From Natronospirales bacterium (GTDB taxonomy: Bacteria; Pseudomonadota; Gammaproteobacteria; Natronospirales; REEB76), in NCBI GenBank assembly GCA_021792635.1, contig JAJYUH010000008.1, positions 56,533 through 120,532 of the forward strand: DNA of 64,000 nucleotides, read 5' to 3'. The notes beneath the pieces were generated by a model. That model did not search any database. It worked only from the letters and a program-made list of their open reading frames with translations, and was not told where the DNA came from. The translations under genes were made by a program, and so were the position numbers. Positions 1-64,000 of this stretch are shown piece after piece (position 1 is the first letter of the stretch; the number at the start of each line of letters is the position of its first letter).

Positions 1-72
1 ATCCACTTTATCCAGGGCGCGCAGGCTGCCATACCGCTTACTCAAGCCCCGAGCCTTGATCAGCACACTCAT
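1..72 (-). CDS. ABC transporter ATP-binding protein, N-terminal part (runs off the window)
   Basis: Only the first 24 codons are inside the window. They read like the opening strand of an ABC ATPase: a short hydrophobic start, then LSKRYG and an ALD stretch, the usual A-loop region that precedes the Walker A motif. The ATG overlaps the stop of the upstream GntR gene in an ATGA arrangement, so the two are translationally coupled. GntR regulators of the YtrA subfamily are typically co-transcribed with an ABC exporter ATPase and its permease, which supports this reading. The Walker motifs and the permease would lie beyond the left edge. Confidence 0.75.
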   Translation of the reverse strand, partial: MSVLIKARGLSKRYGSLRALDKVD

Positions 73-443
73 GACTTGCTCCTTTTGCCGTCATCCACGG
101 ATTTCAGCAACTCTTTCACTTCCAGATCTAGACGCATGATGCGCTGCACGATCAGAGGCCAATCGGTTTTCAGAAACAGCTCACGCTCACTCTTCATGAG
201 CAGGCGCTGTGCACCATCCTTCACGAACATGCCCAGACCACGGCGCTTCTCCACCAGCTCCTCTTCCACCAGGGCCTGATAGCCCTTGAGTACCGTAAGT
301 GGATTGATCTGATAGTCGGCGGCAACGGAGCGTACCGAAGGCAGCGGATCGCCCGCCTTGAGCGTGCCTTCGAGGATCATGGCGACCACCCGGTCACGCA
401 ACTGCCGGTAAATCGGCTGGTTGTCGCTCCAATTCGGCTCCAT
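69..443 (-). CDS. GntR family transcriptional regulator, YtrA subfamily
   Basis: A 124-residue protein with an N-terminal winged helix-turn-helix (about residues 9-75: QPIYRQLRD, GDPLPSVRSVAADYQINPLT, then the recognition helix and EKRRGLGMFV wing). The C-terminal tail is only about 45 residues, too short for a FadR or HutC ligand domain, which is the hallmark of the YtrA subfamily. These dimeric repressors usually control their own ABC transporter operon. The stop overlaps the next gene's ATG by four bases (ATGA). A 7-bp inverted repeat lies just upstream of the start and a larger dyad upstream of the preceding gene, both possible binding sites. Confidence 0.88.
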   Translation of the reverse strand: MEPNWSDNQPIYRQLRDRVVAMILEGTLKAGDPLPSVRSVAADYQINPLTVLKGYQALVEEELVEKRRGLGMFVKDGAQRLLMKSERELFLKTDWPLIVQRIMRLDLEVKELLKSVDDGKRSKS

Positions 444-459
444 GTCTGTCTCCCGCGCT

Positions 460-477
460 GCTCTAGCGGACTAGAGC
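460..477. promoter_or_regulatory. 7-bp inverted repeat upstream of gntR
   Basis: Arms GCTCTAG (460-466) and CTAGAGC (471-477) with a 4-base spacer, 17 bases before the gntR start. It could be a minor operator or a small hairpin between the two genes. No T-tract follows it on the minus strand. Confidence 0.35.
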
Positions 478-496
478 GCTATAACCTTGAACTACC

Positions 497-994
497 TTAG
501 CCGCCCTGACGCGCAAACACCAGCGCGTTCAGTACACGCAGGGGCGCGTCCGCATCCAAGTACCGGCCGGGAGAAAAGTTGTCCAATACCTCCACGAGAG
601 ATGCAGCGCCTGTATCCCGCGACGTGTCCGTGCCTGACGCGGGAGTATGGCTCGCTGCCTTGACAGCGGCGACTTCTGCCAGTTGCTCGGCCGTCGGTTT
701 CACCACGATGACACCCAGTGCAACCGTCGCCACCGAACGCCGCACGCCATGGGCTTCCGCATACCGCCAATCCGCCTCGGTGGGTGTGACCACGATGGTT
801 CCAAGATGCAGTGTGGCACCCGCGGCATAGTCCGGCCCAGCATTGGCCGGGGTTACCACGATGGGAGCCAGGTTGATGGTCGGCGTTGGCCGCACCGGAT
901 TGCGTTGATGCAGGGTCACCGCACTCAGTGCGGCAATGGCGGCAACGTTCACCGCCAAGGCGACTGCGAAAATCAGTTTGTGAGTGGTATTCAT
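497..994 (-). CDS. Small membrane-anchored protein with three I-V-V-x-P repeats
   Basis: A 165-residue protein of no family I recognise. Residues about 8-26 form a single hydrophobic segment (signal anchor or uncleaved signal peptide). The rest is predicted periplasmic. A short motif recurs three times: LAPIVVTP, LGTIVVTP and LGVIVVKP, each followed by a charged or alanine-rich stretch. It is the first gene of an apparent minus-strand operon with gntR and the ABC ATPase, behind a strong dyad. This suggests an accessory subunit or stress-linked partner of that transporter. An overlapping longer frame starting near 1028 has the composition of a shadow and was not chosen. Confidence 0.65.
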   Translation of the reverse strand: MNTTHKLIFAVALAVNVAAIAALSAVTLHQRNPVRPTPTINLAPIVVTPANAGPDYAAGATLHLGTIVVTPTEADWRYAEAHGVRRSVATVALGVIVVKPTAEQLAEVAAVKAASHTPASGTDTSRDTGAASLVEVLDNFSPGRYLDADAPLRVLNALVFARQGG

Positions 995-1043
995 GTGCGC
1001 TCTCCTTGTTTTCCAAATTCCGGCCCATGGGCCATTTCAGTAA

Positions 1044-1069
1044 TAGTGTTATAGATAACTATAACACTA
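1044..1069. promoter_or_regulatory. 26-bp dyad, probable GntR/YtrA operator
   Basis: Perfect 11-bp arms TAGTGTTATAG (1044-1054) and CTATAACACTA (1059-1069) around ATAA, some 50 bases upstream of the membrane-protein start. The outer AGTGT...ACACT layout resembles operators I recall for YtrA-type GntR repressors (from memory, not searched). The site is AT-rich in a GC-rich window and overlaps the expected promoter position, so it is the best candidate for autoregulation of this operon. Confidence 0.7.
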
Positions 1070-1365
1070 GAAAATAAAAAAGCAAGGGGTGAAAAAAGAT
1101 TTCCTACAGGATATTCAGATCCTTTGAAATCAAAAGCTTAGAAGATTTTGATTAATGAGGTTTTCGGTCATACCGGCTGGTCCCGGCTTTCGCCGGAATG
1201 ACGGAACCGGAACCTGCGGGACTGGACCAGACCCTCATAAGCGTTGTGTGCTCCATTTTCCCAGTTCCACAACACAACGTGCAGCGGGTGCCTCAGCAAG
1301 GTGGGCGCAGAGCGCATCTGCCTCGGGCATACTGCCCGCTTGCGCCCTCAAAGAGAGACCCAGAC
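1070..1365. other. Non-coding stretch between the divergent operons
   Basis: AT-rich up to about 1160, then GC-rich. It holds an imperfect nested inverted repeat (GATTTC at 1098-1103 with GAAATC at 1126-1131, inner AGGAT/ATCCT) and a REP-like element at 1167-1202. The open frame that runs through 1198-1365 into the next gene has no family-like sequence before residue 57 and is treated as untranslated. Confidence 0.5.
1167..1202. repeat. REP-like palindromic element
   Basis: Outer GTCATaCCGGC and GCCGGAATGAC with an internal CCCGGC/GCCGG pairing. This is the shape of the widespread REP or Y-REP type extragenic palindromes of proteobacteria. Only one copy was noticed in this window. It sits in the intergenic gap, where such elements usually lie. 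Confidence 0.65.
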
Positions 1366-2415
1366 ATGCTGATATACGGGGCTTACGGTTACACCGGCAC
1401 CCTCATCGTGGAACAGGCATTGGAGCAGGGTCTGCGTCCGCTGCTGGCCGGACGCGACCCGGACAGGCTCAAAATCCTGGCGGAACGCTATGGCCTGCCG
1501 TGCGTGACGCTGGATCTGCGTGATACGGACGCCCTGGACCAGACCCTCCAAGAGCGGCGCCTGGTGCTCAACTGCGCCGGCCCATTCCGGCACACATTCC
1601 GGCCCATGGCGGCAGCCTGTCTGCGCCGGCGCGTACACTATCTCGACATCACCGGCGAGATCGAGGTGTTCGAGGGTTTGGCGGCGCTGGATGAAGCAGC
1701 CGTCAAGGTCGGCGTGATGCTGCTACCGGGTGTGGGTTTCGACGTGGTGCCCACGGACTGTCTTGCCGCCCACCTGAAAGACCGCCTGCCGCAGGCCACC
1801 CATCTCGCGCTGGCCTTTTACGGCAGCGGGGGCTTTTCCCGCGGCACCCGGCGTACCATGCTGGAGGGTCTTGGATCGGGCGGCGCCGTACGCCGCGACG
1901 GGCGTATTGTGCGCGTACCGGCCGCCTGGAAAACCCGTGCGGTGGATTTCGGTGACGGCTGGATGCGCACCGTGGTCAGCATTCCCTGGGGCGATGTGGC
2001 CACCGCCTGGTACAGCACCCGGATACCCAACATCGAAACCTACGCCGCCCTGCCACCCGCGCAAATTCGCGCTCTGCGCCTGAGTCGCCCTGCCGGTTTC
2101 CTGCTACGCAGCACGTGGCTGCACAGACGCCTGCAAAAGCGAATCGGTGCCGGCGCTCCGGGACCGGATAGTGCCATCCGTGACCGCAGCCGCAGCCTGG
2201 TCTGGGGAGAAGTACGCGATGAAGAAGGCCATGCGCTGCAAAGCCGGCTGCACTGTGCCAACGGCTATACCTTCACCGCGCATTCCGCGGTGGCGGCGGC
2301 ACGCCGCGTGCTCGCAGGCGACAGCAAGCCGGGCTTCCAGACACCGGCGCGCGCCTTCGGCCTCGGCTTCGTGGTGGCGCTCGGTGCACGCATCCAGGAT
2401 CTGCCGTTGACCTGA
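1366..2415 (+). CDS. Saccharopine dehydrogenase family NAD(P)-binding oxidoreductase
   Basis: A 349-residue protein starting [14 protein letters not shown], a Rossmann G-x-x-G-x-T-G dinucleotide loop at the extreme N terminus, followed by LAGRDPDRL and the LDLRD segment. [15 protein letters not shown] and [14 protein letters not shown] are characteristic of trans-acting enoyl-reductase/saccharopine-dehydrogenase-like proteins. Substrates of this branch are poorly known, so no reaction is claimed. I chose the ATG at 1366, preceded by AGAGAG, because the family begins directly with the nucleotide loop. The 56 upstream codons in frame look non-coding. It is followed closely by mdh but seems to have its own unit. 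Confidence 0.85.
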
Positions 2416-2533
2416 CCCGCGTGTACCGCGAGTGGTAAAATTCATGTCTCGCAGTGGTGATTGTGTTGCGCCTGCCCCGCGGCGCGCCGTTTCATCCCTG
2501 TCCGGAATTCAACCAACGGAGCTTGCCCCTGCC

Positions 2534-3520
2534 ATGGCCACGAAAAAACCCGTCCGTATTGCCATCACCGGCGCCGCCGGCCAGATCGGCTACCAGCTCA
2601 GCTTCCGCATCGCCGCCGGTGATCTGTTCGGTCCGCAGCAATCGGTGATGCTGCAATTACTGGAAGTCACTCCCGCGCTGGGCGCGCTGGAAGGCGTGGT
2701 CATGGAATTGAATGACTGCGCTTTCCCGCAGGTGGCGGGCATCGTCGCCAGCGATAATCCCGAGGTGGCGTTCCAGGATGCGGAATTCGCCATCCTGGTG
2801 GGCGCAAAGCCGCGCGGCCCCGGCATGGAGCGCAAGGACTTGTTGCTGGAGAACGCGAAGATCTTCTCCGCCCAGGGCAGGGCGATCAATAAAGTGGCGA
2901 AGAAAAACATCAGGGTGCTGGTGGTGGGCAACCCCGCCAATACCAACGCGCTCATCACCGCCGCCAATGCACCGCGCATCAACAAGAAGAACATCACCTC
3001 CATGATGCGCCTGGATCAGAACCGCGCCATGTCGCAGTTGGCCGCCAAGACCGGCGCGCATGTGAACGACGTGAAGCGCCTCGCCATTTGGGGCAATCAT
3101 TCCTCGACCCAGTATCCCGACCTGCATCAGGCCACGGTCAAGGGCAAACCCGCCATGAAACTGGTGGATGAGAACTGGATGCAGAACGAATTCATTCCCA
3201 CGGTGCAGCAGCGCGGCGCCGCGGTCATCAAGGCGCGCGGGGCTTCGTCCGCGGCTTCGGCCGCGGCCGCCGCCCTTGACCACATGCGCGACTGGGTACT
3301 GGGCAGCAAAGGCCGGTGGGTCAGCATGGGGGTACCGTCCGACGGCAGCTACGGCATCCGCAAGGGCCTCATCTACGGTTTCCCGGTGGTATGCGCCAAG
3401 GGACAGTACAAAATTGTAAAGGGCCTGAAACTCGATCCGTTCTCACAGGAACGCATGCGGGCGACTGAGCATGAGTTGCTGCAGGAGCGGGACGGAGTGA
3501 AAGACCTGCTCACGGGCTGA
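2534..3520 (+). CDS. mdh: Malate dehydrogenase
   Basis: A 328-residue NAD-dependent malate dehydrogenase, interconverting malate and oxaloacetate in the TCA cycle. [10 protein letters not shown] is the NAD-binding loop, ELNDCAFP and [15 protein letters not shown] the substrate-binding loop, MRLDQNRA the conserved arginine/aspartate region and [12 protein letters not shown] the catalytic histidine loop. Length and motifs fit the cytosolic-type MDH subfamily common in beta- and gammaproteobacteria. The ATG at 2534 was chosen over upstream in-frame codons because it gives the standard [16 protein letters not shown] start and has GGAG upstream. It ends at a strong terminator. Confidence 0.96.
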
Positions 3521-3548
3521 CTCGGGAACCAACCCCTTGCCTTAAAAC

Positions 3549-3585
3549 GCGGGGCCGCACGTTTTGCGTGCGGCCCCGTTTATTT
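3549..3585 (+). terminator. Intrinsic terminator after mdh
   Basis: Perfect 12-bp stem CGGGGCCGCACG (3550-3561) and CGTGCGGCCCCG (3567-3578), loop TTTTG, followed by TTTATTT. An A-rich stretch precedes the stem, so it may act in both directions. Confidence 0.92.
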
Positions 3586-3611
3586 GGGATCATTCTGGCT
3601 GATGGGCCGGC

Positions 3612-3860
3612 GCCATGCGTGGCGGCGATGAATCTAGCCACGTTGCCGTGCAGCTTCTTCAGGGATGGAGCATTCACATATGCTCTGTGCCCCGAGGGAT
3701 AAAACGCATACTCGATGTTTTTCTGCAGCTTATCCGCCATGGGCAGGTGGTGCATGGCGCAGACCGCGACATAGAATGGCGTGACGAGATCAAAGTAGCC
3801 CGCGTTGAGCAGCACCTTGAGGTCGGGATTGCAGGAGAGGATCGAGGCCAGGCCCGGCAT
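3612..3860 (-). pseudogene. C-terminal remnant of an S10-type serine carboxypeptidase
   Basis: On the minus strand a stretch of about 83 residues reads like the end of a bacterial S10 carboxypeptidase. NPDLKVLLNAGYFDLVTPF carries the catalytic aspartate. YPSGHRAYV carries the catalytic histidine, and SLKKLHGNVARFI is the usual last helix. The nucleophile serine domain (roughly 350-400 residues) is absent. Upstream sequence runs into the promoter of the thioesterase gene on the other strand, and the frame continues past the natural end into the mdh terminator. It therefore cannot be an active enzyme and is a deletion remnant. Confidence 0.75.
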
Positions 3861-3949
3861 CCGCGGTAAAGTTGCATTCCGCTGCAAAGGTTGCATGCGG
3901 CGTGGAAGCAAGTAGCATTAAGCACTGCACCCCCGGAACGACATGGAAT

Positions 3950-4414
3950 ATGGCGCGAATGATTATCAACCTGCCGGACAATTTTCCGTACAGCACCGAG
4001 CTGGAGGTGCGTGTCGGCGACCTCAACTACGGCAATCATCTGGGCAACGATGCGGTGCTTACGCTGATTCATGAAGCGCGCCGGCGTTATCTTCGTTCGC
4101 TCGGCATTGAGGAGATCGGCGTGGACGGCATCGGCTTTGTGATCGCGGATGCCGCAGTGGTATATCGCGCCCAGGCGTTTTACGGCGAATGCCTGCGCAT
4201 TCAGGTGGCGGCGGGCGACTTCGGCAGCCGCGGCTGTGACTTCTATTACCGCGTCAGCCATGCGCAACGTGACAGCGACGTGGCCCACGCCAAAACCGGC
4301 GTGGTGTGCTTCGATTTCCGCGCACAGCAAGCCATCCGTTTCCCGCCGGCGATACTGGCGAGCCTGCGTGACGGCGTGCCGCGGGAAGTGCCCTTACCGC
4401 GGCACGCGCCCTAG
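3950..4414 (+). CDS. Acyl-CoA thioesterase, hot-dog fold (4HBT/FadM-like)
   Basis: A 154-residue single-domain hot-dog thioesterase. VRVGDLNYGNHLGNDAVL is the active-site D-x-N-x-x-x-H segment, followed by the long helix HEARRRYLRSLG and the strands IADAAVVYRAQAFYGE. Such proteins hydrolyse acyl-CoA, often 3-hydroxy or aromatic acyl-CoA. The gene lies directly upstream of fadE, so a role in releasing fatty acids or clearing stalled CoA esters during beta-oxidation is plausible. ATGs at 3950 and 3959 are both possible and neither has a clear Shine-Dalgarno. Confidence 0.85.
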   Translation: MARMIINLPDNFPYSTELEVRVGDLNYGNHLGNDAVLTLIHEARRRYLRSLGIEEIGVDGIGFVIADAAVVYRAQAFYGECLRIQVAAGDFGSRGCDFYYRVSHAQRDSDVAHAKTGVVCFDFRAQQAIRFPPAILASLRDGVPREVPLPRHAP

Positions 4415-4492
4415 AGTATAGTTTTCGCTGACAATCAGCCGGGACTGCGGTCTATCCCGGTTATCCGGTCAACAACAAGCAGGCAACAACCC

Positions 4493-6961
4493 GTGTCAGT
4501 CATCATCGCGCTCATCTGGATTGTGATTTTCACCGCCGGCAGCCTGGCGCTCGCGTATGTGCGGCCGTCCCTGCTGATGGTAACGGCTGCTTACCTTGTT
4601 TATCTTATTATTTATACGCTTATCGGCACAGGCCCGGACTGGCTCATGCTGCTGTTCTGGCTGTTGTTCCTGGTGATTGCCATCCCGCTCAACATCCGCG
4701 AACTGCGGCGCCACTGGATCGGCAAGCCGCTGCTGGACCTGTTCCGCAAGCTCATGCCGGAGATGTCCGAGACCGAAGCCGCGGCGCTTGAGGCCGGCAG
4801 CGTATGGTGGGACGGGGAACTCTTCAGCGGCCGGCCTGATTGGAAGAAGTTGCTCAACACACCCGCGCCCAAACTCAGCGACGAGGAGCAAGCGTTTCTC
4901 GATCACGAGGTGGAAGAGCTCTGCGGCATGCTGGACGAATGGAAGATTACCCACGAATGGGGCGATCTGCCGCCGTCGGTTTGGGACTTCCTCAAGAAAA
5001 AAGGCTTCTTCGCCTATATCATCCCGAAGCGTTACGGCGGCAGGGAATTCTCGGCGCTGATGAATTCCGAGACTTTGACCAAAGTGGCGGGCCGCAGTCC
5101 GACTGCCGCGTCCATCATGGCGGTGCCCAATTCCCTCGGCCCGGCGGAACTCCTGCTGCGTTACGGCACGGAGGAACAGAAGAACCACTATCTGCCGCGG
5201 CTTGCCTGTGGCGAGGAGGTACCGTGTTTTGCCCTTACCTCGCCCACCGCGGGTTCTGACGCGGGTTCCATTACCGACTACGGCGTGGTGTGCCGGGGCC
5301 AGTGGGAAGGCAAGGAAGTCACCGGCATCCGCCTCAACTGGAACAAGCGTTACATCACACTTGCGCCGGTGGCGACCCTGCTCGGCCTGGCCTTCAAGTT
5401 GTACGATCCGGAGCATCTCGCCGGCACCAAGGACGAGTACGGCATCACCTGCGCGCTCATTCCGGTGCATCTGCCCGGCATTGTCATCGGTCGGCGGCAT
5501 TTCCCGCTCAACATCCCGTTTCAGAACGGCCCGACCCAGGGCCAGGATGTGTTCGTGCCGATCGGCTTCATCATCGGCGGCATGAAGATGGCGGGCCAGG
5601 GCTGGCGCATGCTCATGGAGTGTCTGAGCGCCGGCCGTGCCATTTCACTGCCGTCCAATACCACCGGCGGCGCGCGTCTTGCCGTGTACACCAGTGGCGC
5701 CTACGCGCGCGTACGCAAGCAGTTCCACGTTCCCATCGCCAAATTCGACGGCATTGACGAAGTGCTGGGGCGCATGGGCGGCCTGCTTTACGCCATGGAG
5801 TCGGTACGCACCATGACCGCGGGCGCCATAGACCAGGGTGAGGAGCCGGCCGTGTGCGCAGCCATCTCCAAATACCATGTCACCGAGATGGCGCGCATCG
5901 TGGCCAACGATGCCATGGATATTCACGGCGGCAAGGGTATTCAACTCGGGCCGCGCAATTACCTGGGACGCGGCTACCAATCGGTACCCATCGCCATCAC
6001 CGTGGAAGGCGCCAACATCCTGACACGCAACCTGATGATCTACGGCCAGGGCGCCATCCGCTGCCACCCTTACGTACTCAGGGAAATGCGCGCCGCCGCC
6101 ATAAGCGATGAACACGCGGCGGTAAAAGAGTTCGATGAGGCGCTGTTCGGGCATATCGGTCTCGCCGTCAGCAATGCCGCGCGCTCGCTCATCCTGGCAC
6201 TTACCAACGCCAGGTTCACGCGTGTGCCGCTGCAGGGCCACACGCGGCGTTATTACCAGCATATCAACCGTTTCAGCGCCTCCTTCGTACTGGCTTCCGA
6301 CGTCGCCATGCTGACGCTCGGCGGCGCGCTCAAACGCAAGGAGAAACTCTCCGCACGGCTCGGCGACATGCTGAGCTATATGTATATTGCCTCGGCGGTA
6401 CTCAAGCGCTACGAGGACCAGGAGCGGCAGACGGAAGACCTGCCGCTGGTGGAATGGGCCTGCCGCCAGGCGCTGTATCAGTTGCAGGAACAGATGCACG
6501 GCTTCCTGCGCAACTTTCCCAACCGCTTGGTAGCGGGCGTGCTGCGTTTCCTGATTTTCCCGCGCGGACGCACCTATTCAGCGCCCAGCGACGGACTGGG
6601 GCATGCCATCGCCGAATTGCTGAGTACCCCCAACGCCACGCGCGCGCGGCTCACGCATAACGTCTATGTGGACGATGCCAGGAGTCCGGTGGGCATGTTC
6701 GCTGAAGCACTGGATCTGGCGATCAAACTGGAAGCGGCGGAGAGGAAAATCCACACTGCCATCCGCGCCGGGCAGCTTAAGGTGGAACCGCACGCCTCAC
6801 ATGTGCCTGCCGCGCAAGCCGCCGCCATCATTACGGAGCAGGAGGCGCGGCAACTGCAGCGACTGGAAGAACTCACCACGGAAATCTGTGCGGTGGACGA
6901 CTTTGCAGCGGACGAACTGGGCACCAGGCCCGTGCACAAGGCGCAGCCTGCTTCCGTCTAG
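4493..6961 (+). CDS. fadE: Acyl-CoA dehydrogenase (FadE type)
   Basis: An 822-residue membrane-anchored acyl-CoA dehydrogenase, the first oxidation of beta-oxidation. Residues about 5-70 contain hydrophobic helices, as in E. coli FadE (814 residues). The flavin domain includes LTSPTAGSDAGSITDYG, GPTQGQDVFVPIGFIIGG and the helical core DAMDIHGGKGIQLGPRNYLGRGYQSVPI. The remainder is the FadE-specific C-terminal domain. Start is GTG at 4493. It follows the thioesterase in the same direction with an 80-base gap and is convergent with the next gene. Confidence 0.95.
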   Translation: MSVIIALIWIVIFTAGSLALAYVRPSLLMVTAAYLVYLIIYTLIGTGPDWLMLLFWLLFLVIAIPLNIRELRRHWIGKPLLDLFRKLMPEMSETEAAALEAGSVWWDGELFSGRPDWKKLLNTPAPKLSDEEQAFLDHEVEELCGMLDEWKITHEWGDLPPSVWDFLKKKGFFAYIIPKRYGGREFSALMNSETLTKVAGRSPTAASIMAVPNSLGPAELLLRYGTEEQKNHYLPRLACGEEVPCFALTSPTAGSDAGSITDYGVVCRGQWEGKEVTGIRLNWNKRYITLAPVATLLGLAFKLYDPEHLAGTKDEYGITCALIPVHLPGIVIGRRHFPLNIPFQNGPTQGQDVFVPIGFIIGGMKMAGQGWRMLMECLSAGRAISLPSNTTGGARLAVYTSGAYARVRKQFHVPIAKFDGIDEVLGRMGGLLYAMESVRTMTAGAIDQGEEPAVCAAISKYHVTEMARIVANDAMDIHGGKGIQLGPRNYLGRGYQSVPIAITVEGANILTRNLMIYGQGAIRCHPYVLREMRAAAISDEHAAVKEFDEALFGHIGLAVSNAARSLILALTNARFTRVPLQGHTRRYYQHINRFSASFVLASDVAMLTLGGALKRKEKLSARLGDMLSYMYIASAVLKRYEDQERQTEDLPLVEWACRQALYQLQEQMHGFLRNFPNRLVAGVLRFLIFPRGRTYSAPSDGLGHAIAELLSTPNATRARLTHNVYVDDARSPVGMFAEALDLAIKLEAAERKIHTAIRAGQLKVEPHASHVPAAQAAAIITEQEARQLQRLEELTTEICAVDDFAADELGTRPVHKAQPASV

Positions 6962-6970
6962 ACCATGGGT

Positions 6971-7408
6971 TCACCGGATAAAGTAGCCTGCCACCTTCCA
7001 GCCCTTGCTTGCCTGCGCGAGGACGATGGTTTCCACGCTGGCGTGCTTATGCGCGAACTCGGCGTTCTCCCGGATCACCCAGTACCGGCCATCCGGCGCT
7101 CCCGGCAGTTGGGTGGTGTACCTGGCGGCGCGCAGGCTGCGGTGAAGCAGCTTGCCGAGCGGTGAACGCACTGCCTGAACGTCCCGCACCCAACGGGATT
7201 CGCTGACTGCCCGCTGGAAAGCAGGCGCGGCCTCCTTCCAGCTCTGGGCGTACCGGCCGCTGTCCACGAGTCGCAACCAAGCCGTGGCCGCTTGCAGGGC
7301 GCGTCCGCTGCCGGGTTGTGGCGCCGCCTGCGCCGCCTGCGCAGCCAGCGCAGCCAGCGCAGCCAGCGCAGCCAGCATGAGGCCGGTCATTAGCCACGTT
7401 CGTTTCAT
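6971..7408 (-). CDS. DUF4019 family exported protein
   Basis: A 145-residue protein with a cleavable signal peptide whose hydrophobic core is almost pure Ala/Leu, encoded by 9-bp tandem repeats. The mature part (WLRLVDSGRYAQSWKEAAPAFQ, RSPLGKLLHRSLRAARYTTQLPGAPDGRYWVI, KGWKVAGYFI) matches the DUF4019 pattern: small periplasmic proteins of unknown function with an NTF2-like layout. It is convergent with fadE with only nine bases between stops. No partner gene is evident. Confidence 0.85.
   Translation of the reverse strand: MKRTWLMTGLMLAALAALAALAAQAAQAAPQPGSGRALQAATAWLRLVDSGRYAQSWKEAAPAFQRAVSESRWVRDVQAVRSPLGKLLHRSLRAARYTTQLPGAPDGRYWVIRENAEFAHKHASVETIVLAQASKGWKVAGYFIR
7323..7376. repeat. 9-bp tandem repeats inside a signal peptide
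   Basis: Four perfect copies of GCAGCCAGC (7341-7376) preceded by two copies of GCCGCCTGC (7323-7340). Each unit adds three residues to the signal peptide of the DUF4019 protein. The array could expand or contract by slippage without breaking the frame. Confidence 0.9.
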
Positions 7409-7488
7409 GGGAGTGCCTCCTGTGACGGGTTTATGGGAAGATATGCTAGCACCGTTCTTCCTGTTGGCAAAACCTCCGGGTACCTCTC

Positions 7489-8805
7489 ATGGCTGACGAC
7501 GCCGTCGTCTATGAAGTCACGCTGGACGTCAATGCGGGCCGCATCACGCAATTTGATGCCTGGCTGACGCAGCATGTGCATGACATGTTGCGGCTGCCGG
7601 GTTTTCTCGACGCGAGGATCCTGGATGCGCAACCCGGGACAACGCCTGCGGATCCGCAACGCCCCGAGGTACGGCGTGTGGTTCGATATACACTCGCCAG
7701 CCGCGCGGACTTGGACAATTATCTTCGGGAACACGCGCCGCGTATGCGTGCGGAAGGCGTGAGCCGCTTCGGGGGTGCCCTGCGTACCCACCGCCGTATT
7801 CTGGACGCAAATGATGCGGAGTTATCTCCGCCCGTGGCTGCCATGTCCACCACCGCGCCGGGGGTGACCACGGCACTGCAATGCCTCAATTGCGGCACGC
7901 CGCTCACCGGTAAATTCTGCACCGAATGCGGCCAGCAAAACCATACCTATGCCGCACCCCTGCGAGGGGTCGCCGAGGACTTTTTCGGCAATCACTTCGG
8001 ATTCGACACCAAATTCTTCCACAGTATCCTGCCGTTGCTGTTCCAGCCCGGCTACCTGTCGCGCGAATACTCCGCCGGCCGGCGTGTGCGTTACATAAAT
8101 CCCCTGCGCCTGTACATTTTCAGCAGCCTGCTGTTTTTCTTCGTGGCCTGGGCGTTTGTAAGCCCGCACTTGATGCGCATCGAGGGATCCGACAGTGCGC
8201 GGTCGCTGACGCAGTCACAGCGGCGGAAGATCCAGGATACCCCCTACCTGTCCGCGAGCCAGAAACAACGGATCCTGAACAGCGCCCGGGAAAAAGCCCA
8301 GACGAAGGCTGCACCCGCGAAACACGAGGAGGATATGACCGGAACGATATTCGGCAGGCAATTCAAGATGAACAGGGAGGAATTCAGAACCAGATTCATT
8401 CACGCATTCGAAAGCAATCTTCCCAAGCTGCTGTTCGTATTCCTGCCGCTGGTCGCGCTGCTTCTCAAACTCTTCTACATCCGGTCCAAACGCTATTATA
8501 TGGAGCATCTGATATTCACGCTGCACAATCACGCGTTCGTGTTCCTGGCCATGTTGGCCATGGTGCTGGCCAGCATTCTCTCCGCACACTTTGCGTGGCT
8601 GAGCCTGCCGGCGCATTACTTCAAGGTCATCGTCGGTTGGTATATCATGGTTTACATCTTCCTGGCCATGCTGTTCTATTACCGCCAGTCCTTCCTCAAG
8701 ACCCTGGTGAAGTTTCTGCTGATCGGCTTCATCTACTGGATGACGCTGGTGTTTGCCGTGGTGCTGGGCGTAATGCTGATTTTTGCCGAGGTTGTGCGCA
8801 CCTAG
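7489..8805 (+). CDS. DUF4286-DUF3667 fusion membrane protein
   Basis: A 438-residue protein of two joined parts. Residues 1-105 resemble DUF4286 (VVYEVTLDVNAG, LPGFLDARIL, RYTLASRADLDNYLREHAPRMRAEG), a small soluble ferredoxin-like fold. After a linker comes a zinc-ribbon pair CLNCGTPL and CTECGQQN (about 127-146), then DUF3667: LRGVAEDFFGNHFGFDTKFFHSILPLLFQPGYLSREY and PLRLYIFSSLLFFF, with about five membrane helices to the C terminus. Function is unknown for both parts. The stop shares its CTAG with the stop of the convergent diguanylate cyclase gene. Confidence 0.85.
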   Translation: MADDAVVYEVTLDVNAGRITQFDAWLTQHVHDMLRLPGFLDARILDAQPGTTPADPQRPEVRRVVRYTLASRADLDNYLREHAPRMRAEGVSRFGGALRTHRRILDANDAELSPPVAAMSTTAPGVTTALQCLNCGTPLTGKFCTECGQQNHTYAAPLRGVAEDFFGNHFGFDTKFFHSILPLLFQPGYLSREYSAGRRVRYINPLRLYIFSSLLFFFVAWAFVSPHLMRIEGSDSARSLTQSQRRKIQDTPYLSASQKQRILNSAREKAQTKAAPAKHEEDMTGTIFGRQFKMNREEFRTRFIHAFESNLPKLLFVFLPLVALLLKLFYIRSKRYYMEHLIFTLHNHAFVFLAMLAMVLASILSAHFAWLSLPAHYFKVIVGWYIMVYIFLAMLFYYRQSFLKTLVKFLLIGFIYWMTLVFAVVLGVMLIFAEVVRT

Positions 8806-10676
8806 ACACAAACACGGTTGCGGCCGGAACGCTTGGCTTCGTAAAGCTTTTCGTCGGCCGCGGCGATGAGTTTGTCCACGTCATAATCCGGCGGCGCGGC
8901 CGCAACGCCAAAACTGATGGTGACCCTCATTCCCGGCTGGATCCGGTCCCAATCAAAGTGCTCCACGTAGCGGCGGATTTTCTCGCATACGATGATCGCG
9001 TTCTCGCGCGTGGTCTCGGGGAAACACAGCAGGAATTCCTCGCCGCCATAACGCGCAATGATGTCAATGGAACGGCACTGGGTGCGCAGGATATCGGCCA
9101 TGGCACGCAGTGCGTCGTCACCTACCATGTGCGAATAGCGGTCGTTAACCCCCTTGAAACGGTCAATATCGGCCATGGCAAGCGCAAAGTCGCGCTGGTA
9201 GCGTTCTGCGCGCTTTACCTCGATATCCAGGCGCGCGTCAATGAAACGGCGGTTATACAGACCGGTCAGGCCGTCCTCGCGCGTTTGCCGTTCGAGTTCC
9301 GTGGTCTGCTGCCGCAATTTGAGCAGCAGAGTCTCCTTTTCGCGATTGGCGCCCTGCAGGGATTCGGTGAGTGCGTGCAGCGCGTCCTTCTGCAGGGCGA
9401 GATCGCGGGTGCGCTCGCTCACCCGCTCTTCCAGTACATTGCGATTATGTTCCAGTTCCTCGACCAATCGCGCATTGGCGATGGCGATAGCCGCCTGACT
9501 GGCAAAGGTCATAAGCATATTTACGTGGGATTCACTGAACGCGTTGGCGGTGTAACTCTGCACGCTGAGCACGCCTAGCACGCGGTCGCGGTAAGTCATG
9601 GGCACCGCGATGAGAGATTGGGTCTGCGGGGTATCGCCGATGTGCACCATGATGTGCTTGAATTCGCTGTCATCATGCTCCCAGTCACGAATGAAAGCGG
9701 GCTTGTTGTGGACGATGACCCAGCCCATGATACCGACACCCAGGCTCTGCCGCCGCCGTGGCTGGCGTCCCTGGGGGTTATGGTGCAGGTGGATATCTAT
9801 CTCGCGCGCGTTTTCGTCATAAAGCGCCAGCATGAAGATGTCGAATTCCACCAGACTGCGGCTTTCCCGAAAAATCAGCTCCAGCAGTTCATCCAGCGCC
9901 AGCAAACTGCTTACCGCTTTACCCACGCGGTTCACCGCCACCAGCTCGTCAAGCTTCACCTCCAGCGCCTTGCGTGTGTCGGCAAAACTGCGGACGATGA
10001 GCATGATAAGCACCAGTACGACAAGAAACAGCACAAAACTTGACGTCTCAAGCTGGTCGTAAACCAGCGCCGTAAACACCGCCAGCGGCATGGCGGCGAG
10101 GTCCACTGCGGCGGGATACAGCCCGAACACCCTGCGCCAGTCGTATTTCTCAAGCCACACGATCACGGCCATGAAGAGAATGTTCAGCCCCTGCATGAAC
10201 AAGGCAAGGATGACGATCAACAGCACATCATGCAGGTTGAGTTGCATGAGCGGCACATCACCACCGAAAAACTGATAAAGCCCCCCGGTGATAAGGATGA
10301 TGAAAATCAGCATTCCCGAGTTGTGCAACGCACGCACCGCCATGAAACGCATGCCGCGGCCGCGCGCAGTACCCCACGGCAGGAACGGCCAAATCAGGGA
10401 GGCGATGGCGACAATCCAGGCGGCCTGCAGCGTGCCGAAAATCAGGATGCTCGCGAACTGCACGACTCTGTCGAGCGACACGTACCCCACATGCGGGGCC
10501 GGGAATCCGAACACCACCACCACGATGCCGAAGATGATGAACCCCACGAACGCCGGCACGTCGGCGATGTGCAGGTTGAGGCGCAACGACAGCGAAATAA
10601 GCACCGCCAGGCCGGCTGCGGCCAGCAACCCGGCGTACGCCAGCGAAATGTGCGGGATGTTCCTTATGCTGGACAT
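8802..10676 (-). CDS. Membrane GAF-GGDEF diguanylate cyclase
   Basis: 624 residues. The N-terminal third has about seven or eight membrane helices (a MASE-like sensor). Next come a GAF domain (VGKAVSSLLALDELLELIFRES to IANARLVEEL), a coiled coil (LEERVSERTRDLALQKDALHAL) and a C-terminal GGDEF domain. The active loop is GGEEF. RSID, five residues upstream of it, is an intact RxxD inhibitory I-site, so the enzyme should make c-di-GMP with product feedback. I chose ATG 10676 because GAGGAAAG lies directly upstream; the GTG four codons earlier overlaps that ribosome site. Confidence 0.93.
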   Translation of the reverse strand: MSSIRNIPHISLAYAGLLAAAGLAVLISLSLRLNLHIADVPAFVGFIIFGIVVVVFGFPAPHVGYVSLDRVVQFASILIFGTLQAAWIVAIASLIWPFLPWGTARGRGMRFMAVRALHNSGMLIFIILITGGLYQFFGGDVPLMQLNLHDVLLIVILALFMQGLNILFMAVIVWLEKYDWRRVFGLYPAAVDLAAMPLAVFTALVYDQLETSSFVLFLVVLVLIMLIVRSFADTRKALEVKLDELVAVNRVGKAVSSLLALDELLELIFRESRSLVEFDIFMLALYDENAREIDIHLHHNPQGRQPRRRQSLGVGIMGWVIVHNKPAFIRDWEHDDSEFKHIMVHIGDTPQTQSLIAVPMTYRDRVLGVLSVQSYTANAFSESHVNMLMTFASQAAIAIANARLVEELEHNRNVLEERVSERTRDLALQKDALHALTESLQGANREKETLLLKLRQQTTELERQTREDGLTGLYNRRFIDARLDIEVKRAERYQRDFALAMADIDRFKGVNDRYSHMVGDDALRAMADILRTQCRSIDIIARYGGEEFLLCFPETTRENAIIVCEKIRRYVEHFDWDRIQPGMRVTISFGVAAAPPDYDVDKLIAAADEKLYEAKRSGRNRVCV

Positions 10677-10842
10677 GGCTTTCCTCACCGCTGCGCTTAA
10701 AGGTAGTTCTTATACGCCGGCACGCCGCCCGCGCAAGAAACCATTAGTGTACAAAATATACGCCATTCCGGCGGGAACCCGCATGTTAGACTGATTGCCT
10801 AATACCTCGGCAATGCGGGTTTTTACCCCGGAAGTACCGCCC

Positions 10843-11406
10843 ATGAAATATCTGACAACCATTTTTTCCCTGGTAGCCCTCACCCTGCTCCTGACGGCTT
10901 GCGTACCTCGGGTACTGGTGGAAAAGGACAACACGGCGCAGTTCTCCGGCCTGCACACCTTCGCCTGGATCACCCCGCCCGCGGGCCCGGTACGGAATCC
11001 CATTCTTGACAGCCAGATTCTGGAGGAACGTGTGCGACGCGCCGTGGTGGCCGATCTCACCCGCCGCGGCTACGTGGAAACCGCCCCTGACAAATCGCCG
11101 GATTTTATCGTCACCTACCACACGGTCGGCCAGCAGAAACTGCAAAGCACCGGCCCGACATTCGGTTTTGGCTTTATTGACGCCTTCCCGGAAGGTTTCG
11201 GCAGCGTAATGTTTCCGGTGGGCAATGACGTGCAATCCTACGAGGAAGGGACGCTCATGCTCGACATCATTGACGGTCACAGCAAACGCCTGATGTGGCG
11301 CGGCTGGACCAAGGATTGGGTGAACCGGGACAATTATTCCGACCAAGCCGTAAAAAGAGCGGTTCAGGAAATCCTCGCCAAGTTCCCGCCCAAGTCCACA
11401 TCGTGA
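10843..11406 (+). CDS. DUF4136 lipoprotein
   Basis: A 187-residue lipoprotein: signal peptide with lipobox LLTAC, cysteine at about residue 20. The mature domain has the DUF4136 pattern (FSGLHTFAWI, ILDSQILEERVRRAVVADLTRRGY, PDFIVTYHTV, EGTLMLDIIDGHSKRLMWRGW, AVKRAVQEILAKFPP). The family consists of outer-membrane or periplasmic lipoproteins of unknown role. The ATG at 10843 was chosen because it starts the signal peptide directly. Confidence 0.9.
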   Translation: MKYLTTIFSLVALTLLLTACVPRVLVEKDNTAQFSGLHTFAWITPPAGPVRNPILDSQILEERVRRAVVADLTRRGYVETAPDKSPDFIVTYHTVGQQKLQSTGPTFGFGFIDAFPEGFGSVMFPVGNDVQSYEEGTLMLDIIDGHSKRLMWRGWTKDWVNRDNYSDQAVKRAVQEILAKFPPKSTS

Positions 11407-11587
11407 GCTACGCTGCGAACACCTGCGCCTGTTTCAACGAACCGCATGAGGCTCCGGCCGTATCCCAGGGCAGAGCCTGCTTCTGCCGCAAGCAAACTCC
11501 GCTCATGCTGGCGGAAGCGAAGCATTTTATCCCGCTGCATGCCAGGCGCAATCATGCGGAAACGGGTGTACGCAAAGTTCGACAGCC

Positions 11588-12748
11588 ATGATGAATCGCC
11601 TGATTGCACATGTGGACATGGACGCGTTCTACGCTTCCGTGGAACAGCACGATCACCCGGAACTCAAGGGCCGGCCGGTCATCGTCGGCGGTCCGCAGCA
11701 ACGCGGCGTGGTGTGCGCCGCGAGTTATGAAGCGCGCAGGTTCGGCGTGCGCTCCGCCATGCCCATGTATGAGGCGCGGCGCTGTTGTCCGGACGGCCTT
11801 TACCTGCCGGTACGCATGCCGCGTTACCGCGAGGTATCTGCGGCGGTATTCCGCTGTTTCGCGGAATTCACCCCGTTGATCGAAGGTCTGTCGCTGGATG
11901 AAGCCTTTCTGGACCTGAGCGCCGCGCCGCAGTCGGCATACGCGCTGGAACTGGGACGCGCCATCAAGATACGCATCCGCACCCGCACCGGCCTTACCGC
12001 TTCCGTGGGTCTTGGCCCCAATAAACTCATTGCCAAAATCGCCTCGGAAAAATCCAAACCCGACGGGTTGCTGCACGTTCCCGCAGAACGCGCGCAGGAA
12101 ACTCTCGACCCGCTGCCGGTCACCGCACTTTGGGGCATCGGCCCGCGCAGCGGTGCGTCTCTCGAAAGGGCGGGCATCCGCACGCTGCGGGAACTGCGGC
12201 TCGCGCCCGAGCCGCTGCTGGCGGCATTGTTCGGCAGCCAAGCACGTTTCTTCCAGGCGCTGGCCGGGGGATGCGATGAACGGCCCGTAGGCGGCGACAC
12301 CCATGAGCGTTCCGTAAGTCAGGAAACCACTTTCGCACGCGATCTGAGCGATTGGCGCGCGCTCGCAGGCGAACTGCGGCCGCTCACCGAGGGGTTATGC
12401 GCAAGCCTGCGCCGCCACAACCTGCGTCCCCATACGCTGGTACTCAAGCTGCGTACCGCGGATTTTCGGCGCCACACCCGCCAGCGCCGTTTTGCGCCGC
12501 CGGATAATGCGTTCGCCGTGCTTTGGCCGCTGGCCGAAACGCTGCTGCGCGACTGGCTGCGAGAAAAGCCGGACCGGCCGTTGAGGCTCATCGGTGTAGG
12601 TGCGCGGGACTTCGCTCACGCCGATCAGCTCGCGCTCTTCGAAGAAAGTCGCACCTCGAACCGGCGGCTGGAAGCGGCGGTGGACGCGGTGCGGCAACGC
12701 TTCGGTGACGGCAAGCTGGCGCGCGGCATGCCGTCGCGCATGGAATAG
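11588..12748 (+). CDS. dinB: DNA polymerase IV (Y-family translesion polymerase)
   Basis: A 386-residue error-prone polymerase. HVDMDAFYASVE carries the first catalytic aspartate, CAASYEARRFGVRSAMP is the finger motif, LSLDEAFLDLS the catalytic D-E pair, and TASVGLGPNKLIAKIASEKSKPDG the palm. The helix-hairpin-helix ALWGIGPRSGASL and the little-finger domain follow. The beta-clamp-binding tail is probably QLALFEE. The usual SOS box was not found by eye upstream. ATG 11588 and ATG 11591 are both possible. Confidence 0.96.
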   Translation: MMNRLIAHVDMDAFYASVEQHDHPELKGRPVIVGGPQQRGVVCAASYEARRFGVRSAMPMYEARRCCPDGLYLPVRMPRYREVSAAVFRCFAEFTPLIEGLSLDEAFLDLSAAPQSAYALELGRAIKIRIRTRTGLTASVGLGPNKLIAKIASEKSKPDGLLHVPAERAQETLDPLPVTALWGIGPRSGASLERAGIRTLRELRLAPEPLLAALFGSQARFFQALAGGCDERPVGGDTHERSVSQETTFARDLSDWRALAGELRPLTEGLCASLRRHNLRPHTLVLKLRTADFRRHTRQRRFAPPDNAFAVLWPLAETLLRDWLREKPDRPLRLIGVGARDFAHADQLALFEESRTSNRRLEAAVDAVRQRFGDGKLARGMPSRME

Positions 12749-12763
12749 GGCATCATTTATCCC

Positions 12764-14380
12764 ATGTACGCCGCTTATTTCGGCCTCAATGAAAACCCCT
12801 TCAGTATCACGCCGGATCCGCGCTACCTGTTCCTGTCCGGCCAGCATACGGAAGCGCTTGCCCACCTTTTGTATGGTGTCACCGAGAGCGGCGGCTTCAT
12901 CCAGCTTACCGGGGAAGTGGGTACCGGCAAGACCACCCTGATACGCAGTCTGCTGGAAAAACTGCCGGACAGCGTGGATGCGGCACTGATTATCAATCCA
13001 CGCGTAACCATTACTGAATTCCTGCGCAGCATCTGCCGCGAGCTGCACATCCCCCGCACGCCGGAACAGAGCTCCCAGGAACTCATTGATGTCCTGAACA
13101 CGCACCTGCTGGAAGCACACGCCAGGGGCCGGCGGGTGGTACTTATTATTGATGAGGCCCAGGCCCTGAGCAGCGAGGTGCTGGAGCAGGTGCGGCTGCT
13201 CACCAATCTGGAAACCAGCCGTCAGAAACTGCTGCAGATCATCCTCGTGGGGCAGCCGGAATTGCGCGTACTGCTGGCGCGCCAGGACCTGCGCCAACTG
13301 GCCCAGCGCATCACCGGCCGCTATCACCTGGAGCCCCTGTCGTCGAAAGAAACCCGGGCCTATGTACATCACCGCCTGAACGTAGCGGGCGCCATGGCGC
13401 CGATCTTCACCGCCTCGGGCCTGCGCATGGTGCGGCGCGTGACCCAGGGCATCCCGCGGCTCATCAATATCATTTGTGACCGTGCGCTGCTTGGCGCCTT
13501 CACCCGGGAGCTGCGCCAGGTGGATGCGGGCCTGGTACGCCATGCCGCTCACGAGGTGCTGAATAACGCGCCGTCGGGCGGCAACCGCAGGGTGCTGGCA
13601 TGGCTGGGCGCCTGTGCGGTGGTCCTGCTGTCTGCGATCACGGTGCTGGCCGCCACCGGCCATCTCATGGGATTCGCACCGCGGCAAAAATCCACGCCCG
13701 CAGTGGCGCCCGCCGCGCCGCCGGCCGGCCCGGCCACTACACCTCATCCCCCCGTGGTCACCGCGCTCAGCTGGCTCGCGAATCCGGCTAACCCCAGCGA
13801 TACCGACACCGCCTTCCGCACGCTGTTCTCCCTGTGGGGCGCACATTACACCCCGGGCGACACCGGCAGCGGTTGCCTCGAAGCCGAACAGGCAGGCCTG
13901 CGTTGTCTTTATCGCAAGGGTACCTGGAACAACCTGCGCAACTTCGATCGTCCCGCCATTATCACGCTCACGGATATGCGGGGCACGCGGCACCAGGTGG
14001 TGGTAACCCGAATGGATGCCAACAGCGCCACCTTGCGCGCCGGTAACGCAAGCATGCGTTTCCCTCTCAGCGAACTGGACCCGCTGTGGTATGGCGACTA
14101 TCTGTTGTTGTGGAAACCCAATCCCAATGCACCCGATCCGCTGCAACCGGGCATGGTCGGCACGGCGGTGGCTTGGCTGCGCACACAGCTTGCCGGGCTG
14201 CAACACACACCCGACTCCGGCAGTACCCTCTATGATGCGAGCCTGGTGGCGGCAGTGAAGCAATTCCAGGCAGATCAGCATCTCACGGTAGACGGCATTG
14301 CGGGCGAAGAAACGCTCATCCATCTCAACACGGCATTGCACGTCCCCGGCACACCCACTCTCACTGCATCGGATAACTGA
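12764..14380 (+). CDS. ExeA/GspA-type AAA ATPase with peptidoglycan-binding domain
   Basis: 538 residues. It begins MYAAYFGLNENPFSITPDP, the ExeA signature. Walker A is GEVGTGKTT at 50-58 and Walker B VVLIIDEAQAL near 130. The AAA lid is followed by one membrane helix (about 275-300). The periplasmic part ends in a peptidoglycan-binding domain (LYDASLVAAVKQFQADQHLTVDGIAGEETLIHLN). In type II secretion ExeA and ExeB remodel peptidoglycan to place the secretin. gspB follows two bases later. No other gsp genes are present here. Confidence 0.93.
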   Translation: MYAAYFGLNENPFSITPDPRYLFLSGQHTEALAHLLYGVTESGGFIQLTGEVGTGKTTLIRSLLEKLPDSVDAALIINPRVTITEFLRSICRELHIPRTPEQSSQELIDVLNTHLLEAHARGRRVVLIIDEAQALSSEVLEQVRLLTNLETSRQKLLQIILVGQPELRVLLARQDLRQLAQRITGRYHLEPLSSKETRAYVHHRLNVAGAMAPIFTASGLRMVRRVTQGIPRLINIICDRALLGAFTRELRQVDAGLVRHAAHEVLNNAPSGGNRRVLAWLGACAVVLLSAITVLAATGHLMGFAPRQKSTPAVAPAAPPAGPATTPHPPVVTALSWLANPANPSDTDTAFRTLFSLWGAHYTPGDTGSGCLEAEQAGLRCLYRKGTWNNLRNFDRPAIITLTDMRGTRHQVVVTRMDANSATLRAGNASMRFPLSELDPLWYGDYLLLWKPNPNAPDPLQPGMVGTAVAWLRTQLAGLQHTPDSGSTLYDASLVAAVKQFQADQHLTVDGIAGEETLIHLNTALHVPGTPTLTASDN

Positions 14381-14382
14381 CC

Positions 14383-15066
14383 ATGTCCCTGATCCTGGAT
14401 GCACTGCGCAAATCAGAGCGTTCCCGCCAGCAGACACTCACGGGTCAGGTGAGCGCTGCCGGCACACCGCCGGCACGCGCGCGCGTGCCGGTTCCCTGGG
14501 CAATGCTCATCGGCATCCTGCTTATCGCCAACGCCACCGCCCTGGTGATCATTTTCTGGCGCAACCACGGCAGTGTTGCCGCGCCTGTCGTCATCGCCAC
14601 GCACGCACCCGTCGCCTCCTCCACACGGCTACCTGCGCCCGCTTATCATCCCGAAGTACGTTCGCTGGCGCTGGAAGCCGCCGCAGCCGCCGGCACCCCG
14701 CCCGCAGCACCAGTTCCGACAATCGTGGCCACGACGGCGCCGGTGGTTATCCCGGCAGAAACCCCGGCGACTGAATCCACAGCCGCACCGGCGCCGGCAA
14801 CCGTACCGGCAGCCGGTCCAGCCATTGGTATGGATCATGCCCCGCCGCTCGACAGCCTGCCGCTGTCCTTCCAGCAATCCCTGCCGCTCCTGCATCTCGA
14901 CGTACACAGTTATTCAACCAATCCCGCCGAACGCTTCGTGGTCATCAACATGCAGCGCTACCGGACCGGTGACACGCTCAAGGAAGGCCCGAAGGTCATC
15001 GCCATCGTGCCCGACGGCGTGATCCTGGAATACCACGGACAGACGTTCCTGCTGCCGCGGCCGTAG
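14383..15066 (+). CDS. gspB: GspB, ExeA partner protein
   Basis: 227 residues with the hallmark start MSLILDALRKSERSR, a single membrane helix at about 36-54, a long Ala/Pro linker and the conserved C-terminal GspB domain. That domain includes LHLDVHSYSTNPAERFVVIN, YRTGDTLKEGP and VILEYHGQTFLLPRP. It is the inner-membrane partner of ExeA, two bases upstream. A second, partial copy of this C-terminal domain lies at 16347-16484, beyond an inserted two-gene module. Confidence 0.93.
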   Translation: MSLILDALRKSERSRQQTLTGQVSAAGTPPARARVPVPWAMLIGILLIANATALVIIFWRNHGSVAAPVVIATHAPVASSTRLPAPAYHPEVRSLALEAAAAAGTPPAAPVPTIVATTAPVVIPAETPATESTAAPAPATVPAAGPAIGMDHAPPLDSLPLSFQQSLPLLHLDVHSYSTNPAERFVVINMQRYRTGDTLKEGPKVIAIVPDGVILEYHGQTFLLPRP

Positions 15067-15091
15067 CCCGCGCGCCAATCCGCAAAGTCCC

Positions 15092-15125
15092 ATATACTGG
15101 ACTATTGAGAGATAGTCTTGTATAT
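15092..15125. promoter_or_regulatory. 34-bp composite dyad, likely antitoxin operator
   Basis: Two pairs of symmetric arms share one centre: ATATAC (15092-15097) with GTATAT (15120-15125), and GACTAT (15100-15105) with ATAGTC (15112-15117). The site ends eight bases before the XRE gene, over its promoter, as expected for autorepression by a helix-turn-helix antitoxin. Confidence 0.7.
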
Positions 15126-15132
15126 TGGATGC

Positions 15133-15612
15133 ATGCAGCTGCACGCCCTCGGTCAACTCATCGCCGCACGCCGCCGCGCCAAGGGGCTGACGCTGCAGCA
15201 ACTGGCGAGCGCGGCTCGGGTCGGCCGCTCCACGCTCGCAGCCCTGGAGGCCGGCACGCTTGCCGAGCTGGGCTACGCCAAGGTCGCGCGGCTGTGCGCG
15301 GCCGTGGGCCTTACCCTGGAAGCCCGCCCACCGCCGCTGGCGGCGCCGCTCATGCCGCACCGGCATCTCACCCAAGCCGCGGGCCGGGAGCTGACCAAGG
15401 CCGCCATTGAGGACATCATCATCCGCGGCGACTTCGCCGCTTGGCGCGGGCTGGTGCGCAGCTTGCGTGCCGACCAGACCGGCCGGCTTGCAAAACGGGC
15501 GCAAACCGTGGCCGCCGCAATCCGCAGCTCTGATCCCAAAGCGCAGACCTTCGCCACCCTGTTACCCGGCGTCCTGCGCGGGCGCAAACCCACCGGAGCC
15601 GCAGGTGGCTGA
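15133..15612 (+). CDS. XRE-family helix-turn-helix protein, probable antitoxin
   Basis: 159 residues. An N-terminal Xre/Cro helix-turn-helix (LGQLIAARRRAKGLTLQQLASAARVGRSTLAALEAG, then ELGYAKVARLCAAVGLTL) precedes a distinct helical C-terminal region of about 85 residues. The start is ATG 15133, within ten bases of a symmetric operator. It overlaps the AbiEii-like gene by eight bases. This order (DNA-binding protein first, nucleotidyltransferase second) is that of AbiE-type toxin-antitoxin modules, although the classical AbiEi antitoxin is a different winged-helix protein. Confidence 0.8.
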   Translation: MQLHALGQLIAARRRAKGLTLQQLASAARVGRSTLAALEAGTLAELGYAKVARLCAAVGLTLEARPPPLAAPLMPHRHLTQAAGRELTKAAIEDIIIRGDFAAWRGLVRSLRADQTGRLAKRAQTVAAAIRSSDPKAQTFATLLPGVLRGRKPTGAAGG

Positions 15613-16312
15613 CAAATCCAAAGTGCCGGACTGGGAAACCCTGCTCGCGCATGCCGCGCTCCTGCAAGCGAAACTGCCGAGTGCCATCCTGGTCGGCGGC
15701 ACGGCCGCGGCACTGCATGCCGGCCATCGCATTTCCTTTGATCACGATCACGTCGTCAAACAGCTGGATCAGCACTATGACCAGGCAAATGCCGCGCTGG
15801 AATCCATCACCGGATGGCGCACCCAGCGACGCATCAAAGGCAAGCTTCTGCTGGGCAAAATCGGCGGCATCGAAGCGGGCCTGCGCAACCAGAAACGCAG
15901 TGCACCGCTGGAGACCACCGTCATCCGGCCGCCGGGCGGCAGGCCACTCAGGGTTCCCACCATCGAGGAGATGCTGCGCATCAAGGCTTTCCTGGTGGTG
16001 GAACGCAATGCTACACGCGACTATCTGGATGTCGCCGCGCTGTCACATCATTTAGGCCTCACCAACAGCGTCAAGGCGCTCGCATCCATGAACGCCCTGT
16101 ATCGTGAATTCGCCGGCGAGGGTGGCGACATGCTGCTGAGCGTGGTGGTAAAACTTTCCAATCCCGGCCCTTACGATCTCACGGATGTGGACTTGACCGA
16201 ATACAAAGGCATCGTTGCACCCTGGAACAACTGGCGTGCCGTTGAAAATCAGTGCCGCGCCCTGGCCGTTGCGCTGCTCAAGGCTTCTGATAAAACCACT
16301 CTGCCAAAATGA
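15605..16312 (+). CDS. AbiEii/AbiGii-like nucleotidyltransferase, probable toxin
   Basis: 235 residues from a GTG at 15605 inside the end of the XRE gene. AILVGGTAAALHAGHRISFDHD is the nucleotidyltransferase motif: a G-G-T loop followed by a D-x-D-like pair. LRVPTIEEMLRIKAFLVVERNATRDYLDVAAL matches the later conserved region of the DUF1814/AbiEii family. Such toxins add nucleotides to tRNA or other targets and are neutralised by the upstream partner. GTG is the only start that keeps the family N terminus intact. An upstream extension in frame reads like shadow sequence. Confidence 0.8.
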   Translation: MADKSKVPDWETLLAHAALLQAKLPSAILVGGTAAALHAGHRISFDHDHVVKQLDQHYDQANAALESITGWRTQRRIKGKLLLGKIGGIEAGLRNQKRSAPLETTVIRPPGGRPLRVPTIEEMLRIKAFLVVERNATRDYLDVAALSHHLGLTNSVKALASMNALYREFAGEGGDMLLSVVVKLSNPGPYDLTDVDLTEYKGIVAPWNNWRAVENQCRALAVALLKASDKTTLPK

Positions 16313-16346
16313 CGGCTGCACCGTCAAACATATCAAGTAACAACGG

Positions 16347-16484
16347 GGCCGCTTCACGGTCATCGGCATGCAGCACTACCACATCGGCGACACCCTCAAG
16401 GAAGGTCCCAAAGTCATCCGCATCGCGTCCGAAGGCGCGGTGCTGGAATACCACAGCCAGACGTTGCTGCTGCCGCGGCCGTAA
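16347..16484 (+). pseudogene. Partial second copy of the gspB 3' end
   Basis: The frame ending at TAA 16482-16484 encodes about 45 residues nearly matching the last residues of GspB: GRFTVIGMQHYHIGDTLKEG, then PKVI, then VLEYHSQTLLLPRP. An in-frame stop at 16338-16340 and lack of any upstream GspB sequence show it is a remnant. It lies just after the XRE/AbiEii pair, so the module sits between an intact gspB and a broken copy of its end. Confidence 0.85.
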
Positions 16485-16559
16485 ATGGCAATGCGGCGAT
16501 GATGCGCTGTCCACTGCAAACGGATAAACACCTTTCTGTTCAAAAAGGAAAGCTTGATT

Positions 16560-17183
16560 ATGAAACTGTACTACTCGCCGTTATCCTCCAATTCCCGCAA
16601 GGTTCGCATCACGGCCGCACTCCTCGACATCGAGCTTGAATTGCAGAATGTGGAGCTGGTCAAAGGCGCACACCGCACGCCCGAGTATCTGGCCATCAAC
16701 CCGATGGGCAAGGTGCCGGTGCTGGTGGACGGCGATTTCATCCTGCCCGAGTCCGCGGCCATCATGATCTATCTCGCCGAAACCAAGCCTGGTAACGCGC
16801 TCTATCCCGCCCAACAACAGGCACGCGCCGAGGTCAACCGCTGGCTGTTCTGGGCCGCCAATCATTGGGCTCCGGCCGTGGTGGCGCTGGCGTTCGAGAA
16901 AGTGCTCAAACAGCGGTTTTTCAACGGCGGTGAGCCGGATGCGGCGCAGGTAAAGCGGCAGGAAGACCTGATCGCGGGTTTCGCCAAAGTGCTTGATCAG
17001 CAGCTTACCGGACACGCGTGGGTGGCGGGAGGCGCGCTCACTCTCGCCGATATCGTAATCGCGCCTGCCTTCGCGGGTCCCGTGTCACTTCCGGTTCAGT
17101 CCTGCACGCACATTGCGGATTGGTTCGGACGCATCCAGACATTATCGGCATGGCAGGATACTGCACCCCCTAAAGCACTTTGA
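16560..17183 (+). CDS. Glutathione S-transferase family protein
   Basis: 207 residues. The N-terminal thioredoxin-like domain has KLYYSPLSSNSRKVRI (catalytic serine region) and NPMGKVPVLVDGDFILPESAAIMIYLAE, the glutathione-binding cis-proline and ES motif. The all-helical C-terminal domain includes LTLADIVIAPAF. It resembles theta-like bacterial GSTs; the substrate is unknown. ATG 16560 has AGGAAAG eight bases upstream. Confidence 0.92.
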   Translation: MKLYYSPLSSNSRKVRITAALLDIELELQNVELVKGAHRTPEYLAINPMGKVPVLVDGDFILPESAAIMIYLAETKPGNALYPAQQQARAEVNRWLFWAANHWAPAVVALAFEKVLKQRFFNGGEPDAAQVKRQEDLIAGFAKVLDQQLTGHAWVAGGALTLADIVIAPAFAGPVSLPVQSCTHIADWFGRIQTLSAWQDTAPPKAL

Positions 17184-17203
17184 GGTGCTGCCTGCGCGGC
17201 ACC
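17184..17203. other. Hairpin after the GST gene
   Basis: GGTGCTGC (17184-17191) pairs with GCGGCACC (17196-17203), one G-U pair, loop of four. No T-tract follows, so termination activity is uncertain. Confidence 0.35.
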
Positions 17204-17275
17204 AGGTCGTCGTAATCCGCTTTTTCATTATCCTTTGCTTTCCCCCAGACACGACGGGGGTTGCCGCGGTAATTA

Positions 17276-18853
17276 TCAAAAACTGGCTGCGCTCGCCGCA
17301 GCCCACGGGTTCATGTACAGCTCCGGCGCGCGGCCTGCAAGGATGTCGCCCGGTTCCAGGTAGGGATACAGCTCGCGGTAGGTCCTGATCTCGGTGAGGG
17401 AGACGCGTCGGTTGAGTAATTCCGGTTTGAGTTCAGCCGGATTTTTCAGCCCGGCGGCCGCCAACACCCGCAGGAAATACCGCATGGTGTTGTTGTGGTA
17501 GTTGTAAACGCGTTCGGCCTTATCCTTGACCACCAGACCCTGCACGCGCCACGGATCCTGGGTGGCAACGCCGGTGGGGCAGGTGTTGGTGTGGCAGCGG
17601 CGCGCCTGGATGCAGCCGAGCGCGAACATCATGCCGCGCGCGGAATTGCACATGTCCGCGCCCATGCAGATTTTCGCGGCCATGTCGAAGCCGCTGATGA
17701 TCTTGCCGCTCGCCATGACGCGGATTTCCTTTCTCAAGTCCGTGCCCACCAGCGCATTGTGCACGAAGATCAGCGCGTCCAGAAGCGGCGTGCCCATGAA
17801 GTCCGAAAGTTCCTGGGGCGCGGCGCCGGTGCCGCCCTCGCCGCCGTCCACGGTAATGAAATCCACCAGGATTTTGGTTTCGAGCATCGCCTTGAGGATG
17901 GCCATGAACTGCTGTTTGCGTCCGAGACACAGCTTGAAGCCCACCGGTTTGCCGGCGCACAGCTCGCGCAACTGCTGCACCCATTCGAGCATTTCGCGCG
18001 GCGTGTTGAAGGCGCTGTGATAAGGCGGCGAATCCACGTCATGTCCCATGGGCACGCCGCGGGCCTCGGCGATTTCGCGCGTGAGTTTCGCGGCCGGCAG
18101 GATGCCGCCGCCGCCGGGTTTGGCACCCTGCGACAATTTGATCGCCACCATTTTCACGTTGTCGAGCGTGGCGCGCTCTTGGTATTGCAGCGGATCGAAC
18201 TTGCCGTCCCTGCCGCGGCAGCCGAAGTAGCCGGTGCCCAGTTCCCAGATCAAATCGCCGCCGGGCTTCAGATGGTATTTGCTGATGCCGCCCTCGCCGG
18301 TGTCGTGGGCGAAGCCGCCCAGCTTCGCGCCGGTGTTGAGCGCCTCGATGGCGTTGGCCGAGAGCGAACCGAAGCTCATGGCGGAGATGTTGAAATGCGA
18401 GGCCATATAAGGCTTCGCGCACTGGCTTCCGCCGACCTTGACGCGCGGTTCCTCTTTGGCCGGCCAGCGGCCGACCACCGAATGATTGATCCATTCGTAG
18501 TCGCTGCGGTACACGTTTTCGACGGTGCCGAAGGGATGCACCAGATCCTGGTTTTTGGCGCGCTCGTACACCATCTCGCGCTGCTCGCGTGCGAACGGCA
18601 GGCCTTCCATGTCGCCCTCGATGAAATACTGGCGGATCTGGGTGTGAATGTCCTCGAAGGCGTAGCGCAGATGGCCGAAAATCGGATAGTTGCGCAGGAT
18701 GGTGTGCTGCGTCTGGCTGAGGTCATGGATGGCGAGCAACGTGCACAGGCCCACCACGATGAGCAGCCACCACAGCGGGTGCCAGAATATGCCGGTAACG
18801 GCAATGGCGACCAGCAGCAGCGACAGCGCGACCAGGACGCTTTTCTTCTTCAT
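17276..18853 (-). CDS. FMN-binding glutamate synthase family protein
   Basis: 525 residues. Two N-terminal membrane helices (about 6-45) precede a GltB-like FMN barrel: ISAMSFGSLSANAIEALNTGA, GEGGISKYH, KLSQGAKPGGGGILP, VDGGEGGTGAAPQEL and MASGKIISGFDMAAKI. The cysteine cluster C-x5-C-x4-C in GCIQARRCHTNTCPTGVA is the 3Fe-4S site. It lacks the glutaminase domain of true glutamate synthase, so it is a stand-alone, membrane-linked oxidoreductase of unknown physiological reaction. Confidence 0.92.
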   Translation of the reverse strand: MKKKSVLVALSLLLVAIAVTGIFWHPLWWLLIVVGLCTLLAIHDLSQTQHTILRNYPIFGHLRYAFEDIHTQIRQYFIEGDMEGLPFAREQREMVYERAKNQDLVHPFGTVENVYRSDYEWINHSVVGRWPAKEEPRVKVGGSQCAKPYMASHFNISAMSFGSLSANAIEALNTGAKLGGFAHDTGEGGISKYHLKPGGDLIWELGTGYFGCRGRDGKFDPLQYQERATLDNVKMVAIKLSQGAKPGGGGILPAAKLTREIAEARGVPMGHDVDSPPYHSAFNTPREMLEWVQQLRELCAGKPVGFKLCLGRKQQFMAILKAMLETKILVDFITVDGGEGGTGAAPQELSDFMGTPLLDALIFVHNALVGTDLRKEIRVMASGKIISGFDMAAKICMGADMCNSARGMMFALGCIQARRCHTNTCPTGVATQDPWRVQGLVVKDKAERVYNYHNNTMRYFLRVLAAAGLKNPAELKPELLNRRVSLTEIRTYRELYPYLEPGDILAGRAPELYMNPWAAASAASF

Positions 18854-19066
18854 CCCGCACCTCCGGTGGCAGAAGAATGGGCCGTACGCAGCCCGGGATT
18901 CATGCGCGTTTTAGCATGCGGCTGGTGCGCTGCCAAGCGTGGCGAGCTTCGGACGGAACGCCCCGTACCCCGGAAGTTCAGGCCCCGCGGGCTTCGCCGT
19001 GCCAGCACCCGTCCTGTCGAGTAAACTGCCGGGGTACTTCGTTTCAAGCAACCATTGCCTCAGGGC

Positions 19067-20347
19067 ATGAACATCCTCATCGTTGACCATTCCAAGGTAT
19101 TCCGCACCGTCCTCCACAAGATGGTCGCAAACCTTGGCCACCGCCCCATCTCCGTAGCCACCGCCGAAGAGGCGATTGACCTGCTGCACAAGGAACCGGT
19201 GGGGCTGGTGTGTGCGGCGCTGACGCTGCCCGGCATGGACGGCATTACCCTCTGCCAGCAACTGCGTGCCCTGCCCCAGTACCTGAAAACCCCGTTCATC
19301 CTGCTCACCTCCACCGAGGATCAGCGACTGCGTCATGAGGCCTTTGAAGCGGGTGTGACCGAAATCCAGGAACGTACCGATGCCAAGGAACTCACGGACC
19401 GCCTGAGCCGCTTCTTCATGGACGAACAGCAGGAAGTGCGCGGCAAGGTGCTCTACATCGAAGACAGCCAGGTGGCTGCACACATCATGATCCGGCTGCT
19501 GCAGCAGATGAACCTGCATGTGGATCACTTCCGCACGGCGGACGATGGCTTGGCGGCTTTTGAAAAGGAGAATTACGATCTCATCATCAGCGACATTCTG
19601 CTGGAAGGCTCCATCAGCGGCGTGGGCCTGGTGAACCGCGTGCGCAATAGCGCCACGCAGAAACGGCGTGTGCCGATCCTGGCGCTCTCCGGTCTGGATG
19701 ATCCCTCGCGGCGCATCGAGCTGTTCCGCCTCGGTGTCAACGACTACGCCATTAAGCCGCCTCTTGAGGAAGAAGTACGCGCGCGTGTGCGTAACCTGAT
19801 CATCAACAAACAATTGCTGGATCAGGTGGAGAAACAGTCACACCAGCTCTACCAGATGGCCATGAAGGATCAGCTTACCGGCCTCTACAACCGCAACTCG
19901 CTGCGGGAATTCGCACCGAAATATTTCAGCAACGCCTCGCGCTATGACTATCCCCTGAGTCTGCTGGTGATTGATCTGGATCATTTCAAGAACATCAACG
20001 ACAGTCACGGCCATCTGAGCGGCGATAACGCGCTGGCGCAGACCGGAGAAATGCTGCGCCAGGCCTGCCGCGAGGGTGACCTGGCGGCACGCGTCGGCGG
20101 CGAGGAATTCGTGGTGCTCCTCAACCACTGCGAAGCGGACGATGCGCACCGCCGCGCCGAAGATATCTGCAAGGCCATCGCGTCACTGCGGCCGGATGGC
20201 GTTTCAGTCACCGCCAGCATCGGCGTCACCTCAAGACCCATGGGTCGAGCGGTGAAATTCGAGGAAATGTTCAAAGTGGCGGATCATGCCATGTACGAAG
20301 CCAAGAAACAGGGGCGTAATCGCGTGGCCTTCGTGGCCTATGCCTGA
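19067..20347 (+). CDS. REC-REC-GGDEF response regulator diguanylate cyclase
   Basis: 426 residues: receiver 1 (about 1-118), receiver 2 (about 126-250) and GGDEF (about 268-424). Receiver 1 has lost the phosphorylation aspartate: CAALTLPGMDG has alanine where the family has aspartate. Receiver 2 keeps it (LIISDILLEG). The cyclase loop is GGEEF with an intact I-site REGD five residues upstream. The layout resembles PleD, in which one receiver is an adaptor. Start ATG 19067 follows a CAGGG stretch. No histidine kinase is adjacent. Confidence 0.93.
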   Translation: MNILIVDHSKVFRTVLHKMVANLGHRPISVATAEEAIDLLHKEPVGLVCAALTLPGMDGITLCQQLRALPQYLKTPFILLTSTEDQRLRHEAFEAGVTEIQERTDAKELTDRLSRFFMDEQQEVRGKVLYIEDSQVAAHIMIRLLQQMNLHVDHFRTADDGLAAFEKENYDLIISDILLEGSISGVGLVNRVRNSATQKRRVPILALSGLDDPSRRIELFRLGVNDYAIKPPLEEEVRARVRNLIINKQLLDQVEKQSHQLYQMAMKDQLTGLYNRNSLREFAPKYFSNASRYDYPLSLLVIDLDHFKNINDSHGHLSGDNALAQTGEMLRQACREGDLAARVGGEEFVVLLNHCEADDAHRRAEDICKAIASLRPDGVSVTASIGVTSRPMGRAVKFEEMFKVADHAMYEAKKQGRNRVAFVAYA

Positions 20348-20468
20348 TTCCCCCCATCAAATACCGGCAGCCGGCCGTTGTGCGACACTACCTGCGGGCA
20401 ATTCCTGCCTGCCTGATCCACAAAACCGGATTCCGTCGCAGACATGCCCGTGGGGCGAAGTGCGAAGT

Positions 20469-20882
20469 TCACGGCCAGGCGGTCAGCAGGAACGCCATTA
20501 CCAGGATCGCCAGCAGTCGGTGCCCGGTATCCACCAGCCAGCCGCTGATTTTGCGCCGCGAGATCAGCGTATCCACCAGCGAGGGTGTGGCGGTAAAACC
20601 GAGCCACAGCAGAACCGCGGCCGCCAGCGCCGTACCGAGCCCGGCATCGCGTCCGGCATACACGAGACACAGCGCCAATACCCAAGCCTGTACGATGCTC
20701 GACAGCAACGCCACCGTGTAGCGCTGCAGACGTCCGCCGGACTCCAGGTACTCCAGCACATGCGGATTGGCCTTGAGCCACAGGGGCCCGAAGGTGAACG
20801 GCAAATACCACACCGCGCCCACCACGAAGCCGGCGATCCCCGCGACTACCACGGCGATGTAATTGATTTCGGTGAGGACCAT
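20469..20882 (-). CDS. DUF1761 family membrane protein
   Basis: 137 residues, four predicted helices. It shows the DUF1761 pattern: INYIAVVVAGIAGFVVGAVWY with the tryptophan-tyrosine pair, FGPLWLK, then helices around 55-75, 80-100 and 115-135. Function unknown. It is divergent from the PLP-enzyme gene. Confidence 0.87.
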   Translation of the reverse strand: MVLTEINYIAVVVAGIAGFVVGAVWYLPFTFGPLWLKANPHVLEYLESGGRLQRYTVALLSSIVQAWVLALCLVYAGRDAGLGTALAAAVLLWLGFTATPSLVDTLISRRKISGWLVDTGHRLLAILVMAFLLTAWP

Positions 20883-21088
20883 GTGAGTTACCCGCGTTGT
20901 TGGTTCACTTCAGTGTAGCAGTGCTTTCATGGCCCGTGGCCGCATCCGCGGCGGATGAATCAAAGAAACCCGAGCGTAAACCCGGCCGGCTCATGCTGCC
21001 GCCCGGCGCTGCAAATACTGCCCGTCCCTGCGCACAGTTGTGGATTAAATCATGGCATGCTATTCCGGCCCTCCGCGGAGCCCTGACA

Positions 21089-22225
21089 ATGGAAACCCGT
21101 ACTTCCGTCCACATCGAGACCGTCAGCGTGCACGCCGGGCGCGAGCCTGACGCGGCCACAGCGGCCCTGAGCCCGCCTATTCATCTGTCCACCACTTTCG
21201 CCCGCGAAGCGGATGGCGGCTATCCCCGCGGGTTCAGCTACACGCGCGCCGGCAATCCGAACCGGCATGCGCTGGAAACCTGTCTCGCCGCACTGGAAGG
21301 CGGCGCGGAAGCCATGGTGTTCTCTTCCGGTACCGCCGCGGCCATGACGGTATTGCAGGCGCTCAATCCCGGCGATCATGTGATTTGCACCCAGGATGCC
21401 TATCACGGCGTGCTGCGCCTGCTGCGCGAGGTGATGGCGCCCTGGCAACTCGGGACAAGTTTCGTGGATGCGTCGAACCCCGACGAGGTGCGCGCAGCCA
21501 TCACACCTGCGACGCGGCTCATCTGGGTGGAAACCCCCTCCAATCCGCTGCTGAAAATCACGGATCTGGCCGCCATCGCCGCCATCGCCCGTGAGGCGAA
21601 GGTACTGACGGTGTGTGACAACACGTTTGCCACGCCGGTGCTGCAAAAACCCTTTGATTTCGGCATGGATTTCGTCATGCACAGCACCACCAAGTACCTG
21701 GGCGGCCACAGCGACGTGCTGGGCGGCGCCATCATCGCGCGGCAGAAAAACGCCCTTTCTGAGCGCGTGCGTTTCCTGCAAGCATCTGGGGGTGCGGTGC
21801 CGTCACCGTTTGACTGCTGGTTGCTGTTGCGCGGCGCCGCCACTCTGCCGCTGCGGGTGCGCGCGCAGACCGCCAATGCGCTCGCGATTGCACGGCACCT
21901 GGCCGCTCACCAGGCGGTTGCAAACGTGCTCTATCCCGGCCTGGAAAGCCACCGCGGCCACGCGCTCGCCAGGCGCCAGATGCAGGGCTTCGGTGCCATG
22001 CTGTCCTTCACGCTCCAGGGCGGCGAAGCCGCCGCCCTGCACGCCGCCGCGCGCGTGAAACTCTTCACCCGCGCCACCAGTCTCGGCGGCGTGGAAAGCC
22101 TGATCGAGCACCGCGCTTCCATGGAAGGACCCGATACCCGGACGCCGCGCAATCTGCTGCGCGTATCCGTGGGCGTGGAACATGCCGATGATCTCATTGC
22201 CGATCTCGACCAAGCCCTGGCTTGA
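21089..22225 (+). CDS. Cys/Met-metabolism PLP-dependent enzyme (cystathionine gamma-synthase/lyase type)
   Basis: 378 residues of the trans-sulfuration PLP family. Landmarks are TVSVHAGREPDAATAALSPP, YTRAGNPNRHALE, VFSSGTAAAMTVLQAL, the phenol-stacking tyrosine in AYHGVLR, VETPSNPLL and VMHSTTKYLGGHSD with the PLP lysine. Whether it is a synthase, gamma-lyase or beta-lyase cannot be fixed from motifs alone. Start is ATG 21089, nine bases after GGAG. It heads a tight three-gene run with 22259 and 23114. A broken cysteine synthase gene lies 3 kb downstream. Confidence 0.92.
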   Translation: METRTSVHIETVSVHAGREPDAATAALSPPIHLSTTFAREADGGYPRGFSYTRAGNPNRHALETCLAALEGGAEAMVFSSGTAAAMTVLQALNPGDHVICTQDAYHGVLRLLREVMAPWQLGTSFVDASNPDEVRAAITPATRLIWVETPSNPLLKITDLAAIAAIAREAKVLTVCDNTFATPVLQKPFDFGMDFVMHSTTKYLGGHSDVLGGAIIARQKNALSERVRFLQASGGAVPSPFDCWLLLRGAATLPLRVRAQTANALAIARHLAAHQAVANVLYPGLESHRGHALARRQMQGFGAMLSFTLQGGEAAALHAAARVKLFTRATSLGGVESLIEHRASMEGPDTRTPRNLLRVSVGVEHADDLIADLDQALA

Positions 22226-22258
22226 CCAGCCGCAACAGTTTGATATTGAGGAACTGCG

Positions 22259-23110
22259 ATGCTTCAGCGCATAGCCGCCATTTTCCTGAGCCTGCTGCTG
22301 CTTTCCCAGACATTGCTCGCCGGACCCGGCGCGAGCACGCCGCTCCAGCAGGCTTTCCGCCACATGCAACAGAGCAAGCTCACCGGCTGGGCTTATGACC
22401 GCACGACGCTGCTGAATCGCGTCACCTATGTGGAGCATTTCGACCCAGCCGCACCTGTGGGCAAGCGCTGGACACTGGCTTCCATCAACCATCTGCCGCC
22501 CACTCCGGTACAGGTGAAAACCTATACCGCCGGCAAGAATCCCGTCACCGGGAAACCCTTACCCAAGGCAGATGACGGTCGCGTGCGCGGGGTGGTCACC
22601 GGCACTCCCGGCAATTTGAAGCACATACTTATGAAGAGTTGCGTACCGAATACCAGCTTGCAGTTGGTAAGCGGGACCACCGACACTCTCACTTACCATT
22701 ACAAGCCGGACTGCCGTACCCTGTTTGCGCACCTCAAGGAAAAATTTGCCGCCGACAAATCTCTGCAGAAAAATCCTGACAAGATGCAACAAATGCAAAC
22801 GGCAGCGAAACGAGTCCAGGAAATATATGCTCATCTGGAAGGAACTCTAACAATCTCGAAAGTTGGACCTTATATCCGCTCGATACGCTTGGTTAACTCC
22901 CGGCCTTTTTCACTGATGTATGTGGTTAGTATCAAGACATACCACGCTGAGCTTGATTTCAAACGGTTACCGTCAGACGGACCCACGGTGCTGGTGCGCA
23001 ATGCAATTACATTTCGCGGCAGGGTGTTTATCTTCAAAAACCTGGACGAGAACGCCGATATCTCCTTTTCTGGCTTCGCGCGCGCAACCAGCATGCGGGC
23101 TGCGCCCTGA
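22259..23110 (+). CDS. Secreted protein of unknown function
   Basis: 283 residues with a clear signal peptide (LSLLLLSQTLLA, cleavage near residue 21). The mature part has Trp/Tyr-rich strands and two cysteines (about 129 and 151) that could form a disulfide. It shows the feel of a LolA-like or outer-membrane lipoprotein-sorting fold, but I cannot assign a family. A good ribosome site (TGAGGAA) precedes ATG 22259. It sits 33 bases after the PLP-enzyme gene and three bases before the acetyl-CoA hydrolase gene, suggesting an operon. Confidence 0.75.
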   Translation: MLQRIAAIFLSLLLLSQTLLAGPGASTPLQQAFRHMQQSKLTGWAYDRTTLLNRVTYVEHFDPAAPVGKRWTLASINHLPPTPVQVKTYTAGKNPVTGKPLPKADDGRVRGVVTGTPGNLKHILMKSCVPNTSLQLVSGTTDTLTYHYKPDCRTLFAHLKEKFAADKSLQKNPDKMQQMQTAAKRVQEIYAHLEGTLTISKVGPYIRSIRLVNSRPFSLMYVVSIKTYHAELDFKRLPSDGPTVLVRNAITFRGRVFIFKNLDENADISFSGFARATSMRAAP

Positions 23111-23113
23111 GCC

Positions 23114-25288
23114 ATGGCGAGTCCGGTGATTTTTACCGAGCTCGATGCCTGTGTGGAAGCGGTCATCCGGCGCGTCGGCACACGCCTGGTCATCGGCACG
23201 CCGCTCGGTATCGGCAAGCCGAATCCGCTGCTGAATGCCTTCTTCCGGCGCGCCAGCGCCGATCCCGCCATCCGGCTCAAGATCATGACCGCACTGTCCC
23301 TGGAAAAACCCACCTGGCACAGTGATCTGGAGCGGCGCTTTTTACAGCCCTTCGTGGAGCGTGTGTTCGGAGATTACCCCGAGCTGGATTACATGCGAGC
23401 GCTGCACGCGCGTACGCTGCCGTCCAACATCGAGATTTCCGAGTTCTATTTCAAATCCGGCAGCCTGCTGCATAACGATTTTGCCCAACAGCATTACACC
23501 AGCACCAATTACACCCACGTGGCGCGCGACATGCTCGCCGCCGGCGTCAACGTGGTACTGCAGATGGTGGCCAGGGAAGAGCGGCCAGAAGGCGTGCGTT
23601 ACAGCCTGAGTTCCAATCCGGATGTGACGCTCGATATCATGCCGGGCCTGCGCGAAGCGGAACGACATGGCCGCAAGGTGGCGGCGGTGGGACTGGTGAA
23701 CAATCATCTGCCCTTCCTGTACGGCGACGCCATGGTGGAACCGGGTTTCTTCGACATGCTGGTGGAGAACGCGCAATACGCCCACCGCCTCTTTGCCGTG
23801 CCCAACATGGCCATTGATCCGGTGGAGCACATGATCGGGCTCTACGCCAGCACCCTCATCAGGGACGGCGGTACTCTGCAGGTGGGTATCGGCAATCTGG
23901 GCGATGCCTTCGTGTACTCGACGCAACTGCGTCACAGCGACAATGCGCGTTACCGGGAAATCCTCCAGCGGCTTGCCATCCGGCAGAAGTTCGGTGAAGA
24001 GGTGGCGGCGCTGGGCGGGACCGCCGCGTACAAGACCGGCCTGTACGCCGGCAGCGAAATGTTCAGTGACGGTTTGCTGCATCTCTACCACGCCGGCATC
24101 CTCAAACGCCGCGTTTACGACCACGCCACCCTTCAGCGCCTGCTCAACGAGGGACGGCTGTCCGAAAGCATCGGTCCCGAAACACTCGCCACGCTGCTGG
24201 CGGAAGGCGTGATCAGCCGCATACTCAGCGCCGCCGATGCGGCGTTCCTCAGACGTTTCGGCATCCTGCAGCCGGACGTGCGTTACGACAGCGGCTTCCT
24301 GATCCTGCCCGACGGCACGCGCCTGGTTCCGGACCTGGGTGACCGCGAAACGCTGCGCCGTCTCGGTGCTGAGGCTCTCGGTGTGCGGCTGGCGGGCGGG
24401 GTGCTGCTGCACGGCGCTTTTTTCCTGGGATCGGGCTGGTTCTATCGGCAGTTGCGCGCCATGCCCGAAGCCGAACGCCGCCTGTTCGCCATGACTGCGG
24501 TTTCCAGGGTGAATGAACTTTTCAGCGACGTGAAACTGGAACAGCGCCAGCACCGGCATGCACGCTTCATCAATATCTGCATGAAGATGACGCTGCTCGG
24601 CGCCGCTGCATCGGACGCCGTCGAAGACGGCCAAGTGGTAAGCGGCGTGGGCGGTCAGTACAATTTCGTGGCCATGGCGCACGCCCTCAAAGAGGGCCGC
24701 TCCATTCTGCTGCTCAAGAGCACCCGGAGCGAACACGGCAGGCTGATTTCAAACATGATGTGGGAGTACGGTCAATGCACCATCCCGCGACACCTGCGCG
24801 ATGTGGTGGTCACTGAATATGGCATTGCCGATGTGCGCGGCAAACAGGATTGGGAAGTGATCGCCGCACTGCTCAACATCAGCGACTCGCGTTTCCAGGA
24901 AACCCTGCTCGTCGAGGCCAAACGCGCCGGCAAGATCCCCGGTGACTACCGCATCCCGGATTTGTTCCGGGAAAATACCCCACAGAAGCTGCATGCCGGC
25001 CTGAAACCGTTCCGGCAGGCGGGACTGTTCCCGGAGTTCCCCTTCGGCAGCGACTTCACGCCCGAGGAATTGCGGCTCGGAAAAGCGCTGCTTGATCTCA
25101 AGCGGCGCACGTCGCATTGGTCCGGGCGCCTGTCCACACTGACGCAAACCCTGTTTGCGCCGGTAACGGACCCGCGTTACGCGCCCTATCTGCAACGTCT
25201 TGGTCTGGACCAGCCCGCAAATCTGCGCGAACGTTTTACCGCCAGGCTGGTGGTCGGCGCGCTCAGGCAACCGCTTTTCCCAGAATAA
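23114..25288 (+). CDS. Acetyl-CoA hydrolase/transferase family protein
   Basis: 724 residues. The N-terminal half carries the CoA-transferase family opening (LVIGTPLGIGKPNPLLNAFFRRA) and LQVGIGNLGDAFVY. The C-terminal half has SGVGGQYNFVAMAHAL and VVVTEYGIADVRGK, both signatures of the acetyl-CoA hydrolase/transferase C-terminal domain. It is longer than the usual roughly 500-residue acetate CoA-transferases and belongs to a long proteobacterial branch. Activity could be CoA transfer between short-chain acids or CoA-ester hydrolysis. Confidence 0.9.
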   Translation: MASPVIFTELDACVEAVIRRVGTRLVIGTPLGIGKPNPLLNAFFRRASADPAIRLKIMTALSLEKPTWHSDLERRFLQPFVERVFGDYPELDYMRALHARTLPSNIEISEFYFKSGSLLHNDFAQQHYTSTNYTHVARDMLAAGVNVVLQMVAREERPEGVRYSLSSNPDVTLDIMPGLREAERHGRKVAAVGLVNNHLPFLYGDAMVEPGFFDMLVENAQYAHRLFAVPNMAIDPVEHMIGLYASTLIRDGGTLQVGIGNLGDAFVYSTQLRHSDNARYREILQRLAIRQKFGEEVAALGGTAAYKTGLYAGSEMFSDGLLHLYHAGILKRRVYDHATLQRLLNEGRLSESIGPETLATLLAEGVISRILSAADAAFLRRFGILQPDVRYDSGFLILPDGTRLVPDLGDRETLRRLGAEALGVRLAGGVLLHGAFFLGSGWFYRQLRAMPEAERRLFAMTAVSRVNELFSDVKLEQRQHRHARFINICMKMTLLGAAASDAVEDGQVVSGVGGQYNFVAMAHALKEGRSILLLKSTRSEHGRLISNMMWEYGQCTIPRHLRDVVVTEYGIADVRGKQDWEVIAALLNISDSRFQETLLVEAKRAGKIPGDYRIPDLFRENTPQKLHAGLKPFRQAGLFPEFPFGSDFTPEELRLGKALLDLKRRTSHWSGRLSTLTQTLFAPVTDPRYAPYLQRLGLDQPANLRERFTARLVVGALRQPLFPE

Positions 25289-25527
25289 ATACGGATGCAG
25301 CATCAGGACCGTGCCCCGCTAAAACCACGATTACATGCGGCATGATTTCGCCGGCACGGATGCAGGATTCCCAGCGAGGTCAGACACCGGCATTGGCGGG
25401 TGCGATCAACTCCTGGATACGGATTCACCACGCCGGCCGCCGCCAAAGGAGTGTGTGCGTGGCAACAGCGGATGAAACCGCCGGCTTCCGCTCACGCCGC
25501 TGAGCAGCAAGCCGGTGCACCCCCGGT

Positions 25528-26492
25528 CTACTTGTCGCTCCCGACTTCCGCAAGCCAGGCATCATCGGATGCTTCGTTGATCCCCTCGAAGAGGAAGGTG
25601 GACATATAACGTTCCGCCGTGTCCGGCAGCATCGCCAGCAGCACCGAACCCCGGGGTGCGAGTTGCGCCACCTGCAGCGCCGCTGCCAGTGTGCCGCCGG
25701 CGGAAATGCCCACCAGCATGCCTTCCTCGCGGGCCAGTCGCCGCGCCGTATCGCGCGCCAGCAGGTCATCCACCGGCACAATCTCGTCAATGACCCGGCG
25801 GTTCAGCACCTACGGCACGAAATCAGGAGTCCAGCCCTGTATCTTGTGCGGTTGCCAGGGCTTGCCGGCGAGCAGCGCGGCCCCCGCCGGCTCCGTGGCA
25901 ATGATCCTGATGTCCGGCCGCGCCAGCTTCAGCATTTCTCCCGCGCCGGTCAGGGTACCGCCGGTGCCCCAGCCGGTGACAAAATAATCCAGGCGTTTGC
26001 CGGCGAAGTCCATGAGGATCTCGGGACCGGTGGTGTTGCGGTGGTAAGCGGGATTGGCGGGGTTATCGAACTGCCGTGCCAGAAACCAGCCGTGTTTTTC
26101 AGCGAGTTCTTCCGCCTTGCGCACCATGCCGGAACCGCGCTCCGCCGCAGGCGTCAAAATCACCCTGGCACCGAGAATGCGCATGAGTTTGCGACGCTCG
26201 ACGGAAAAGGTTTCTGACATGACGGCGACCAACGGGTAACCCCGCGCCGCACACACCATGGCGAGCGCGATGCCGGTGTTACCGGAGGTGGCCTCGATCA
26301 CGGTCTGGCCGGGCCTGAGCGTACCGCGCTGCTCCGCGTCCAGGATGATCCCCAACGCGAGCCGGTCTTTGACCGACGAGGCGGGATTGAACGCTTCCAG
26401 CTTGACGTAAATATGCGCGTGCGGCGGCGGAATGCGTTGCAGGCGGATGATGGGTGTCCTGCCTACCGTACGAGGATGCTGTCGTAAATCAT
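25528..26492 (-). pseudogene. Cysteine synthase, broken by a frameshift and an amber stop
   Basis: The minus strand encodes a CysK/CysM-type enzyme: VKLEAFNPASSVKDRLA with the PLP lysine, EATSGNTGIALA, the GTGGTL loop, then VLNRRVIDEIVPVDD and GISAGGTLAAAL. Two lesions break it. The expected start MIYDSIL (ATG 26492, AGGAA upstream) is out of frame with TVGRTPIIRL; one base appears lost near 26469-26471. An in-frame TAG at 25810-25812 interrupts the C-terminal part between DFVP and VLNRR. The promoter side abuts an IS element 30 bases upstream. O-acetylserine sulfhydrylase function must come from another locus, if present. Confidence 0.85.
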
Positions 26493-26522
26493 TGCCGGTT
26501 CCTGTCAACCCTCGCTTTGAAT

Positions 26523-27810
26523 TTAACAGTTTGTTGATTTTCTCTTCGTAATTTTGCTTGTCACCTATACTTGGTGGGGCGATAACCATATAGGAGTGCA
26601 GGCGATGCGCGGAGCGGACGTGATGCAGGAGCCGATGTTTTTGGCGGTGCAGCTGGAGCAGTTCGTACCGGCGGAGCATCCGCTGCGTATGATCCGGGGA
26701 TTGATGGACGAGGCGCTGGGCAAGCTCAATGGATTGTTCAATGCCATATACGCCGACAGTGGGCGGGATTCGATTGCGCCGGAACGATTGTTGCGTGCGC
26801 AGTTATTGCAGGTGCTGTACTCGATTCGCAGTGAGCGGCAGCTGTGTGAGCAGTTGCAGTACAACCTGCTGTTTCGCTGGTTTGTGGGACTGCCCCTGGA
26901 TCAGCGGGCGTGGGAGCACTCCGTGTTTTCGAAGAACCGGGACCGATTGCTGGAGCAGGCGGTAGTGCCGGAGTTATTTGCCGAAGTGGTGGAAGCAGCG
27001 CGCCGTCGGGAGCTGCTAAGTGAGGAGCATTTCAGCGTAGACGGCACGCTGATTCAGGCGTGGGCCGGGCACAAGAGCTTTCGGCCCAAAGAGGAACCGC
27101 CGTCCGGGGGAAGGGGTCGGGAGGTGGATTTTCACGGTGAAACCCGTACCAATGATACGCATGCTTCTACCACGGATCCTGACGCCCGGCTGCTGCGCAA
27201 GTCCCAAGGCAGTGAGGCGAAGCTGTGCTATCAGGGGCATACGGTGATGGAGAACCGTCACGGGCTGATCGTGGCGGCGAAGGCGAGCCTCGCCACGGGG
27301 CTACGGGCGGAGTGGGACACCGCGCTCGAACTGCTCGGCACAGTACCTGGACGGCGACGCAAGACCGTGGGGGCCGATAAGGGCTATGATACGGCCGAGT
27401 TTGTTCAGGGCTGTCGGCAACAGGGCATGACCGCGCATGTGGCGCGCAAAATCAGAGGGAGCGCGGTGGATGGTCGCACCACACGCCATGCGGGTTATCG
27501 GATCAGTCAACTGAAACGCAAACGTGTGGAGCAACCGTTCGGTTGGGGGAAACTGATCGGCACCTTGCGCCAAGTCAAGCAGCGCGGCTTGCCCCGAGTC
27601 GATGCTCTGTTCCAGTTCAACCTGCTAGCTTGGAATCTGGTGCGAATGCGTACGCTGTTGACTGCGAGTACCGGCTAATCTGTGGCCACAGGGATCCAAG
27701 GCGACTTGAAGCGCGGCCGCATACCATTGGAACCCTTGAAAATACCTGTGAATTTGCGCCTCAACCGATGACCCGCTGAAACGCAACGGCATTTTTCAAC
27801 AAACTGTTAA
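26523..27810 (+). mobile_element. IS5-family-like insertion sequence
   Basis: 1288 bp bounded by perfect 15-bp inverted repeats TTAACAGTTTGTTGA (26523-26537) and TCAACAAACTGTTAA (27796-27810). If the outermost TTAA is a target duplication (IS5 relatives favour short AT targets), the element proper runs 26527-27806. It carries one transposase gene. No second copy or solo end was seen in the window. Confidence 0.9.
26605..27678 (+). CDS. IS5-family transposase
   Basis: 357 residues and apparently intact. The DDE catalytic residues can be placed in EHFSVDGTLIQAW (first Asp), VGADKGYDT (second Asp) and RVEQPFGWGK (Glu). The N-terminal region LRAQLLQVLYSIRSERQLCEQLQYNLLFRWFVGL is the typical DUF772-type domain of this family. 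ATG 26605 has AGGAG upstream. An ATG at 26623 is an alternative. Confidence 0.93.
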   Translation: MRGADVMQEPMFLAVQLEQFVPAEHPLRMIRGLMDEALGKLNGLFNAIYADSGRDSIAPERLLRAQLLQVLYSIRSERQLCEQLQYNLLFRWFVGLPLDQRAWEHSVFSKNRDRLLEQAVVPELFAEVVEAARRRELLSEEHFSVDGTLIQAWAGHKSFRPKEEPPSGGRGREVDFHGETRTNDTHASTTDPDARLLRKSQGSEAKLCYQGHTVMENRHGLIVAAKASLATGLRAEWDTALELLGTVPGRRRKTVGADKGYDTAEFVQGCRQQGMTAHVARKIRGSAVDGRTTRHAGYRISQLKRKRVEQPFGWGKLIGTLRQVKQRGLPRVDALFQFNLLAWNLVRMRTLLTASTG

Positions 27811-27814
27811 GCAG

Positions 27815-27837
27815 CGCCCGGGCCTGATGCCCGGGCG
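27815..27837. other. Strong GC hairpin beside the IS right end
   Basis: CGCCCGGGC (27815-27823) and GCCCGGGCG (27829-27837), loop CTGAT. No T-tract is present on either side within a few bases. It lies downstream of doxX on the minus strand and may aid termination there. Confidence 0.45.
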
Positions 27838-27873
27838 TGCCGATACGGCAAGCGTATTGGCGCAGCTAAATCT

Positions 27874-28281
27874 TCAGTTCCACTTTCCACTGGCGCCGCC
27901 GGCACTATAGCGTCCCGCGCCGAGCAAGGTCACGGCGAGACCGCACAGGCCGAAAAAGAGTTCCAGTTCGATGACCCAGCCGCCGTAGGGATTCAGATGG
28001 AAAATATCCAGGCCACGGCTCAAAAGCACCGCTACGATCATGTCGGCGAGGATCAGCAGACCGCCAATGCGCGCATACAGGCCCAGAATCACCAGCAGCG
28101 GACCCAATACCTCGCCCAGATACACTCCGTAGGCCAGGAATCCCGGCAGGTGATGTGCCGTCAGCATGCCCACCACCTCGCCCGGACCGGTAACGATCTT
28201 GTGAAATCCATGCAATATCAGCAGCCCGCCTACCAGAAGCCGCAGCAGCAATTTGCCCGCATCATCGGTTTTCCAGTTCAT
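27874..28281 (-). CDS. DoxX family membrane protein
   Basis: 135 residues and four membrane helices with the DoxX pattern: LLLRLLVGGLLILHGFHKIVTGP, YGVYLGEVLGPLLVILGLYARIGGLLI and the final helix ELELFFGLCGLAVTLLGAGRYS. DoxX-like proteins are small inner-membrane proteins tied to thiosulfate:quinone oxidation or oxidative stress in some lineages. No partner here fixes the role. Confidence 0.9.
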   Translation of the reverse strand: MNWKTDDAGKLLLRLLVGGLLILHGFHKIVTGPGEVVGMLTAHHLPGFLAYGVYLGEVLGPLLVILGLYARIGGLLILADMIVAVLLSRGLDIFHLNPYGGWVIELELFFGLCGLAVTLLGAGRYSAGGASGKWN

Positions 28282-28416
28282 ACAACCTCCGCCGTTCCAG
28301 AGTGTGACCGCGACTCACAGTATAGCGGCTGTTGCCGAAGAACGGGGAACGGCTGCCGGCCGGAGACCAAGCCATGCCGGTCCGCGTGATCAGGCGCTGC
28401 GGGGGATACTGAACTG

Positions 28417-29196
28417 TCAGCGCGTCGTGTCAAGCCGCACGGCGATCTTGAACGTGGTGTCCTGCTGCGGCAGGCCGCGGGGAAACGGCGGATAACCGCT
28501 GGACTTCACCTTGGCGAGGGCGGCGTTATCAATCGGCGGTATCCCGCTTGAGCGTGCGAGCTTTGCCCACAGCAGGTGCCCCGACGGGGTCAGCCGGAAA
28601 ATCACGGTGGCGATGCCGCGCAAGCGCATGGCGCGCACCATGCCGGGCACCCGCAAACCCGATTGTATTGCCGCATGCAGCAGTGCCGTGTAACGCGCCA
28701 GCGCGCTTGCAGTATTTCCAGCAGGAATGGCCGGCGGCGGGGGCAGGGGTTGCGCGGGCACCCGAAAAGTCGGGTGTGGCAACGACGTGCGGCTGGAGAC
28801 CGCGATCACCGGAAGACTGGGTGCTGCGCGTACGGGGGCGGGAGGCGTAACGCGGGCCGGCGTAAGAACGGGCACGGGAGGGGGCGGCAGCGGCGGTGGC
28901 GGCTCCACCACATGCACCCGCACTCGCAGGGGAGGCCGTGCGCTCGCATGCGCGGGCGCATGCGAGAACCCCCGGGTGATTCCCGCGATTACAGCAGCTT
29001 CAATGAGCAACGCGATGCCGAGCGCACGATAAAAGGGAGCAGGTTTGACAGGCCATGTGCGAGGGGGCGGCGTCACGGAAAATACCGCCGCCCCCGGCTC
29101 CGGAATCGTCGGATCCGCCGCGGCGGCGGGTCCAGGGGGCAGGTTCCGGCGCACCGACCCGTCGTGCCGACATCCTGCCTGCTCCGACACCTGCAT
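28417..29196 (-). CDS. tonB: TonB energy transducer
   Basis: 259 residues. A cytoplasmic N-terminal extension of about 60 residues precedes one membrane helix (FYRALGIALLIEAAVIAGI). A proline-rich periplasmic spacer (EPPPPLPPPPVPVLTP) and the TonB C-terminal domain (GIATVIFRLTPSGHLLWAKLARSSGIPPIDNAALAKVK, YPPFPRGL) follow. It transmits proton-motive force from ExbB/ExbD to outer-membrane receptors. ATG 29196, preceded by GAGGA, starts 13 bases after the receptor stop; longer frames would overlap the receptor gene. Confidence 0.9.
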   Translation of the reverse strand: MQVSEQAGCRHDGSVRRNLPPGPAAAADPTIPEPGAAVFSVTPPPRTWPVKPAPFYRALGIALLIEAAVIAGITRGFSHAPAHASARPPLRVRVHVVEPPPPLPPPPVPVLTPARVTPPAPVRAAPSLPVIAVSSRTSLPHPTFRVPAQPLPPPPAIPAGNTASALARYTALLHAAIQSGLRVPGMVRAMRLRGIATVIFRLTPSGHLLWAKLARSSGIPPIDNAALAKVKSSGYPPFPRGLPQQDTTFKIAVRLDTTR

Positions 29197-29209
29197 ACCG
29201 TCCGGATCC

Positions 29210-31675
29210 TCAGAATCGGGCCGCAGCGGTAAAAAACACCGTGCGCGGGGAACCCGGATAGGCCAGTACGGCCCCCACGCTCTGTGGCACCACAAAATAG
29301 CCACCGGCGGAAATCCATTCGAAGTTGTTGTACTCCTTGTTCAGAAGATTCAGAACCGAGACGCTGAAATCCCACTCGCGCACGGCGCCGCCGTGCATCG
29401 GCAGCCTGGCTTGCAGGGCGGCGTTCAGCAGACCGTAGCCTGGCATCTCCTGGCTGTCGGGGATCGCGAGATTGTCATTGAACATGTGCTCGGCACCGGT
29501 GTACTGGTACCAGATACGCGGCTCGAGATCCACGTTACCTTCGGGGAAGGCCGTATACAGACCGGCGTTGAACGTGGTGTGGGGGACGTAGGACACCGGC
29601 AGGCCGTTGTAGGACAGTCCGCCTTGCAGATCATAGGTACTGAAATTTGCGTTCTCCAGACTCAGGTTCACGAACCCATGAATGTTGTACGCAAAATCAT
29701 TGTCCGCGTACAGGTTAAAGCCACGGTACTCGGAACTGCCCGATGCGGAAGTCAGGTACGTGCCGTTTGCGCTGGTGATGCCGATGAGCTGGTTGCTGAA
29801 CTTCAAGTCGTAGCCGTTGGCCTGCAAGAAGAAATCATGCAGCATTCCTGCGTCCGCAACATGAAGTTTTATCCCCGCCTGCAAGTCGGTGCCTTTCTCC
29901 AGCGAAAGCGACGAGGCGATAATGCTCTGGTACGGACCACCGCCGCCGCCGTTGCCGGGCTGGCGGTATGTGGTCGCCCAGTTGGCATATAGTGCAAGTG
30001 ACGGCGTCGCCTGCCAGTTCGCATCCATCGAGGGCTCCACCTTGGTGAATGACGTCATCGCGTTCGGCAGTGTGCCTTGGTTGTTGGCGGGATTGGCGCC
30101 AGGAAAATCCACCGCGCCGTTTTCCACATAGTCGGTCTGGTAGTTGATCAGCCGGGCACCCGGGGTGAGAGTGAGGGAATCCAGCGGCTTGATGGCATCC
30201 TGCACGAACAAAACCGCGTTGCGCAGGTACCAGTAGTTGCTGCGGTAGTGGCCGCTCGGCAGAAACTGGCTGGCATTGAACGGCGGATTGGGATTCCAGA
30301 ACGAGTTGCGTGAATTGTAGACGGAATTCATGTAGGACGCGCCCACGGAAACCGTGTTGTACGGCAGACGGATGTCCTCGTAGAGCCGGTCGCCGAACTG
30401 GCGGCTGAACGGATTGTTGTACTCATCGACGTTGTTTGCGCCCTGCTGGAAATTGTTGTAATGAATGTGCAGACGGTGCCACAACTCGTACCACATCAGG
30501 TTATGCAGGGTGGTAGTGTCGGAAAGGTTGAGGTTGAGCTTGCTGTAGAGGAGTCCGATAGTGTCACTGTCCTCCTTGCGCCAGACGTTAAAGGGCAACT
30601 GGCTGTAGTAGCCCGACGTAGCCTGGCTGAATTGCGCGCCGGGGATCGGATTGCCATTAGCGTCAACACCATTGATGGTGACGCCCTGGATGGGTGATGT
30701 CGGTATGCCTGTCGGACGAAACGCAATTCCCTTGGCCGAATACACGCCCAGGCTGAACGTCCCGTTATCCAGCTGCTTGCGTGTTTTCAAGAAGCCCGTA
30801 TAGGCGCGACTCGGGGAATTGAAGCCGTCCGAACTCGTGCGGTAACTGTCTGCCCAGGTGCCGCCGGCCGCCGCCACCGTGCTCCAGCCGTCGTGTGTGC
30901 CCGTTTGGGCGTAACCGTAGACGCCGCGGGTGTTGTCCGTGCCGTAGAGGATGCCGGCTTCGCCGCCCGCCTTGGCGGAGGGCTGCAGCGGCACAAAATC
31001 AATGCTGCCGCCCACCGCGTTATACCAGCGATCAACCGGATCGCCCGGGCCGTAGGTCACGTTGATGCCCTTGAGCAGCTCCAGCTGGTTGACATAGGGC
31101 GACTGCCACAGACCCGTACCCGGCTCGTTCATGGGCACGTCATCGAAATTGATATCCACACTGCCGTAATCAATGCCGGCGCTGGAAGGCTCGCCGCTCC
31201 AGCCCTGCTTGATGCCGTTGATGCTGATGGAATATTTGCTGGCGCCGGTATTCCCATAGCCGTTGATGTGCACGCCGGGGGCGTATTCCAGCGCCTGGGC
31301 GGCTCCGGCCGCCGGACCCGCCGCCTCGATCTGGCGGCGCCCCAGCACTTTGACGCTCTGTCCCGACTTGAATATCTGTTTCTTGGTGGGCAACTCGCCT
31401 TTCCAGGAGGGCTGCACCTTCGCGCCCGCGCTCACTTCACCGACATTCACCACTTTGTGGCGGTGCGCCGTCCCCTGGTCGGTCTGCTCGCTGGTCTGAG
31501 CGTCTGACGAGGCCATGTCATTTTGGGACAGACTTCCCTCGGCACGGATTCCCGGGCCGACGGGGGCGGAGGGGTTGGCCGCGAACAGCGGTTGGGTCAC
31601 ACCCAGTAGCAATGTCGCCAGTGATACACCCAGGGCGTCGCGGACGGTCGCGGCGAGTATTCGGGAAGGATGCAT
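29210..31675 (-). CDS. TonB-dependent outer-membrane receptor
   Basis: 821 residues. Signal peptide, then a plug domain (VKVLGRRQIEAAGPAAGAAQALEYAPGVHINGYGN, DDVPMNEPGTGLWQSPYVNQLELLKGINVTYGPG) and a 22-strand-type barrel ending in an aromatic FFTAAARF. It imports an unknown ligand. FecA-like features were not specific enough to name one. ATG 31675 has AGGAGA six bases upstream. It is third in an exbB-exbD-receptor-tonB operon, so receptor and energising complex are dedicated to one another. Confidence 0.92.
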   Translation of the reverse strand: MHPSRILAATVRDALGVSLATLLLGVTQPLFAANPSAPVGPGIRAEGSLSQNDMASSDAQTSEQTDQGTAHRHKVVNVGEVSAGAKVQPSWKGELPTKKQIFKSGQSVKVLGRRQIEAAGPAAGAAQALEYAPGVHINGYGNTGASKYSISINGIKQGWSGEPSSAGIDYGSVDINFDDVPMNEPGTGLWQSPYVNQLELLKGINVTYGPGDPVDRWYNAVGGSIDFVPLQPSAKAGGEAGILYGTDNTRGVYGYAQTGTHDGWSTVAAAGGTWADSYRTSSDGFNSPSRAYTGFLKTRKQLDNGTFSLGVYSAKGIAFRPTGIPTSPIQGVTINGVDANGNPIPGAQFSQATSGYYSQLPFNVWRKEDSDTIGLLYSKLNLNLSDTTTLHNLMWYELWHRLHIHYNNFQQGANNVDEYNNPFSRQFGDRLYEDIRLPYNTVSVGASYMNSVYNSRNSFWNPNPPFNASQFLPSGHYRSNYWYLRNAVLFVQDAIKPLDSLTLTPGARLINYQTDYVENGAVDFPGANPANNQGTLPNAMTSFTKVEPSMDANWQATPSLALYANWATTYRQPGNGGGGGPYQSIIASSLSLEKGTDLQAGIKLHVADAGMLHDFFLQANGYDLKFSNQLIGITSANGTYLTSASGSSEYRGFNLYADNDFAYNIHGFVNLSLENANFSTYDLQGGLSYNGLPVSYVPHTTFNAGLYTAFPEGNVDLEPRIWYQYTGAEHMFNDNLAIPDSQEMPGYGLLNAALQARLPMHGGAVREWDFSVSVLNLLNKEYNNFEWISAGGYFVVPQSVGAVLAYPGSPRTVFFTAAARF

Positions 31676-31761
31676 GCTGATTCTCCTGTTCATGAATAGA
31701 GTCAAGGGAAAAACGTTGTCTCACCTGCCGGCATTGAGATGATGAAATACCCGGCGAAAAA

Positions 31762-32160
31762 TCAGGGCACGGGTTGCGCGGCGATGCCGATGTCGCTCAC
31801 GCCGGCATGACGCACCGCGTCCATCACGTGCACGAACTGCTGGAAAGGCACACCCCTGGACGCAGCGATGGTGACCTGGGTCTGCGCCGCGTCCCGGCTC
31901 TCCAGCAGTTGCTCAAGACTGTCCATGGAGAGCCGCCGGCCTTTCACGGATACACCGCCATCCTCAGCGATATTTATTGTGACCTGGGGGCGCGGCAGCT
32001 CCCGGGCCTCGCTGGACTGCGGCAGTAACAGGTTCAAACCCTGGTCGGGTAACATCTGCATGGTGATGACGATGAAAAACACCAGCAGGAAAAACATCAC
32101 ATCAATCATCGGGATGATTTCGATGCGCCCCTTGCGGGGCTCGAAATAGCGCATCCGCAT
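31762..32160 (-). CDS. exbD: ExbD biopolymer transport protein
   Basis: 132 residues. The N terminus RKGRIEIIPMIDVMFFLLVFFIV contains the single helix with the essential membrane aspartate. The periplasmic domain (QVTINIAEDGGVSVKGRRLSMDSLEQLL, VTIAASRGVPFQQFVHVMDAVRHAGVSDIGIA) is complete. It starts three bases after the exbB stop. It forms the proton channel with ExbB and drives TonB. Confidence 0.93.
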   Translation of the reverse strand: MRMRYFEPRKGRIEIIPMIDVMFFLLVFFIVITMQMLPDQGLNLLLPQSSEARELPRPQVTINIAEDGGVSVKGRRLSMDSLEQLLESRDAAQTQVTIAASRGVPFQQFVHVMDAVRHAGVSDIGIAAQPVP

Positions 32161-32162
32161 TC

Positions 32163-32852
32163 TCAATTCTCCAGGCCATAGGCAATCGTGTTGCCGACTT
32201 TGGCCCGCGGCGCGATCTGGCCCACGGGGACCAGAGGTGCACCATCCAGGCGATTGAGCAGCATGGTACGCACGGAATCCAGCTGATGCAGGATCACACG
32301 CACCTGATTGTTGTAGGCATTGAAAGCCAGCAGACCGATCATGGCGATGAGCAACCCGCTGGCGGTGGCCACCAGGGCGTCGGCGACTCCTCCGGTGACC
32401 GCCGTGGGCGCATGTCCGGGCGCGGCCAGTACATGAAAGGCGTGAAACATGCCGAGGATGGTGCCGAACAGACCCAGGAGCGGCGCCAGGGTGACGATGG
32501 TGTCCAATATCCACAAACGCCGGTCCAGCTGGGGCGCGATGATCTGGATGCTCTCGTCCAGGCGGTTGCCCAGTTGCTCGATGTTGGCCAGGCCGTAATG
32601 CCGGTAGGCGGTATCCACCAGCATGGCCTCGGGCAGGTTACCCGCCTCCTCGATCAGTGCCGCGAGATGTTTGCGGTCCAATTCCGGTGTGATGGAAAGG
32701 GCGTGGACAAATACCCGGCCCTTGAGGATGGTCTGTCGCAGATGCCAGCCGCGATCGAGAATGATCGCCAGCACCACCAGCAACAGCAGCGCCATTACAT
32801 ACAGTACGCCATCGGATTCACCGGCCAGCATGTGCAAGTATTGCAGAGACAT
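32163..32852 (-). CDS. exbB: ExbB/MotA/TolQ proton channel protein
   Basis: 229 residues with three membrane helices (about 13-31, 120-145, 160-185) and the conserved ILDTIVTLAPLLGLFGTILGMFHAFHVLA and GGVADALVATASGLLIAMIGLLAFNAY. It is first gene of the exbB-exbD-receptor-tonB operon; GGAG precedes ATG 32852. An 89-base gap separates it from the orphan regulator upstream on the same strand. Confidence 0.94.
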   Translation of the reverse strand: MSLQYLHMLAGESDGVLYVMALLLLVVLAIILDRGWHLRQTILKGRVFVHALSITPELDRKHLAALIEEAGNLPEAMLVDTAYRHYGLANIEQLGNRLDESIQIIAPQLDRRLWILDTIVTLAPLLGLFGTILGMFHAFHVLAAPGHAPTAVTGGVADALVATASGLLIAMIGLLAFNAYNNQVRVILHQLDSVRTMLLNRLDGAPLVPVGQIAPRAKVGNTIAYGLEN

Positions 32853-32941
32853 CGCGCACTCCGGGATGGATCGTGTGAGTGCGCAGCTTAAACAGGATTT
32901 GTTGCAGGTGTTTTAAGGAACGGTAACGAAGAAGTAATGGT

Positions 32942-33799
32942 TCAATGAATTTTCCAGCCGGCGGGTGGATCGTAGCGATACCCCACCCGATGCAGGGTGC
33001 GGATGACGTTGGCCAGGCCGTGAGGCGCCAGGGCTTTGCGCAAATGACAAATGTATGCTTTCACGACATCACGATGCGGCTGTTGCGGCTTGACCTGGAT
33101 AGAAGCCAGCAACACCTCCGGCGTAAGCACCTGCCCGGGATGGGTGAGGAACTGGATCAGCAGTGCAAAAAGCGCGGGGGAAAGCCGCAGCTCGGAGCCA
33201 GCCGCCCATACCCGCCGGCTTGCGGGATCCGCATGCAAAAGCGCCTGGGCTGGGGGGTGCGCACCCTGCACCGCTGCAAAACGCCGCCGCAGGACCTCGA
33301 TATGCGCCGTGAGGTGTTCCTGGGAGATCGGGAAACTCAGATAACGATGCGCCCCCGCCTGCAACACTCGCAACTCGGTGTCTGCGTCATTCTGCGCGGA
33401 AATCACCAGCAGTGGCGGAGCGTGACGAGCAGCGCTGAATTTCCGACACCACTCAAGGGTACTCTCGTTCAGGCGGGATTCCGCCACCAGTATCAAGGCC
33501 GGCCTGCATTGGGATAACTCTCGGAAAAATACCGCGGAATTCTCCATCACCTGAACCTGGTAACCCTGATTCTCCAGAAGTTCGAGGCACCGGCGACAGA
33601 CATCTTTTTCGCTGGATTTTACCGCGATGTGATAACGATCGGTGCGCTCATGCGCGCCCAGATCGGGCAGGCTGATGCCCAGGCAAAATGATGTGCCAAG
33701 CTTGCTGATACGACTCAGATAATTTCCGAGACCTGGCAGCGGATACGCCGCCAAGTGACTTCGCAATACCGCGCCATGATGGATGATTTCTGCAATCAC
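32942..33799 (-). CDS. Receiver-like/winged-helix response regulator, atypical receiver
   Basis: 285 residues. About 45 residues of unassigned N terminus lead into a receiver-like domain (about 55-170) and then an OmpR-type winged helix (LRLSPALFALLIQFLTHPGQVLTPEVLLASI, DVVKAYICHLRKALAPHGLANVIRTLHRVGYRYDPP). In the receiver the strand LILVAESRLNES has no aspartate at the phospho-acceptor site, so it is probably not a conventional phosphorylated regulator. The start is GTG 33799; a shorter start is possible. The gene lies upstream of the TonB operon and may control it. Confidence 0.8.
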   Translation of the reverse strand: MIAEIIHHGAVLRSHLAAYPLPGLGNYLSRISKLGTSFCLGISLPDLGAHERTDRYHIAVKSSEKDVCRRCLELLENQGYQVQVMENSAVFFRELSQCRPALILVAESRLNESTLEWCRKFSAARHAPPLLVISAQNDADTELRVLQAGAHRYLSFPISQEHLTAHIEVLRRRFAAVQGAHPPAQALLHADPASRRVWAAGSELRLSPALFALLIQFLTHPGQVLTPEVLLASIQVKPQQPHRDVVKAYICHLRKALAPHGLANVIRTLHRVGYRYDPPAGWKIH

Positions 33800-34017
33800 A
33801 GTAACAGCCGGGATAGTGCGCGTGTGGGCCTAGATCGTTCCGGGCGGTGCTTCGGCTTGACCCAGCATACTCCCGCCCTATGACATATTTTTTACAATTG
33901 CGTGAATACCCCGTCCGCCGGCATGGTTCATCTGCACGAGATTTCTTCGAGCCAGAGGCTCTTTAAACTGCACGGGCCCATCCGGTATTCCCGTTCGACT
34001 ACCGGATTGGCTATTAC

Positions 34018-34269
34018 TCACACCGGGCGTGGCGCACGGCGGTGTTTATCCGGCATTTGGGAGAGCGACCCGCAGGCAGGACACCTGAAGGCGATACGCG
34101 TAAAATCTGGTGAAACGATGTTTTCAAGCAAAATCGAGTTACAGGACGGGCATTCGTAAGAGGTATCACCTTTGCCGCTGATACCCGGTATGGTGGAAAT
34201 TTCGAAAAGCGTGGTTGCCCGCGGGTCAGGGAGATCCACAAACTCGAGCCGTTGAATGGTCATGGCCAT
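34018..34269 (-). CDS. Small zinc-ribbon protein
   Basis: 83 residues of no named family. CPSC and CPAC, 24 residues apart, form a zinc-ribbon-like knuckle (YECPSCNSILLENIVS, FRCPACGSLSQMP). The rest has few hydrophobic segments. It resembles short nucleic-acid or metal-binding accessory proteins. An overlapping frame on the same strand lacks these motifs and was not chosen. Divergent from ppx. Confidence 0.6.
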   Translation of the reverse strand: MAMTIQRLEFVDLPDPRATTLFEISTIPGISGKGDTSYECPSCNSILLENIVSPDFTRIAFRCPACGSLSQMPDKHRRAPRPV

Positions 34270-34393
34270 TGCCTCCGATTATTGGACCGACGACGTGGGT
34301 TTTCTTTTCATCCGGGGAAAGCATACTCTTGCTAATGCATGCGTTACCGTTTCAAATGCGCCGCTTCCCATATTTCATGGAATTGAAACATAA

Positions 34394-34424
34394 CTGTCAC
34401 ATCTCAATTGTCATAAGCAGTCAT
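34394..34424 (+). promoter_or_regulatory. Possible Pho box upstream of the Ppx/GppA gene
   Basis: Three CTGTCAY-like words on the plus strand: CTGTCAC (34394), TTGTCAT (34408) and CAGTCAT (34418). PhoB boxes consist of CTGTCAT-like words repeated every 11 bases. Spacing here is 14 and 10, so the match is imperfect. The polyphosphate gene context makes the site worth testing. Confidence 0.35.
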
Positions 34425-34446
34425 CCAAGAGCGCTACCCGGTGAAA

Positions 34447-35949
34447 ATGTCCCCCGCCCAATCTCCTCCTCATCCCCTCATTGCCGCTGTTGATCTTGGA
34501 TCAAACAGCTTTCACTTGATTGTGGCCGAAGTACACGGAACGGATATACGCGTCATTGATCGTCTGCGGGAGATGCTGCGCTTTGGATCGGGCCTGGACG
34601 CCGACAGCCGCATCATGAGGGATGCCTCGAAACGCGCGCTCGACTGCCTGCGACGGTTCGGCCAGCGATTGCAGACCCTGAACCCGCGTCAGGTACGCGT
34701 TGTAGCCACCAACACCCTGCGCAAGGCACGCAACGCCGAGGCTTTCCTGCGCCGTGCCGAGGCCGCCCTCGGTCATCCCATCGAAGTCATCTCCGGCGTG
34801 GAAGAAGCACGTCTCATCTATCAGGGCGTAACCAGTTCCCTGGCAAAGGACGATGAACGCCGGCTGGTGGTGGATGTGGGTGGCGGGAGTACCGAACTCA
34901 TCATTGGGAAAGGCACCACACCGCGCGTGCTGGAGAGCCTCGCCATGGGCTGCGTAGCCATGACGGATGCCTACTTCCCCACGTCAATCGTCAGCCGCAC
35001 ACGTTTTCGCGAGGCAGTGCTCGCCGCACGCCGGCAACTGGAACCGGTGCAGGCGGCGTTACGCAGGGACGGCTGGCAACGCACCATCGGTGCATCGGGC
35101 ACGATCCGTGCGGTGGAAAACGTTATCCGCGAACTGGGGTGGCGCCGCGAGGGGATCACGCCTGAATGCCTGCGGCGTCTGTCGGAACGCCTGGTGCGCC
35201 GGCGGCGCACAGGCTATTTCATGCTCCCCGGGCTTGCGACGGAGCGCGCACCGGTATTTGCCGGCGGTGTCGCGGTACTGACGGCGGTATTCGAGGCGCT
35301 CGGATTGGAACACATGGAGGTTGCCGGCGGCGCATTGCGCGAGGGCGTGCTGCTGGACCTGCTGGGGCGCCTGCAGGGCGAAGACATCCGCACGGATGCG
35401 GTCGAGAGCCTCGCCATGCGCTATGCAGTGGATATCCATCAGGTCAGGCACGTCGAAGCCACGGCATTGGAAATCCATGCGGCGGTACGCCAGTCCTGGC
35501 GGCTGGATGAGGAGAGCCGCCGCCTGTTGAGCTGGGCAGCCTGGCTGCATGAGTGCGGCCTGGCCGTGGCGCACAGCGGTTACCACAAACACGGGGCCTA
35601 TATCATCGCCAATGCCGACATGGCGGGATTTTCCCGCCAGGAGCAACGGCTGCTTGCCGCGCTGGTACGCCTGCACCGGCGCAAATTTGCAACGGCCGTG
35701 CTCAACGAACTGGATACCGACTGGAAAGACCGCATCCTCCGGCTTGCCGCGATTCTGCGCCTCGCCGTGCTGCTGCATCGCAGTCGTGATGCCGGAGACA
35801 TCCCCAGGTTCAGTTGCCGGGCGAAAGGATCCTCTTTGCAACTGCGTTTCCAGCGCGGCTGGACCCGGACGTATCCATTGACGTACGCCGATCTCGCCGA
35901 AGAGGTTCAGCAGATGCGCGACAGTGGTATCCGCCTGTCGCTGATCTGA
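34447..35949 (+). CDS. Ppx/GppA-family exopolyphosphatase or pppGpp phosphatase
   Basis: 500 residues. The actin-like ATPase fold motifs are AAVDLGSNSFHLIVAE (phosphate 1), SGVEEARLIYQG, LVVDVGGGSTELIIG (phosphate 2) and GAIRA-type SGTIRAVENVIREL. A C-terminal HD-like helical domain contains WLHECGLAVAHSGYHKHGAYII. The enzyme degrades polyphosphate and/or pppGpp. It is convergent with the polyphosphate kinase gene, eight bases apart. Start ATG 34447 or GTG 34441. A Pho-box-like sequence lies just upstream. Confidence 0.93.
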   Translation: MSPAQSPPHPLIAAVDLGSNSFHLIVAEVHGTDIRVIDRLREMLRFGSGLDADSRIMRDASKRALDCLRRFGQRLQTLNPRQVRVVATNTLRKARNAEAFLRRAEAALGHPIEVISGVEEARLIYQGVTSSLAKDDERRLVVDVGGGSTELIIGKGTTPRVLESLAMGCVAMTDAYFPTSIVSRTRFREAVLAARRQLEPVQAALRRDGWQRTIGASGTIRAVENVIRELGWRREGITPECLRRLSERLVRRRRTGYFMLPGLATERAPVFAGGVAVLTAVFEALGLEHMEVAGGALREGVLLDLLGRLQGEDIRTDAVESLAMRYAVDIHQVRHVEATALEIHAAVRQSWRLDEESRRLLSWAAWLHECGLAVAHSGYHKHGAYIIANADMAGFSRQEQRLLAALVRLHRRKFATAVLNELDTDWKDRILRLAAILRLAVLLHRSRDAGDIPRFSCRAKGSSLQLRFQRGWTRTYPLTYADLAEEVQQMRDSGIRLSLI

Positions 35950-35957
35950 ATCCATTG

Positions 35958-38027
35958 TCAAACGTGTTCCGCGTACTGGTCCAATAATAATTGCTGTGCG
36001 TCACGCGCGCCTTTCTTGCGCGGCTTGATACGCCGGTAATGCCCATCCGCCTGGAGTACCCAGGCATGGGTGTTATCCTTGAGATATTTCTTCAAATCCT
36101 TGACGATGCGGTCACGGTGTTTCTTCTGCGGGATGGGGAAACACGCTTCCACGCGCCTGAAGAAGTTCCGTTCCATCCAGTCGGCGCTGGAGCAGTACAC
36201 TTCCTTTTTGCCATTATTGTGAAAATAATACACACGACTGTGCTCCAGGAAATGTCCGACAATGGAACGCACCTGGATATTCCGGGATATTCCGGGTAAC
36301 CCGGGACGCAGGCAACAGATACCGCGCACGATGAGATTGATTTTTACACCCGCCATGGCCGCCCGGTACAGTGCCTGAATGATCCCGGGTTCGGTCAGGG
36401 CGTTGACCTTCACGATGATGTGTGCCGGCTTGCCGGCCTCGGCGTGCCCGGCTTCCCGCTCGATCAGTTCCAGCATGCCGGCATGCAGGTAAAAGGGTGA
36501 CAGTTTCAACTTGTGCAGCTTCGCCACCTTGCCAAGGCTGGTGAGCTGCAGAAATATGCGGTTCACATCCTCGCCGATTTCCTGGTCACAGGTCATCAGG
36601 CCATAGTCCGTGTACAGTTTGGCCGTGCGGAGATGATAATTTCCGGTGCCGAGGTGCACGTAGCGGCGCAGCGTACGCCCTTCGCGGCGCACCACCAGCG
36701 TCATTTTGGCGTGGGTCTTGTAACCGACAACGCCATACAGTACATGGGCGCCTGCCTGTTGCAGCTTGTTGGCCAGCACGATGTTGTCCGCCTCGTCAAA
36801 ACGGGCGCGCAACTCGATGATGACGGTTACCTCCTTGCCGGCCTGGGCGGCAGCCACCAGAGCATCCACCACCGATGATTCGGGTCCGGTGCGGTACATG
36901 GTTTGCTTGATGGCGAGTACCTTGGGATCGTTCGCTGCCTGCCGCACGAAATCCACCACCGGCAGGAATGATTCATAGGGATGATGCAACAGAACATCAC
37001 CGGCGCGGATGACTTCGAACAGGTCCGCGCCCTGTCCCAGGTGCCGGGGGGTGCCGGGGATAAAAGCGGGATACTTGAGATCCGGCCGGTCAACCAGGTC
37101 GCAGATCTCGCCGAGCCGGTTCAGATTGACGGGGCCGTTAACCGCATAAAAGTCATCCATTCCAAGCTGGAATTGCCTGAGCAGGAATGCGCTGGTTTCT
37201 TCCGGACACTCGGACGACACTTCCAGACGTACTGCGTCCCCATCCCGCCGCGATGCCAGTTCACCCTGGACAGCGCGCAGCATGTCATCTATTTCTTCCT
37301 CGTCCACGTAAAGATCGCTGTTGCGGGTCACACGAAACTGGTAGCAACCCGTTACCCTCATGCCGGGGAACAGCTCATCCACATAGGCATGGATCACGGA
37401 GGACAGTAATACAAACTCGTGGGTGCGCTTGTCGGTCGCCGGCAACTGGATCACGCGGGAAAGCGCCCGCGGAGCCTGCACGATGGCCATGCCGCTGTGA
37501 CGGCCGAAAGCATCCTTGCCTTCCAGCGGCACGATGAAATTCAGACTCTTGTTCAAAATGCGCGGAAAAGGATGCGCCGGATCGAGGCCCAGCGGACTCA
37601 GGATGGGCAGCAGCTCGTCATTAAAATAGCGCCTGAGCCAGGCCTCCTGGGCGGTTGTCCAACTGTCCCGGCGGATGAAATGGATATGTTCATCGGCAAG
37701 CGCGGGAATCAGCAGCTCGTTCAATACCCGGTATTGCTCGGCGACGTTCTGCAGCGCTTCTGTGCGTACCGCACGCAACGTTTCTATGGCAGTCATGTCA
37801 TCCGGCGACAGGCGCGCGGTGGCCAGTTCGAGACGTTGCTGCAGGCCGGCGACGCGGATCTCGAAAAACTCATCCAGATTCGTGCTGGATATACACAGGA
37901 ACCACAGCCGTTCCAGCAACGGTGTGGCGGGATTTCTGGCCTGTTCCAGGACGCGACGGTTGAAGGCAAGCTGGCTGAGCTCGCGGTTTATATAAAACTC
38001 GGGTCTTTTGAGGTCAGGGGAATCCAT
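35958..38027 (-). CDS. ppk1: Polyphosphate kinase 1
   Basis: 689 residues, full length. It has the N-terminal domain (YINRELSQLAFNRRVLEQA), the middle domain (NSDLYVDEEEIDDML) and C-terminal HKD-type catalytic domains (KTHAKMTLVVRREG with the phosphorylated histidine, YVHLGTGNYH, LYTDYGLMTC). It makes polyphosphate from ATP. ATG 38027 is preferred; an in-frame TTG two codons earlier is less likely. Partner gene ppx converges on it, giving a synthesis/degradation pair. Confidence 0.96.
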   Translation of the reverse strand: MDSPDLKRPEFYINRELSQLAFNRRVLEQARNPATPLLERLWFLCISSTNLDEFFEIRVAGLQQRLELATARLSPDDMTAIETLRAVRTEALQNVAEQYRVLNELLIPALADEHIHFIRRDSWTTAQEAWLRRYFNDELLPILSPLGLDPAHPFPRILNKSLNFIVPLEGKDAFGRHSGMAIVQAPRALSRVIQLPATDKRTHEFVLLSSVIHAYVDELFPGMRVTGCYQFRVTRNSDLYVDEEEIDDMLRAVQGELASRRDGDAVRLEVSSECPEETSAFLLRQFQLGMDDFYAVNGPVNLNRLGEICDLVDRPDLKYPAFIPGTPRHLGQGADLFEVIRAGDVLLHHPYESFLPVVDFVRQAANDPKVLAIKQTMYRTGPESSVVDALVAAAQAGKEVTVIIELRARFDEADNIVLANKLQQAGAHVLYGVVGYKTHAKMTLVVRREGRTLRRYVHLGTGNYHLRTAKLYTDYGLMTCDQEIGEDVNRIFLQLTSLGKVAKLHKLKLSPFYLHAGMLELIEREAGHAEAGKPAHIIVKVNALTEPGIIQALYRAAMAGVKINLIVRGICCLRPGLPGISRNIQVRSIVGHFLEHSRVYYFHNNGKKEVYCSSADWMERNFFRRVEACFPIPQKKHRDRIVKDLKKYLKDNTHAWVLQADGHYRRIKPRKKGARDAQQLLLDQYAEHV

Positions 38028-38333
38028 GTGCAAAAATTACGACAGAATTATTGCGTCCTTGTGACAACGGCTGCGCGTGCCGCAGTAAGGAGATGTTCTC
38101 CGTACCGGCTTTTCTGCGCGAACAGGACGGCATGGCGGAGCCGATGGAGTGGTTATAGTACGCCACCAGGTGACGGATTGATAACGCAGATCACAAGAAC
38201 GATAAAAGAACCCCGCGTTGCGCGGGGTAAGGGCGGGGTTGTGGGAGTACCCGGTCAGGATGGGGGAATCCTGATTGGCATCTTGAAGAATATACGGAAC
38301 AGATTACCGGTCAGTGACACTATCATGAAATTA
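38028..38333. other. Non-coding gap between ppk1 and the hypothetical gene
   Basis: It holds the ppk1 promoter side and, at 38202-38228, a minus-strand terminator. Nothing else convincing was seen. Confidence 0.5.
38202..38228 (-). terminator. Intrinsic terminator of the 112-residue protein gene
   Basis: On the minus strand ACCCCGCG (from 38228) and CGCGGGGT (to 38210), loop CAA, followed by TCTTTTA. Stem of eight GC-rich pairs with a T-rich tail. Confidence 0.8.
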
Positions 38334-38672
38334 TCATGTTGATCGCCCGCTTGATTGCGCGTTCAAATCAAAGAGAATTTCCTGCTCAACCTCGGCCTTC
38401 TGCTCCATATCATGGGAATATTTCGCAACAAACCAATCGCGCATATAGTCCTCATCCAGCCAGAGAGGCTTGGAGAGCCGGCCATTATTGATTATGTACA
38501 CGGAAACGTGCCGGTTCCTGACACTGCCGAAACGCAGAGACTTGCCGGCCGGTGCCAAATGAGTCTGAAGTTGCGAGAGGATCTCTATGCATAGGGCCTC
38601 ATCGAAGCGGAAAAGCAGTTCCGGCGTGACGGTCGTGGCATGATACGGGATATCACCGGGTCGGGCTTGCAT
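38334..38672 (-). CDS. Hypothetical protein, 112 residues
   Basis: No family recognised. Acidic-aromatic soluble protein with a basic N-terminal half (FDEALCIEILSQLQTHL, VSVYIINNGRLSKPLWLDEDYMRDWFVAKYSHDMEQKAEVEQEILFDL). No signal peptide or membrane helix. It has its own terminator downstream, which supports that it is a real transcribed gene. Neighbours are ppk1 and a TonB-dependent receptor. Confidence 0.55.
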   Translation of the reverse strand: MQARPGDIPYHATTVTPELLFRFDEALCIEILSQLQTHLAPAGKSLRFGSVRNRHVSVYIINNGRLSKPLWLDEDYMRDWFVAKYSHDMEQKAEVEQEILFDLNAQSSGRST

Positions 38673-38757
38673 AACTCAATCCTCATGCCTCACGAGTCGC
38701 CCCCAGGGTAGGAAACCATTTTTACAGTTTGATGAAGCTCACGTGACGATTGGGTAG

Positions 38758-38789
38758 CGGAGCGCTGAAAATGCCCTTGCAGCGCTCCG
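38758..38789. other. 10-bp hairpin downstream of the second receptor
   Basis: CGGAGCGCTG (38758-38767) and CAGCGCTCCG (38780-38789), loop of 12. No T-tract. A further pair CTTGCCC/GGGCAAG flanks about 38800-38848. It may contribute to termination or RNA stability for the receptor gene that ends at 38869. Confidence 0.4.
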
Positions 38790-38868
38790 TAAAGGCGCTT
38801 GCCCGTTCGTTGTTCAACAATCTGGCGGCATTGGTGCCAGGGCAAGACTGGGTATCGGTTGAATCTGC

Positions 38869-41241
38869 CTAGAAACCAGCGGTCAAGCGCACAAAGACGA
38901 AACGGGGCATACCGATGAGCCCCTGGATGAAGGAATTATTATTCACGTCCTGATTGACGAATGCGTAGTTGTAATAGGTCTTGTCCAGCAGATTGTAAAT
39001 GTTCAGTGAGAGCCTGAGCGATTTCAGGGCAACAGCCCCGGGCAGCGAAAATCTGTAGGAGCCGTCTGCGTTCAGCGTGGTGTACCCACCCAGAGTAAAG
39101 GTGGAGGTAAGGCTGTTCGTGAAGTAACTCGTGTGCCGCGGACCTGTGTATCGCATGTACAGATCCGCTGTGACCGGCCCCCGCCCGTAGCCGTAGCGTA
39201 TGCCGACATTAGCGAGTTTCTCCGGTACGTAGGCAACCGGTGCCGCGGGGGCGGCGGATTGCGTGAAGGGGTCAACGAATGACCCGTAATTCGCCTGATT
39301 AAGCGTGTAATTGGCGAACGCGGACCAGATACGGGTAAATTGATTCTCGACCGACCACTCCACACCCTGGTACCGTGCCGTACCGCCGTTGAACTGGATG
39401 CCGAGACCGGCATACTGACCTGTCTGCGGCGAATAACTCTGGAACTGATTTTCAAAATCTTCCCGATAGACATCCACGGAGGCGAGCATCGTCTTGGTCA
39501 CATAACGCAGACCCAACTCCTTGTCCGTCACAAACTCCGGTAAAAGGGTCAGAGATGGAATGACATTCTGTCCCTGGCTGTTCGGGACACCGATCGCGCT
39601 GTAATAAGCGCTGATTTCAGGAACCTTAAAGGTCTTGCCCCAGCTTCCATAGGCGATCACATGAGGTGTGAACGCATAGCTCACTCCCAACGACGGAGAA
39701 GTGTAATGCTCCGTGTTGCTGATTGTGCCGCCAAACGCATAGTAGTAACCCGCATTGTCCGCGTCGGTGGTATCCACCTGTGTATATTTGAGGCCGGGAG
39801 TGATGTGCAGCGTGTCATGCAGGATGTGGATATCATCCTGAATGAAAGCCTCGAGGAAGTCGCGCTGATCCCGCTCATTCCAGGCATTGTTGTACAGGTT
39901 CACGCATGGCATGGGGGTGGAGCCGTACCAGCATTCCTCGGAAAGTAACGTGCCATATAGGAGATTGCCCCCGGTGATGAATGTGTTGTGCGGCAGAGAT
40001 ATCCGCATCCGCGGTATTACGCCCAATGACGAGGAATGGTCCATGTAAAGGTGATCCTGCGTGCCGGCATACGCTGATCCGAATAATGCCACGGGATCAT
40101 ACGAGTTATTGGGTTGCGGCTGCCCCGCCCAGTTTTCCGGCTCGTTGGGCAGAAAATAGGGCTGCAAGGGATTGACCTCAGGAATATATGCCGGGTTCGT
40201 GTATGACACGCGATTATATGTGTTGCCCACGTAGTATGTTTTAATATCGAACAGCACGTTGTTTGAGAGCGCGCTTTTGAAATCGATGATGCCGATTTTA
40301 TGCGCGTCCCAATTATAGGAATTTGACCAATTGGCAGGCCACTGATAATCGCTGCCGAATTCATTGATCAGCGCTACCGGGACGTTGTGGGGCGTGTACC
40401 CCTGATTATGGTTTTCGATTAAATAAACATTTAATTCCGATAATCCCGCATTGAAATCCCTTTCGGCGGCCAAATAGACATTGCTGTTGGTGTCCGATGT
40501 ATTCTGCAACCAGCCATGCGTGGTGTTCTTTCCGGCACTGATCAGAAACTTATAGCCGTCAAGCGATCCGGTGTTCACCGTGGCGCCGTAATCGCGCGTG
40601 GAGAAACTGCCGGCTCCCGCATGCACTTTTGCCCCATACTTATCCGATGGCTGCCTGGGCAGGTAATTGATCGTCCCGCCGAGTGAAAAGAGGGAATTCA
40701 CATCCGGGTTATTTATGCCCCGGTAAATATCGATTCCGGAGATATTGCCCAGGGTCAATGGAATGGCATTACGATTGGAGGCAAAGTTGGTTGATCCCGC
40801 GTTGAAGAGATCATTGAGCGGAATGCCGTCGAAAGTCTCGGAGATCTGACTGCCGGTAAACCCGCGAAACTGGACTGTGGTGCGCATGCCATTCGGACCT
40901 TCGCTGTACGCATTGATGCTGGGGGTAAGGTTCAGGATGGTCTGGATGTTGGTCGCGGGTGATTGTTCCCGGATGGTCGTTGGGCCGATGGCGGTCTCCG
41001 TGAAGGTGGCCTTTTTGAGCTTTTTCTTCAGGGTCTTCACCGTGCGGGCGCTGGCGGAGACGCCGCCGACATTGATCGCCTGGTCGGCGGTTCCGCTGGA
41101 AGTATTGTTCCGCGCGAGGGCTCCCTCGTTAATGGTCATGGTCAGTGTCGTGACCAATACAAAACCAATGATGGCTCTCGACAGAGAGGAAGCGCGCAGC
41201 AATTTGGGTTCATTGAGGGCGCGTGACGAGCTTATCCACAT
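38869..41241 (-). CDS. TonB-dependent outer-membrane receptor
   Basis: 790 residues: signal peptide (LSRAIIGFVLVTTLTMTINEGALA), plug domain (AIGPTTIREQSPATNIQTILNLTPSINAYSEGPNGMRTTVQFRGFTG, FDGIPLNDLFNAGS, ISGIDIYRGINNPD) and a barrel ending in FVFVRLTAGF. GGAGG precedes ATG 41241. The gene is divergent from a secreted phosphoesterase across a 370-base regulatory gap. This may mean the pair takes up a phosphorylated substrate or its product, but ligand specificity is not visible. Confidence 0.92.
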   Translation of the reverse strand: MWISSSRALNEPKLLRASSLSRAIIGFVLVTTLTMTINEGALARNNTSSGTADQAINVGGVSASARTVKTLKKKLKKATFTETAIGPTTIREQSPATNIQTILNLTPSINAYSEGPNGMRTTVQFRGFTGSQISETFDGIPLNDLFNAGSTNFASNRNAIPLTLGNISGIDIYRGINNPDVNSLFSLGGTINYLPRQPSDKYGAKVHAGAGSFSTRDYGATVNTGSLDGYKFLISAGKNTTHGWLQNTSDTNSNVYLAAERDFNAGLSELNVYLIENHNQGYTPHNVPVALINEFGSDYQWPANWSNSYNWDAHKIGIIDFKSALSNNVLFDIKTYYVGNTYNRVSYTNPAYIPEVNPLQPYFLPNEPENWAGQPQPNNSYDPVALFGSAYAGTQDHLYMDHSSSLGVIPRMRISLPHNTFITGGNLLYGTLLSEECWYGSTPMPCVNLYNNAWNERDQRDFLEAFIQDDIHILHDTLHITPGLKYTQVDTTDADNAGYYYAFGGTISNTEHYTSPSLGVSYAFTPHVIAYGSWGKTFKVPEISAYYSAIGVPNSQGQNVIPSLTLLPEFVTDKELGLRYVTKTMLASVDVYREDFENQFQSYSPQTGQYAGLGIQFNGGTARYQGVEWSVENQFTRIWSAFANYTLNQANYGSFVDPFTQSAAPAAPVAYVPEKLANVGIRYGYGRGPVTADLYMRYTGPRHTSYFTNSLTSTFTLGGYTTLNADGSYRFSLPGAVALKSLRLSLNIYNLLDKTYYNYAFVNQDVNNNSFIQGLIGMPRFVFVRLTAGF

Positions 41242-41473
41242 GACCAAACCTCCAGCTATGACAAAACGACCGATGGGATGCGGGACACCGACACAACCAG
41301 ACTCAGGACACTAGTCTGAGAATTTTGCAAAACGATGGCGTGAGGATGAATGATCGATGTCAAACGGGTAACCATCAGGTAAAGGGCATGATGCCTTCTG
41401 AATAACCGTTCTGTAACAACTCTCCCCGATGGCAAACAGCAATCAGATCGCGTGTTTAATCAGAATGTGAATG

Positions 41474-41496
41474 AGAATACTGAAAGGTAGTATTCT
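41474..41496. promoter_or_regulatory. 8-bp inverted repeat in the receptor/phosphoesterase divergent gap
   Basis: AGAATACT (41474-41481) and AGTATTCT (41489-41496), spacer of seven, in an AT-rich segment between divergent genes starting at 41241 and 41611. The gap 41242-41610 is otherwise non-coding. The repeat is a candidate operator for coordinated control; no known regulator consensus was recognised. A lone CTGTAAC word lies at about 41413. Confidence 0.45.
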
Positions 41497-41610
41497 AAAA
41501 TCACATCCGTATATAATCGGATAAAATCGGGTAGTTGCTTTGACGGCCGCTGTACATGAACTTGTATGACGGACTGCATCCCCAACGCAGGCACAAGCGG
41601 AGCTTGAAAC

Positions 41611-44400
41611 ATGTCTATGGGTAGATACCTGTTCGTTTCTTTACTGGTGGTGCTTGCCGGCGACGCACAAGCTCTGGCCCATGCCGGGGTGATGACAGGC
41701 AGCCGGAACCTGGCGTTTCCCATTACCGTCACGTCCGCCAACCTTGCCGATGTGACCCATGTGCTGCCAACGGGCCGGCGCGTGAGTCCCGTGGGAACAC
41801 TGGTTGGGACTGCGAACTTTGTTACGCAGGTGGCATGGACAGACGGGGGTGTGGCGGTGCTGGCAAATGGCGCGGGCCCCGTACAAGCCCTCACGTACTA
41901 TTCGGCGGCTGATTTGCATCGCAGCGCCGTGTTGCATGCCGTCAAGACCCGGGCGGATTCGGGTTCCGCGTATGGACCTGCCTCCGGGGATAGGGGGAAT
42001 ACCTCTGCTACCAGCGTTTTTTCCCAGGATCTTTTCCAGGGGTTGATTGCCGGTCCCCACGGCAGACTGTATGCGACCGGCGGGGCCGCGGGCGACGTGC
42101 TTGCCCTGCAGCTCGGACACGGCAGGCTTCGGCTGTTGCGCCGCTATCCACTGCGCTGGCAGACTTTCCCGACCAATCAGTACCCGTACGAATACCAGGG
42201 CGAACAGGATCAGCCACGCCACTTCTATCCCGATTCGGTGACGCTGGGTCCCGCCGCCAGGCATCTGTATGTGACGGGTCTGCTGGCCAACAGTTTGGCG
42301 CGCATTGATCTGCGTACCGGTTACGCGGATTACCTCAACATCGGACCGTATCCCTTTGCGGTGATCCTGGCGGATGCGGGGAAAAAATTGGTGGTAAGCG
42401 AATGGGGCGGTAACGGCGTCGCCGTGGTGGATCGCCGCACTTTCAGGTTGCTGGGCCGTGTGGCCACGGGGCCGTCGCCGGGTCCCGATGCGATGGCGCC
42501 GGGTGTGCATCCGACCGCCCTGGCGGCGGTACCCGGAAGCCCGGATGTCTGGGTGGCTGACAGCAACGTGGACCGGCTGGTTGAGCTTGATACCGAGCGT
42601 TTACGGGTGATCCGTACCCTGGACGACAGCCCCTACCCGCATGCGCCGCCCGGAAGTTATCCCGATGCGTTGGCGGTAGCGAAGGGCAAGCTGTTTGTGG
42701 CCAATGCCGGCAACAACGATGTCGCCCTGTTCGATTTGCGCACCGGGAAACTGTCAGGGCTCATTCCCACCGGCTGGTATCCCACCGCCCTCACAGTACA
42801 CGATGACAACCTGTACGTGATCTCCGCAAAAGGTCTGGGCTCAGGTCCCAATATCCGGCATCAGTGGGTGGGGGACATGATGCATGGCTTGCTGCAAAAA
42901 GTGCCGCTGGCGGAAATGAACGCCGAATTACCCGCGTGGACACAGCGTGCGCTTGCCGATGACCGGTTCAGCGCGCCGCAGAGGAAGGCGCGCCATGCCC
43001 GGGATCAGCGGACAACCGCCTGGCTCCACCGACACATCCGCTACGTGGTCTTCATCCTGAGGGAGAATAAAACTTTCGATGAGGATTTCGGCGCGTACCC
43101 GGCGGCGGGACGCTGGGCGGATCCGCATCTGGATCTGTACAACGCCCGGGAACTCCCGAATCTGTACCATCTGGCCCGGGGAAGCACATTATTTGCAAAT
43201 TTCATGGCGGACGGAGAGGTCACGGCCCAGGGACATCAGTGGACCACCGGGGCTTCGGATTCGGATTTTGTGCAGCGCACCTGGACGGCGTACTACTCCG
43301 GTCGCGGGCTGGTGGAAAATCCGGGCTGGACCCAGTCGCTGGTGCCGGGGCGATCATCCGCCTGGGGAGGCATGCCGCTGGGGGTGGCGAACCCGTATGC
43401 CATTTACCTGAATCTCTCGGCCCTTGGGCACTGGTCGAATCCCTGGATCGCGTACCCGGCGCGGCTCTACCTGTTCAATGATCTCCTGGAACACCAGGTC
43501 TCCTTCGAGGATTTCGGCGAGTTTGTGTCACGCTCGAAACTGGGCGATATCTCGCCGCAGATGCAACCGCATCTCGCCGTGGATTTCCCGGGCTGGGACC
43601 GCCTGCTGCTGGACACGCAACGCGCCCGGCTCGCCATTGACTGGCTCAAGGCGCATCCCGGACGGTTTCCTCACTTCATCTATATATGGTTGCCCGACGA
43701 TCACACGGCGGGAAACAAGCCCTGCTACTACTCCCCCGACTACTATGTCGCTGACAACGACGAGGCTACCGCCCGGTTCGTGCATTACCTTTCCACGACC
43801 CCACAGTGGAAACACATGGTGGTGTTCCTGACGGAGGATGATGCCCAGTCCGGCGCGGATCACATCAACGCGCACCGCACGTTTGCACTGGCCCTGGGCC
43901 CCTGGGTCAGGCGCGGCCTGATCGGCAAGCACCGCTACTCACAGGTGAACCTGCTCAAAACCAGCGAGGCCATCCTGGGACTGCCGTCCCTGTCCCAGTG
44001 GGACGACACCGCTTCCGTGCTCGCCGGCATCTGGACCGATACGCCGCACTTCGCGCCCACTGAAGTCAAACCCATGCAGGTGCCCGTGGCCTTCAACCCC
44101 GGCCGGTGCTCGCGGCATACGCGGCTGCGCCGTGAAGCCGGCGCAACCGGCCACATCCTGACGGTCCGGTGGCTGAAGCAGCGGGCCGGGCGCCGGGGGA
44201 AAAATCCTGCGGGCGCCGGTGCGCCGCAGAGTTATACCCCGACCGCTTTGCTGAAGGTACCCGGGCCCGAACAGATGCGTCAGGAATGGATCGCGAGCAA
44301 AGGCCTCAGAAGTTATGCAGCCGTGATGGCTTACCTGCGGCAACTCGCCCGACGGCATCATGCCCCCGTGAATTACTATCTTGCGAATGAACGGAACTGA
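41611..44400 (+). CDS. Secreted beta-propeller/phosphoesterase fusion protein
   Basis: 929 residues. Signal peptide, then a YncE-like propeller of about 400 residues with repeated LDLRTGYADYL, VVDRRTFRLLGRVATGPSPG and LFDLRTGKLSGLIPTGWYPTAL blades. A phosphoesterase domain follows: IRYVVFILRENKTFDEDFG, FANFMADGEVTAQGHQWTTGA, FIYIWLPDDHTAG and VVFLTEDDAQSGADHINAHRT with likely metal ligands. It belongs to the bifunctional YncE/alkaline-phosphatase-superfamily group and should act outside the inner membrane. Divergent from a TonB-dependent receptor and 3.6 kb from ppk1. Confidence 0.9.
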   Translation: MSMGRYLFVSLLVVLAGDAQALAHAGVMTGSRNLAFPITVTSANLADVTHVLPTGRRVSPVGTLVGTANFVTQVAWTDGGVAVLANGAGPVQALTYYSAADLHRSAVLHAVKTRADSGSAYGPASGDRGNTSATSVFSQDLFQGLIAGPHGRLYATGGAAGDVLALQLGHGRLRLLRRYPLRWQTFPTNQYPYEYQGEQDQPRHFYPDSVTLGPAARHLYVTGLLANSLARIDLRTGYADYLNIGPYPFAVILADAGKKLVVSEWGGNGVAVVDRRTFRLLGRVATGPSPGPDAMAPGVHPTALAAVPGSPDVWVADSNVDRLVELDTERLRVIRTLDDSPYPHAPPGSYPDALAVAKGKLFVANAGNNDVALFDLRTGKLSGLIPTGWYPTALTVHDDNLYVISAKGLGSGPNIRHQWVGDMMHGLLQKVPLAEMNAELPAWTQRALADDRFSAPQRKARHARDQRTTAWLHRHIRYVVFILRENKTFDEDFGAYPAAGRWADPHLDLYNARELPNLYHLARGSTLFANFMADGEVTAQGHQWTTGASDSDFVQRTWTAYYSGRGLVENPGWTQSLVPGRSSAWGGMPLGVANPYAIYLNLSALGHWSNPWIAYPARLYLFNDLLEHQVSFEDFGEFVSRSKLGDISPQMQPHLAVDFPGWDRLLLDTQRARLAIDWLKAHPGRFPHFIYIWLPDDHTAGNKPCYYSPDYYVADNDEATARFVHYLSTTPQWKHMVVFLTEDDAQSGADHINAHRTFALALGPWVRRGLIGKHRYSQVNLLKTSEAILGLPSLSQWDDTASVLAGIWTDTPHFAPTEVKPMQVPVAFNPGRCSRHTRLRREAGATGHILTVRWLKQRAGRRGKNPAGAGAPQSYTPTALLKVPGPEQMRQEWIASKGLRSYAAVMAYLRQLARRHHAPVNYYLANERN

Positions 44401-44485
44401 TCGCACGGAGTGAACCTGACCGCTGGACTATCCTGCGAATGGAAGCTCTCCCGGTTCACATACCGTCGCCCGCCGCCTCCGGCAC

Positions 44486-45712
44486 TTACGGTTTCACCCG
44501 CACGGCGGTGCCCGCCACCAGCGGCGCCGCCGCGGAGACGACCACCCGCTGTCCGCGCCGCAGGCCGGTGAGAATCGCAATGCGGTCGCCTTCCAGGTCG
44601 CCGGGCTTGACCGGCACGCGCTCAGCCCGGCCGTGTTCCACCACGAATACGTAACTGCCGCCGTCGGCCCCGTGCAGCGCACTCTCGGGAATCCGCAACT
44701 CGCGGGCCGCAACGGGGTCCGGCAGGTGCCGCGCAGCCTGCAGGAACCGGACTTGTACGCTCATCTGCGGCAGGATGCGCGGATCGAGTCGGTCAAAAGC
44801 GACGCGCACACCGACGCTGCCCTGTTCACGGTCGGCGCTGGGCGCCACGCCGATGACCTGCGCGGGAATGTGCCAGTCCGGATAGGCATCCAGCACCGCG
44901 TCCGCCGGTTGACCGGTGTACACCCGGCGGATGTAGGCCTCATCCACGTTCACATCCATCCTGAGGGAGCGCATGTCCACCAGGGTGCAGATGCCGCGCG
45001 CGGCGGAGGCGCCGGTGACAGGTGATGCGGTGATTTCGCCGGGATGCGCGTAGATTCGCATCACCACGCCGGCGAAGGGCGCGCGGATCACGGTGTAGTC
45101 GAGCCGCACCTGGGCGAGCCGCAGCCCGTCGCGATCCACCCGCACCTGGCGGCGTGCATGTTCCAGGACGGCCGTATCCATGGCCAGCGCCGCCTGGGCT
45201 GCATCGGAGTTCGCGCGAGTCTGAGCCTGCGGCTGGCCGGGGTTCTGCCGCTGCGGAGCGGGCTGATCCGCGGCGAGTTTCGCCTGCGCCTCCTGCACCA
45301 GCGATTCGTCACTGCGCAATTGATTCCGGGCCATGGCCAGCCGGGCGCGAGCCGCCTGGTCATCCAGCCGCGCCAGCACCTGACCCGCCCTGACGGACAT
45401 GCCCTGTTTCACGGGCACCTCGACGATCAGGCCGGAGACTTGCGCCGCCACCCGCGCCCGCCGTCCGGCCACCACATAGCCGGAAGCGCTGAATAGCGGA
45501 GCCCCCGCGGCCTCTCCGCCGGCAGGTGCCGCCGCCACGGTTTGCACCGTCACCGTGTCACCGCTCCGCAGCAGATCCACGGACACGGCGATTGCGGCCA
45601 GCGCCGCGGCGGCAAGTGCGATGCACCATGCGCGCCGCCAGCGGCGGCCGGAGCGGTGTACGGTTTCCGGATCCAGACGCAACGCATTCAAGGCATCGCG
45701 ATTTATCGCCAT
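44486..45712 (-). CDS. Efflux periplasmic adaptor (MacA/HlyD type)
   Basis: 408 residues. One N-terminal membrane helix (CIALAAAALAAIAVSVDLL), a lipoyl/barrel-sandwich domain (SGYVVAGRRARVAAQVSGLIVEVPVKQGMSVRAGQVLARLDDQ), a coiled-coil hairpin (ARLAMARNQLRSDESLVQEAQAKLAADQ) and a beta-barrel/membrane-proximal domain (VIRAPFAGVVMRIYAHPGEITA) form a complete membrane-fusion protein. It links an inner-membrane ABC or RND pump to an outer-membrane channel. ATG 45712 was chosen because it gives a short cytoplasmic tail; upstream codons overlap the EAL gene. The FtsX-type permeases on the same strand are likely partners. Confidence 0.9.
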   Translation of the reverse strand: MAINRDALNALRLDPETVHRSGRRWRRAWCIALAAAALAAIAVSVDLLRSGDTVTVQTVAAAPAGGEAAGAPLFSASGYVVAGRRARVAAQVSGLIVEVPVKQGMSVRAGQVLARLDDQAARARLAMARNQLRSDESLVQEAQAKLAADQPAPQRQNPGQPQAQTRANSDAAQAALAMDTAVLEHARRQVRVDRDGLRLAQVRLDYTVIRAPFAGVVMRIYAHPGEITASPVTGASAARGICTLVDMRSLRMDVNVDEAYIRRVYTGQPADAVLDAYPDWHIPAQVIGVAPSADREQGSVGVRVAFDRLDPRILPQMSVQVRFLQAARHLPDPVAARELRIPESALHGADGGSYVFVVEHGRAERVPVKPGDLEGDRIAILTGLRRGQRVVVSAAAPLVAGTAVRVKP

Positions 45713-45728
45713 CGGATCAGACCGCCTG

Positions 45729-47969
45729 TCATGGTATGGGTACTCCCTCACCCATCCCGCGCCGGGGCACGGGATGGGAATCCGGGTGGGGAAAAATACG
45801 GGACTCCCGCAGCAGGATTCTTGCCTGTTCGGCGGGCACCGGCTTGCTGAACAAGTATCCTTGCACCAGATCGCAGTCATAATCGCGCAACAATTCGTAT
45901 TGCTGTAGCGTCTCGACGCCCTCGCCCACCACCTGCAACCCCAGGGTCTGCGCCAACTGAATCATCATGCCGGTGATTTTGGTGACGCGCGGGTCGCTGC
46001 CGAGGTTACGGATGAATTCCCGGTCCAGCTTGATGGCATAGATCGGCAGGCGCGTGAGATAGTTGAAGGAGGAATAGCCGGTGCCGAAATCATCCAGCGC
46101 GATGTTGATGCCCGGCTGCTTCAGACGGTTGAGCAGATCCACCGCCACGTCCAGGCTCTGCATCGCCAGGGATTCGGTGATTTCCAGCACCAGGCACTCC
46201 GGCGGCAATCCGGTCTGGTCCAGCACGCGCCGCACTTCATCCACCAGGCCCAGATCCAGCACCTGCGAGGGCGACAGGTTGATGCTCATCTGCACCGGCT
46301 TGCCGAACTCGCGGCTCCACTCCGCCGCCTGGGCACAGGCTTTTTCCAGCACCCAGCGGCCCAGCGGCTCGATCAGGCCGGACTGCTCGGCAACGGGAAT
46401 AAAGGTTGCCGGGGGCACGGAACCGAATTCCGGATCGGTCCAGCGCACCAGTGCCTCGAACCCATGCAGATAGCGGTCCGCCACCCGGACGATGGGCTGA
46501 TAGACGAGCGTCAGCTTGCCGTTCTCAACGGCCTTGCGCAGGCGCGACTCCAGGCGCAATTTCGTGGCGGTCCCGGTACGCAGGTTTTCGCTGTACACGC
46601 GATGACCGGATACCTTGTCCTCGCGCGCCTGTACCAGCGCGCTTTCCGCGTTGGCCAGCAGGTCATCCGCCGAAGTGCCATGTTCCGGCGCCACCGCCAG
46701 GCCCATGCTGCAAGGCAGCCGCAACGACATGCCGTGGATTTCAAACGCCTCGCTCAGCACCGACATCAACCGCTTGGCCAGAGCCTCTTCGCTGTCGGAC
46801 TCCGCCAGCGGCATCACCACCGCGAATTCGTTGCTGCCGTTGCGGAACAGGCATTCCACGGAATCCACCAGCGCCAGCAGGCGCTTGGTGACAATGCGCA
46901 GTACGGCGTCGCCGCGGGCAAAGCCGTAGATGCTGTTGATGAGGGGAAACCGTCCCAGGTGGATGAGCACCAGCACCAGCGGCGCGGCAGCGGAGGCCGC
47001 CGGCAGCTTCTCCCGCAACTGGGCGCGCAGTCTGAAAGTATTGCCCAGCCCCGTGACCCGGTCAAAATTCGCCGCGCGGTAGGTCTGCAACTGAGAGCCG
47101 CGCCGCTCGTTCAGGGTGATGAGCAGCCAGTAACACAACCACGCCATGATCACGGCCAGTACGGTGCCGATGGCGATCACCGTCCACGCCACGTCCGCGC
47201 CGGCAACCCGGATGTTCCGCGGCGAGAGCCGCAACAGCCAGGTTTGTCCGCCCACCTTCAGGGTGGATTGCACCGCATAGGCGGCATTCTGCAGCTCGGT
47301 GTCGGAGGCAAAAACCGTATGCCGCCCGTCGCTGAGGCTCAGGCTGTAGTTCCTGGCGAACTGCCGGCTATACGCCTGGCGCATCAGCGCCTCGGGCTCG
47401 ATCACGGCATTGATATAGCCTTCCGCGTGTGCGCCGCGCCGGATCGGCAAATACACGGCGATGCTCCGGCCCCCCGGTTGCAACCGCAGCACGCCGCTGA
47501 CCGCCAGCGCACCGCGGTCCCGCGCCCGGCGGAAGGCCGTCCAGGCATCCGGCGTGTTGCGTATGGCTTGATTCTGTGCGGCCTGATTGGAGCGGGACGG
47601 ATACACCCAGCGGATCACGCCGTCGTTGTCCATCCAGTTCAGCGCCCGGAACGCCGGAAACGCCGACTGGATGGTGGCCGCGTCCGCCTGGAATTGCGCG
47701 TAGCCGGCCGAACCATCGCGTTGCCATTCGCTCCTCAGGATGCGTGCCGCCCCCAAGTAGGCGCGCAACTGGCTGTCCAACTGGTTGGCCACCACCGCGA
47801 GCGCACGCACGCTGTCGGCGCGCTGCTGAGCGCGCTGGTTCCGGGCAAACACCTGCCATGCGAAAATGACCGCGCCGAGGAAGGTGAGCGCCAGCAGCAG
47901 CGAAACCGCCAGCGGCAGCGGCTGGCGCAGGCGCAGAAAACCCCGGGGCGGTTCAGGGGTGGCGTGCAT
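45729..47969 (-). CDS. CHASE-degenerate GGDEF-EAL phosphodiesterase
   Basis: 746 residues. Membrane helix near 20-40, a periplasmic CHASE-like sensor (about 45-265; ALNWMDNDGVIRWVYPSRSNQAA), a second helix, then GGDEF and EAL domains. The GGDEF loop is NGSNEF, so cyclase activity is likely lost. The EAL domain is intact: GFEALVRW, INLSPSQ, LVLEITESL, ALDDFGTGYSSFNYL, IKLDREFIRNL and VGEGVETLQQ. It should degrade c-di-GMP. It lies between the ABC permease and the adaptor genes in the same direction. Confidence 0.93.
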   Translation of the reverse strand: MHATPEPPRGFLRLRQPLPLAVSLLLALTFLGAVIFAWQVFARNQRAQQRADSVRALAVVANQLDSQLRAYLGAARILRSEWQRDGSAGYAQFQADAATIQSAFPAFRALNWMDNDGVIRWVYPSRSNQAAQNQAIRNTPDAWTAFRRARDRGALAVSGVLRLQPGGRSIAVYLPIRRGAHAEGYINAVIEPEALMRQAYSRQFARNYSLSLSDGRHTVFASDTELQNAAYAVQSTLKVGGQTWLLRLSPRNIRVAGADVAWTVIAIGTVLAVIMAWLCYWLLITLNERRGSQLQTYRAANFDRVTGLGNTFRLRAQLREKLPAASAAAPLVLVLIHLGRFPLINSIYGFARGDAVLRIVTKRLLALVDSVECLFRNGSNEFAVVMPLAESDSEEALAKRLMSVLSEAFEIHGMSLRLPCSMGLAVAPEHGTSADDLLANAESALVQAREDKVSGHRVYSENLRTGTATKLRLESRLRKAVENGKLTLVYQPIVRVADRYLHGFEALVRWTDPEFGSVPPATFIPVAEQSGLIEPLGRWVLEKACAQAAEWSREFGKPVQMSINLSPSQVLDLGLVDEVRRVLDQTGLPPECLVLEITESLAMQSLDVAVDLLNRLKQPGINIALDDFGTGYSSFNYLTRLPIYAIKLDREFIRNLGSDPRVTKITGMMIQLAQTLGLQVVGEGVETLQQYELLRDYDCDLVQGYLFSKPVPAEQARILLRESRIFPHPDSHPVPRRGMGEGVPIP

Positions 47970-48030
47970 TGCCGGCCTGCGGGAGAGGGGTCATGCTGAC
48001 GGGCCTGCCGCGCCGCGGTATGCCGCCGCC

Positions 48031-48056
48031 GTGTTATCTATATATATAGGCAACAC
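48031..48056. promoter_or_regulatory. AT-rich 12-bp palindrome with outer arms
   Basis: CTATATATATAG (48038-48049) is a perfect palindrome inside GTGTT (48031-48035) and AACAC (48052-48056). It lies in the 167-base gap upstream of the EAL gene in otherwise GC-rich DNA, so it probably overlaps that promoter and may bind a dimeric regulator. Confidence 0.5.
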
Positions 48057-48136
48057 CGGCGCTCCGGTCACGGGGCCGCGGGCGCTTGCGCCTGCCGGGG
48101 CGGCCGCGCTGCCGGGCGAATGAGGACAGGGGTGCA

Positions 48137-49306
48137 TCACAGTTCCCGGAGCGCCGCGGCCACGGACATGCGGCCGATCCTGACTGCGGGGAACAGGCCG
48201 CCCGCGAACCCCATGAGCAGGGCGAAACCGATGCCGGCCAGCATCAGTTCGGGGGTCACCAGGAAATTGAACGCCACCAGCACGTAATTCCCCAGGGTGC
48301 TGGCGGGGAAGCCGTCGAAAATCCCATAGGCCAGCAGGGCACCGAGGACGCCCCCCAGCAGACCATAGGCGATGCCCTCCAGCAGCACCGCCGTGAGCAC
48401 CGGGGCGCGGCGGAACCCCAAGGAGCGCAAGGTGGCAATGTCCTGGGCACGGTTGAGGACATTGGTGTAGAGAATAGTCACCGCGCCGAAGATAGCCCCC
48501 ACCGCCATCAGCAGGACCACGATACTGCCGGCGTAGGTGATCAGGGTTCCGATCCCCGCCGCTTCCTGTCTGAAAATACCGCTCTCCCTCATTACACTCA
48601 CGGCAAGCCCAGGAGTTCCTTCCAGCGTGTGCTTGAATCCTGCAAATGCGGCCGGAGAAACAAGGCGGACATAAACATTGGTGTACTGATCAGCGGAGCC
48701 GAAAACAGACTGCAGGGCACGGACATCGGTCCAGATTTCCGATTCGTGGACATTGCCGTTATCGGCGAAGATCCCCACCACTTTCCACGGGTGGCCGTTC
48801 AGCGAAAAACGCTCCCCCGGGACAAGCCCCGCAAACAAGTGCTCGGCGCGCCGGCCGACGATCACTTCCCGGGTACCGGGTTTGAACAGGCGCCCCCGCA
48901 GCAGGCGCAGTCCCGGCCAGATGGCCCGGGCATGACTGTCCACGCCGCGCAGCAGCACCGGACCCAGCCGGTTTCCATTTCTCCGTGTCATCTGAACCAC
49001 GACAACAAATTGCCGGCTGACCTGAGGTCCCTCCGGTTCCTGTGCCACACCCGGTGCCTGCCCGATGCGCTGCACCGCCCGGCGACCCAGCGTACCGATA
49101 TTGATGCTGCGCACCATGGCCACGTCGGCGGAGCCGGTGCGCGTCATGGTGGTCTCGAAGCCGTTGCGCATGGCCAGCACGGTTACGAACACCAGCACCA
49201 CGGCCAGGAAACCCGTGACGATCACGGCGGCGGAGGGCAGCCGATGGCGCAGGGTGCTGAGATTCCACGCCATCATCGCCCAGGACTGTCGCAGGAAGGC
49301 CTTCAC
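48137..49306 (-). CDS. ABC transporter permease, FtsX/MacB type
   Basis: 389 residues with the MacB/FtsX plan: an N-terminal helix, a large periplasmic MacB_PCD-like domain (residues about 40-240), then three helices with IGTLITYAGSIVVLLMAVGAIFGAVTILYTNVLNRAQDIATLRSLGFRR and a final LFPAVRIGRMSVAAALREL. Second permease of a heteromeric exporter with the gene upstream at 49308, one base away. Substrate unknown; such pumps export peptides, lipoproteins or toxic compounds. Confidence 0.92.
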   Translation of the reverse strand: MKAFLRQSWAMMAWNLSTLRHRLPSAAVIVTGFLAVVLVFVTVLAMRNGFETTMTRTGSADVAMVRSINIGTLGRRAVQRIGQAPGVAQEPEGPQVSRQFVVVVQMTRRNGNRLGPVLLRGVDSHARAIWPGLRLLRGRLFKPGTREVIVGRRAEHLFAGLVPGERFSLNGHPWKVVGIFADNGNVHESEIWTDVRALQSVFGSADQYTNVYVRLVSPAAFAGFKHTLEGTPGLAVSVMRESGIFRQEAAGIGTLITYAGSIVVLLMAVGAIFGAVTILYTNVLNRAQDIATLRSLGFRRAPVLTAVLLEGIAYGLLGGVLGALLAYGIFDGFPASTLGNYVLVAFNFLVTPELMLAGIGFALLMGFAGGLFPAVRIGRMSVAAALREL

Positions 49307-49307
49307 C

Positions 49308-50462
49308 TCAGACTCCGCGCAGCATCTCGGGCACCCGGATGCCCAGCATTCGCGGCAACGGGATACCGGCGGCTACCAGACTGATCACGAGTGCAATGAT
49401 CAGGCCGGTGAATACAGCGGTCAGCGTGAGATCAAAGGCCCAAAGCACAGAAGCCACTGCGGCATACATGAGCTGTGTCAGCCAGTAGCCGCCCAGCAAA
49501 CCCGCTGCGGCGCCGCTCAGATTCAGCGCCAGGGCCTCCCCCAGGAGCAGCCACACCAGCCGGCGGCTGCGGAATCCCAGGGCGCGCAGCACCGCGAATT
49601 CCGTGAGGCGTTCCTGCGCCGACTGGTACAGGGTGTTGCACACGATGAGCAGCAGGGTGAAGAACACCGTGGCCCCCACCGCCAGCACCAGCAGACTTAC
49701 GTTGCCGAACTGCCGGATCTTGGCCATCATCTCCGCCTCCTGGGACTGGGTGAGGGTGTGTACCGGATCGGCGGCGAACAGGGTGTCAATGGCCCGGGAA
49801 ATTTCCGCACTGCGGCGGGGATCATTGATGCGCTCCACGATCTGGCTCACCTGGTTGCGCTGAACCGCGGGCAGGGCGGCATTCACGTGTCCGTAGTGCA
49901 CCACCAGGAATGACTGGTAATGGGAAGGCACCCTGGCCGCATAGATGCCGTCCAGGCGAAATTGCCAAGTGCCCCGGCCGTCCTGGCGCAGCAGGTCCGA
50001 GTGGATGGTGATGTCATCACCTGTTTTCCAGCCCATCCGGCGTGCCAGTGCCGGTCCGGCGATAGCCCCTTGAGGGTCATTCCTGAAGGCCCGCAGCGCC
50101 ACGGGTGACGGCCGGTAATCCGCGAATACGTTGAATATGGATTCTGACTGGGCGGCGAATACCGTCACAGGCTGCGCGGGCGTGCGTACATATGTCCCGG
50201 GAATTTCCCTGAGGGCGCTGACGGCCACCACACCCGGGACCCGTGCAATCCTGTTTGCATAGTCCAGGGGCATCAAACCACCCTGCACTGTACGGTTGTA
50301 GGTATTCAGCGAGGAAGCGGACACGCCGCCCAACTGTCCCACCACGCCCTGGCGGATGGTCGCCAGCACGCTGAACAGCATGAAAGCCGCCACGATGGAC
50401 AGAAAGGTGAACACCGTGCGCGCCTTGCGCCGCCCCAATGCTCCCCAGATCAGCGAGAACAT
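49308..50462 (-). CDS. ABC transporter permease, FtsX type
   Basis: 384 residues. N-terminal helix MFSLIWGALGRRKARTVFTFLSIVAAFMLFSVLA, a periplasmic domain, and a C-terminal helical part with VGATVFFTLLLIVCNTLYQSAQERLTEFAVLRALGFRSRRLVWLLLGEAL. ATG 50462 was preferred to an upstream GTG. It pairs with the adjacent permease 48137-49306 and the ATPase 50551-51288 to form an exporter; all three are on the minus strand. Confidence 0.91.
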   Translation of the reverse strand: MFSLIWGALGRRKARTVFTFLSIVAAFMLFSVLATIRQGVVGQLGGVSASSLNTYNRTVQGGLMPLDYANRIARVPGVVAVSALREIPGTYVRTPAQPVTVFAAQSESIFNVFADYRPSPVALRAFRNDPQGAIAGPALARRMGWKTGDDITIHSDLLRQDGRGTWQFRLDGIYAARVPSHYQSFLVVHYGHVNAALPAVQRNQVSQIVERINDPRRSAEISRAIDTLFAADPVHTLTQSQEAEMMAKIRQFGNVSLLVLAVGATVFFTLLLIVCNTLYQSAQERLTEFAVLRALGFRSRRLVWLLLGEALALNLSGAAAGLLGGYWLTQLMYAAVASVLWAFDLTLTAVFTGLIIALVISLVAAGIPLPRMLGIRVPEMLRGV

Positions 50463-50550
50463 GCGCCCCACCCGTTTGTCCGCCGCGCCGCAGGTACATC
50501 CATATGGATATCACCCATTCGGGAATGTCCCCGCCGGCCGGTGACGGTGT

Positions 50551-51288
50551 TCATGCTTCCGGCTCCTGGGAAAGCACGCCCTTGGTCATGAACAGGGTGC
50601 GCCGCGCGCGCGCCGCGGCGTGGGGATCGTGGGTCACCATGACCACGGTCTTGCCGTGTTCGCTGTTGAGCAGTTGCAGCAGTTCCAGGATCCCGTCGCC
50701 GGTGCGCCGGTCCAGGTCGCCGGTGGGTTCGTCGCACAGCAGGATGGGCGGATCCATGACGATGGCGCGGGCGATGCCCACGCGCTGCTGCTGGCCGCCC
50801 GAAAGCTCCGCGGGCCTGTACTTCAGGTGCGCTTCCAGTCCCACCACCGCGAGCGCGGCGCGGGCGCGCTGCTGCCGCTCCCGCATACCGAGGTCCTTCA
50901 GGATCAGCGGCAGCGTCACGTTCTGTTCGGCGCTCAATGCCGGCAGCAGGTGGTAAAGCTGGAACACGAAGCCCACGTGACTCGCGCGCCAGTCCGCGAG
51001 GGCGTTGTCGGAAAATTCGTGGATGCGCTGGCCGTCCACGATGACTTCGCCGGCAGTCGGCCGGTCAATGCCGCCCAGGATGTTCATGAGCGTGGTCTTG
51101 CCGGAGCCCGAGGGCCCCATGAGCGCGAGGAAATCCCCGCGGGGGATATCCAGATTCAAAGCTTGCAGCACTTCCACCGTTTCGCTGCCGCGTTTATAAA
51201 TTTTGGTGACGCGCCTCAGGCTGAGCAGCGGCCCGGCGGCAAGTGCCTGGACGTTTCGCGGGGTGCGGATGGACGACAGGTTTCTCAT
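50551..51288 (-). CDS. ABC transporter ATP-binding protein (LolD/MacB-like)
   Basis: 245 residues from ATG 51288; longer starts at 51303 and 51351 exist but add no conserved sequence. Motifs are Walker A MGPSGSGKTT, Q-loop VGFVFQ, signature LSGGQQQRVGIARAIV, Walker B ILLCDEPTGDLD and H-switch VTHDP. The close match to LolD/MacB-type ATPases fits FtsX-like permeases immediately downstream. Confidence 0.94.
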   Translation of the reverse strand: MRNLSSIRTPRNVQALAAGPLLSLRRVTKIYKRGSETVEVLQALNLDIPRGDFLALMGPSGSGKTTLMNILGGIDRPTAGEVIVDGQRIHEFSDNALADWRASHVGFVFQLYHLLPALSAEQNVTLPLILKDLGMRERQQRARAALAVVGLEAHLKYRPAELSGGQQQRVGIARAIVMDPPILLCDEPTGDLDRRTGDGILELLQLLNSEHGKTVVMVTHDPHAAARARRTLFMTKGVLSQEPEA

Positions 51289-51629
51289 GGCGGAGCGGTG
51301 CATCGGTGTTAAGAGCTGGATTGCCAGTCTGCAGTTTATATTCATTCCCATGCGTTCGTCAGGTGGATGCGTCCTCCCCGGGTGCAGGCCTGCCGCCGGA
51401 CAGACGGGAAAAATCCCCGCGCCATTCTTCTCCCCGCCGCCTTACCGGGCGGACATTTCACGGACCGGACGATGAAAGTATGCGCACGCATCTGCGCAAA
51501 CTATACCCTCAACCGGAAAGACCCATAGGTAAAGTTACCGGCTGAAATATGGAATTGTGACCAGCCGTGCAGAAAACGTGACGAAAGCACGGCAGTGCGT
51601 GATGAATCACAGTTAACGCGCTGCCTGTC
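51289..51629. other. Non-coding gap upstream of the ABC operon
   Basis: No gene found. It contains a short palindrome GGTAA/TTACC around 51530-51541 and should hold the promoter of the ABC transporter operon. The LytTR regulator gene ends at 51630, so transcription of regulator and transporter is in the same direction. Confidence 0.5.
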
Positions 51630-52394
51630 CTATTGCATGCCGAGCATGGACAGGGCCTTATCGCGGAAGGAGCGGCTCAGGGTGAGCTCGGTGCCGTCCC
51701 GCAGGATCACCAAATGGTCACCGTTGAACAGCGGCTGCATCTCGCGGATGGTTTCAACGCGCACCAGGGTGGAGCGGTGGATGCGCACGAACTTGCCCGG
51801 GTCCAGTTGCTGTTCCAGTTCGTTCATGGTTTTGCGCACGATGTGGGTATCGCCTTCCACGTGCAGGCACAGGTAATTGCCGGCGCTCTCCACCCAGTCA
51901 ATGGCATCCGCCCGCACGAATACGGTCTTGCCGCCGGATTTGATGGCGATGCGCCCCGCCGGTTCGCCGGTGATCTCCGCCGCGGAAAGCCTTTCCGTCA
52001 CCGGCGCCGGCGGCCGCCGGCTTGCAAAATACTCGCGCACGCTGTCCAGCGCCCGCGCCAGGCGCGCCTCGTCGAAGGGCTTCAACAGGTAATCCACGGC
52101 CCGCACCTCGAAGGCCGGCACCGCGAATTCCTCGAAGGCGGTGATGAACACCACCGCCGGGCGCTTTTCCGGCGGCACCTTGGCGATCATGGCCAGGCCG
52201 CTCAGCTCCGGCATCTGCACGTCCAGCAGCACCAGGTCCGGCTGCATGCGCCCGATGGCCTCCAGGGCCGTCTTGCCGTCGCCGCATTCCCCCACGATCT
52301 CGATGTCCGGCACCGGCGCCAGGTAGCGGCGCGTGCGCTCCCGCGACAGCGGCATGTCGTCAACGATGAGGGTGCGGATCTTCTGCATGGACAT
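51630..52394 (-). CDS. LytTR response regulator (AlgR/LytR type)
   Basis: 254 residues. Receiver domain with RTLIVDDMPLSRERTRRYL, phospho-acceptor aspartate in PDLVLLDVQMPEL, VFITAFEEFAV and AVDYLLKPFDEARL. The C-terminal LytTR DNA-binding domain contains DAIDWVESAGNYLCLHVEGDTHIVRKTMNELEQQLDPGKFVRIHRSTLV. LytTR regulators often control peptide, competence or envelope functions. It overlaps its sensor kinase gene by 35 bases and lies next to the ABC exporter and the peptide operon. Confidence 0.95.
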   Translation of the reverse strand: MSMQKIRTLIVDDMPLSRERTRRYLAPVPDIEIVGECGDGKTALEAIGRMQPDLVLLDVQMPELSGLAMIAKVPPEKRPAVVFITAFEEFAVPAFEVRAVDYLLKPFDEARLARALDSVREYFASRRPPAPVTERLSAAEITGEPAGRIAIKSGGKTVFVRADAIDWVESAGNYLCLHVEGDTHIVRKTMNELEQQLDPGKFVRIHRSTLVRVETIREMQPLFNGDHLVILRDGTELTLSRSFRDKALSMLGMQ

Positions 52395-53307
52395 CGGTTT
52401 CGTGGAACGGCAGGCTGAGGTGCGCGCTAACCCCTTTCCCCGGATTGTTGTTCAGCTCCAGGCCCGCCTTCCCGCCGTACAGATAGGCCAGACGCAGGCG
52501 GGAATTGCCGACCCCGATGCCCTTTTTATCATAACGCAAGGCCGCGGAGGCGAGCCCCGGCCCGTCATCCTCGATGGTGATGTCCAGCATGCCGCCGCGG
52601 CGCGCCGCGCGGATGGCGATGCGGCTGCCGCCGCGGCTCACCCCGTGGAGCACCGCGTTCTCCACCAGCGGCTGCAGGATCATGCTGGGAACCCGCGCCG
52701 CCAGGGTGTCGGAGGCGATGTGATATTCCACCTGGAGGCGTTCCTGCAGCAGCGTCTGCTGGATGGCCAGGTAGCGCTCCAGGAACTGCAGCTCGTCGCG
52801 CAGCGCGATCTCGTGAAAGCGGCTGTTGGCCAGGGACTTGCGCAGCAGATCGCTCAATTGGGTGATGGTGCGGTCGGCGGCTTGCGCGTCCCGGTAACAC
52901 AGCTCGGCGACGGCATTCAGCGCATTGAAGAGGAAATGCGGGTTCAACTGCGCGCGCAGCAGGCGCAGACGCGCGCTTTTCAATTCCGCCCGCGCACCGC
53001 AATACCCCGCCGTCACGATGCCGCTCAGCAGCACCGCCAGCAGGGCGAGATACAGCAAGCCGGCCAGTGCCGCACGCGACAACCGCAGCTGCCATATTCC
53101 CGTTATGGCAGTGCGGGAGTCGAGCAAGCCGTGAAACGGAATCCACAGCGCGCCGCAGGCCGCCAGCAGCGCCACTCCCAGCAACAGCGCCAATTGTGCG
53201 AGCAGCCACGCCTGGAACCGCGGGCGGTGCATCACCCATAAATAAGTCGCCGCCAGCAGTCCGGCCAGCGGCAGCAGCCAGGTGAAACTCCGCATCGCTT
53301 CAGTCAC
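52360..53307 (-). CDS. LytS/AlgZ-type sensor histidine kinase
   Basis: 315 residues from GTG 53307 with GGAGAGG upstream; ATG 53295 and ATG 53331 are alternatives. Four or five membrane helices fill residues 1-125. The His_kinase domain has LNPHFLFNALNAVAEL with the phosphorylated histidine, and the ATPase part has LVENAVLHGVSRGG, EDDGPGLA and GIGVGNSRLRLAYLYG. It phosphorylates the LytTR regulator it overlaps. The start faces the promoter of the peptide operon about 180-270 bases away. Confidence 0.93.
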   Translation of the reverse strand: MTEAMRSFTWLLPLAGLLAATYLWVMHRPRFQAWLLAQLALLLGVALLAACGALWIPFHGLLDSRTAITGIWQLRLSRAALAGLLYLALLAVLLSGIVTAGYCGARAELKSARLRLLRAQLNPHFLFNALNAVAELCYRDAQAADRTITQLSDLLRKSLANSRFHEIALRDELQFLERYLAIQQTLLQERLQVEYHIASDTLAARVPSMILQPLVENAVLHGVSRGGSRIAIRAARRGGMLDITIEDDGPGLASAALRYDKKGIGVGNSRLRLAYLYGGKAGLELNNNPGKGVSAHLSLPFHETDVHAEDPHPHR

Positions 53308-53490
53308 GGACCTCTCCCCGGGACCCGCCATGAGCTTGTGACATATTGCGTTCCATTGATTCCCGGAGGCCCGGACAAAATATCTCCGCCCCCGCGCCTG
53401 CACCTGTTTGTAGCGCATCGTCTGTGCGTAATCAATCGCTTGCCCGCGCTCTGCAATGCGGCACGCGAGGCACCGCACAGGTTCTGCGCA

Positions 53491-53520
53491 TTGACAAACG
53501 TGGAATCCATCCCCTATGTA
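53491..53520 (+). promoter_or_regulatory. Sigma-70-type promoter of the peptide operon
   Basis: TTGACA (53491-53496) and TATGTA (53515-53520) with an 18-base spacer, 60 bases upstream of the peptide start. The -35 matches consensus exactly. No LytTR site was recognised by eye. Confidence 0.65.
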
Positions 53521-53580
53521 GGTACCGGGCCGTGCGTGCGGAATGGTTCCGGCGCACCGAGGTCCTTGAGGAGAACTTCC

Positions 53581-53754
53581 ATGTCGGACAAGAAAGAACT
53601 GTTGAAGCCCCTGGATGCCGCCACCCGCGAGGTGGTAGAGCAGATCGCCGCGGAGCTCGGTGTGGATCTGGTGGAGATGGAGGAGCGTCTGGAAATGACC
53701 ATCCTGCCGCAATTCTCGTGCTGCGGTTCAAACTCACAGTGCATGCCGGCCTAA
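53581..53754 (+). CDS. Candidate RiPP precursor peptide with CC-x5-C core
   Basis: 57 residues. ATG 53581 has GAGGAG upstream. The first 44 residues form an acidic amphipathic helix (KPLDAATREVVEQIAAELGV, VEMEERLEM), typical of a leader peptide. The tail FSCCGSNSQCMPA carries all three cysteines (47, 48, 54) and would be the core. It is followed by an intrinsic terminator and then by M50-protease-like, acyltransferase-like and radical SAM genes in the same direction. No export or maturation product is proven. A small metal-binding peptide or an unrelated short protein are alternatives. Confidence 0.75.
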   Translation: MSDKKELLKPLDAATREVVEQIAAELGVDLVEMEERLEMTILPQFSCCGSNSQCMPA

Positions 53755-53807
53755 CCATCCAACTCAAGAAGAATTGCAGTGTGATTCGTTCATGCATGAT
53801 GCACACC

Positions 53808-53844
53808 ACGGGCTATTGCCGTGTGTCAATAGCCCGTTCTTTCT
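53808..53844 (+). terminator. Intrinsic (probably leaky) terminator after the peptide gene
   Basis: Perfect 11-bp stem ACGGGCTATTG (53808-53818) and CAATAGCCCGT (53827-53837), loop CCGTGTGT, followed by TCTTTCT. It sits between the peptide gene and the biosynthetic genes. Partial read-through would give much peptide mRNA and little enzyme mRNA. Confidence 0.88.
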
Positions 53845-53879
53845 CCACGGCACTGACGGACTCGGGACCCAAGAAATTC

Positions 53880-55202
53880 ATGCACGCCCCGCCCCACACG
53901 CTTGCTGAAGCAGCCTCGGCGCCGCCGGTGTCGCTGGTGCGCGAAGTGGGCGGGCGTTTCTTCGCCGTGTCGCCGATGCTGGCGGCGCTCATTGACGGCA
54001 TCGCCCGGCGCGCGTCGGCGGCGGAGATTCACGCGCTGCTGCGGCGCGCCCACCCGCAACTGGAACCGCCGCAACTGCACGCCATTCTGTCGGAGCTGTT
54101 CCGGCAATACGGTGTCCGCATCCGGCAGCACAGCAGCGGCGACCGGGCCCGGTTCAGCTTCACGCCGGCGGAATCCGCCGGCAAACACCGCGGCGCGCGT
54201 TATCTGCAGCTCGCCTGCACGCTGCTGCCCGGAAAACCCGCGCATTTTCTCGCCCGCCACCTGACGCTGCTCTACCGGCCCGCGGTCGCCGCCGGTGTGC
54301 TGATTTCGGCACTGCTGCTGCTGCTGGCCTTTATCCGTGAGGACGGCGCACGCTCCGTATCCCTCGCCATCCTCTCGCAGACGGCGGGGCTCACGCCGCT
54401 GCAGTGGCTCGCCGCCAGCGCCGCGATTTTCCTGTCGCTGCTGTTCCATGAACTCGGCCACAGCGCCGCCGCCTGGCGCTTCGGTGTCCGCGTGCGCCGC
54501 ATCGGCATCGGCCTCTACTGGATATTCCCGGTGCTGTTCTCCGACGTGACGGATATCTGGAAACTGCCGCGCCGCCGGCGGCTGGTGGTGGATCTGGGCG
54601 GCGTGTACTTCCAGGCGGTGGCGCTGCTGCCGCTGCTCGGCTTCGGCCTGCTCAGCCGCGAGCCGGGCTGGCGCGCCGCCGCCGCCTTCGTCATCGCCAT
54701 CAACGTGCTCACCATCGTCGTCAACCTGAACCCGTTGCTGCGCTACGACGGCTACTGGATTTATTCCGATCTTTCCGGCATTCCCAACCTGCGCCGGCAG
54801 TCCAACGCCCTGTTGCGCGCCTTGAGCGCCGCGCTGTTCGTGCGCACCGCCCGTACCCGGGCGCCGGCGCTGGTGAAGCGCAATCCCGCGCTGTTCACTT
54901 ACGGCGTCCTGTCACTGCTGTTCAGCGGCTTGTTCATCGCTTATCTGGCGGCGAGCGTGGCGGCCGCCTATGCGGGGCTGCCGCGGCTGCTGGCGACCCT
55001 CGAAAACGCACCGCACGGCGTCGGCGCCTGGCACCTGTCGGCCGGAATGCTGCAGGCGCTGCTCTCGGGCCTGTGGTCGCTGGTGCCGCTGGCGGTGATG
55101 CCGCTGCTGATCCTCTACGCCCTGAGTGAACTCTGGCTGCTGCTGGTGCCGGGCGCCGGCCGGCGCCCGGCTGCGGGATTCCGCAGAATTGAAATTCCCT
55201 GA
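53880..55202 (+). CDS. PqqD-like/M50 membrane metalloprotease-like protein
   Basis: 440 residues. Residues about 15-85 resemble a PqqD-like RiPP recognition element (VSLVREVGGRFFAVSPMLAALIDGIARR, EIHALLRRAHPQLEPPQLHAILSELFRQYGV). A polytopic M50 domain follows with the zinc motif HELGH at 190-194 and NPLLRYDGYW at 284-293, which supplies the second metal ligand. Such 'putative peptide zinc metalloproteases' often occur in peptide-secretion and RiPP clusters. It probably recognises and cuts, or helps export, the upstream peptide. The start was set at ATG 53880; codons before it overlap the terminator. Confidence 0.85.
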   Translation: MHAPPHTLAEAASAPPVSLVREVGGRFFAVSPMLAALIDGIARRASAAEIHALLRRAHPQLEPPQLHAILSELFRQYGVRIRQHSSGDRARFSFTPAESAGKHRGARYLQLACTLLPGKPAHFLARHLTLLYRPAVAAGVLISALLLLLAFIREDGARSVSLAILSQTAGLTPLQWLAASAAIFLSLLFHELGHSAAAWRFGVRVRRIGIGLYWIFPVLFSDVTDIWKLPRRRRLVVDLGGVYFQAVALLPLLGFGLLSREPGWRAAAAFVIAINVLTIVVNLNPLLRYDGYWIYSDLSGIPNLRRQSNALLRALSAALFVRTARTRAPALVKRNPALFTYGVLSLLFSGLFIAYLAASVAAAYAGLPRLLATLENAPHGVGAWHLSAGMLQALLSGLWSLVPLAVMPLLILYALSELWLLLVPGAGRRPAAGFRRIEIP

Positions 55203-55216
55203 CGGTGAGGCACGCC

Positions 55217-56293
55217 ATGCACAGTGTTGCCGATTACGAACGCGACCGGGAACTGGTCCGGCAACGGACCCGTGCGCGGCTCGCGGGCCGCGCGGGCCAG
55301 CCGGACGAGGAACAGGCTCTGCAGCAGCACTATCAGTGCATACGCACCAATCTGCTGCACCTGCTGGAGGCGGACGACAATACGGAAAACGCCGCCCTGG
55401 CGCAGGCGGTGCTCCTGGAAACCGCCGTCACCACCGACCTGGACCTGAGCGTGCGCTACATCGCGCCGCTGCTGGCCGACGCCACCGTGGTGGATGCCGC
55501 GGGCGTGCTGCAGGCGGATCGCGCGCATCTGCATGTCCTGTACCACACCGGACCCTACTGGCTGCCGATCTTCGCCGCTCTGCGGGCGGGTGTAGCCTGC
55601 GCCTGCTGCGTTCCAACCTCCATGCCCAGAGTCCGGGAGAATTTCCTGCAGCTCCACGCCTGCCTGACGCGGGAACTCACGCTGCCCGGCAAACTGCGGA
55701 TCATTGACATGGATACCCGATCCTTCGCCGTCAGCGCGCGCCAGGCCATCGAACGCGGCTACAGCCTGTTCCTATTCATGGACGGCTTCACCGGCACCGC
55801 CCACGAAGCGAACCCGCGACGCGACGTGGAAGTGCCGTTCCTCAACGCCGAAATCACCTGCAAGACCACCGTCGCCACGCTCGCGCTGCTGCTCGAGGTA
55901 CCGCTCATCGCCACCCACGCACGCCGCACCGGGCCGCTGCAGGCCCGCCTCACCTTCGAACCGCTGGCCGTCGCCACGGATACCGCATCGCGGCGCGAGC
56001 AGGCGGCGCAACTGAGCGCCGCGATCTACACGCGCCTCGCCGGGCTGCTGCGCGAAGCACCGGCGCAGTGGGAACCATGGCAGTATTTCCACGCCTATCT
56101 GTCCGACCGCTATCTCGCGCAGTTGAAGTCCGGCGAGATTGGCAAGCGCTTCCGGCACGACACCGAGAGTGAGCGCTTCTATTTCAGCCCCGCCGGCGAC
56201 GTGATGGTGGACCGCTACACACTGCGCAGTTACGGCGTGCGCCGCAAATCCGATTCTCCCGCCGGCGGCGATGCCGCCACACTGCATTCCTGA
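55217..56293 (+). CDS. Lipid-A-acyltransferase-like protein, highly diverged
   Basis: 358 residues. The middle part (LHVLYHTGPYWLPIFAALRAGVACACCVP, then LFLFMDGFTGTA and ALLLEVPLIATHARRTGPL) resembles the HtrB/LpxL fold. The catalytic H-x4-(D/E) motif is altered: HTGPYW has no acidic residue at the +5 position. It may therefore be a non-catalytic or peptide-acting relative. No membrane anchor is evident at the N terminus. GAGG precedes ATG 55217; the gene is 14 bases after the M50 gene and 17 bases before the radical SAM gene. A role in peptide maturation is inferred from position only. Confidence 0.7.
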   Translation: MHSVADYERDRELVRQRTRARLAGRAGQPDEEQALQQHYQCIRTNLLHLLEADDNTENAALAQAVLLETAVTTDLDLSVRYIAPLLADATVVDAAGVLQADRAHLHVLYHTGPYWLPIFAALRAGVACACCVPTSMPRVRENFLQLHACLTRELTLPGKLRIIDMDTRSFAVSARQAIERGYSLFLFMDGFTGTAHEANPRRDVEVPFLNAEITCKTTVATLALLLEVPLIATHARRTGPLQARLTFEPLAVATDTASRREQAAQLSAAIYTRLAGLLREAPAQWEPWQYFHAYLSDRYLAQLKSGEIGKRFRHDTESERFYFSPAGDVMVDRYTLRSYGVRRKSDSPAGGDAATLHS

Positions 56294-56310
56294 AACCCAA
56301 GGAGCCTCCC

Positions 56311-57435
56311 ATGAGCACCGTCCAGCCGCTGCGTCCCTTGCATGAGCTGCGATCCTTCAGCCCGGAAACCCAGTTCGAGATTCTCGACGCCCTGAGCCGC
56401 CGCAGCTTCGAGCTCACCCTGAGTCCCACGGAGCACTGCAACTTCCGCTGCAGCTACTGCTACGAGGATTTCGCCATCGGCCGCATGCGCCCCGCGGTGA
56501 TCGCCGGCGTCAAAAAACTGCTGGCCCGGAAAATCCCCGGTCTGCGCCGTCTGCGGCTGTCCTGGTTCGGCGGCGAACCGCTGCTGGCGGCCAATCTGTG
56601 CCTGGACATCGCCGGCTACGCCATGCAGCTCTGCACAACCCACGGCGTGCAACTGACCGGGGCCGTCACCACCAACGGCTCGCTGCTGGACAGGGCACTC
56701 GCCGGGCGCTTCGCGGCGCTCAACCATACGCAGTTCCAGATTTCGCTGGACGGCGACCAGCCCTACCACGACCGCGTTCGCCTGCGCGCCGACCGCAGCG
56801 GCTCTTTCAACCTCATCACCGGCAACCTGCTGGCGCTGCGCGACACCGACCTGCAGTTCAAAATCACGCTGCGCCTGCATGTGAGCGGCGATAATCAGGA
56901 CTCGCTGCGTTCCCTGCTGCGCAGGCTGCACGGCTGGTTCCACGGCGACCGCCGCTTCGAGATCGGCTTCCATCCGCTGAACGACCTGGGCAGCCCCAAC
57001 AAGGATGCATACGTGCCGGTAAGTCACGAGGACTACGCCCGCAGGGTGCGCGAACTGCAGCAGGAAATGCCCCGGGAGCTGGCTGCCCACGACATGATCT
57101 GCGCCAACGGCGAGTCGGTGCACGTGTGCTATGCCTCGAAGCCCAACGCGCTGTTCGTCCGCGCCGACGGCCGGGTGGCGAAATGCACCGTGGCGCTGGA
57201 CGAGCGGTTCAACCATCTGGGCAGGCTCAACGCCGACGGGGAAGTGGAGATTTCCGAACGCCTCATGCACAAATGGACCGTGGGCCTGAGGACCCTGGAT
57301 CCCATTGACCTGATGTGCCCGCTGCACAAGGGCAGGGAGTATTTTGAATCGCAACAGGACTCCGCGGCCGCGATGCCGGTGGAATCGGTGTTTCCGCCGA
57401 CAGGACTCGCGGACGGCGACAGGCCTGATGCGTGA
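56311..57435 (+). CDS. Radical SAM/SPASM-like peptide maturase
   Basis: 374 residues. The radical SAM cluster motif C-x3-C-x2-C is at 43, 47 and 50 (EHCNFRCSYCYED), then SWFGGEPLLA (SAM binding) and TNGSLLD. Additional cysteines at 264, 273, 292 and 336 suggest a SPASM or Twitch-like auxiliary iron-sulfur site. Enzymes of this type form thioether or carbon-carbon crosslinks in RiPPs. AAGGAG lies seven bases before ATG 56311. Last gene of the plus-strand operon; convergent with an MFS transporter. Confidence 0.9.
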   Translation: MSTVQPLRPLHELRSFSPETQFEILDALSRRSFELTLSPTEHCNFRCSYCYEDFAIGRMRPAVIAGVKKLLARKIPGLRRLRLSWFGGEPLLAANLCLDIAGYAMQLCTTHGVQLTGAVTTNGSLLDRALAGRFAALNHTQFQISLDGDQPYHDRVRLRADRSGSFNLITGNLLALRDTDLQFKITLRLHVSGDNQDSLRSLLRRLHGWFHGDRRFEIGFHPLNDLGSPNKDAYVPVSHEDYARRVRELQQEMPRELAAHDMICANGESVHVCYASKPNALFVRADGRVAKCTVALDERFNHLGRLNADGEVEISERLMHKWTVGLRTLDPIDLMCPLHKGREYFESQQDSAAAMPVESVFPPTGLADGDRPDA

Positions 57436-57438
57436 TTT

Positions 57439-58653
57439 TCATGATGCCCGGGGTTGCCGAGCGCGCAACAGCCCGATGCCGCTGAGCATGAGCAATGCCG
57501 CGGCGACACTCAGCAGCGCATCCAGCGTATGCGGCCCCGGGGGCAGCAGACTCACCAGCAGCGGACCCAGTATCTGGCCGATGGCAAACGCGGCCGTGAG
57601 CTGCGCCATGAGCCGCGCCGGATGCGCCGGCGCCACGCACCGCGCTTCCTGCATGGCGGCAAACGTGATGACCATGAAGGTGCCGCCCACGCAGATCGCG
57701 GACAGTACGATGCCCAGCATATCCGGCAGGATCACCGGCACGATGACGCCGATGCCCATGACAAGGTGACCGGTGCCCCACAGGGTGCGGTTGGAAAACC
57801 GCCGCAGCAGACGGCCTGCGATCAGAGTCGAGCCCAGCGCCGCAAGTCCGAAGACCGGCCACGCCCAGCCGAACAGCGCAGGGTCAGCGATGAGCCGCTT
57901 GGCCATGGCCGGCAGGAAAGTGGCGGGGAGGATGTAGCCGAAACCGAACAGACTGTAAGCGATCACCGGCCGCAGGGCGGTATGCGCAGCGCGTGGCGCA
58001 GGCGGCGCTGCCGGAGCATGCATCCCCGCGGGAGCGGGCGGCGGCGCGGCGTGAAGGCCGGGCGCGGCGAGGAACGTCAGCAGCCAGGCGACGGTGCCGA
58101 GTGCGATCCAGACTTGCGCCGATGACCAGGCGAGTCCGAAAAACACCAGGCACAGGACGCCGGCCAGGGCGATGCCGAAGCCGACGCCGGCGTACATCAC
58201 ACCCGTGAGGCGCGATGCACCGGCGGCGGCGAGTACCTGCAAGCCCCAGGCCGAGGCGAAGATCAGCGCCCAGGCGCTCGCCACCCCCGCCAGGCCGCGC
58301 AATACGAGCCAGGCGGCCTGATCGTCGGTGACGCCCATCGCAGCAGTCAGTCCGCCGATGGCCAGCAGAGAAACCAGCACGATGCGCGACGGGGCAAAGC
58401 GCAGCCGGATGGCGGAGAGGGCGCCCAGGAAATAACCGAGATAGTTCGCGGCGGCGAGCCAGCCGCCGCGGGCGAGCGACAACCCGGTGTCTTTTTCCAT
58501 CATCGGCAGGAGCGGCGTAAAGGCAAACCGGCCGATGCCCATGGCGACCGCAAGGGTCAGCAGTCCCGACAGCGCGACCTGCACGCTCGAAATCTGACGC
58601 ACAAATAACCTCTGCGAAAATGCCGGGGTACGCAACAAGTGTCGCTTCAGCAA
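57439..58653 (-). CDS. YbfB/YjiJ family MFS transporter
   Basis: 404 residues and 12 membrane helices. The N-terminal LTLAVAMGIGRFAFTPLLPMM and GGWLAAANYLGYFLGAL match the YbfB/YjiJ branch of the major facilitator superfamily, and the second half starts at ALRPVIAYSLFGFGYILPATFLPAMAK. Substrate unknown. It converges on the radical SAM gene (three bases between stops) and could export the peptide product, but this is only positional evidence. Confidence 0.9.
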   Translation of the reverse strand: MLKRHLLRTPAFSQRLFVRQISSVQVALSGLLTLAVAMGIGRFAFTPLLPMMEKDTGLSLARGGWLAAANYLGYFLGALSAIRLRFAPSRIVLVSLLAIGGLTAAMGVTDDQAAWLVLRGLAGVASAWALIFASAWGLQVLAAAGASRLTGVMYAGVGFGIALAGVLCLVFFGLAWSSAQVWIALGTVAWLLTFLAAPGLHAAPPPAPAGMHAPAAPPAPRAAHTALRPVIAYSLFGFGYILPATFLPAMAKRLIADPALFGWAWPVFGLAALGSTLIAGRLLRRFSNRTLWGTGHLVMGIGVIVPVILPDMLGIVLSAICVGGTFMVITFAAMQEARCVAPAHPARLMAQLTAAFAIGQILGPLLVSLLPPGPHTLDALLSVAAALLMLSGIGLLRARQPRAS

Positions 58654-58690
58654 ACCGGCGGACCGTTGCCTGCCGCCAGGGTAAAATCTT

Positions 58691-59017
58691 TCAAAGATTC
58701 ACTTCGATAAACGCTTTGAGTTGCGACCTGGACAGCGCCCCGACTTTCTGGGCTTCCACCGAGCCGTGCTTGAACAGCATCAGCGTCGGCTGGCTGCGCA
58801 CGCCGTACCGGCGCGCAATCTGCGGATCCTGCTCCACATTCACTTTCACGATGCGCAGCCGGTCGCGGTATTCCTCCGCGAGTTCATCCAGAACCGGCGC
58901 CATGGCTTTGCAGGGCGCGCACCACTCGGCCCAGTAATCCACCAGCACCGGCAGCTCCGACTGCAGTACCTGCGCGTCAAAATTCAATTGACCGCTCCGG
59001 CTGAGAGTTTCATTCAT
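58691..59017 (-). CDS. trxA: Thioredoxin
   Basis: 108 residues, standard thioredoxin length. Motifs are FDAQVLQSELPVLVDYWAEWCAPCKAMAP with WCAPC instead of the usual WCGPC, VDYWAEW, RYGVRSQPTLMLFKHG with the cis-proline, and the C-terminal helix. It reduces disulfides in the cytoplasm. It shares a 124-bp perfect repeat with a deleted copy at 63549. Confidence 0.95.
   Translation of the reverse strand: MNETLSRSGQLNFDAQVLQSELPVLVDYWAEWCAPCKAMAPVLDELAEEYRDRLRIVKVNVEQDPQIARRYGVRSQPTLMLFKHGSVEAQKVGALSRSQLKAFIEVNL
58758..58881. repeat. 124-bp direct repeat, copy 1 (inside trxA)
   Basis: Identical to 63619-63742 in the same orientation and inside the second thioredoxin gene. Divergence outside the block is low, so the two genes are recent paralogues or the block was converted. 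Confidence 0.93.
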
Positions 59018-59222
59018 AAAGCTACCTTGGTTTTATTGCTACTGCCTGCGGAAAACCGCGGTCTGTCTCTGAGGTTTCCCCATTTACGAAACCAGTCAGG
59101 GCGGTCCCCGATTACTCTCTCCCATGTCACGCACTCTTTCAAGGTCGCCTTGACAAATCGCGATTGCGGGTCTAAACCAACCAAGTCTTACCCAGCGTGT
59201 GTGCGATGAGGCTCAGAGCTTA

Positions 59223-59783
59223 ATGACTATAGCAAACATAAATATTCGCAATATACGCACAGTGGTTATTGTGTTGCTCCCATGTCTAATGAGCACGGCG
59301 GCTGCTCATGGAACTGCATCTCCACGTAGCGTAGCACCTACCGCACAAACTGTAATGAGTTCGCAAACAGCGAAATTGGGGACCGTGCACGTTAAGGGAC
59401 TTCGGGAACTAGTTAAGACATTGCAACAAATTAAAATAGCGTTAAGAAGACCCATCGAGTCCAACCCCAAACACTTGAATGACATGGTGTGTATAATTCA
59501 TTCGGGACGTACAGGAGACAGCATTCACAACAGAACGGACGCAGTTCTTGAGTGTGGTACCGAGGGTTGGTTCTCAATGCAAATGGATGCTGAGAGCCTA
59601 GCTGCCGCACAAGGCTATTACGGCCCCAACGCACAATGGCATGCCTCAGTAGTGACTTTGGGACATCCGTGGCATACTGAAAAAGTGCTGAGTTTTAAGC
59701 AGTTAGCCGTTTTTCGGAAACTAATCAAAAAAATCCCACCCCCTGGTAAAGGAGTCGTGAGGGTGGTGGAAAAACCAAAATAG
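59223..59783 (+). CDS. Secreted hypothetical protein with low-GC codon use
   Basis: 186 residues. ATG 59223 was selected because it opens a signal peptide (IRTVVIVLLPCLMSTAAAHG). The mature part (TVHVKGLRELVKTLQQIKIALRRPIE, NDMVCIIHSGRTGDSIHNRTDAVLECGTEGWF) has two cysteines for a possible disulfide and ends basic. Base composition is clearly lower in GC than that of neighbours, suggesting acquisition by transfer. No family recognised. Confidence 0.6.
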   Translation: MTIANINIRNIRTVVIVLLPCLMSTAAAHGTASPRSVAPTAQTVMSSQTAKLGTVHVKGLRELVKTLQQIKIALRRPIESNPKHLNDMVCIIHSGRTGDSIHNRTDAVLECGTEGWFSMQMDAESLAAAQGYYGPNAQWHASVVTLGHPWHTEKVLSFKQLAVFRKLIKKIPPPGKGVVRVVEKPK

Positions 59784-59828
59784 TGGGCTGTAAATACGGC
59801 CGATCCAGTCCAGTCGGCCACCTCGACA

Positions 59829-59960
59829 CTATTTGGGCATTCTGTACTCCGGACCATCAGCGCCGTAGAAAAGCACGCAGAGTACAGCGCCGTTTCGGTC
59901 CGAGGATTTTACGGAGTGGCGCGCCGTCAACGCAGCAATGCTCGCTTTGTGAATCGACAT
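59829..59960 (-). CDS. Possible 43-residue small protein
   Basis: Short frame MSIHKASIAALTARHSV to GAVLCVLFYGADGPEYRMPK. The ending looks protein-like and the gap between ybiI and the hypothetical gene is otherwise empty. No good ribosome site was seen; it may be a chance frame. Confidence 0.28.
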   Translation of the reverse strand: MSIHKASIAALTARHSVKSSDRNGAVLCVLFYGADGPEYRMPK

Positions 59961-59991
59961 CCGCAAAAATTCGCTTCAATAGATGCGGCAT

Positions 59992-60258
59992 TCAGCGCAA
60001 CTGGCTGTCCTTGCTGCCGCGGCGGTTGTACAGGCTGTGGGTTTTGATCTCCTTGTCGGCTTCGTTCTGGCAGACGAGGCATAGACGCACGCCCCTCACC
60101 GCCGCGCGTCGCGCCTCGGGGATTTCCGCGCCGCATTCCTCGCAGCGTTTCAGGCTCTCGCCTCCCGGCAGACGGCGGCGCACGCCTTGCAGCGCATCCT
60201 GAATGCTCGCGTCAATCTGCTCCTGAGCGGCGCCGTCTTTTGCCCAACCGCTTGCCAT
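59992..60258 (-). CDS. ybiI: YbiI/DksA-TraR-type zinc-finger protein
   Basis: 88 residues, the same length as E. coli YbiI, with MASGWAKDGAAQEQIDASIQDAL and a C4 zinc finger CEEC...CLVC and the family ending NRRGSKDSQLR. It belongs to the DksA/TraR C4-type fold but is too short to reach the RNA polymerase secondary channel like DksA. Role unknown. Confidence 0.93.
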   Translation of the reverse strand: MASGWAKDGAAQEQIDASIQDALQGVRRRLPGGESLKRCEECGAEIPEARRAAVRGVRLCLVCQNEADKEIKTHSLYNRRGSKDSQLR

Positions 60259-60369
60259 GCCGGTCTCCCGAGGTCTCCGGAATTATTGTACGCCGTGGAA
60301 TAAAAAGGGCGCTCGTCACGTCCCCGCAAATCCGCGGCTGTTCAGGAAGTCTCGGACTGCTTGGGGATT

Positions 60370-60780
60370 TCAAGACCGCGGGACGCGCAAGAAATTTCTC
60401 CAGTCCCCGGCTCGGGTGACGTGAGGAAAATCCGCAATACCCATCAGCTCACCGGCCTGGTAGAAACCGATCAGATTGCGGACCCATGGGAAGATCGCGA
60501 TATCCGCGATGCTGTAGGCATCCCCCATGATCCAGGCGCACTCTGCCAGTCGCTGATCCGGCACCCGCAGCAGGCACCTCGATTCGGCCGCGTACCGTTC
60601 CCGCGGGTGTTTGTCCTCGTAGTCCTTGCCCGCAAACCTGTGGAAGTACCCCAGTTGGCCGAACATGGGGCCGATGCCGCCCATCTGAAACATCAGCCAC
60701 TGGATTGTCTGGTAGCGGCCGGCCCCGTTCTTGGGCAGGAACTGTCCGGACTTGTCCATCGGCTCGTGCATTTGCTGCAC
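60370..60780 (-). pseudogene. Glutathione S-transferase remnant (YghU/YfcG-like C-terminal part)
   Basis: About 136 residues: GQFLPKNGAGRYQTIQWLMF, GGIGPMFGQLGYFHRFAGKDYEDKHPRERY, WIMGDAYSIADIAIFPWVRNLIGFYQAGELMG. This is the helical C-terminal domain of a YfcG/YghU-like GST. The thioredoxin-like glutathione-binding half is missing and the last residues have drifted. It cannot be functional as it stands. Confidence 0.8.
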
Positions 60781-60952
60781 GCTTCTTTCAGACCCCGCCT
60801 CGCGGCGACGCCCTTGCGTTTCGCTGACCCTTCACCTCCATCAGACCGGATAGAGGACTTTCACCTCCGGGCTGTCGAACATGCTCGGCACACAAAAGAA
60901 TGCCGGCGATACGCGCAGCATCGCCGGCGTTTGCAGGACTTACGCTAACTTG

Positions 60953-61978
60953 TCAGGGGTAGAAAAGCACGCAGCCGCCACTATCACTGTTGAACGCATT
61001 GCTCCACAGCGACTGCACCGGAAAGGTGGAGCCGTCCGGGAACGTCACGTCTGCCGAAGCGCCCTGGCCTGAGGAAATCCAGGCGCACTTATCGCCGATC
61101 TCCGAGCCGTTGGAATCGAGCCAGCCGGTGCTCGGGAACTGATCCGTAATCGTCTCGGCCGCCTCGTGACCCCCGACAATGGTAATGCCCGCATCGGGCC
61201 CCAGACCATTGAAGTTGGCACCGCAGCTCGCGCCCGCGTCGGTGATATACGGCAGGTTGGTGTAGGCGACGTTGCCATAGGCCGAGCTGGTCGAGCTGTG
61301 CCACGCGCAGTATTGCCGCCCGAAGCCACTCGAGCTGTTCCCCGTCGCGGTCGCAACCACGTACTGCGTGCTGGCATTGCTGCCAGCGGCCGTGTTGCCG
61401 AAATACTTGGCCGCGCGCACCGCCTCGGCTGCGAGCTGTGACTGTTTCGGATGCCTCGGCGCGGCCGAGGCGCTGTCATACCAGTAGCCATTGAGCATGC
61501 TCGCCTGGTTGCCCGCGGGTGTGCCGGCGCCGTTGCAGAACACGGTGCCGCTGGTCACGCCCTGGCAGTACTGGGTAACGGTGTTCAACCAGGAGCTGCC
61601 GCCAACGCTGGCAAGAAAGGATTCCAAAATGGCCGCTTCTCCGCTCGGGTCATTGTTGGCCCACTGCGAGCCCCAAAAGATCAGATAGATCTTCGGCGCT
61701 GTCTCAACGCCGATCCCGCCGGTGCCGCCGTGGTAGCTCAAGTTGCTCGTCGTACTGCTGCCACCGCCCCCCGGCCGACCCTTTTTGGCCTCCGCACGCA
61801 TGCTCTGCGCTTGCTCGACGGTCGGATAAATAACGACCGGCCGTTGGCCCGCTTCAATGTATCTCACGGCACCGACCGAGCCTTCAGAGATTATCGGCGC
61901 GGTCGGTTGTGCGCCGACGGCCATACCCGCCAACATCGTTAATGAAAGCCCTGTCAGAAACTGCCCTAAATGTTTCAT
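60953..61978 (-). CDS. Secreted protein with HEAAET motif, possible metallopeptidase
   Basis: 341 residues from ATG 61978 (GAGGAG upstream). Signal peptide to about residue 23. The mature part is rich in Gly/Ser/Asn/Thr with many cysteines: APKIYLIFWGSQWANNDPSGEAAILESFL, SSWLNTVTQYCQG, GFGRQYCAWHSST, GGHEAAETITDQFPSTGWLD, GSEIGDKCAW. H-E-A-A-E in the last region could bind metal, and the layout recalls large secreted bacterial families of unknown activity. No function is proven. Confidence 0.8.
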   Translation of the reverse strand: MKHLGQFLTGLSLTMLAGMAVGAQPTAPIISEGSVGAVRYIEAGQRPVVIYPTVEQAQSMRAEAKKGRPGGGGSSTTSNLSYHGGTGGIGVETAPKIYLIFWGSQWANNDPSGEAAILESFLASVGGSSWLNTVTQYCQGVTSGTVFCNGAGTPAGNQASMLNGYWYDSASAAPRHPKQSQLAAEAVRAAKYFGNTAAGSNASTQYVVATATGNSSSGFGRQYCAWHSSTSSAYGNVAYTNLPYITDAGASCGANFNGLGPDAGITIVGGHEAAETITDQFPSTGWLDSNGSEIGDKCAWISSGQGASADVTFPDGSTFPVQSLWSNAFNSDSGGCVLFYP

Positions 61979-62662
61979 AAACATCTCCTCAATGGTTGAT
62001 AGATCGCAAATAGGCATTTATTGTCAGAGCGACCGACGCTGCGTCCGATCCCCCCGCTTGCAAGTGCAATACACAACCCCTGCGCCGGCCACCCCCCAGC
62101 CACATGGCCAAAGGCAGCGCCAAGCGCCGCTTTCAGAAGCAAACGGATATCCATGAACCCCTGATTGCGTTATAGAAAAACCGGCACCGGGCGCCGGATT
62201 CACGCTGGCCTATTCTCCTTATTGCCGGAACCCCGTCCGGCGGCAGCGAGCATGCTTGTGTATAGCAAATTTACAGCGTGTTGCAAGTGTATTTATGCAA
62301 CAACCGGAAAGGGAAGTGAGAAGATCGGCGTCTTCCCGGACAAGGGAGTTCAGCAGGATTAACGACTTAGCAGGGATATCTCGCCGGTCTTTGAGGAAGC
62401 AGGCCGGACGGTGGCAGCGTTGCTAACCGGCAAAATTCCACTGGCAGGCCGTCGCTCAAGAATGCCTACGGAGGAAAGGTTACTGTATATCGTCAACCGA
62501 TTTAAGACATGACGAGCGTTTTCTCAAGGATACTTTTCGGTATTGATCCGTAAGAACCGGCGGTGTGTGCGCCGGCGGATCTTTCGAACTTCAGCCTCGG
62601 GGTTAGCCTGGTCCCTCACGGCATAAGCTCCCCCTGACCAATTCTCAGGATGGGCCGGACCT
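61979..62662. other. Long non-coding stretch
   Basis: About 680 bases with no convincing gene. It contains an inverted repeat GTTGCA/TGCAAC (62280-62301), a short hairpin near 62180-62197 and possibly scrambled remnants. A minus-strand frame at 62524-62751 has no family signature and was left out. Confidence 0.45.
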
Positions 62663-63502
62663 CTACAATCCTCCGGCCCTTGCCGGGGCCTTATGACGCT
62701 GATACGAAAGAGCCACGGCGAATCCGTGACTAAAGTCGCTATTCGCTCCAATTAGATACAGGTAGGACCCTGTCGCCCCGGAGAATTGGCCGGTTCGATC
62801 CTGGGTGTCGAAAAAGGCAACCCCTGTCATTGCGCCGCGGCAAGCTGATGGACCGGCGATATTCACGTTGGCGTCGAAGAGGTCAAGTTTTCCCACCCGG
62901 GTCAGTGTCCCCGAGATGTGGCAACCCATGGCATCGGTTCCAGTGAAATCACCCTTGGAATCCAAGGTGATTATAACTTTGGTCAGGCGGTTGACGTCAA
63001 AGCCCTGATACCTGCCACTTCGGCTGCGAAGCGATATTTGCTGATGCGTAAGCGGCTGCATCTGCAGGTTCAGCGCGATATAGCAGTCGCCACAGTTGAA
63101 TCTCCCTTGAAGCGCATACGCGTTACCGCTTGAACCTGCCGGTTTGACCTGAAATTGCCAATTCTGGACGCCGCGTGAAACTGCCCGTCCCCCGGTTGGC
63201 ACATCGTGCTCAGGGCTGGTGACCCGGCCGTTGCCCTTAAGGTTCTGAAACAGATGAATATCACTGCTCGCTGCGGGCACTGCAATGAAATAACCATTGC
63301 CATCTTGCCTGACGGCGCCGATCATTTGATTGGGAGTTGATGAAACCGGGCCCGGGAATCTGTAATACGTGGCTGATCCGGAATAAATCCCGGATAAGCG
63401 GGTAGACGATGCCCCGGCAGGGTTTGAGTTGCCGTAGCCGGTATTGGCGAGCAGCAACATTGCAATGATGGCCAGGCCGATTTTGAGTTTCAGCTTGTCC
63501 AT
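62663..63502 (-). CDS. Secreted hypothetical protein, 279 residues
   Basis: Signal peptide (LKIGLAIIAMLLLANTGYG) followed by a beta-rich mature part: SGIYSGSATYYRFPG, GAVRQDGNGYFIAV, CGDCYIALNLQMQPL, FTGTDAMGCHISGTL, GQFSGATGSYLYLIGA. Four cysteines appear paired in short sequence (C-G-D-C). No family recognised. It lies upstream of a 680-base non-coding gap and downstream of the deleted thioredoxin. Confidence 0.7.
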   Translation of the reverse strand: MDKLKLKIGLAIIAMLLLANTGYGNSNPAGASSTRLSGIYSGSATYYRFPGPVSSTPNQMIGAVRQDGNGYFIAVPAASSDIHLFQNLKGNGRVTSPEHDVPTGGRAVSRGVQNWQFQVKPAGSSGNAYALQGRFNCGDCYIALNLQMQPLTHQQISLRSRSGRYQGFDVNRLTKVIITLDSKGDFTGTDAMGCHISGTLTRVGKLDLFDANVNIAGPSACRGAMTGVAFFDTQDRTGQFSGATGSYLYLIGANSDFSHGFAVALSYQRHKAPARAGGL

Positions 63503-63548
63503 GACGGATTTTCCTCTGCTGGCTCGACCGCCTGGTGGTAGAACACCC

Positions 63549-63803
63549 TTATACCAGATTCGGCTCGATAAATGCCTTGAGTTGGGATTTTGACAGGGCG
63601 CCGACCTTCTGGGCTTCGACCGAGCCGTGCTTGAACAGCATCAGCGTCGGCTGGCTGCGCACGCCGTACCGGCGCGCAATCTGCGGATCCTGCTCCACAT
63701 TCACTTTCACGATGCGCAGCCGGTCGCGGTATTCCTCCGCGATCTCGTCCAGCACCGGCAGCTCGGATTGCAACACCTGTTCGTTGAAATTCAATTGATT
63801 CAT
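63549..63803 (-). pseudogene. Thioredoxin paralogue lacking the active site
   Basis: 84 residues, nearly identical to the thioredoxin at 58691 except that 18 residues (VDYWAEWCAPCKAMAPVL) are precisely missing in frame after SELPVL. The deletion ends coincide with a short repeated word (CCGGTGCTG and CCGGTTCTG). With the CxxC gone it cannot be a redox thioredoxin, though the frame is open. Confidence 0.88.
63619..63742. repeat. 124-bp direct repeat, copy 2 (inside thioredoxin-like gene)
   Basis: Same 124 bases as 58758-58881. It gives two substrates for homologous recombination 4.9 kb apart. A crossover would delete the accessory genes between them. Confidence 0.93.
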
Positions 63804-63866
63804 CGCGACGAATTACTTTTGATTGTTGGATTGATGGATGCGCGGGTGAATTAAAAACGTATTAAG

Positions 63867-63885
63867 TCAAGATTTCGTATCTTGA
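63867..63885. repeat. 7-bp inverted repeat near the right edge
   Basis: TCAAGAT (63867-63873) and ATCTTGA (63879-63885), spacer TTCGT, in AT-rich sequence upstream of the second thioredoxin. It may be an operator or a weak hairpin. The last 115 bases show nothing identifiable. Confidence 0.4.
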
Positions 63886-64000
63886 TCCCGCCGTTGGAAT
63901 GCAAGATGTTATGCGTGATGAAGCGGCCGGGGCGGATGAGGCTGGCAAGACTTTAGGCGGTACAGCCTGTGGGTCAGATAAGTCCACCGCCCTGTTGGCT

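What the first reader, a model, noticed from the sequence alone, without database searches (positions are those of the whole stretch)
53491..57435. Compact RiPP-like operon with a CC-x5-C core, M50 protein, HtrB-like acyltransferase and radical SAM enzyme
Seen: promoter, 57-residue peptide with all three Cys in the tail (FSCCGSNSQCMPA), strong hairpin, then in tight succession a PqqD-like/M50 membrane protein, a LpxL-like protein and a radical SAM protein with four extra cysteines. Known: PqqD-like domains bind leaders, M50 proteins cut or process peptides, radical SAM/SPASM enzymes crosslink cysteines. Inference: a modified, perhaps lipid-bearing peptide. I know no RiPP class with this gene set.
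Basis: partly seen in the sequence, partly recalled or inferred. Interest (0 to 1): 0.93.

Follow-up and report, generated by a model that had tools for sequence, protein, structure and literature searches.

The report
New lipidated Cys-core peptide pathway
Four adjacent bacterial genes encode a small cysteine-bearing peptide and three enzymes predicted to crosslink it, to attach a fatty acid with a lipid A-type enzyme that our literature searches found in no such pathway, and to cut it free; related peptides sit beside related enzymes in myxobacteria and gemmatimonads.

The parts
53581..53754 (+). precursor peptide, 57 aa: leader with EMEERLEM motif, core ...FSCCGSNSQCMPA (CC-x5-C)
53808..53837 (+). 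hairpin between precursor and enzyme genes (terminator or attenuator, so that the precursor is made in excess; function inferred)
   Evidence: the 15 precursor genes examined are each followed within 110 nt by a strong stem-loop; the congener has a similar hairpin with a T-run
53880..55202 (+). M50 site-2-type membrane protease (HELGH, NPLLRYDGYW) with N-terminal RRE-like region; predicted leader peptidase
   Evidence: best NCBIfam model NF041824 daptide_HExxH, 124 bits (cutoff 300)
55217..56293 (+). LpxL/PatA-fold acyltransferase-like protein (ORF from GTG 55205); HTGPYW in place of HX4(D/E); aligns with only the first strands of the C-terminal RRE-like domain of relatives
56311..57435 (+). 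radical SAM enzyme, CX3CX2C plus three conserved C-terminal Cys; predicted thioether-forming maturase
   Evidence: TIGR04463 111.7 bits and PapB 101.3 bits, both below cutoff
52360..53295 (-). sensor histidine kinase (PF06580, LytS type), divergent from the peptide gene (start at 53295 inferred; the ORF is open to 53712)
51630..52394 (-). LytTR response regulator
50551..51351 (-). ABC ATPase, probably of a MacB-like exporter
49308..50471 (-). MacB/FtsX-like permease
48137..49306 (-). MacB/FtsX-like permease
44486..45880 (-). HlyD/MacA-like membrane fusion protein (domain from residue 140; true start uncertain)

Best explanation
This operon most likely encodes a RiPP pathway in which a 57-residue precursor with a CC-x5-C core is predicted to be crosslinked by a radical SAM enzyme, likely acylated by a lipid A-type (LpxL-fold) acyltransferase, and likely cut behind its leader by an M50 membrane protease. 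Shown: the genes, their conserved association, the shared leader motif and the predicted ACT fold. Inferred: (1) the M50 N-terminal RRE-like region binds the [LM]ExR[LV]E[MFL] leader, as MpaP-type RRE-peptidases are thought to do with ELExMEAP; (2) the rSAM forms thioether links from the core Cys (ranthi- or sactipeptide chemistry); (3) the ACT puts an acyl group on the core (a Cys thiol or the N-terminus freed by M50 cleavage; in the arginase clade perhaps Orn); (4) the hairpin lets the precursor be made in excess; (5) the neighbouring MacAB-type exporter and histidine kinase/LytTR pair export the product and sense it. ACT and M50 are the constant core; rSAM, and arginases plus a Cupin_8/JmjC-type oxygenase, are clade-specific additions.
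Confidence: 0.6

Rival explanations
1. The ACT is a pseudo-acyltransferase: an LpxL fold that lost catalysis and serves as a membrane-bound, leader-binding scaffold or lipid sensor, so the product is a crosslinked but unlipidated peptide.
For: HX4(D/E) acid absent in 15 of 15 ACTs checked; RRE-like domain on a relative.
Against: His, Gly and the DGxxG motif are invariant in the 14 rows, which argues for a conserved site; the LpxM/PatA fold is kept. A Cys thiol or amine acceptor may not need the acid (inference).
Confidence: 0.25
2. The peptide is a scaffold for a small metal-binding or cofactor-like product (PQQ- or pearlin-like) and not for a lipopeptide.
For: M50 proteases TglG/TmoG cleave modified residues from scaffold peptides in pearlins (PMC10885120 passages); small Cys cores; MacAB-type export genes nearby.
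Against: No aminoacyl-tRNA-dependent ligase among the operon's four genes; core sequences vary around fixed Cys, unlike a single C-terminal residue.
Confidence: 0.1
3. The peptide is linked by chance and the three enzymes make or modify a lipid or lipoprotein instead.
For: LpxL-fold and M50 proteins commonly act on lipids and membrane proteins (general knowledge).
Against: Leader-motif peptide in 13 of 13 contiguous ACT loci and 0 of 77 control loci; coding-type substitution pattern.
Confidence: 0.04

Closest known systems
Daptides (MpaP-type RRE-M50 peptidase, ELExMEAP leader)
   Same: Homologous RRE-fused M50 peptidase (NF041824 124 bits) and a similar leader motif.
   Different: No invariant C-terminal Thr in the cores; no oxidative decarboxylase, aminotransferase or methyltransferase among the operon's four genes; Cys cores and an LpxL-fold protein instead.
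Lipidated RiPPs: lipolanthines, goadvionins, lipoavitides, selidamides, nostolysamides
   Same: Predicted acyl group on a ribosomal peptide; in the arginase clade also Arg-to-Orn potential, as with the ornithine-lipidated selidamides.
   Different: Those are lanthipeptides acylated by GNAT enzymes (PMC13060382 passages). Here the ACT has the LpxM/PatA fold and the operon has no lanthionine synthetase.
Ranthi-/sactipeptides (PapB, TIGR04463 'rSAM vs C-rich')
   Same: rSAM of the same superfamily; Cys-bearing core.
   Different: All scores are far below family cutoffs; no RiPP of these classes with M50 plus LpxL-fold genes was seen in my searches.
LpxL/HtrB, LpxM and PatA acyltransferases
   Different: HX4(D/E) acid lost; RRE-like C-terminal domain in a relative; found beside a precursor peptide.

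Membership tests
RiPP (general) | short precursor with conserved leader and variable core linked to maturases | tested here: met
RiPP (general) | post-translationally modified product | not testable with these tools
   needs mass spectrometry
Daptide | invariant C-terminal Thr in the precursor | tested here: not met
   the window precursor ends in Ala; of the other precursors read only L155 ends in Thr
Daptide | RRE-fused M50 peptidase | tested here: inconclusive
   NF041824 124 bits against a cutoff of 300: homologous, below the equivalog cutoff
Daptide | oxidative decarboxylase, aminotransferase and methyltransferase | tested here: not met
   none among the four operon genes; the wider window was not scanned gene by gene
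Selidamide / lipolanthine | GNAT acyltransferase and lanthionine synthetase | tested here: not met
   ACT matches PF03279 and the LpxM/PatA fold; no such genes among the four
LpxL/HtrB acyltransferase | LpxL/LpxM fold and PF03279 | tested here: met
LpxL/HtrB acyltransferase | HX4(D/E) catalytic dyad (motif recalled; LpxM E127 is named catalytic in a PDB title) | tested here: not met
   W or R at the acid position in 15 of 15 ACTs
Ranthipeptide / sactipeptide | radical SAM with SPASM auxiliary clusters | tested here: inconclusive
   window rSAM has three conserved C-terminal Cys; TIGR04463 and PapB below cutoff
Ranthipeptide / sactipeptide | Cys thioether links in the product | not testable with these tools
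   needs mass spectrometry or NMR

The most novel reading that the evidence does not exclude
A new RiPP class built around an RRE-guided, LpxL/PatA-fold peptide acyltransferase: the lipid A acyltransferase fold was recruited to acylate cysteine-core peptides, lost its HX4(D/E) acid because thiol or amine acceptors do not need it, and works beside a daptide-type M50 leader peptidase, with rSAM crosslinking or arginase/oxygenase tailoring added in different phyla.
Probability: 0.45. Interest if true: 0.87.

Novelty: new variant of a known kind. Interest (0 to 1): 0.75.

Why it matters
If true, it adds a maturase fold (LpxL/PatA) to RiPP biosynthesis and a non-GNAT route to ribosomal lipopeptides. 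These would come from under-explored Gram-negatives, with membrane-tethered steps (acylation, intramembrane cleavage, MacAB-type export) in one compact, easily moved operon. It would also make testable how an acyltransferase works without its canonical acid.

Tried and rejected
Promoter: the sigma-70 scan found none. ACT C-terminus against M50 N-terminus by hhalign: no support; only the L099 fold supported an RRE. Peptide motif text search in papers: irrelevant hits only. Looser leader pattern: three chance hits in control loci, so I used a stricter one. Own-class search for ACT: only the window's genome at E 1e-12 of 321; the congener G006, known to have ACT, was either not drawn or missed. 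Acidobacteriota: 19 of 297 genomes matched, but 18 end at profile position 285-313 and look like ordinary LpxL. One (L162) reaches the C-terminal domain but is a fragment without M50 or peptide in its 3.4 kb. None was counted. In Myxococcota 27 of 30 matching genomes, in Gemmatimonadota 3 of 5 and in the family of G095 2 of 9 scored only about 35-47 bits, which I take for ordinary LpxL; I left these out without viewing their context. These scans scored at most 6-13 candidates per genome, so the counts are lower bounds. Contexts of the protein hits P0008-P0011 were not available. The arginases here match PF00491, not the PF12640 family of the published peptide arginases.

Full report
Observation. 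The peptide at 53581-53754 is MSDKKELLKPLDAATREVVEQIAAELGVDLVEMEERLEMTILPQFSCCGSNSQCMPA. It is followed by a hairpin (53808-53837), an M50 protein, an LpxL-like protein (ACT) and a radical SAM (rSAM) protein. Pfam supports M50, PF03279 (only just: 22.7 against 22.3 bits) and radical SAM. The promoter was not confirmed.

The peptide is a real gene. The protein search gave seven clusters of exactly 57 aa, the window's own and six others at 84-91% identity. Among the seven, 4 of 43 leader positions and 7 of 14 core positions vary, while CCG and C-M-P stay fixed. A congener (G006) has a 55% identical homologue ending TCCLANQNCIPS, again CC-x5-C. Of 56 aligned codons, differences by codon position are 21/7/28. 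A hairpin and the M50 gene follow there too; ACT and rSAM of that genome lie at the edge of another contig, so their adjacency to the peptide is not shown. Within the genus, 2 of 11 genomes have the M50, so the operon is patchy.

The gene set is conserved far away. tblastn found M50 and ACT in 3 of the 80: L021 (Oleiagrimonas), L069 (a Gemmatimonadetes MAG) and L099 (Myxococcus vastator). ACT profile searches then gave strong members (over 80 bits) in 3 of 195 Myxococcota genomes, 2 of 200 Gemmatimonadota and 7 of 147 of the family of L021's genome (query genomes included). The nine new ones were fetched on ACT score alone. M50 lies near ACT in 9 of 9 and an rSAM homologue in 6 of 9 (in L151 the rSAM is split by what looks like a transposase gene). 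L149, L155 and L156 have no rSAM homologue in the fetched stretch, and a profile search of their genomes found no close one (best 97 bits).

Each of these 13 loci has a precursor. Examples: L021 ...VEALESRLEMTDVTAAAAQCCTVNGGCNSNSK plus a second at 13889-14137; L069 ...LELEDRLEFADTCNIYCPQ...; L099 ...IELEDRLELAGRCNGRCDS...; L150 ...LEERLEFAMCCDYQCGPNTNCDGTC...; L149 and L155 ...YCCECVGxxMC...; L156 ...ELEQRVEFSCCGG.... With a strict motif plus at least two Cys, 14 short ORFs in 11 of 13 ACT loci matched; L151 and L156 were found by reading frames. In 77 rSAM loci without ACT the count was 0 of 11,225 short ORFs. The pattern was set after seeing the precursors; a looser one had 3 chance hits in those loci. 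The 15 precursor genes tested are each followed within 110 nt by a strong stem-loop (no shuffles); four stem-loops were compared with shuffles (z -2.4 to -5.5). L151 and G006 were not.

M50. The best NCBIfam model is the daptide intramembrane metalloprotease (124 bits, residues 20-390; 87-105 bits in three relatives), below its cutoff. Pfam M50 is met in the window but not in L099 or L149; HExxH and the NPxxRxDGYW region are invariant in the four M50s aligned. In daptides an RRE is fused N-terminally to a site-2 protease, leaders carry ELExMEAP, and MpaP removes the leader (PMC10036551, passages read). The leaders here, ELE(D/E/S)RLE(M/F/L) in most loci and EMEERLEM in the window, are similar. 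I infer the same recognition and cleavage role.

rSAM. Best models are TIGR04463 'rSAM vs C-rich' and PapB, below cutoff; L099 and L069 rSAMs score 203 and 210 bits on TIGR04463 and have a longer C-terminal Cys set. Thioether formation is the likeliest chemistry, not shown.

Tailoring follows the core. Five loci (L099, L148, L152-L154) carry RCNGRC cores and arginase homologues (PF00491 shown for L099). In L148 and L152-L154 there is also an oxygenase-like neighbour (Cupin_8/JmjC-like shown for L148 only). L151, without core Arg, has only arginase remnants. Of the eight loci without intact arginase one (L155) has a core Arg; Fisher p = 0.005, but the five are related, so this is not independent evidence.

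Export. The window has HlyD, MacB/FtsX and ABC ATPase genes with a LytTR regulator and a histidine kinase next door. MacB/FtsX or HlyD genes also flank L069, L150, L151 and L152. The other loci were not scanned; L021's one neighbour tested was TPR-like.

Known systems. Lipidated lanthipeptides use GNAT enzymes (PMC13060382, passages); peptide arginases of PF12640 are known (PMC12703449, abstract, one passage and section 2.1); M50 enzymes act in epipeptides and pearlins (PMC10885120, passages). Ten searches, read as capped listings, showed no RiPP pathway with an LpxL-fold enzyme; the library lacks most subscription journals, so prior description elsewhere is possible.

Verdict. Very likely a real, undescribed RiPP class (about 0.9 that it is a RiPP class with this gene set); about 0.6 for the full mechanism of crosslink, acylation and M50 release. 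Interest 0.75.

Noticed in passing
L021:13889-14137: A second precursor with the same leader motif and a C-x5-C core (SCTVDVQC) lies about 3 kb beyond the operon; tblastn found only one M50 and one ACT place in the locus.
   Followed up: partly
L099, L148, L152-L154: A myxobacterial/xanthomonad clade couples RCNGRC cores to repeated arginase-family genes (PF00491 in L099, one form with an extra N-terminal stretch of about 115 residues), and in four of the five an oxygenase-like gene was seen: possible Arg-to-Orn and hydroxylation by an arginase family other than PF12640.
   Followed up: partly
L151:7437-13980: A decaying version: a likely transposase gene inside the rSAM gene, arginase remnants, and a core without Arg.
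   Followed up: no
L149, L155: rSAM-free loci with the unusual core CCECVGxxMC beside only M50 and ACT: the simplest test case for what ACT does alone.
   Followed up: partly
L162: An acidobacterial fragment of an ACT C-terminal domain next to a MacB-like permease (by eye); no M50 or peptide in the 3.4 kb held.
   Followed up: partly
L003:1098-1355: An 85-aa ORF with four Cys about 250 nt downstream of a related rSAM gene in a genome of the same class; it looks like a different Cys-rich precursor.
   Followed up: no
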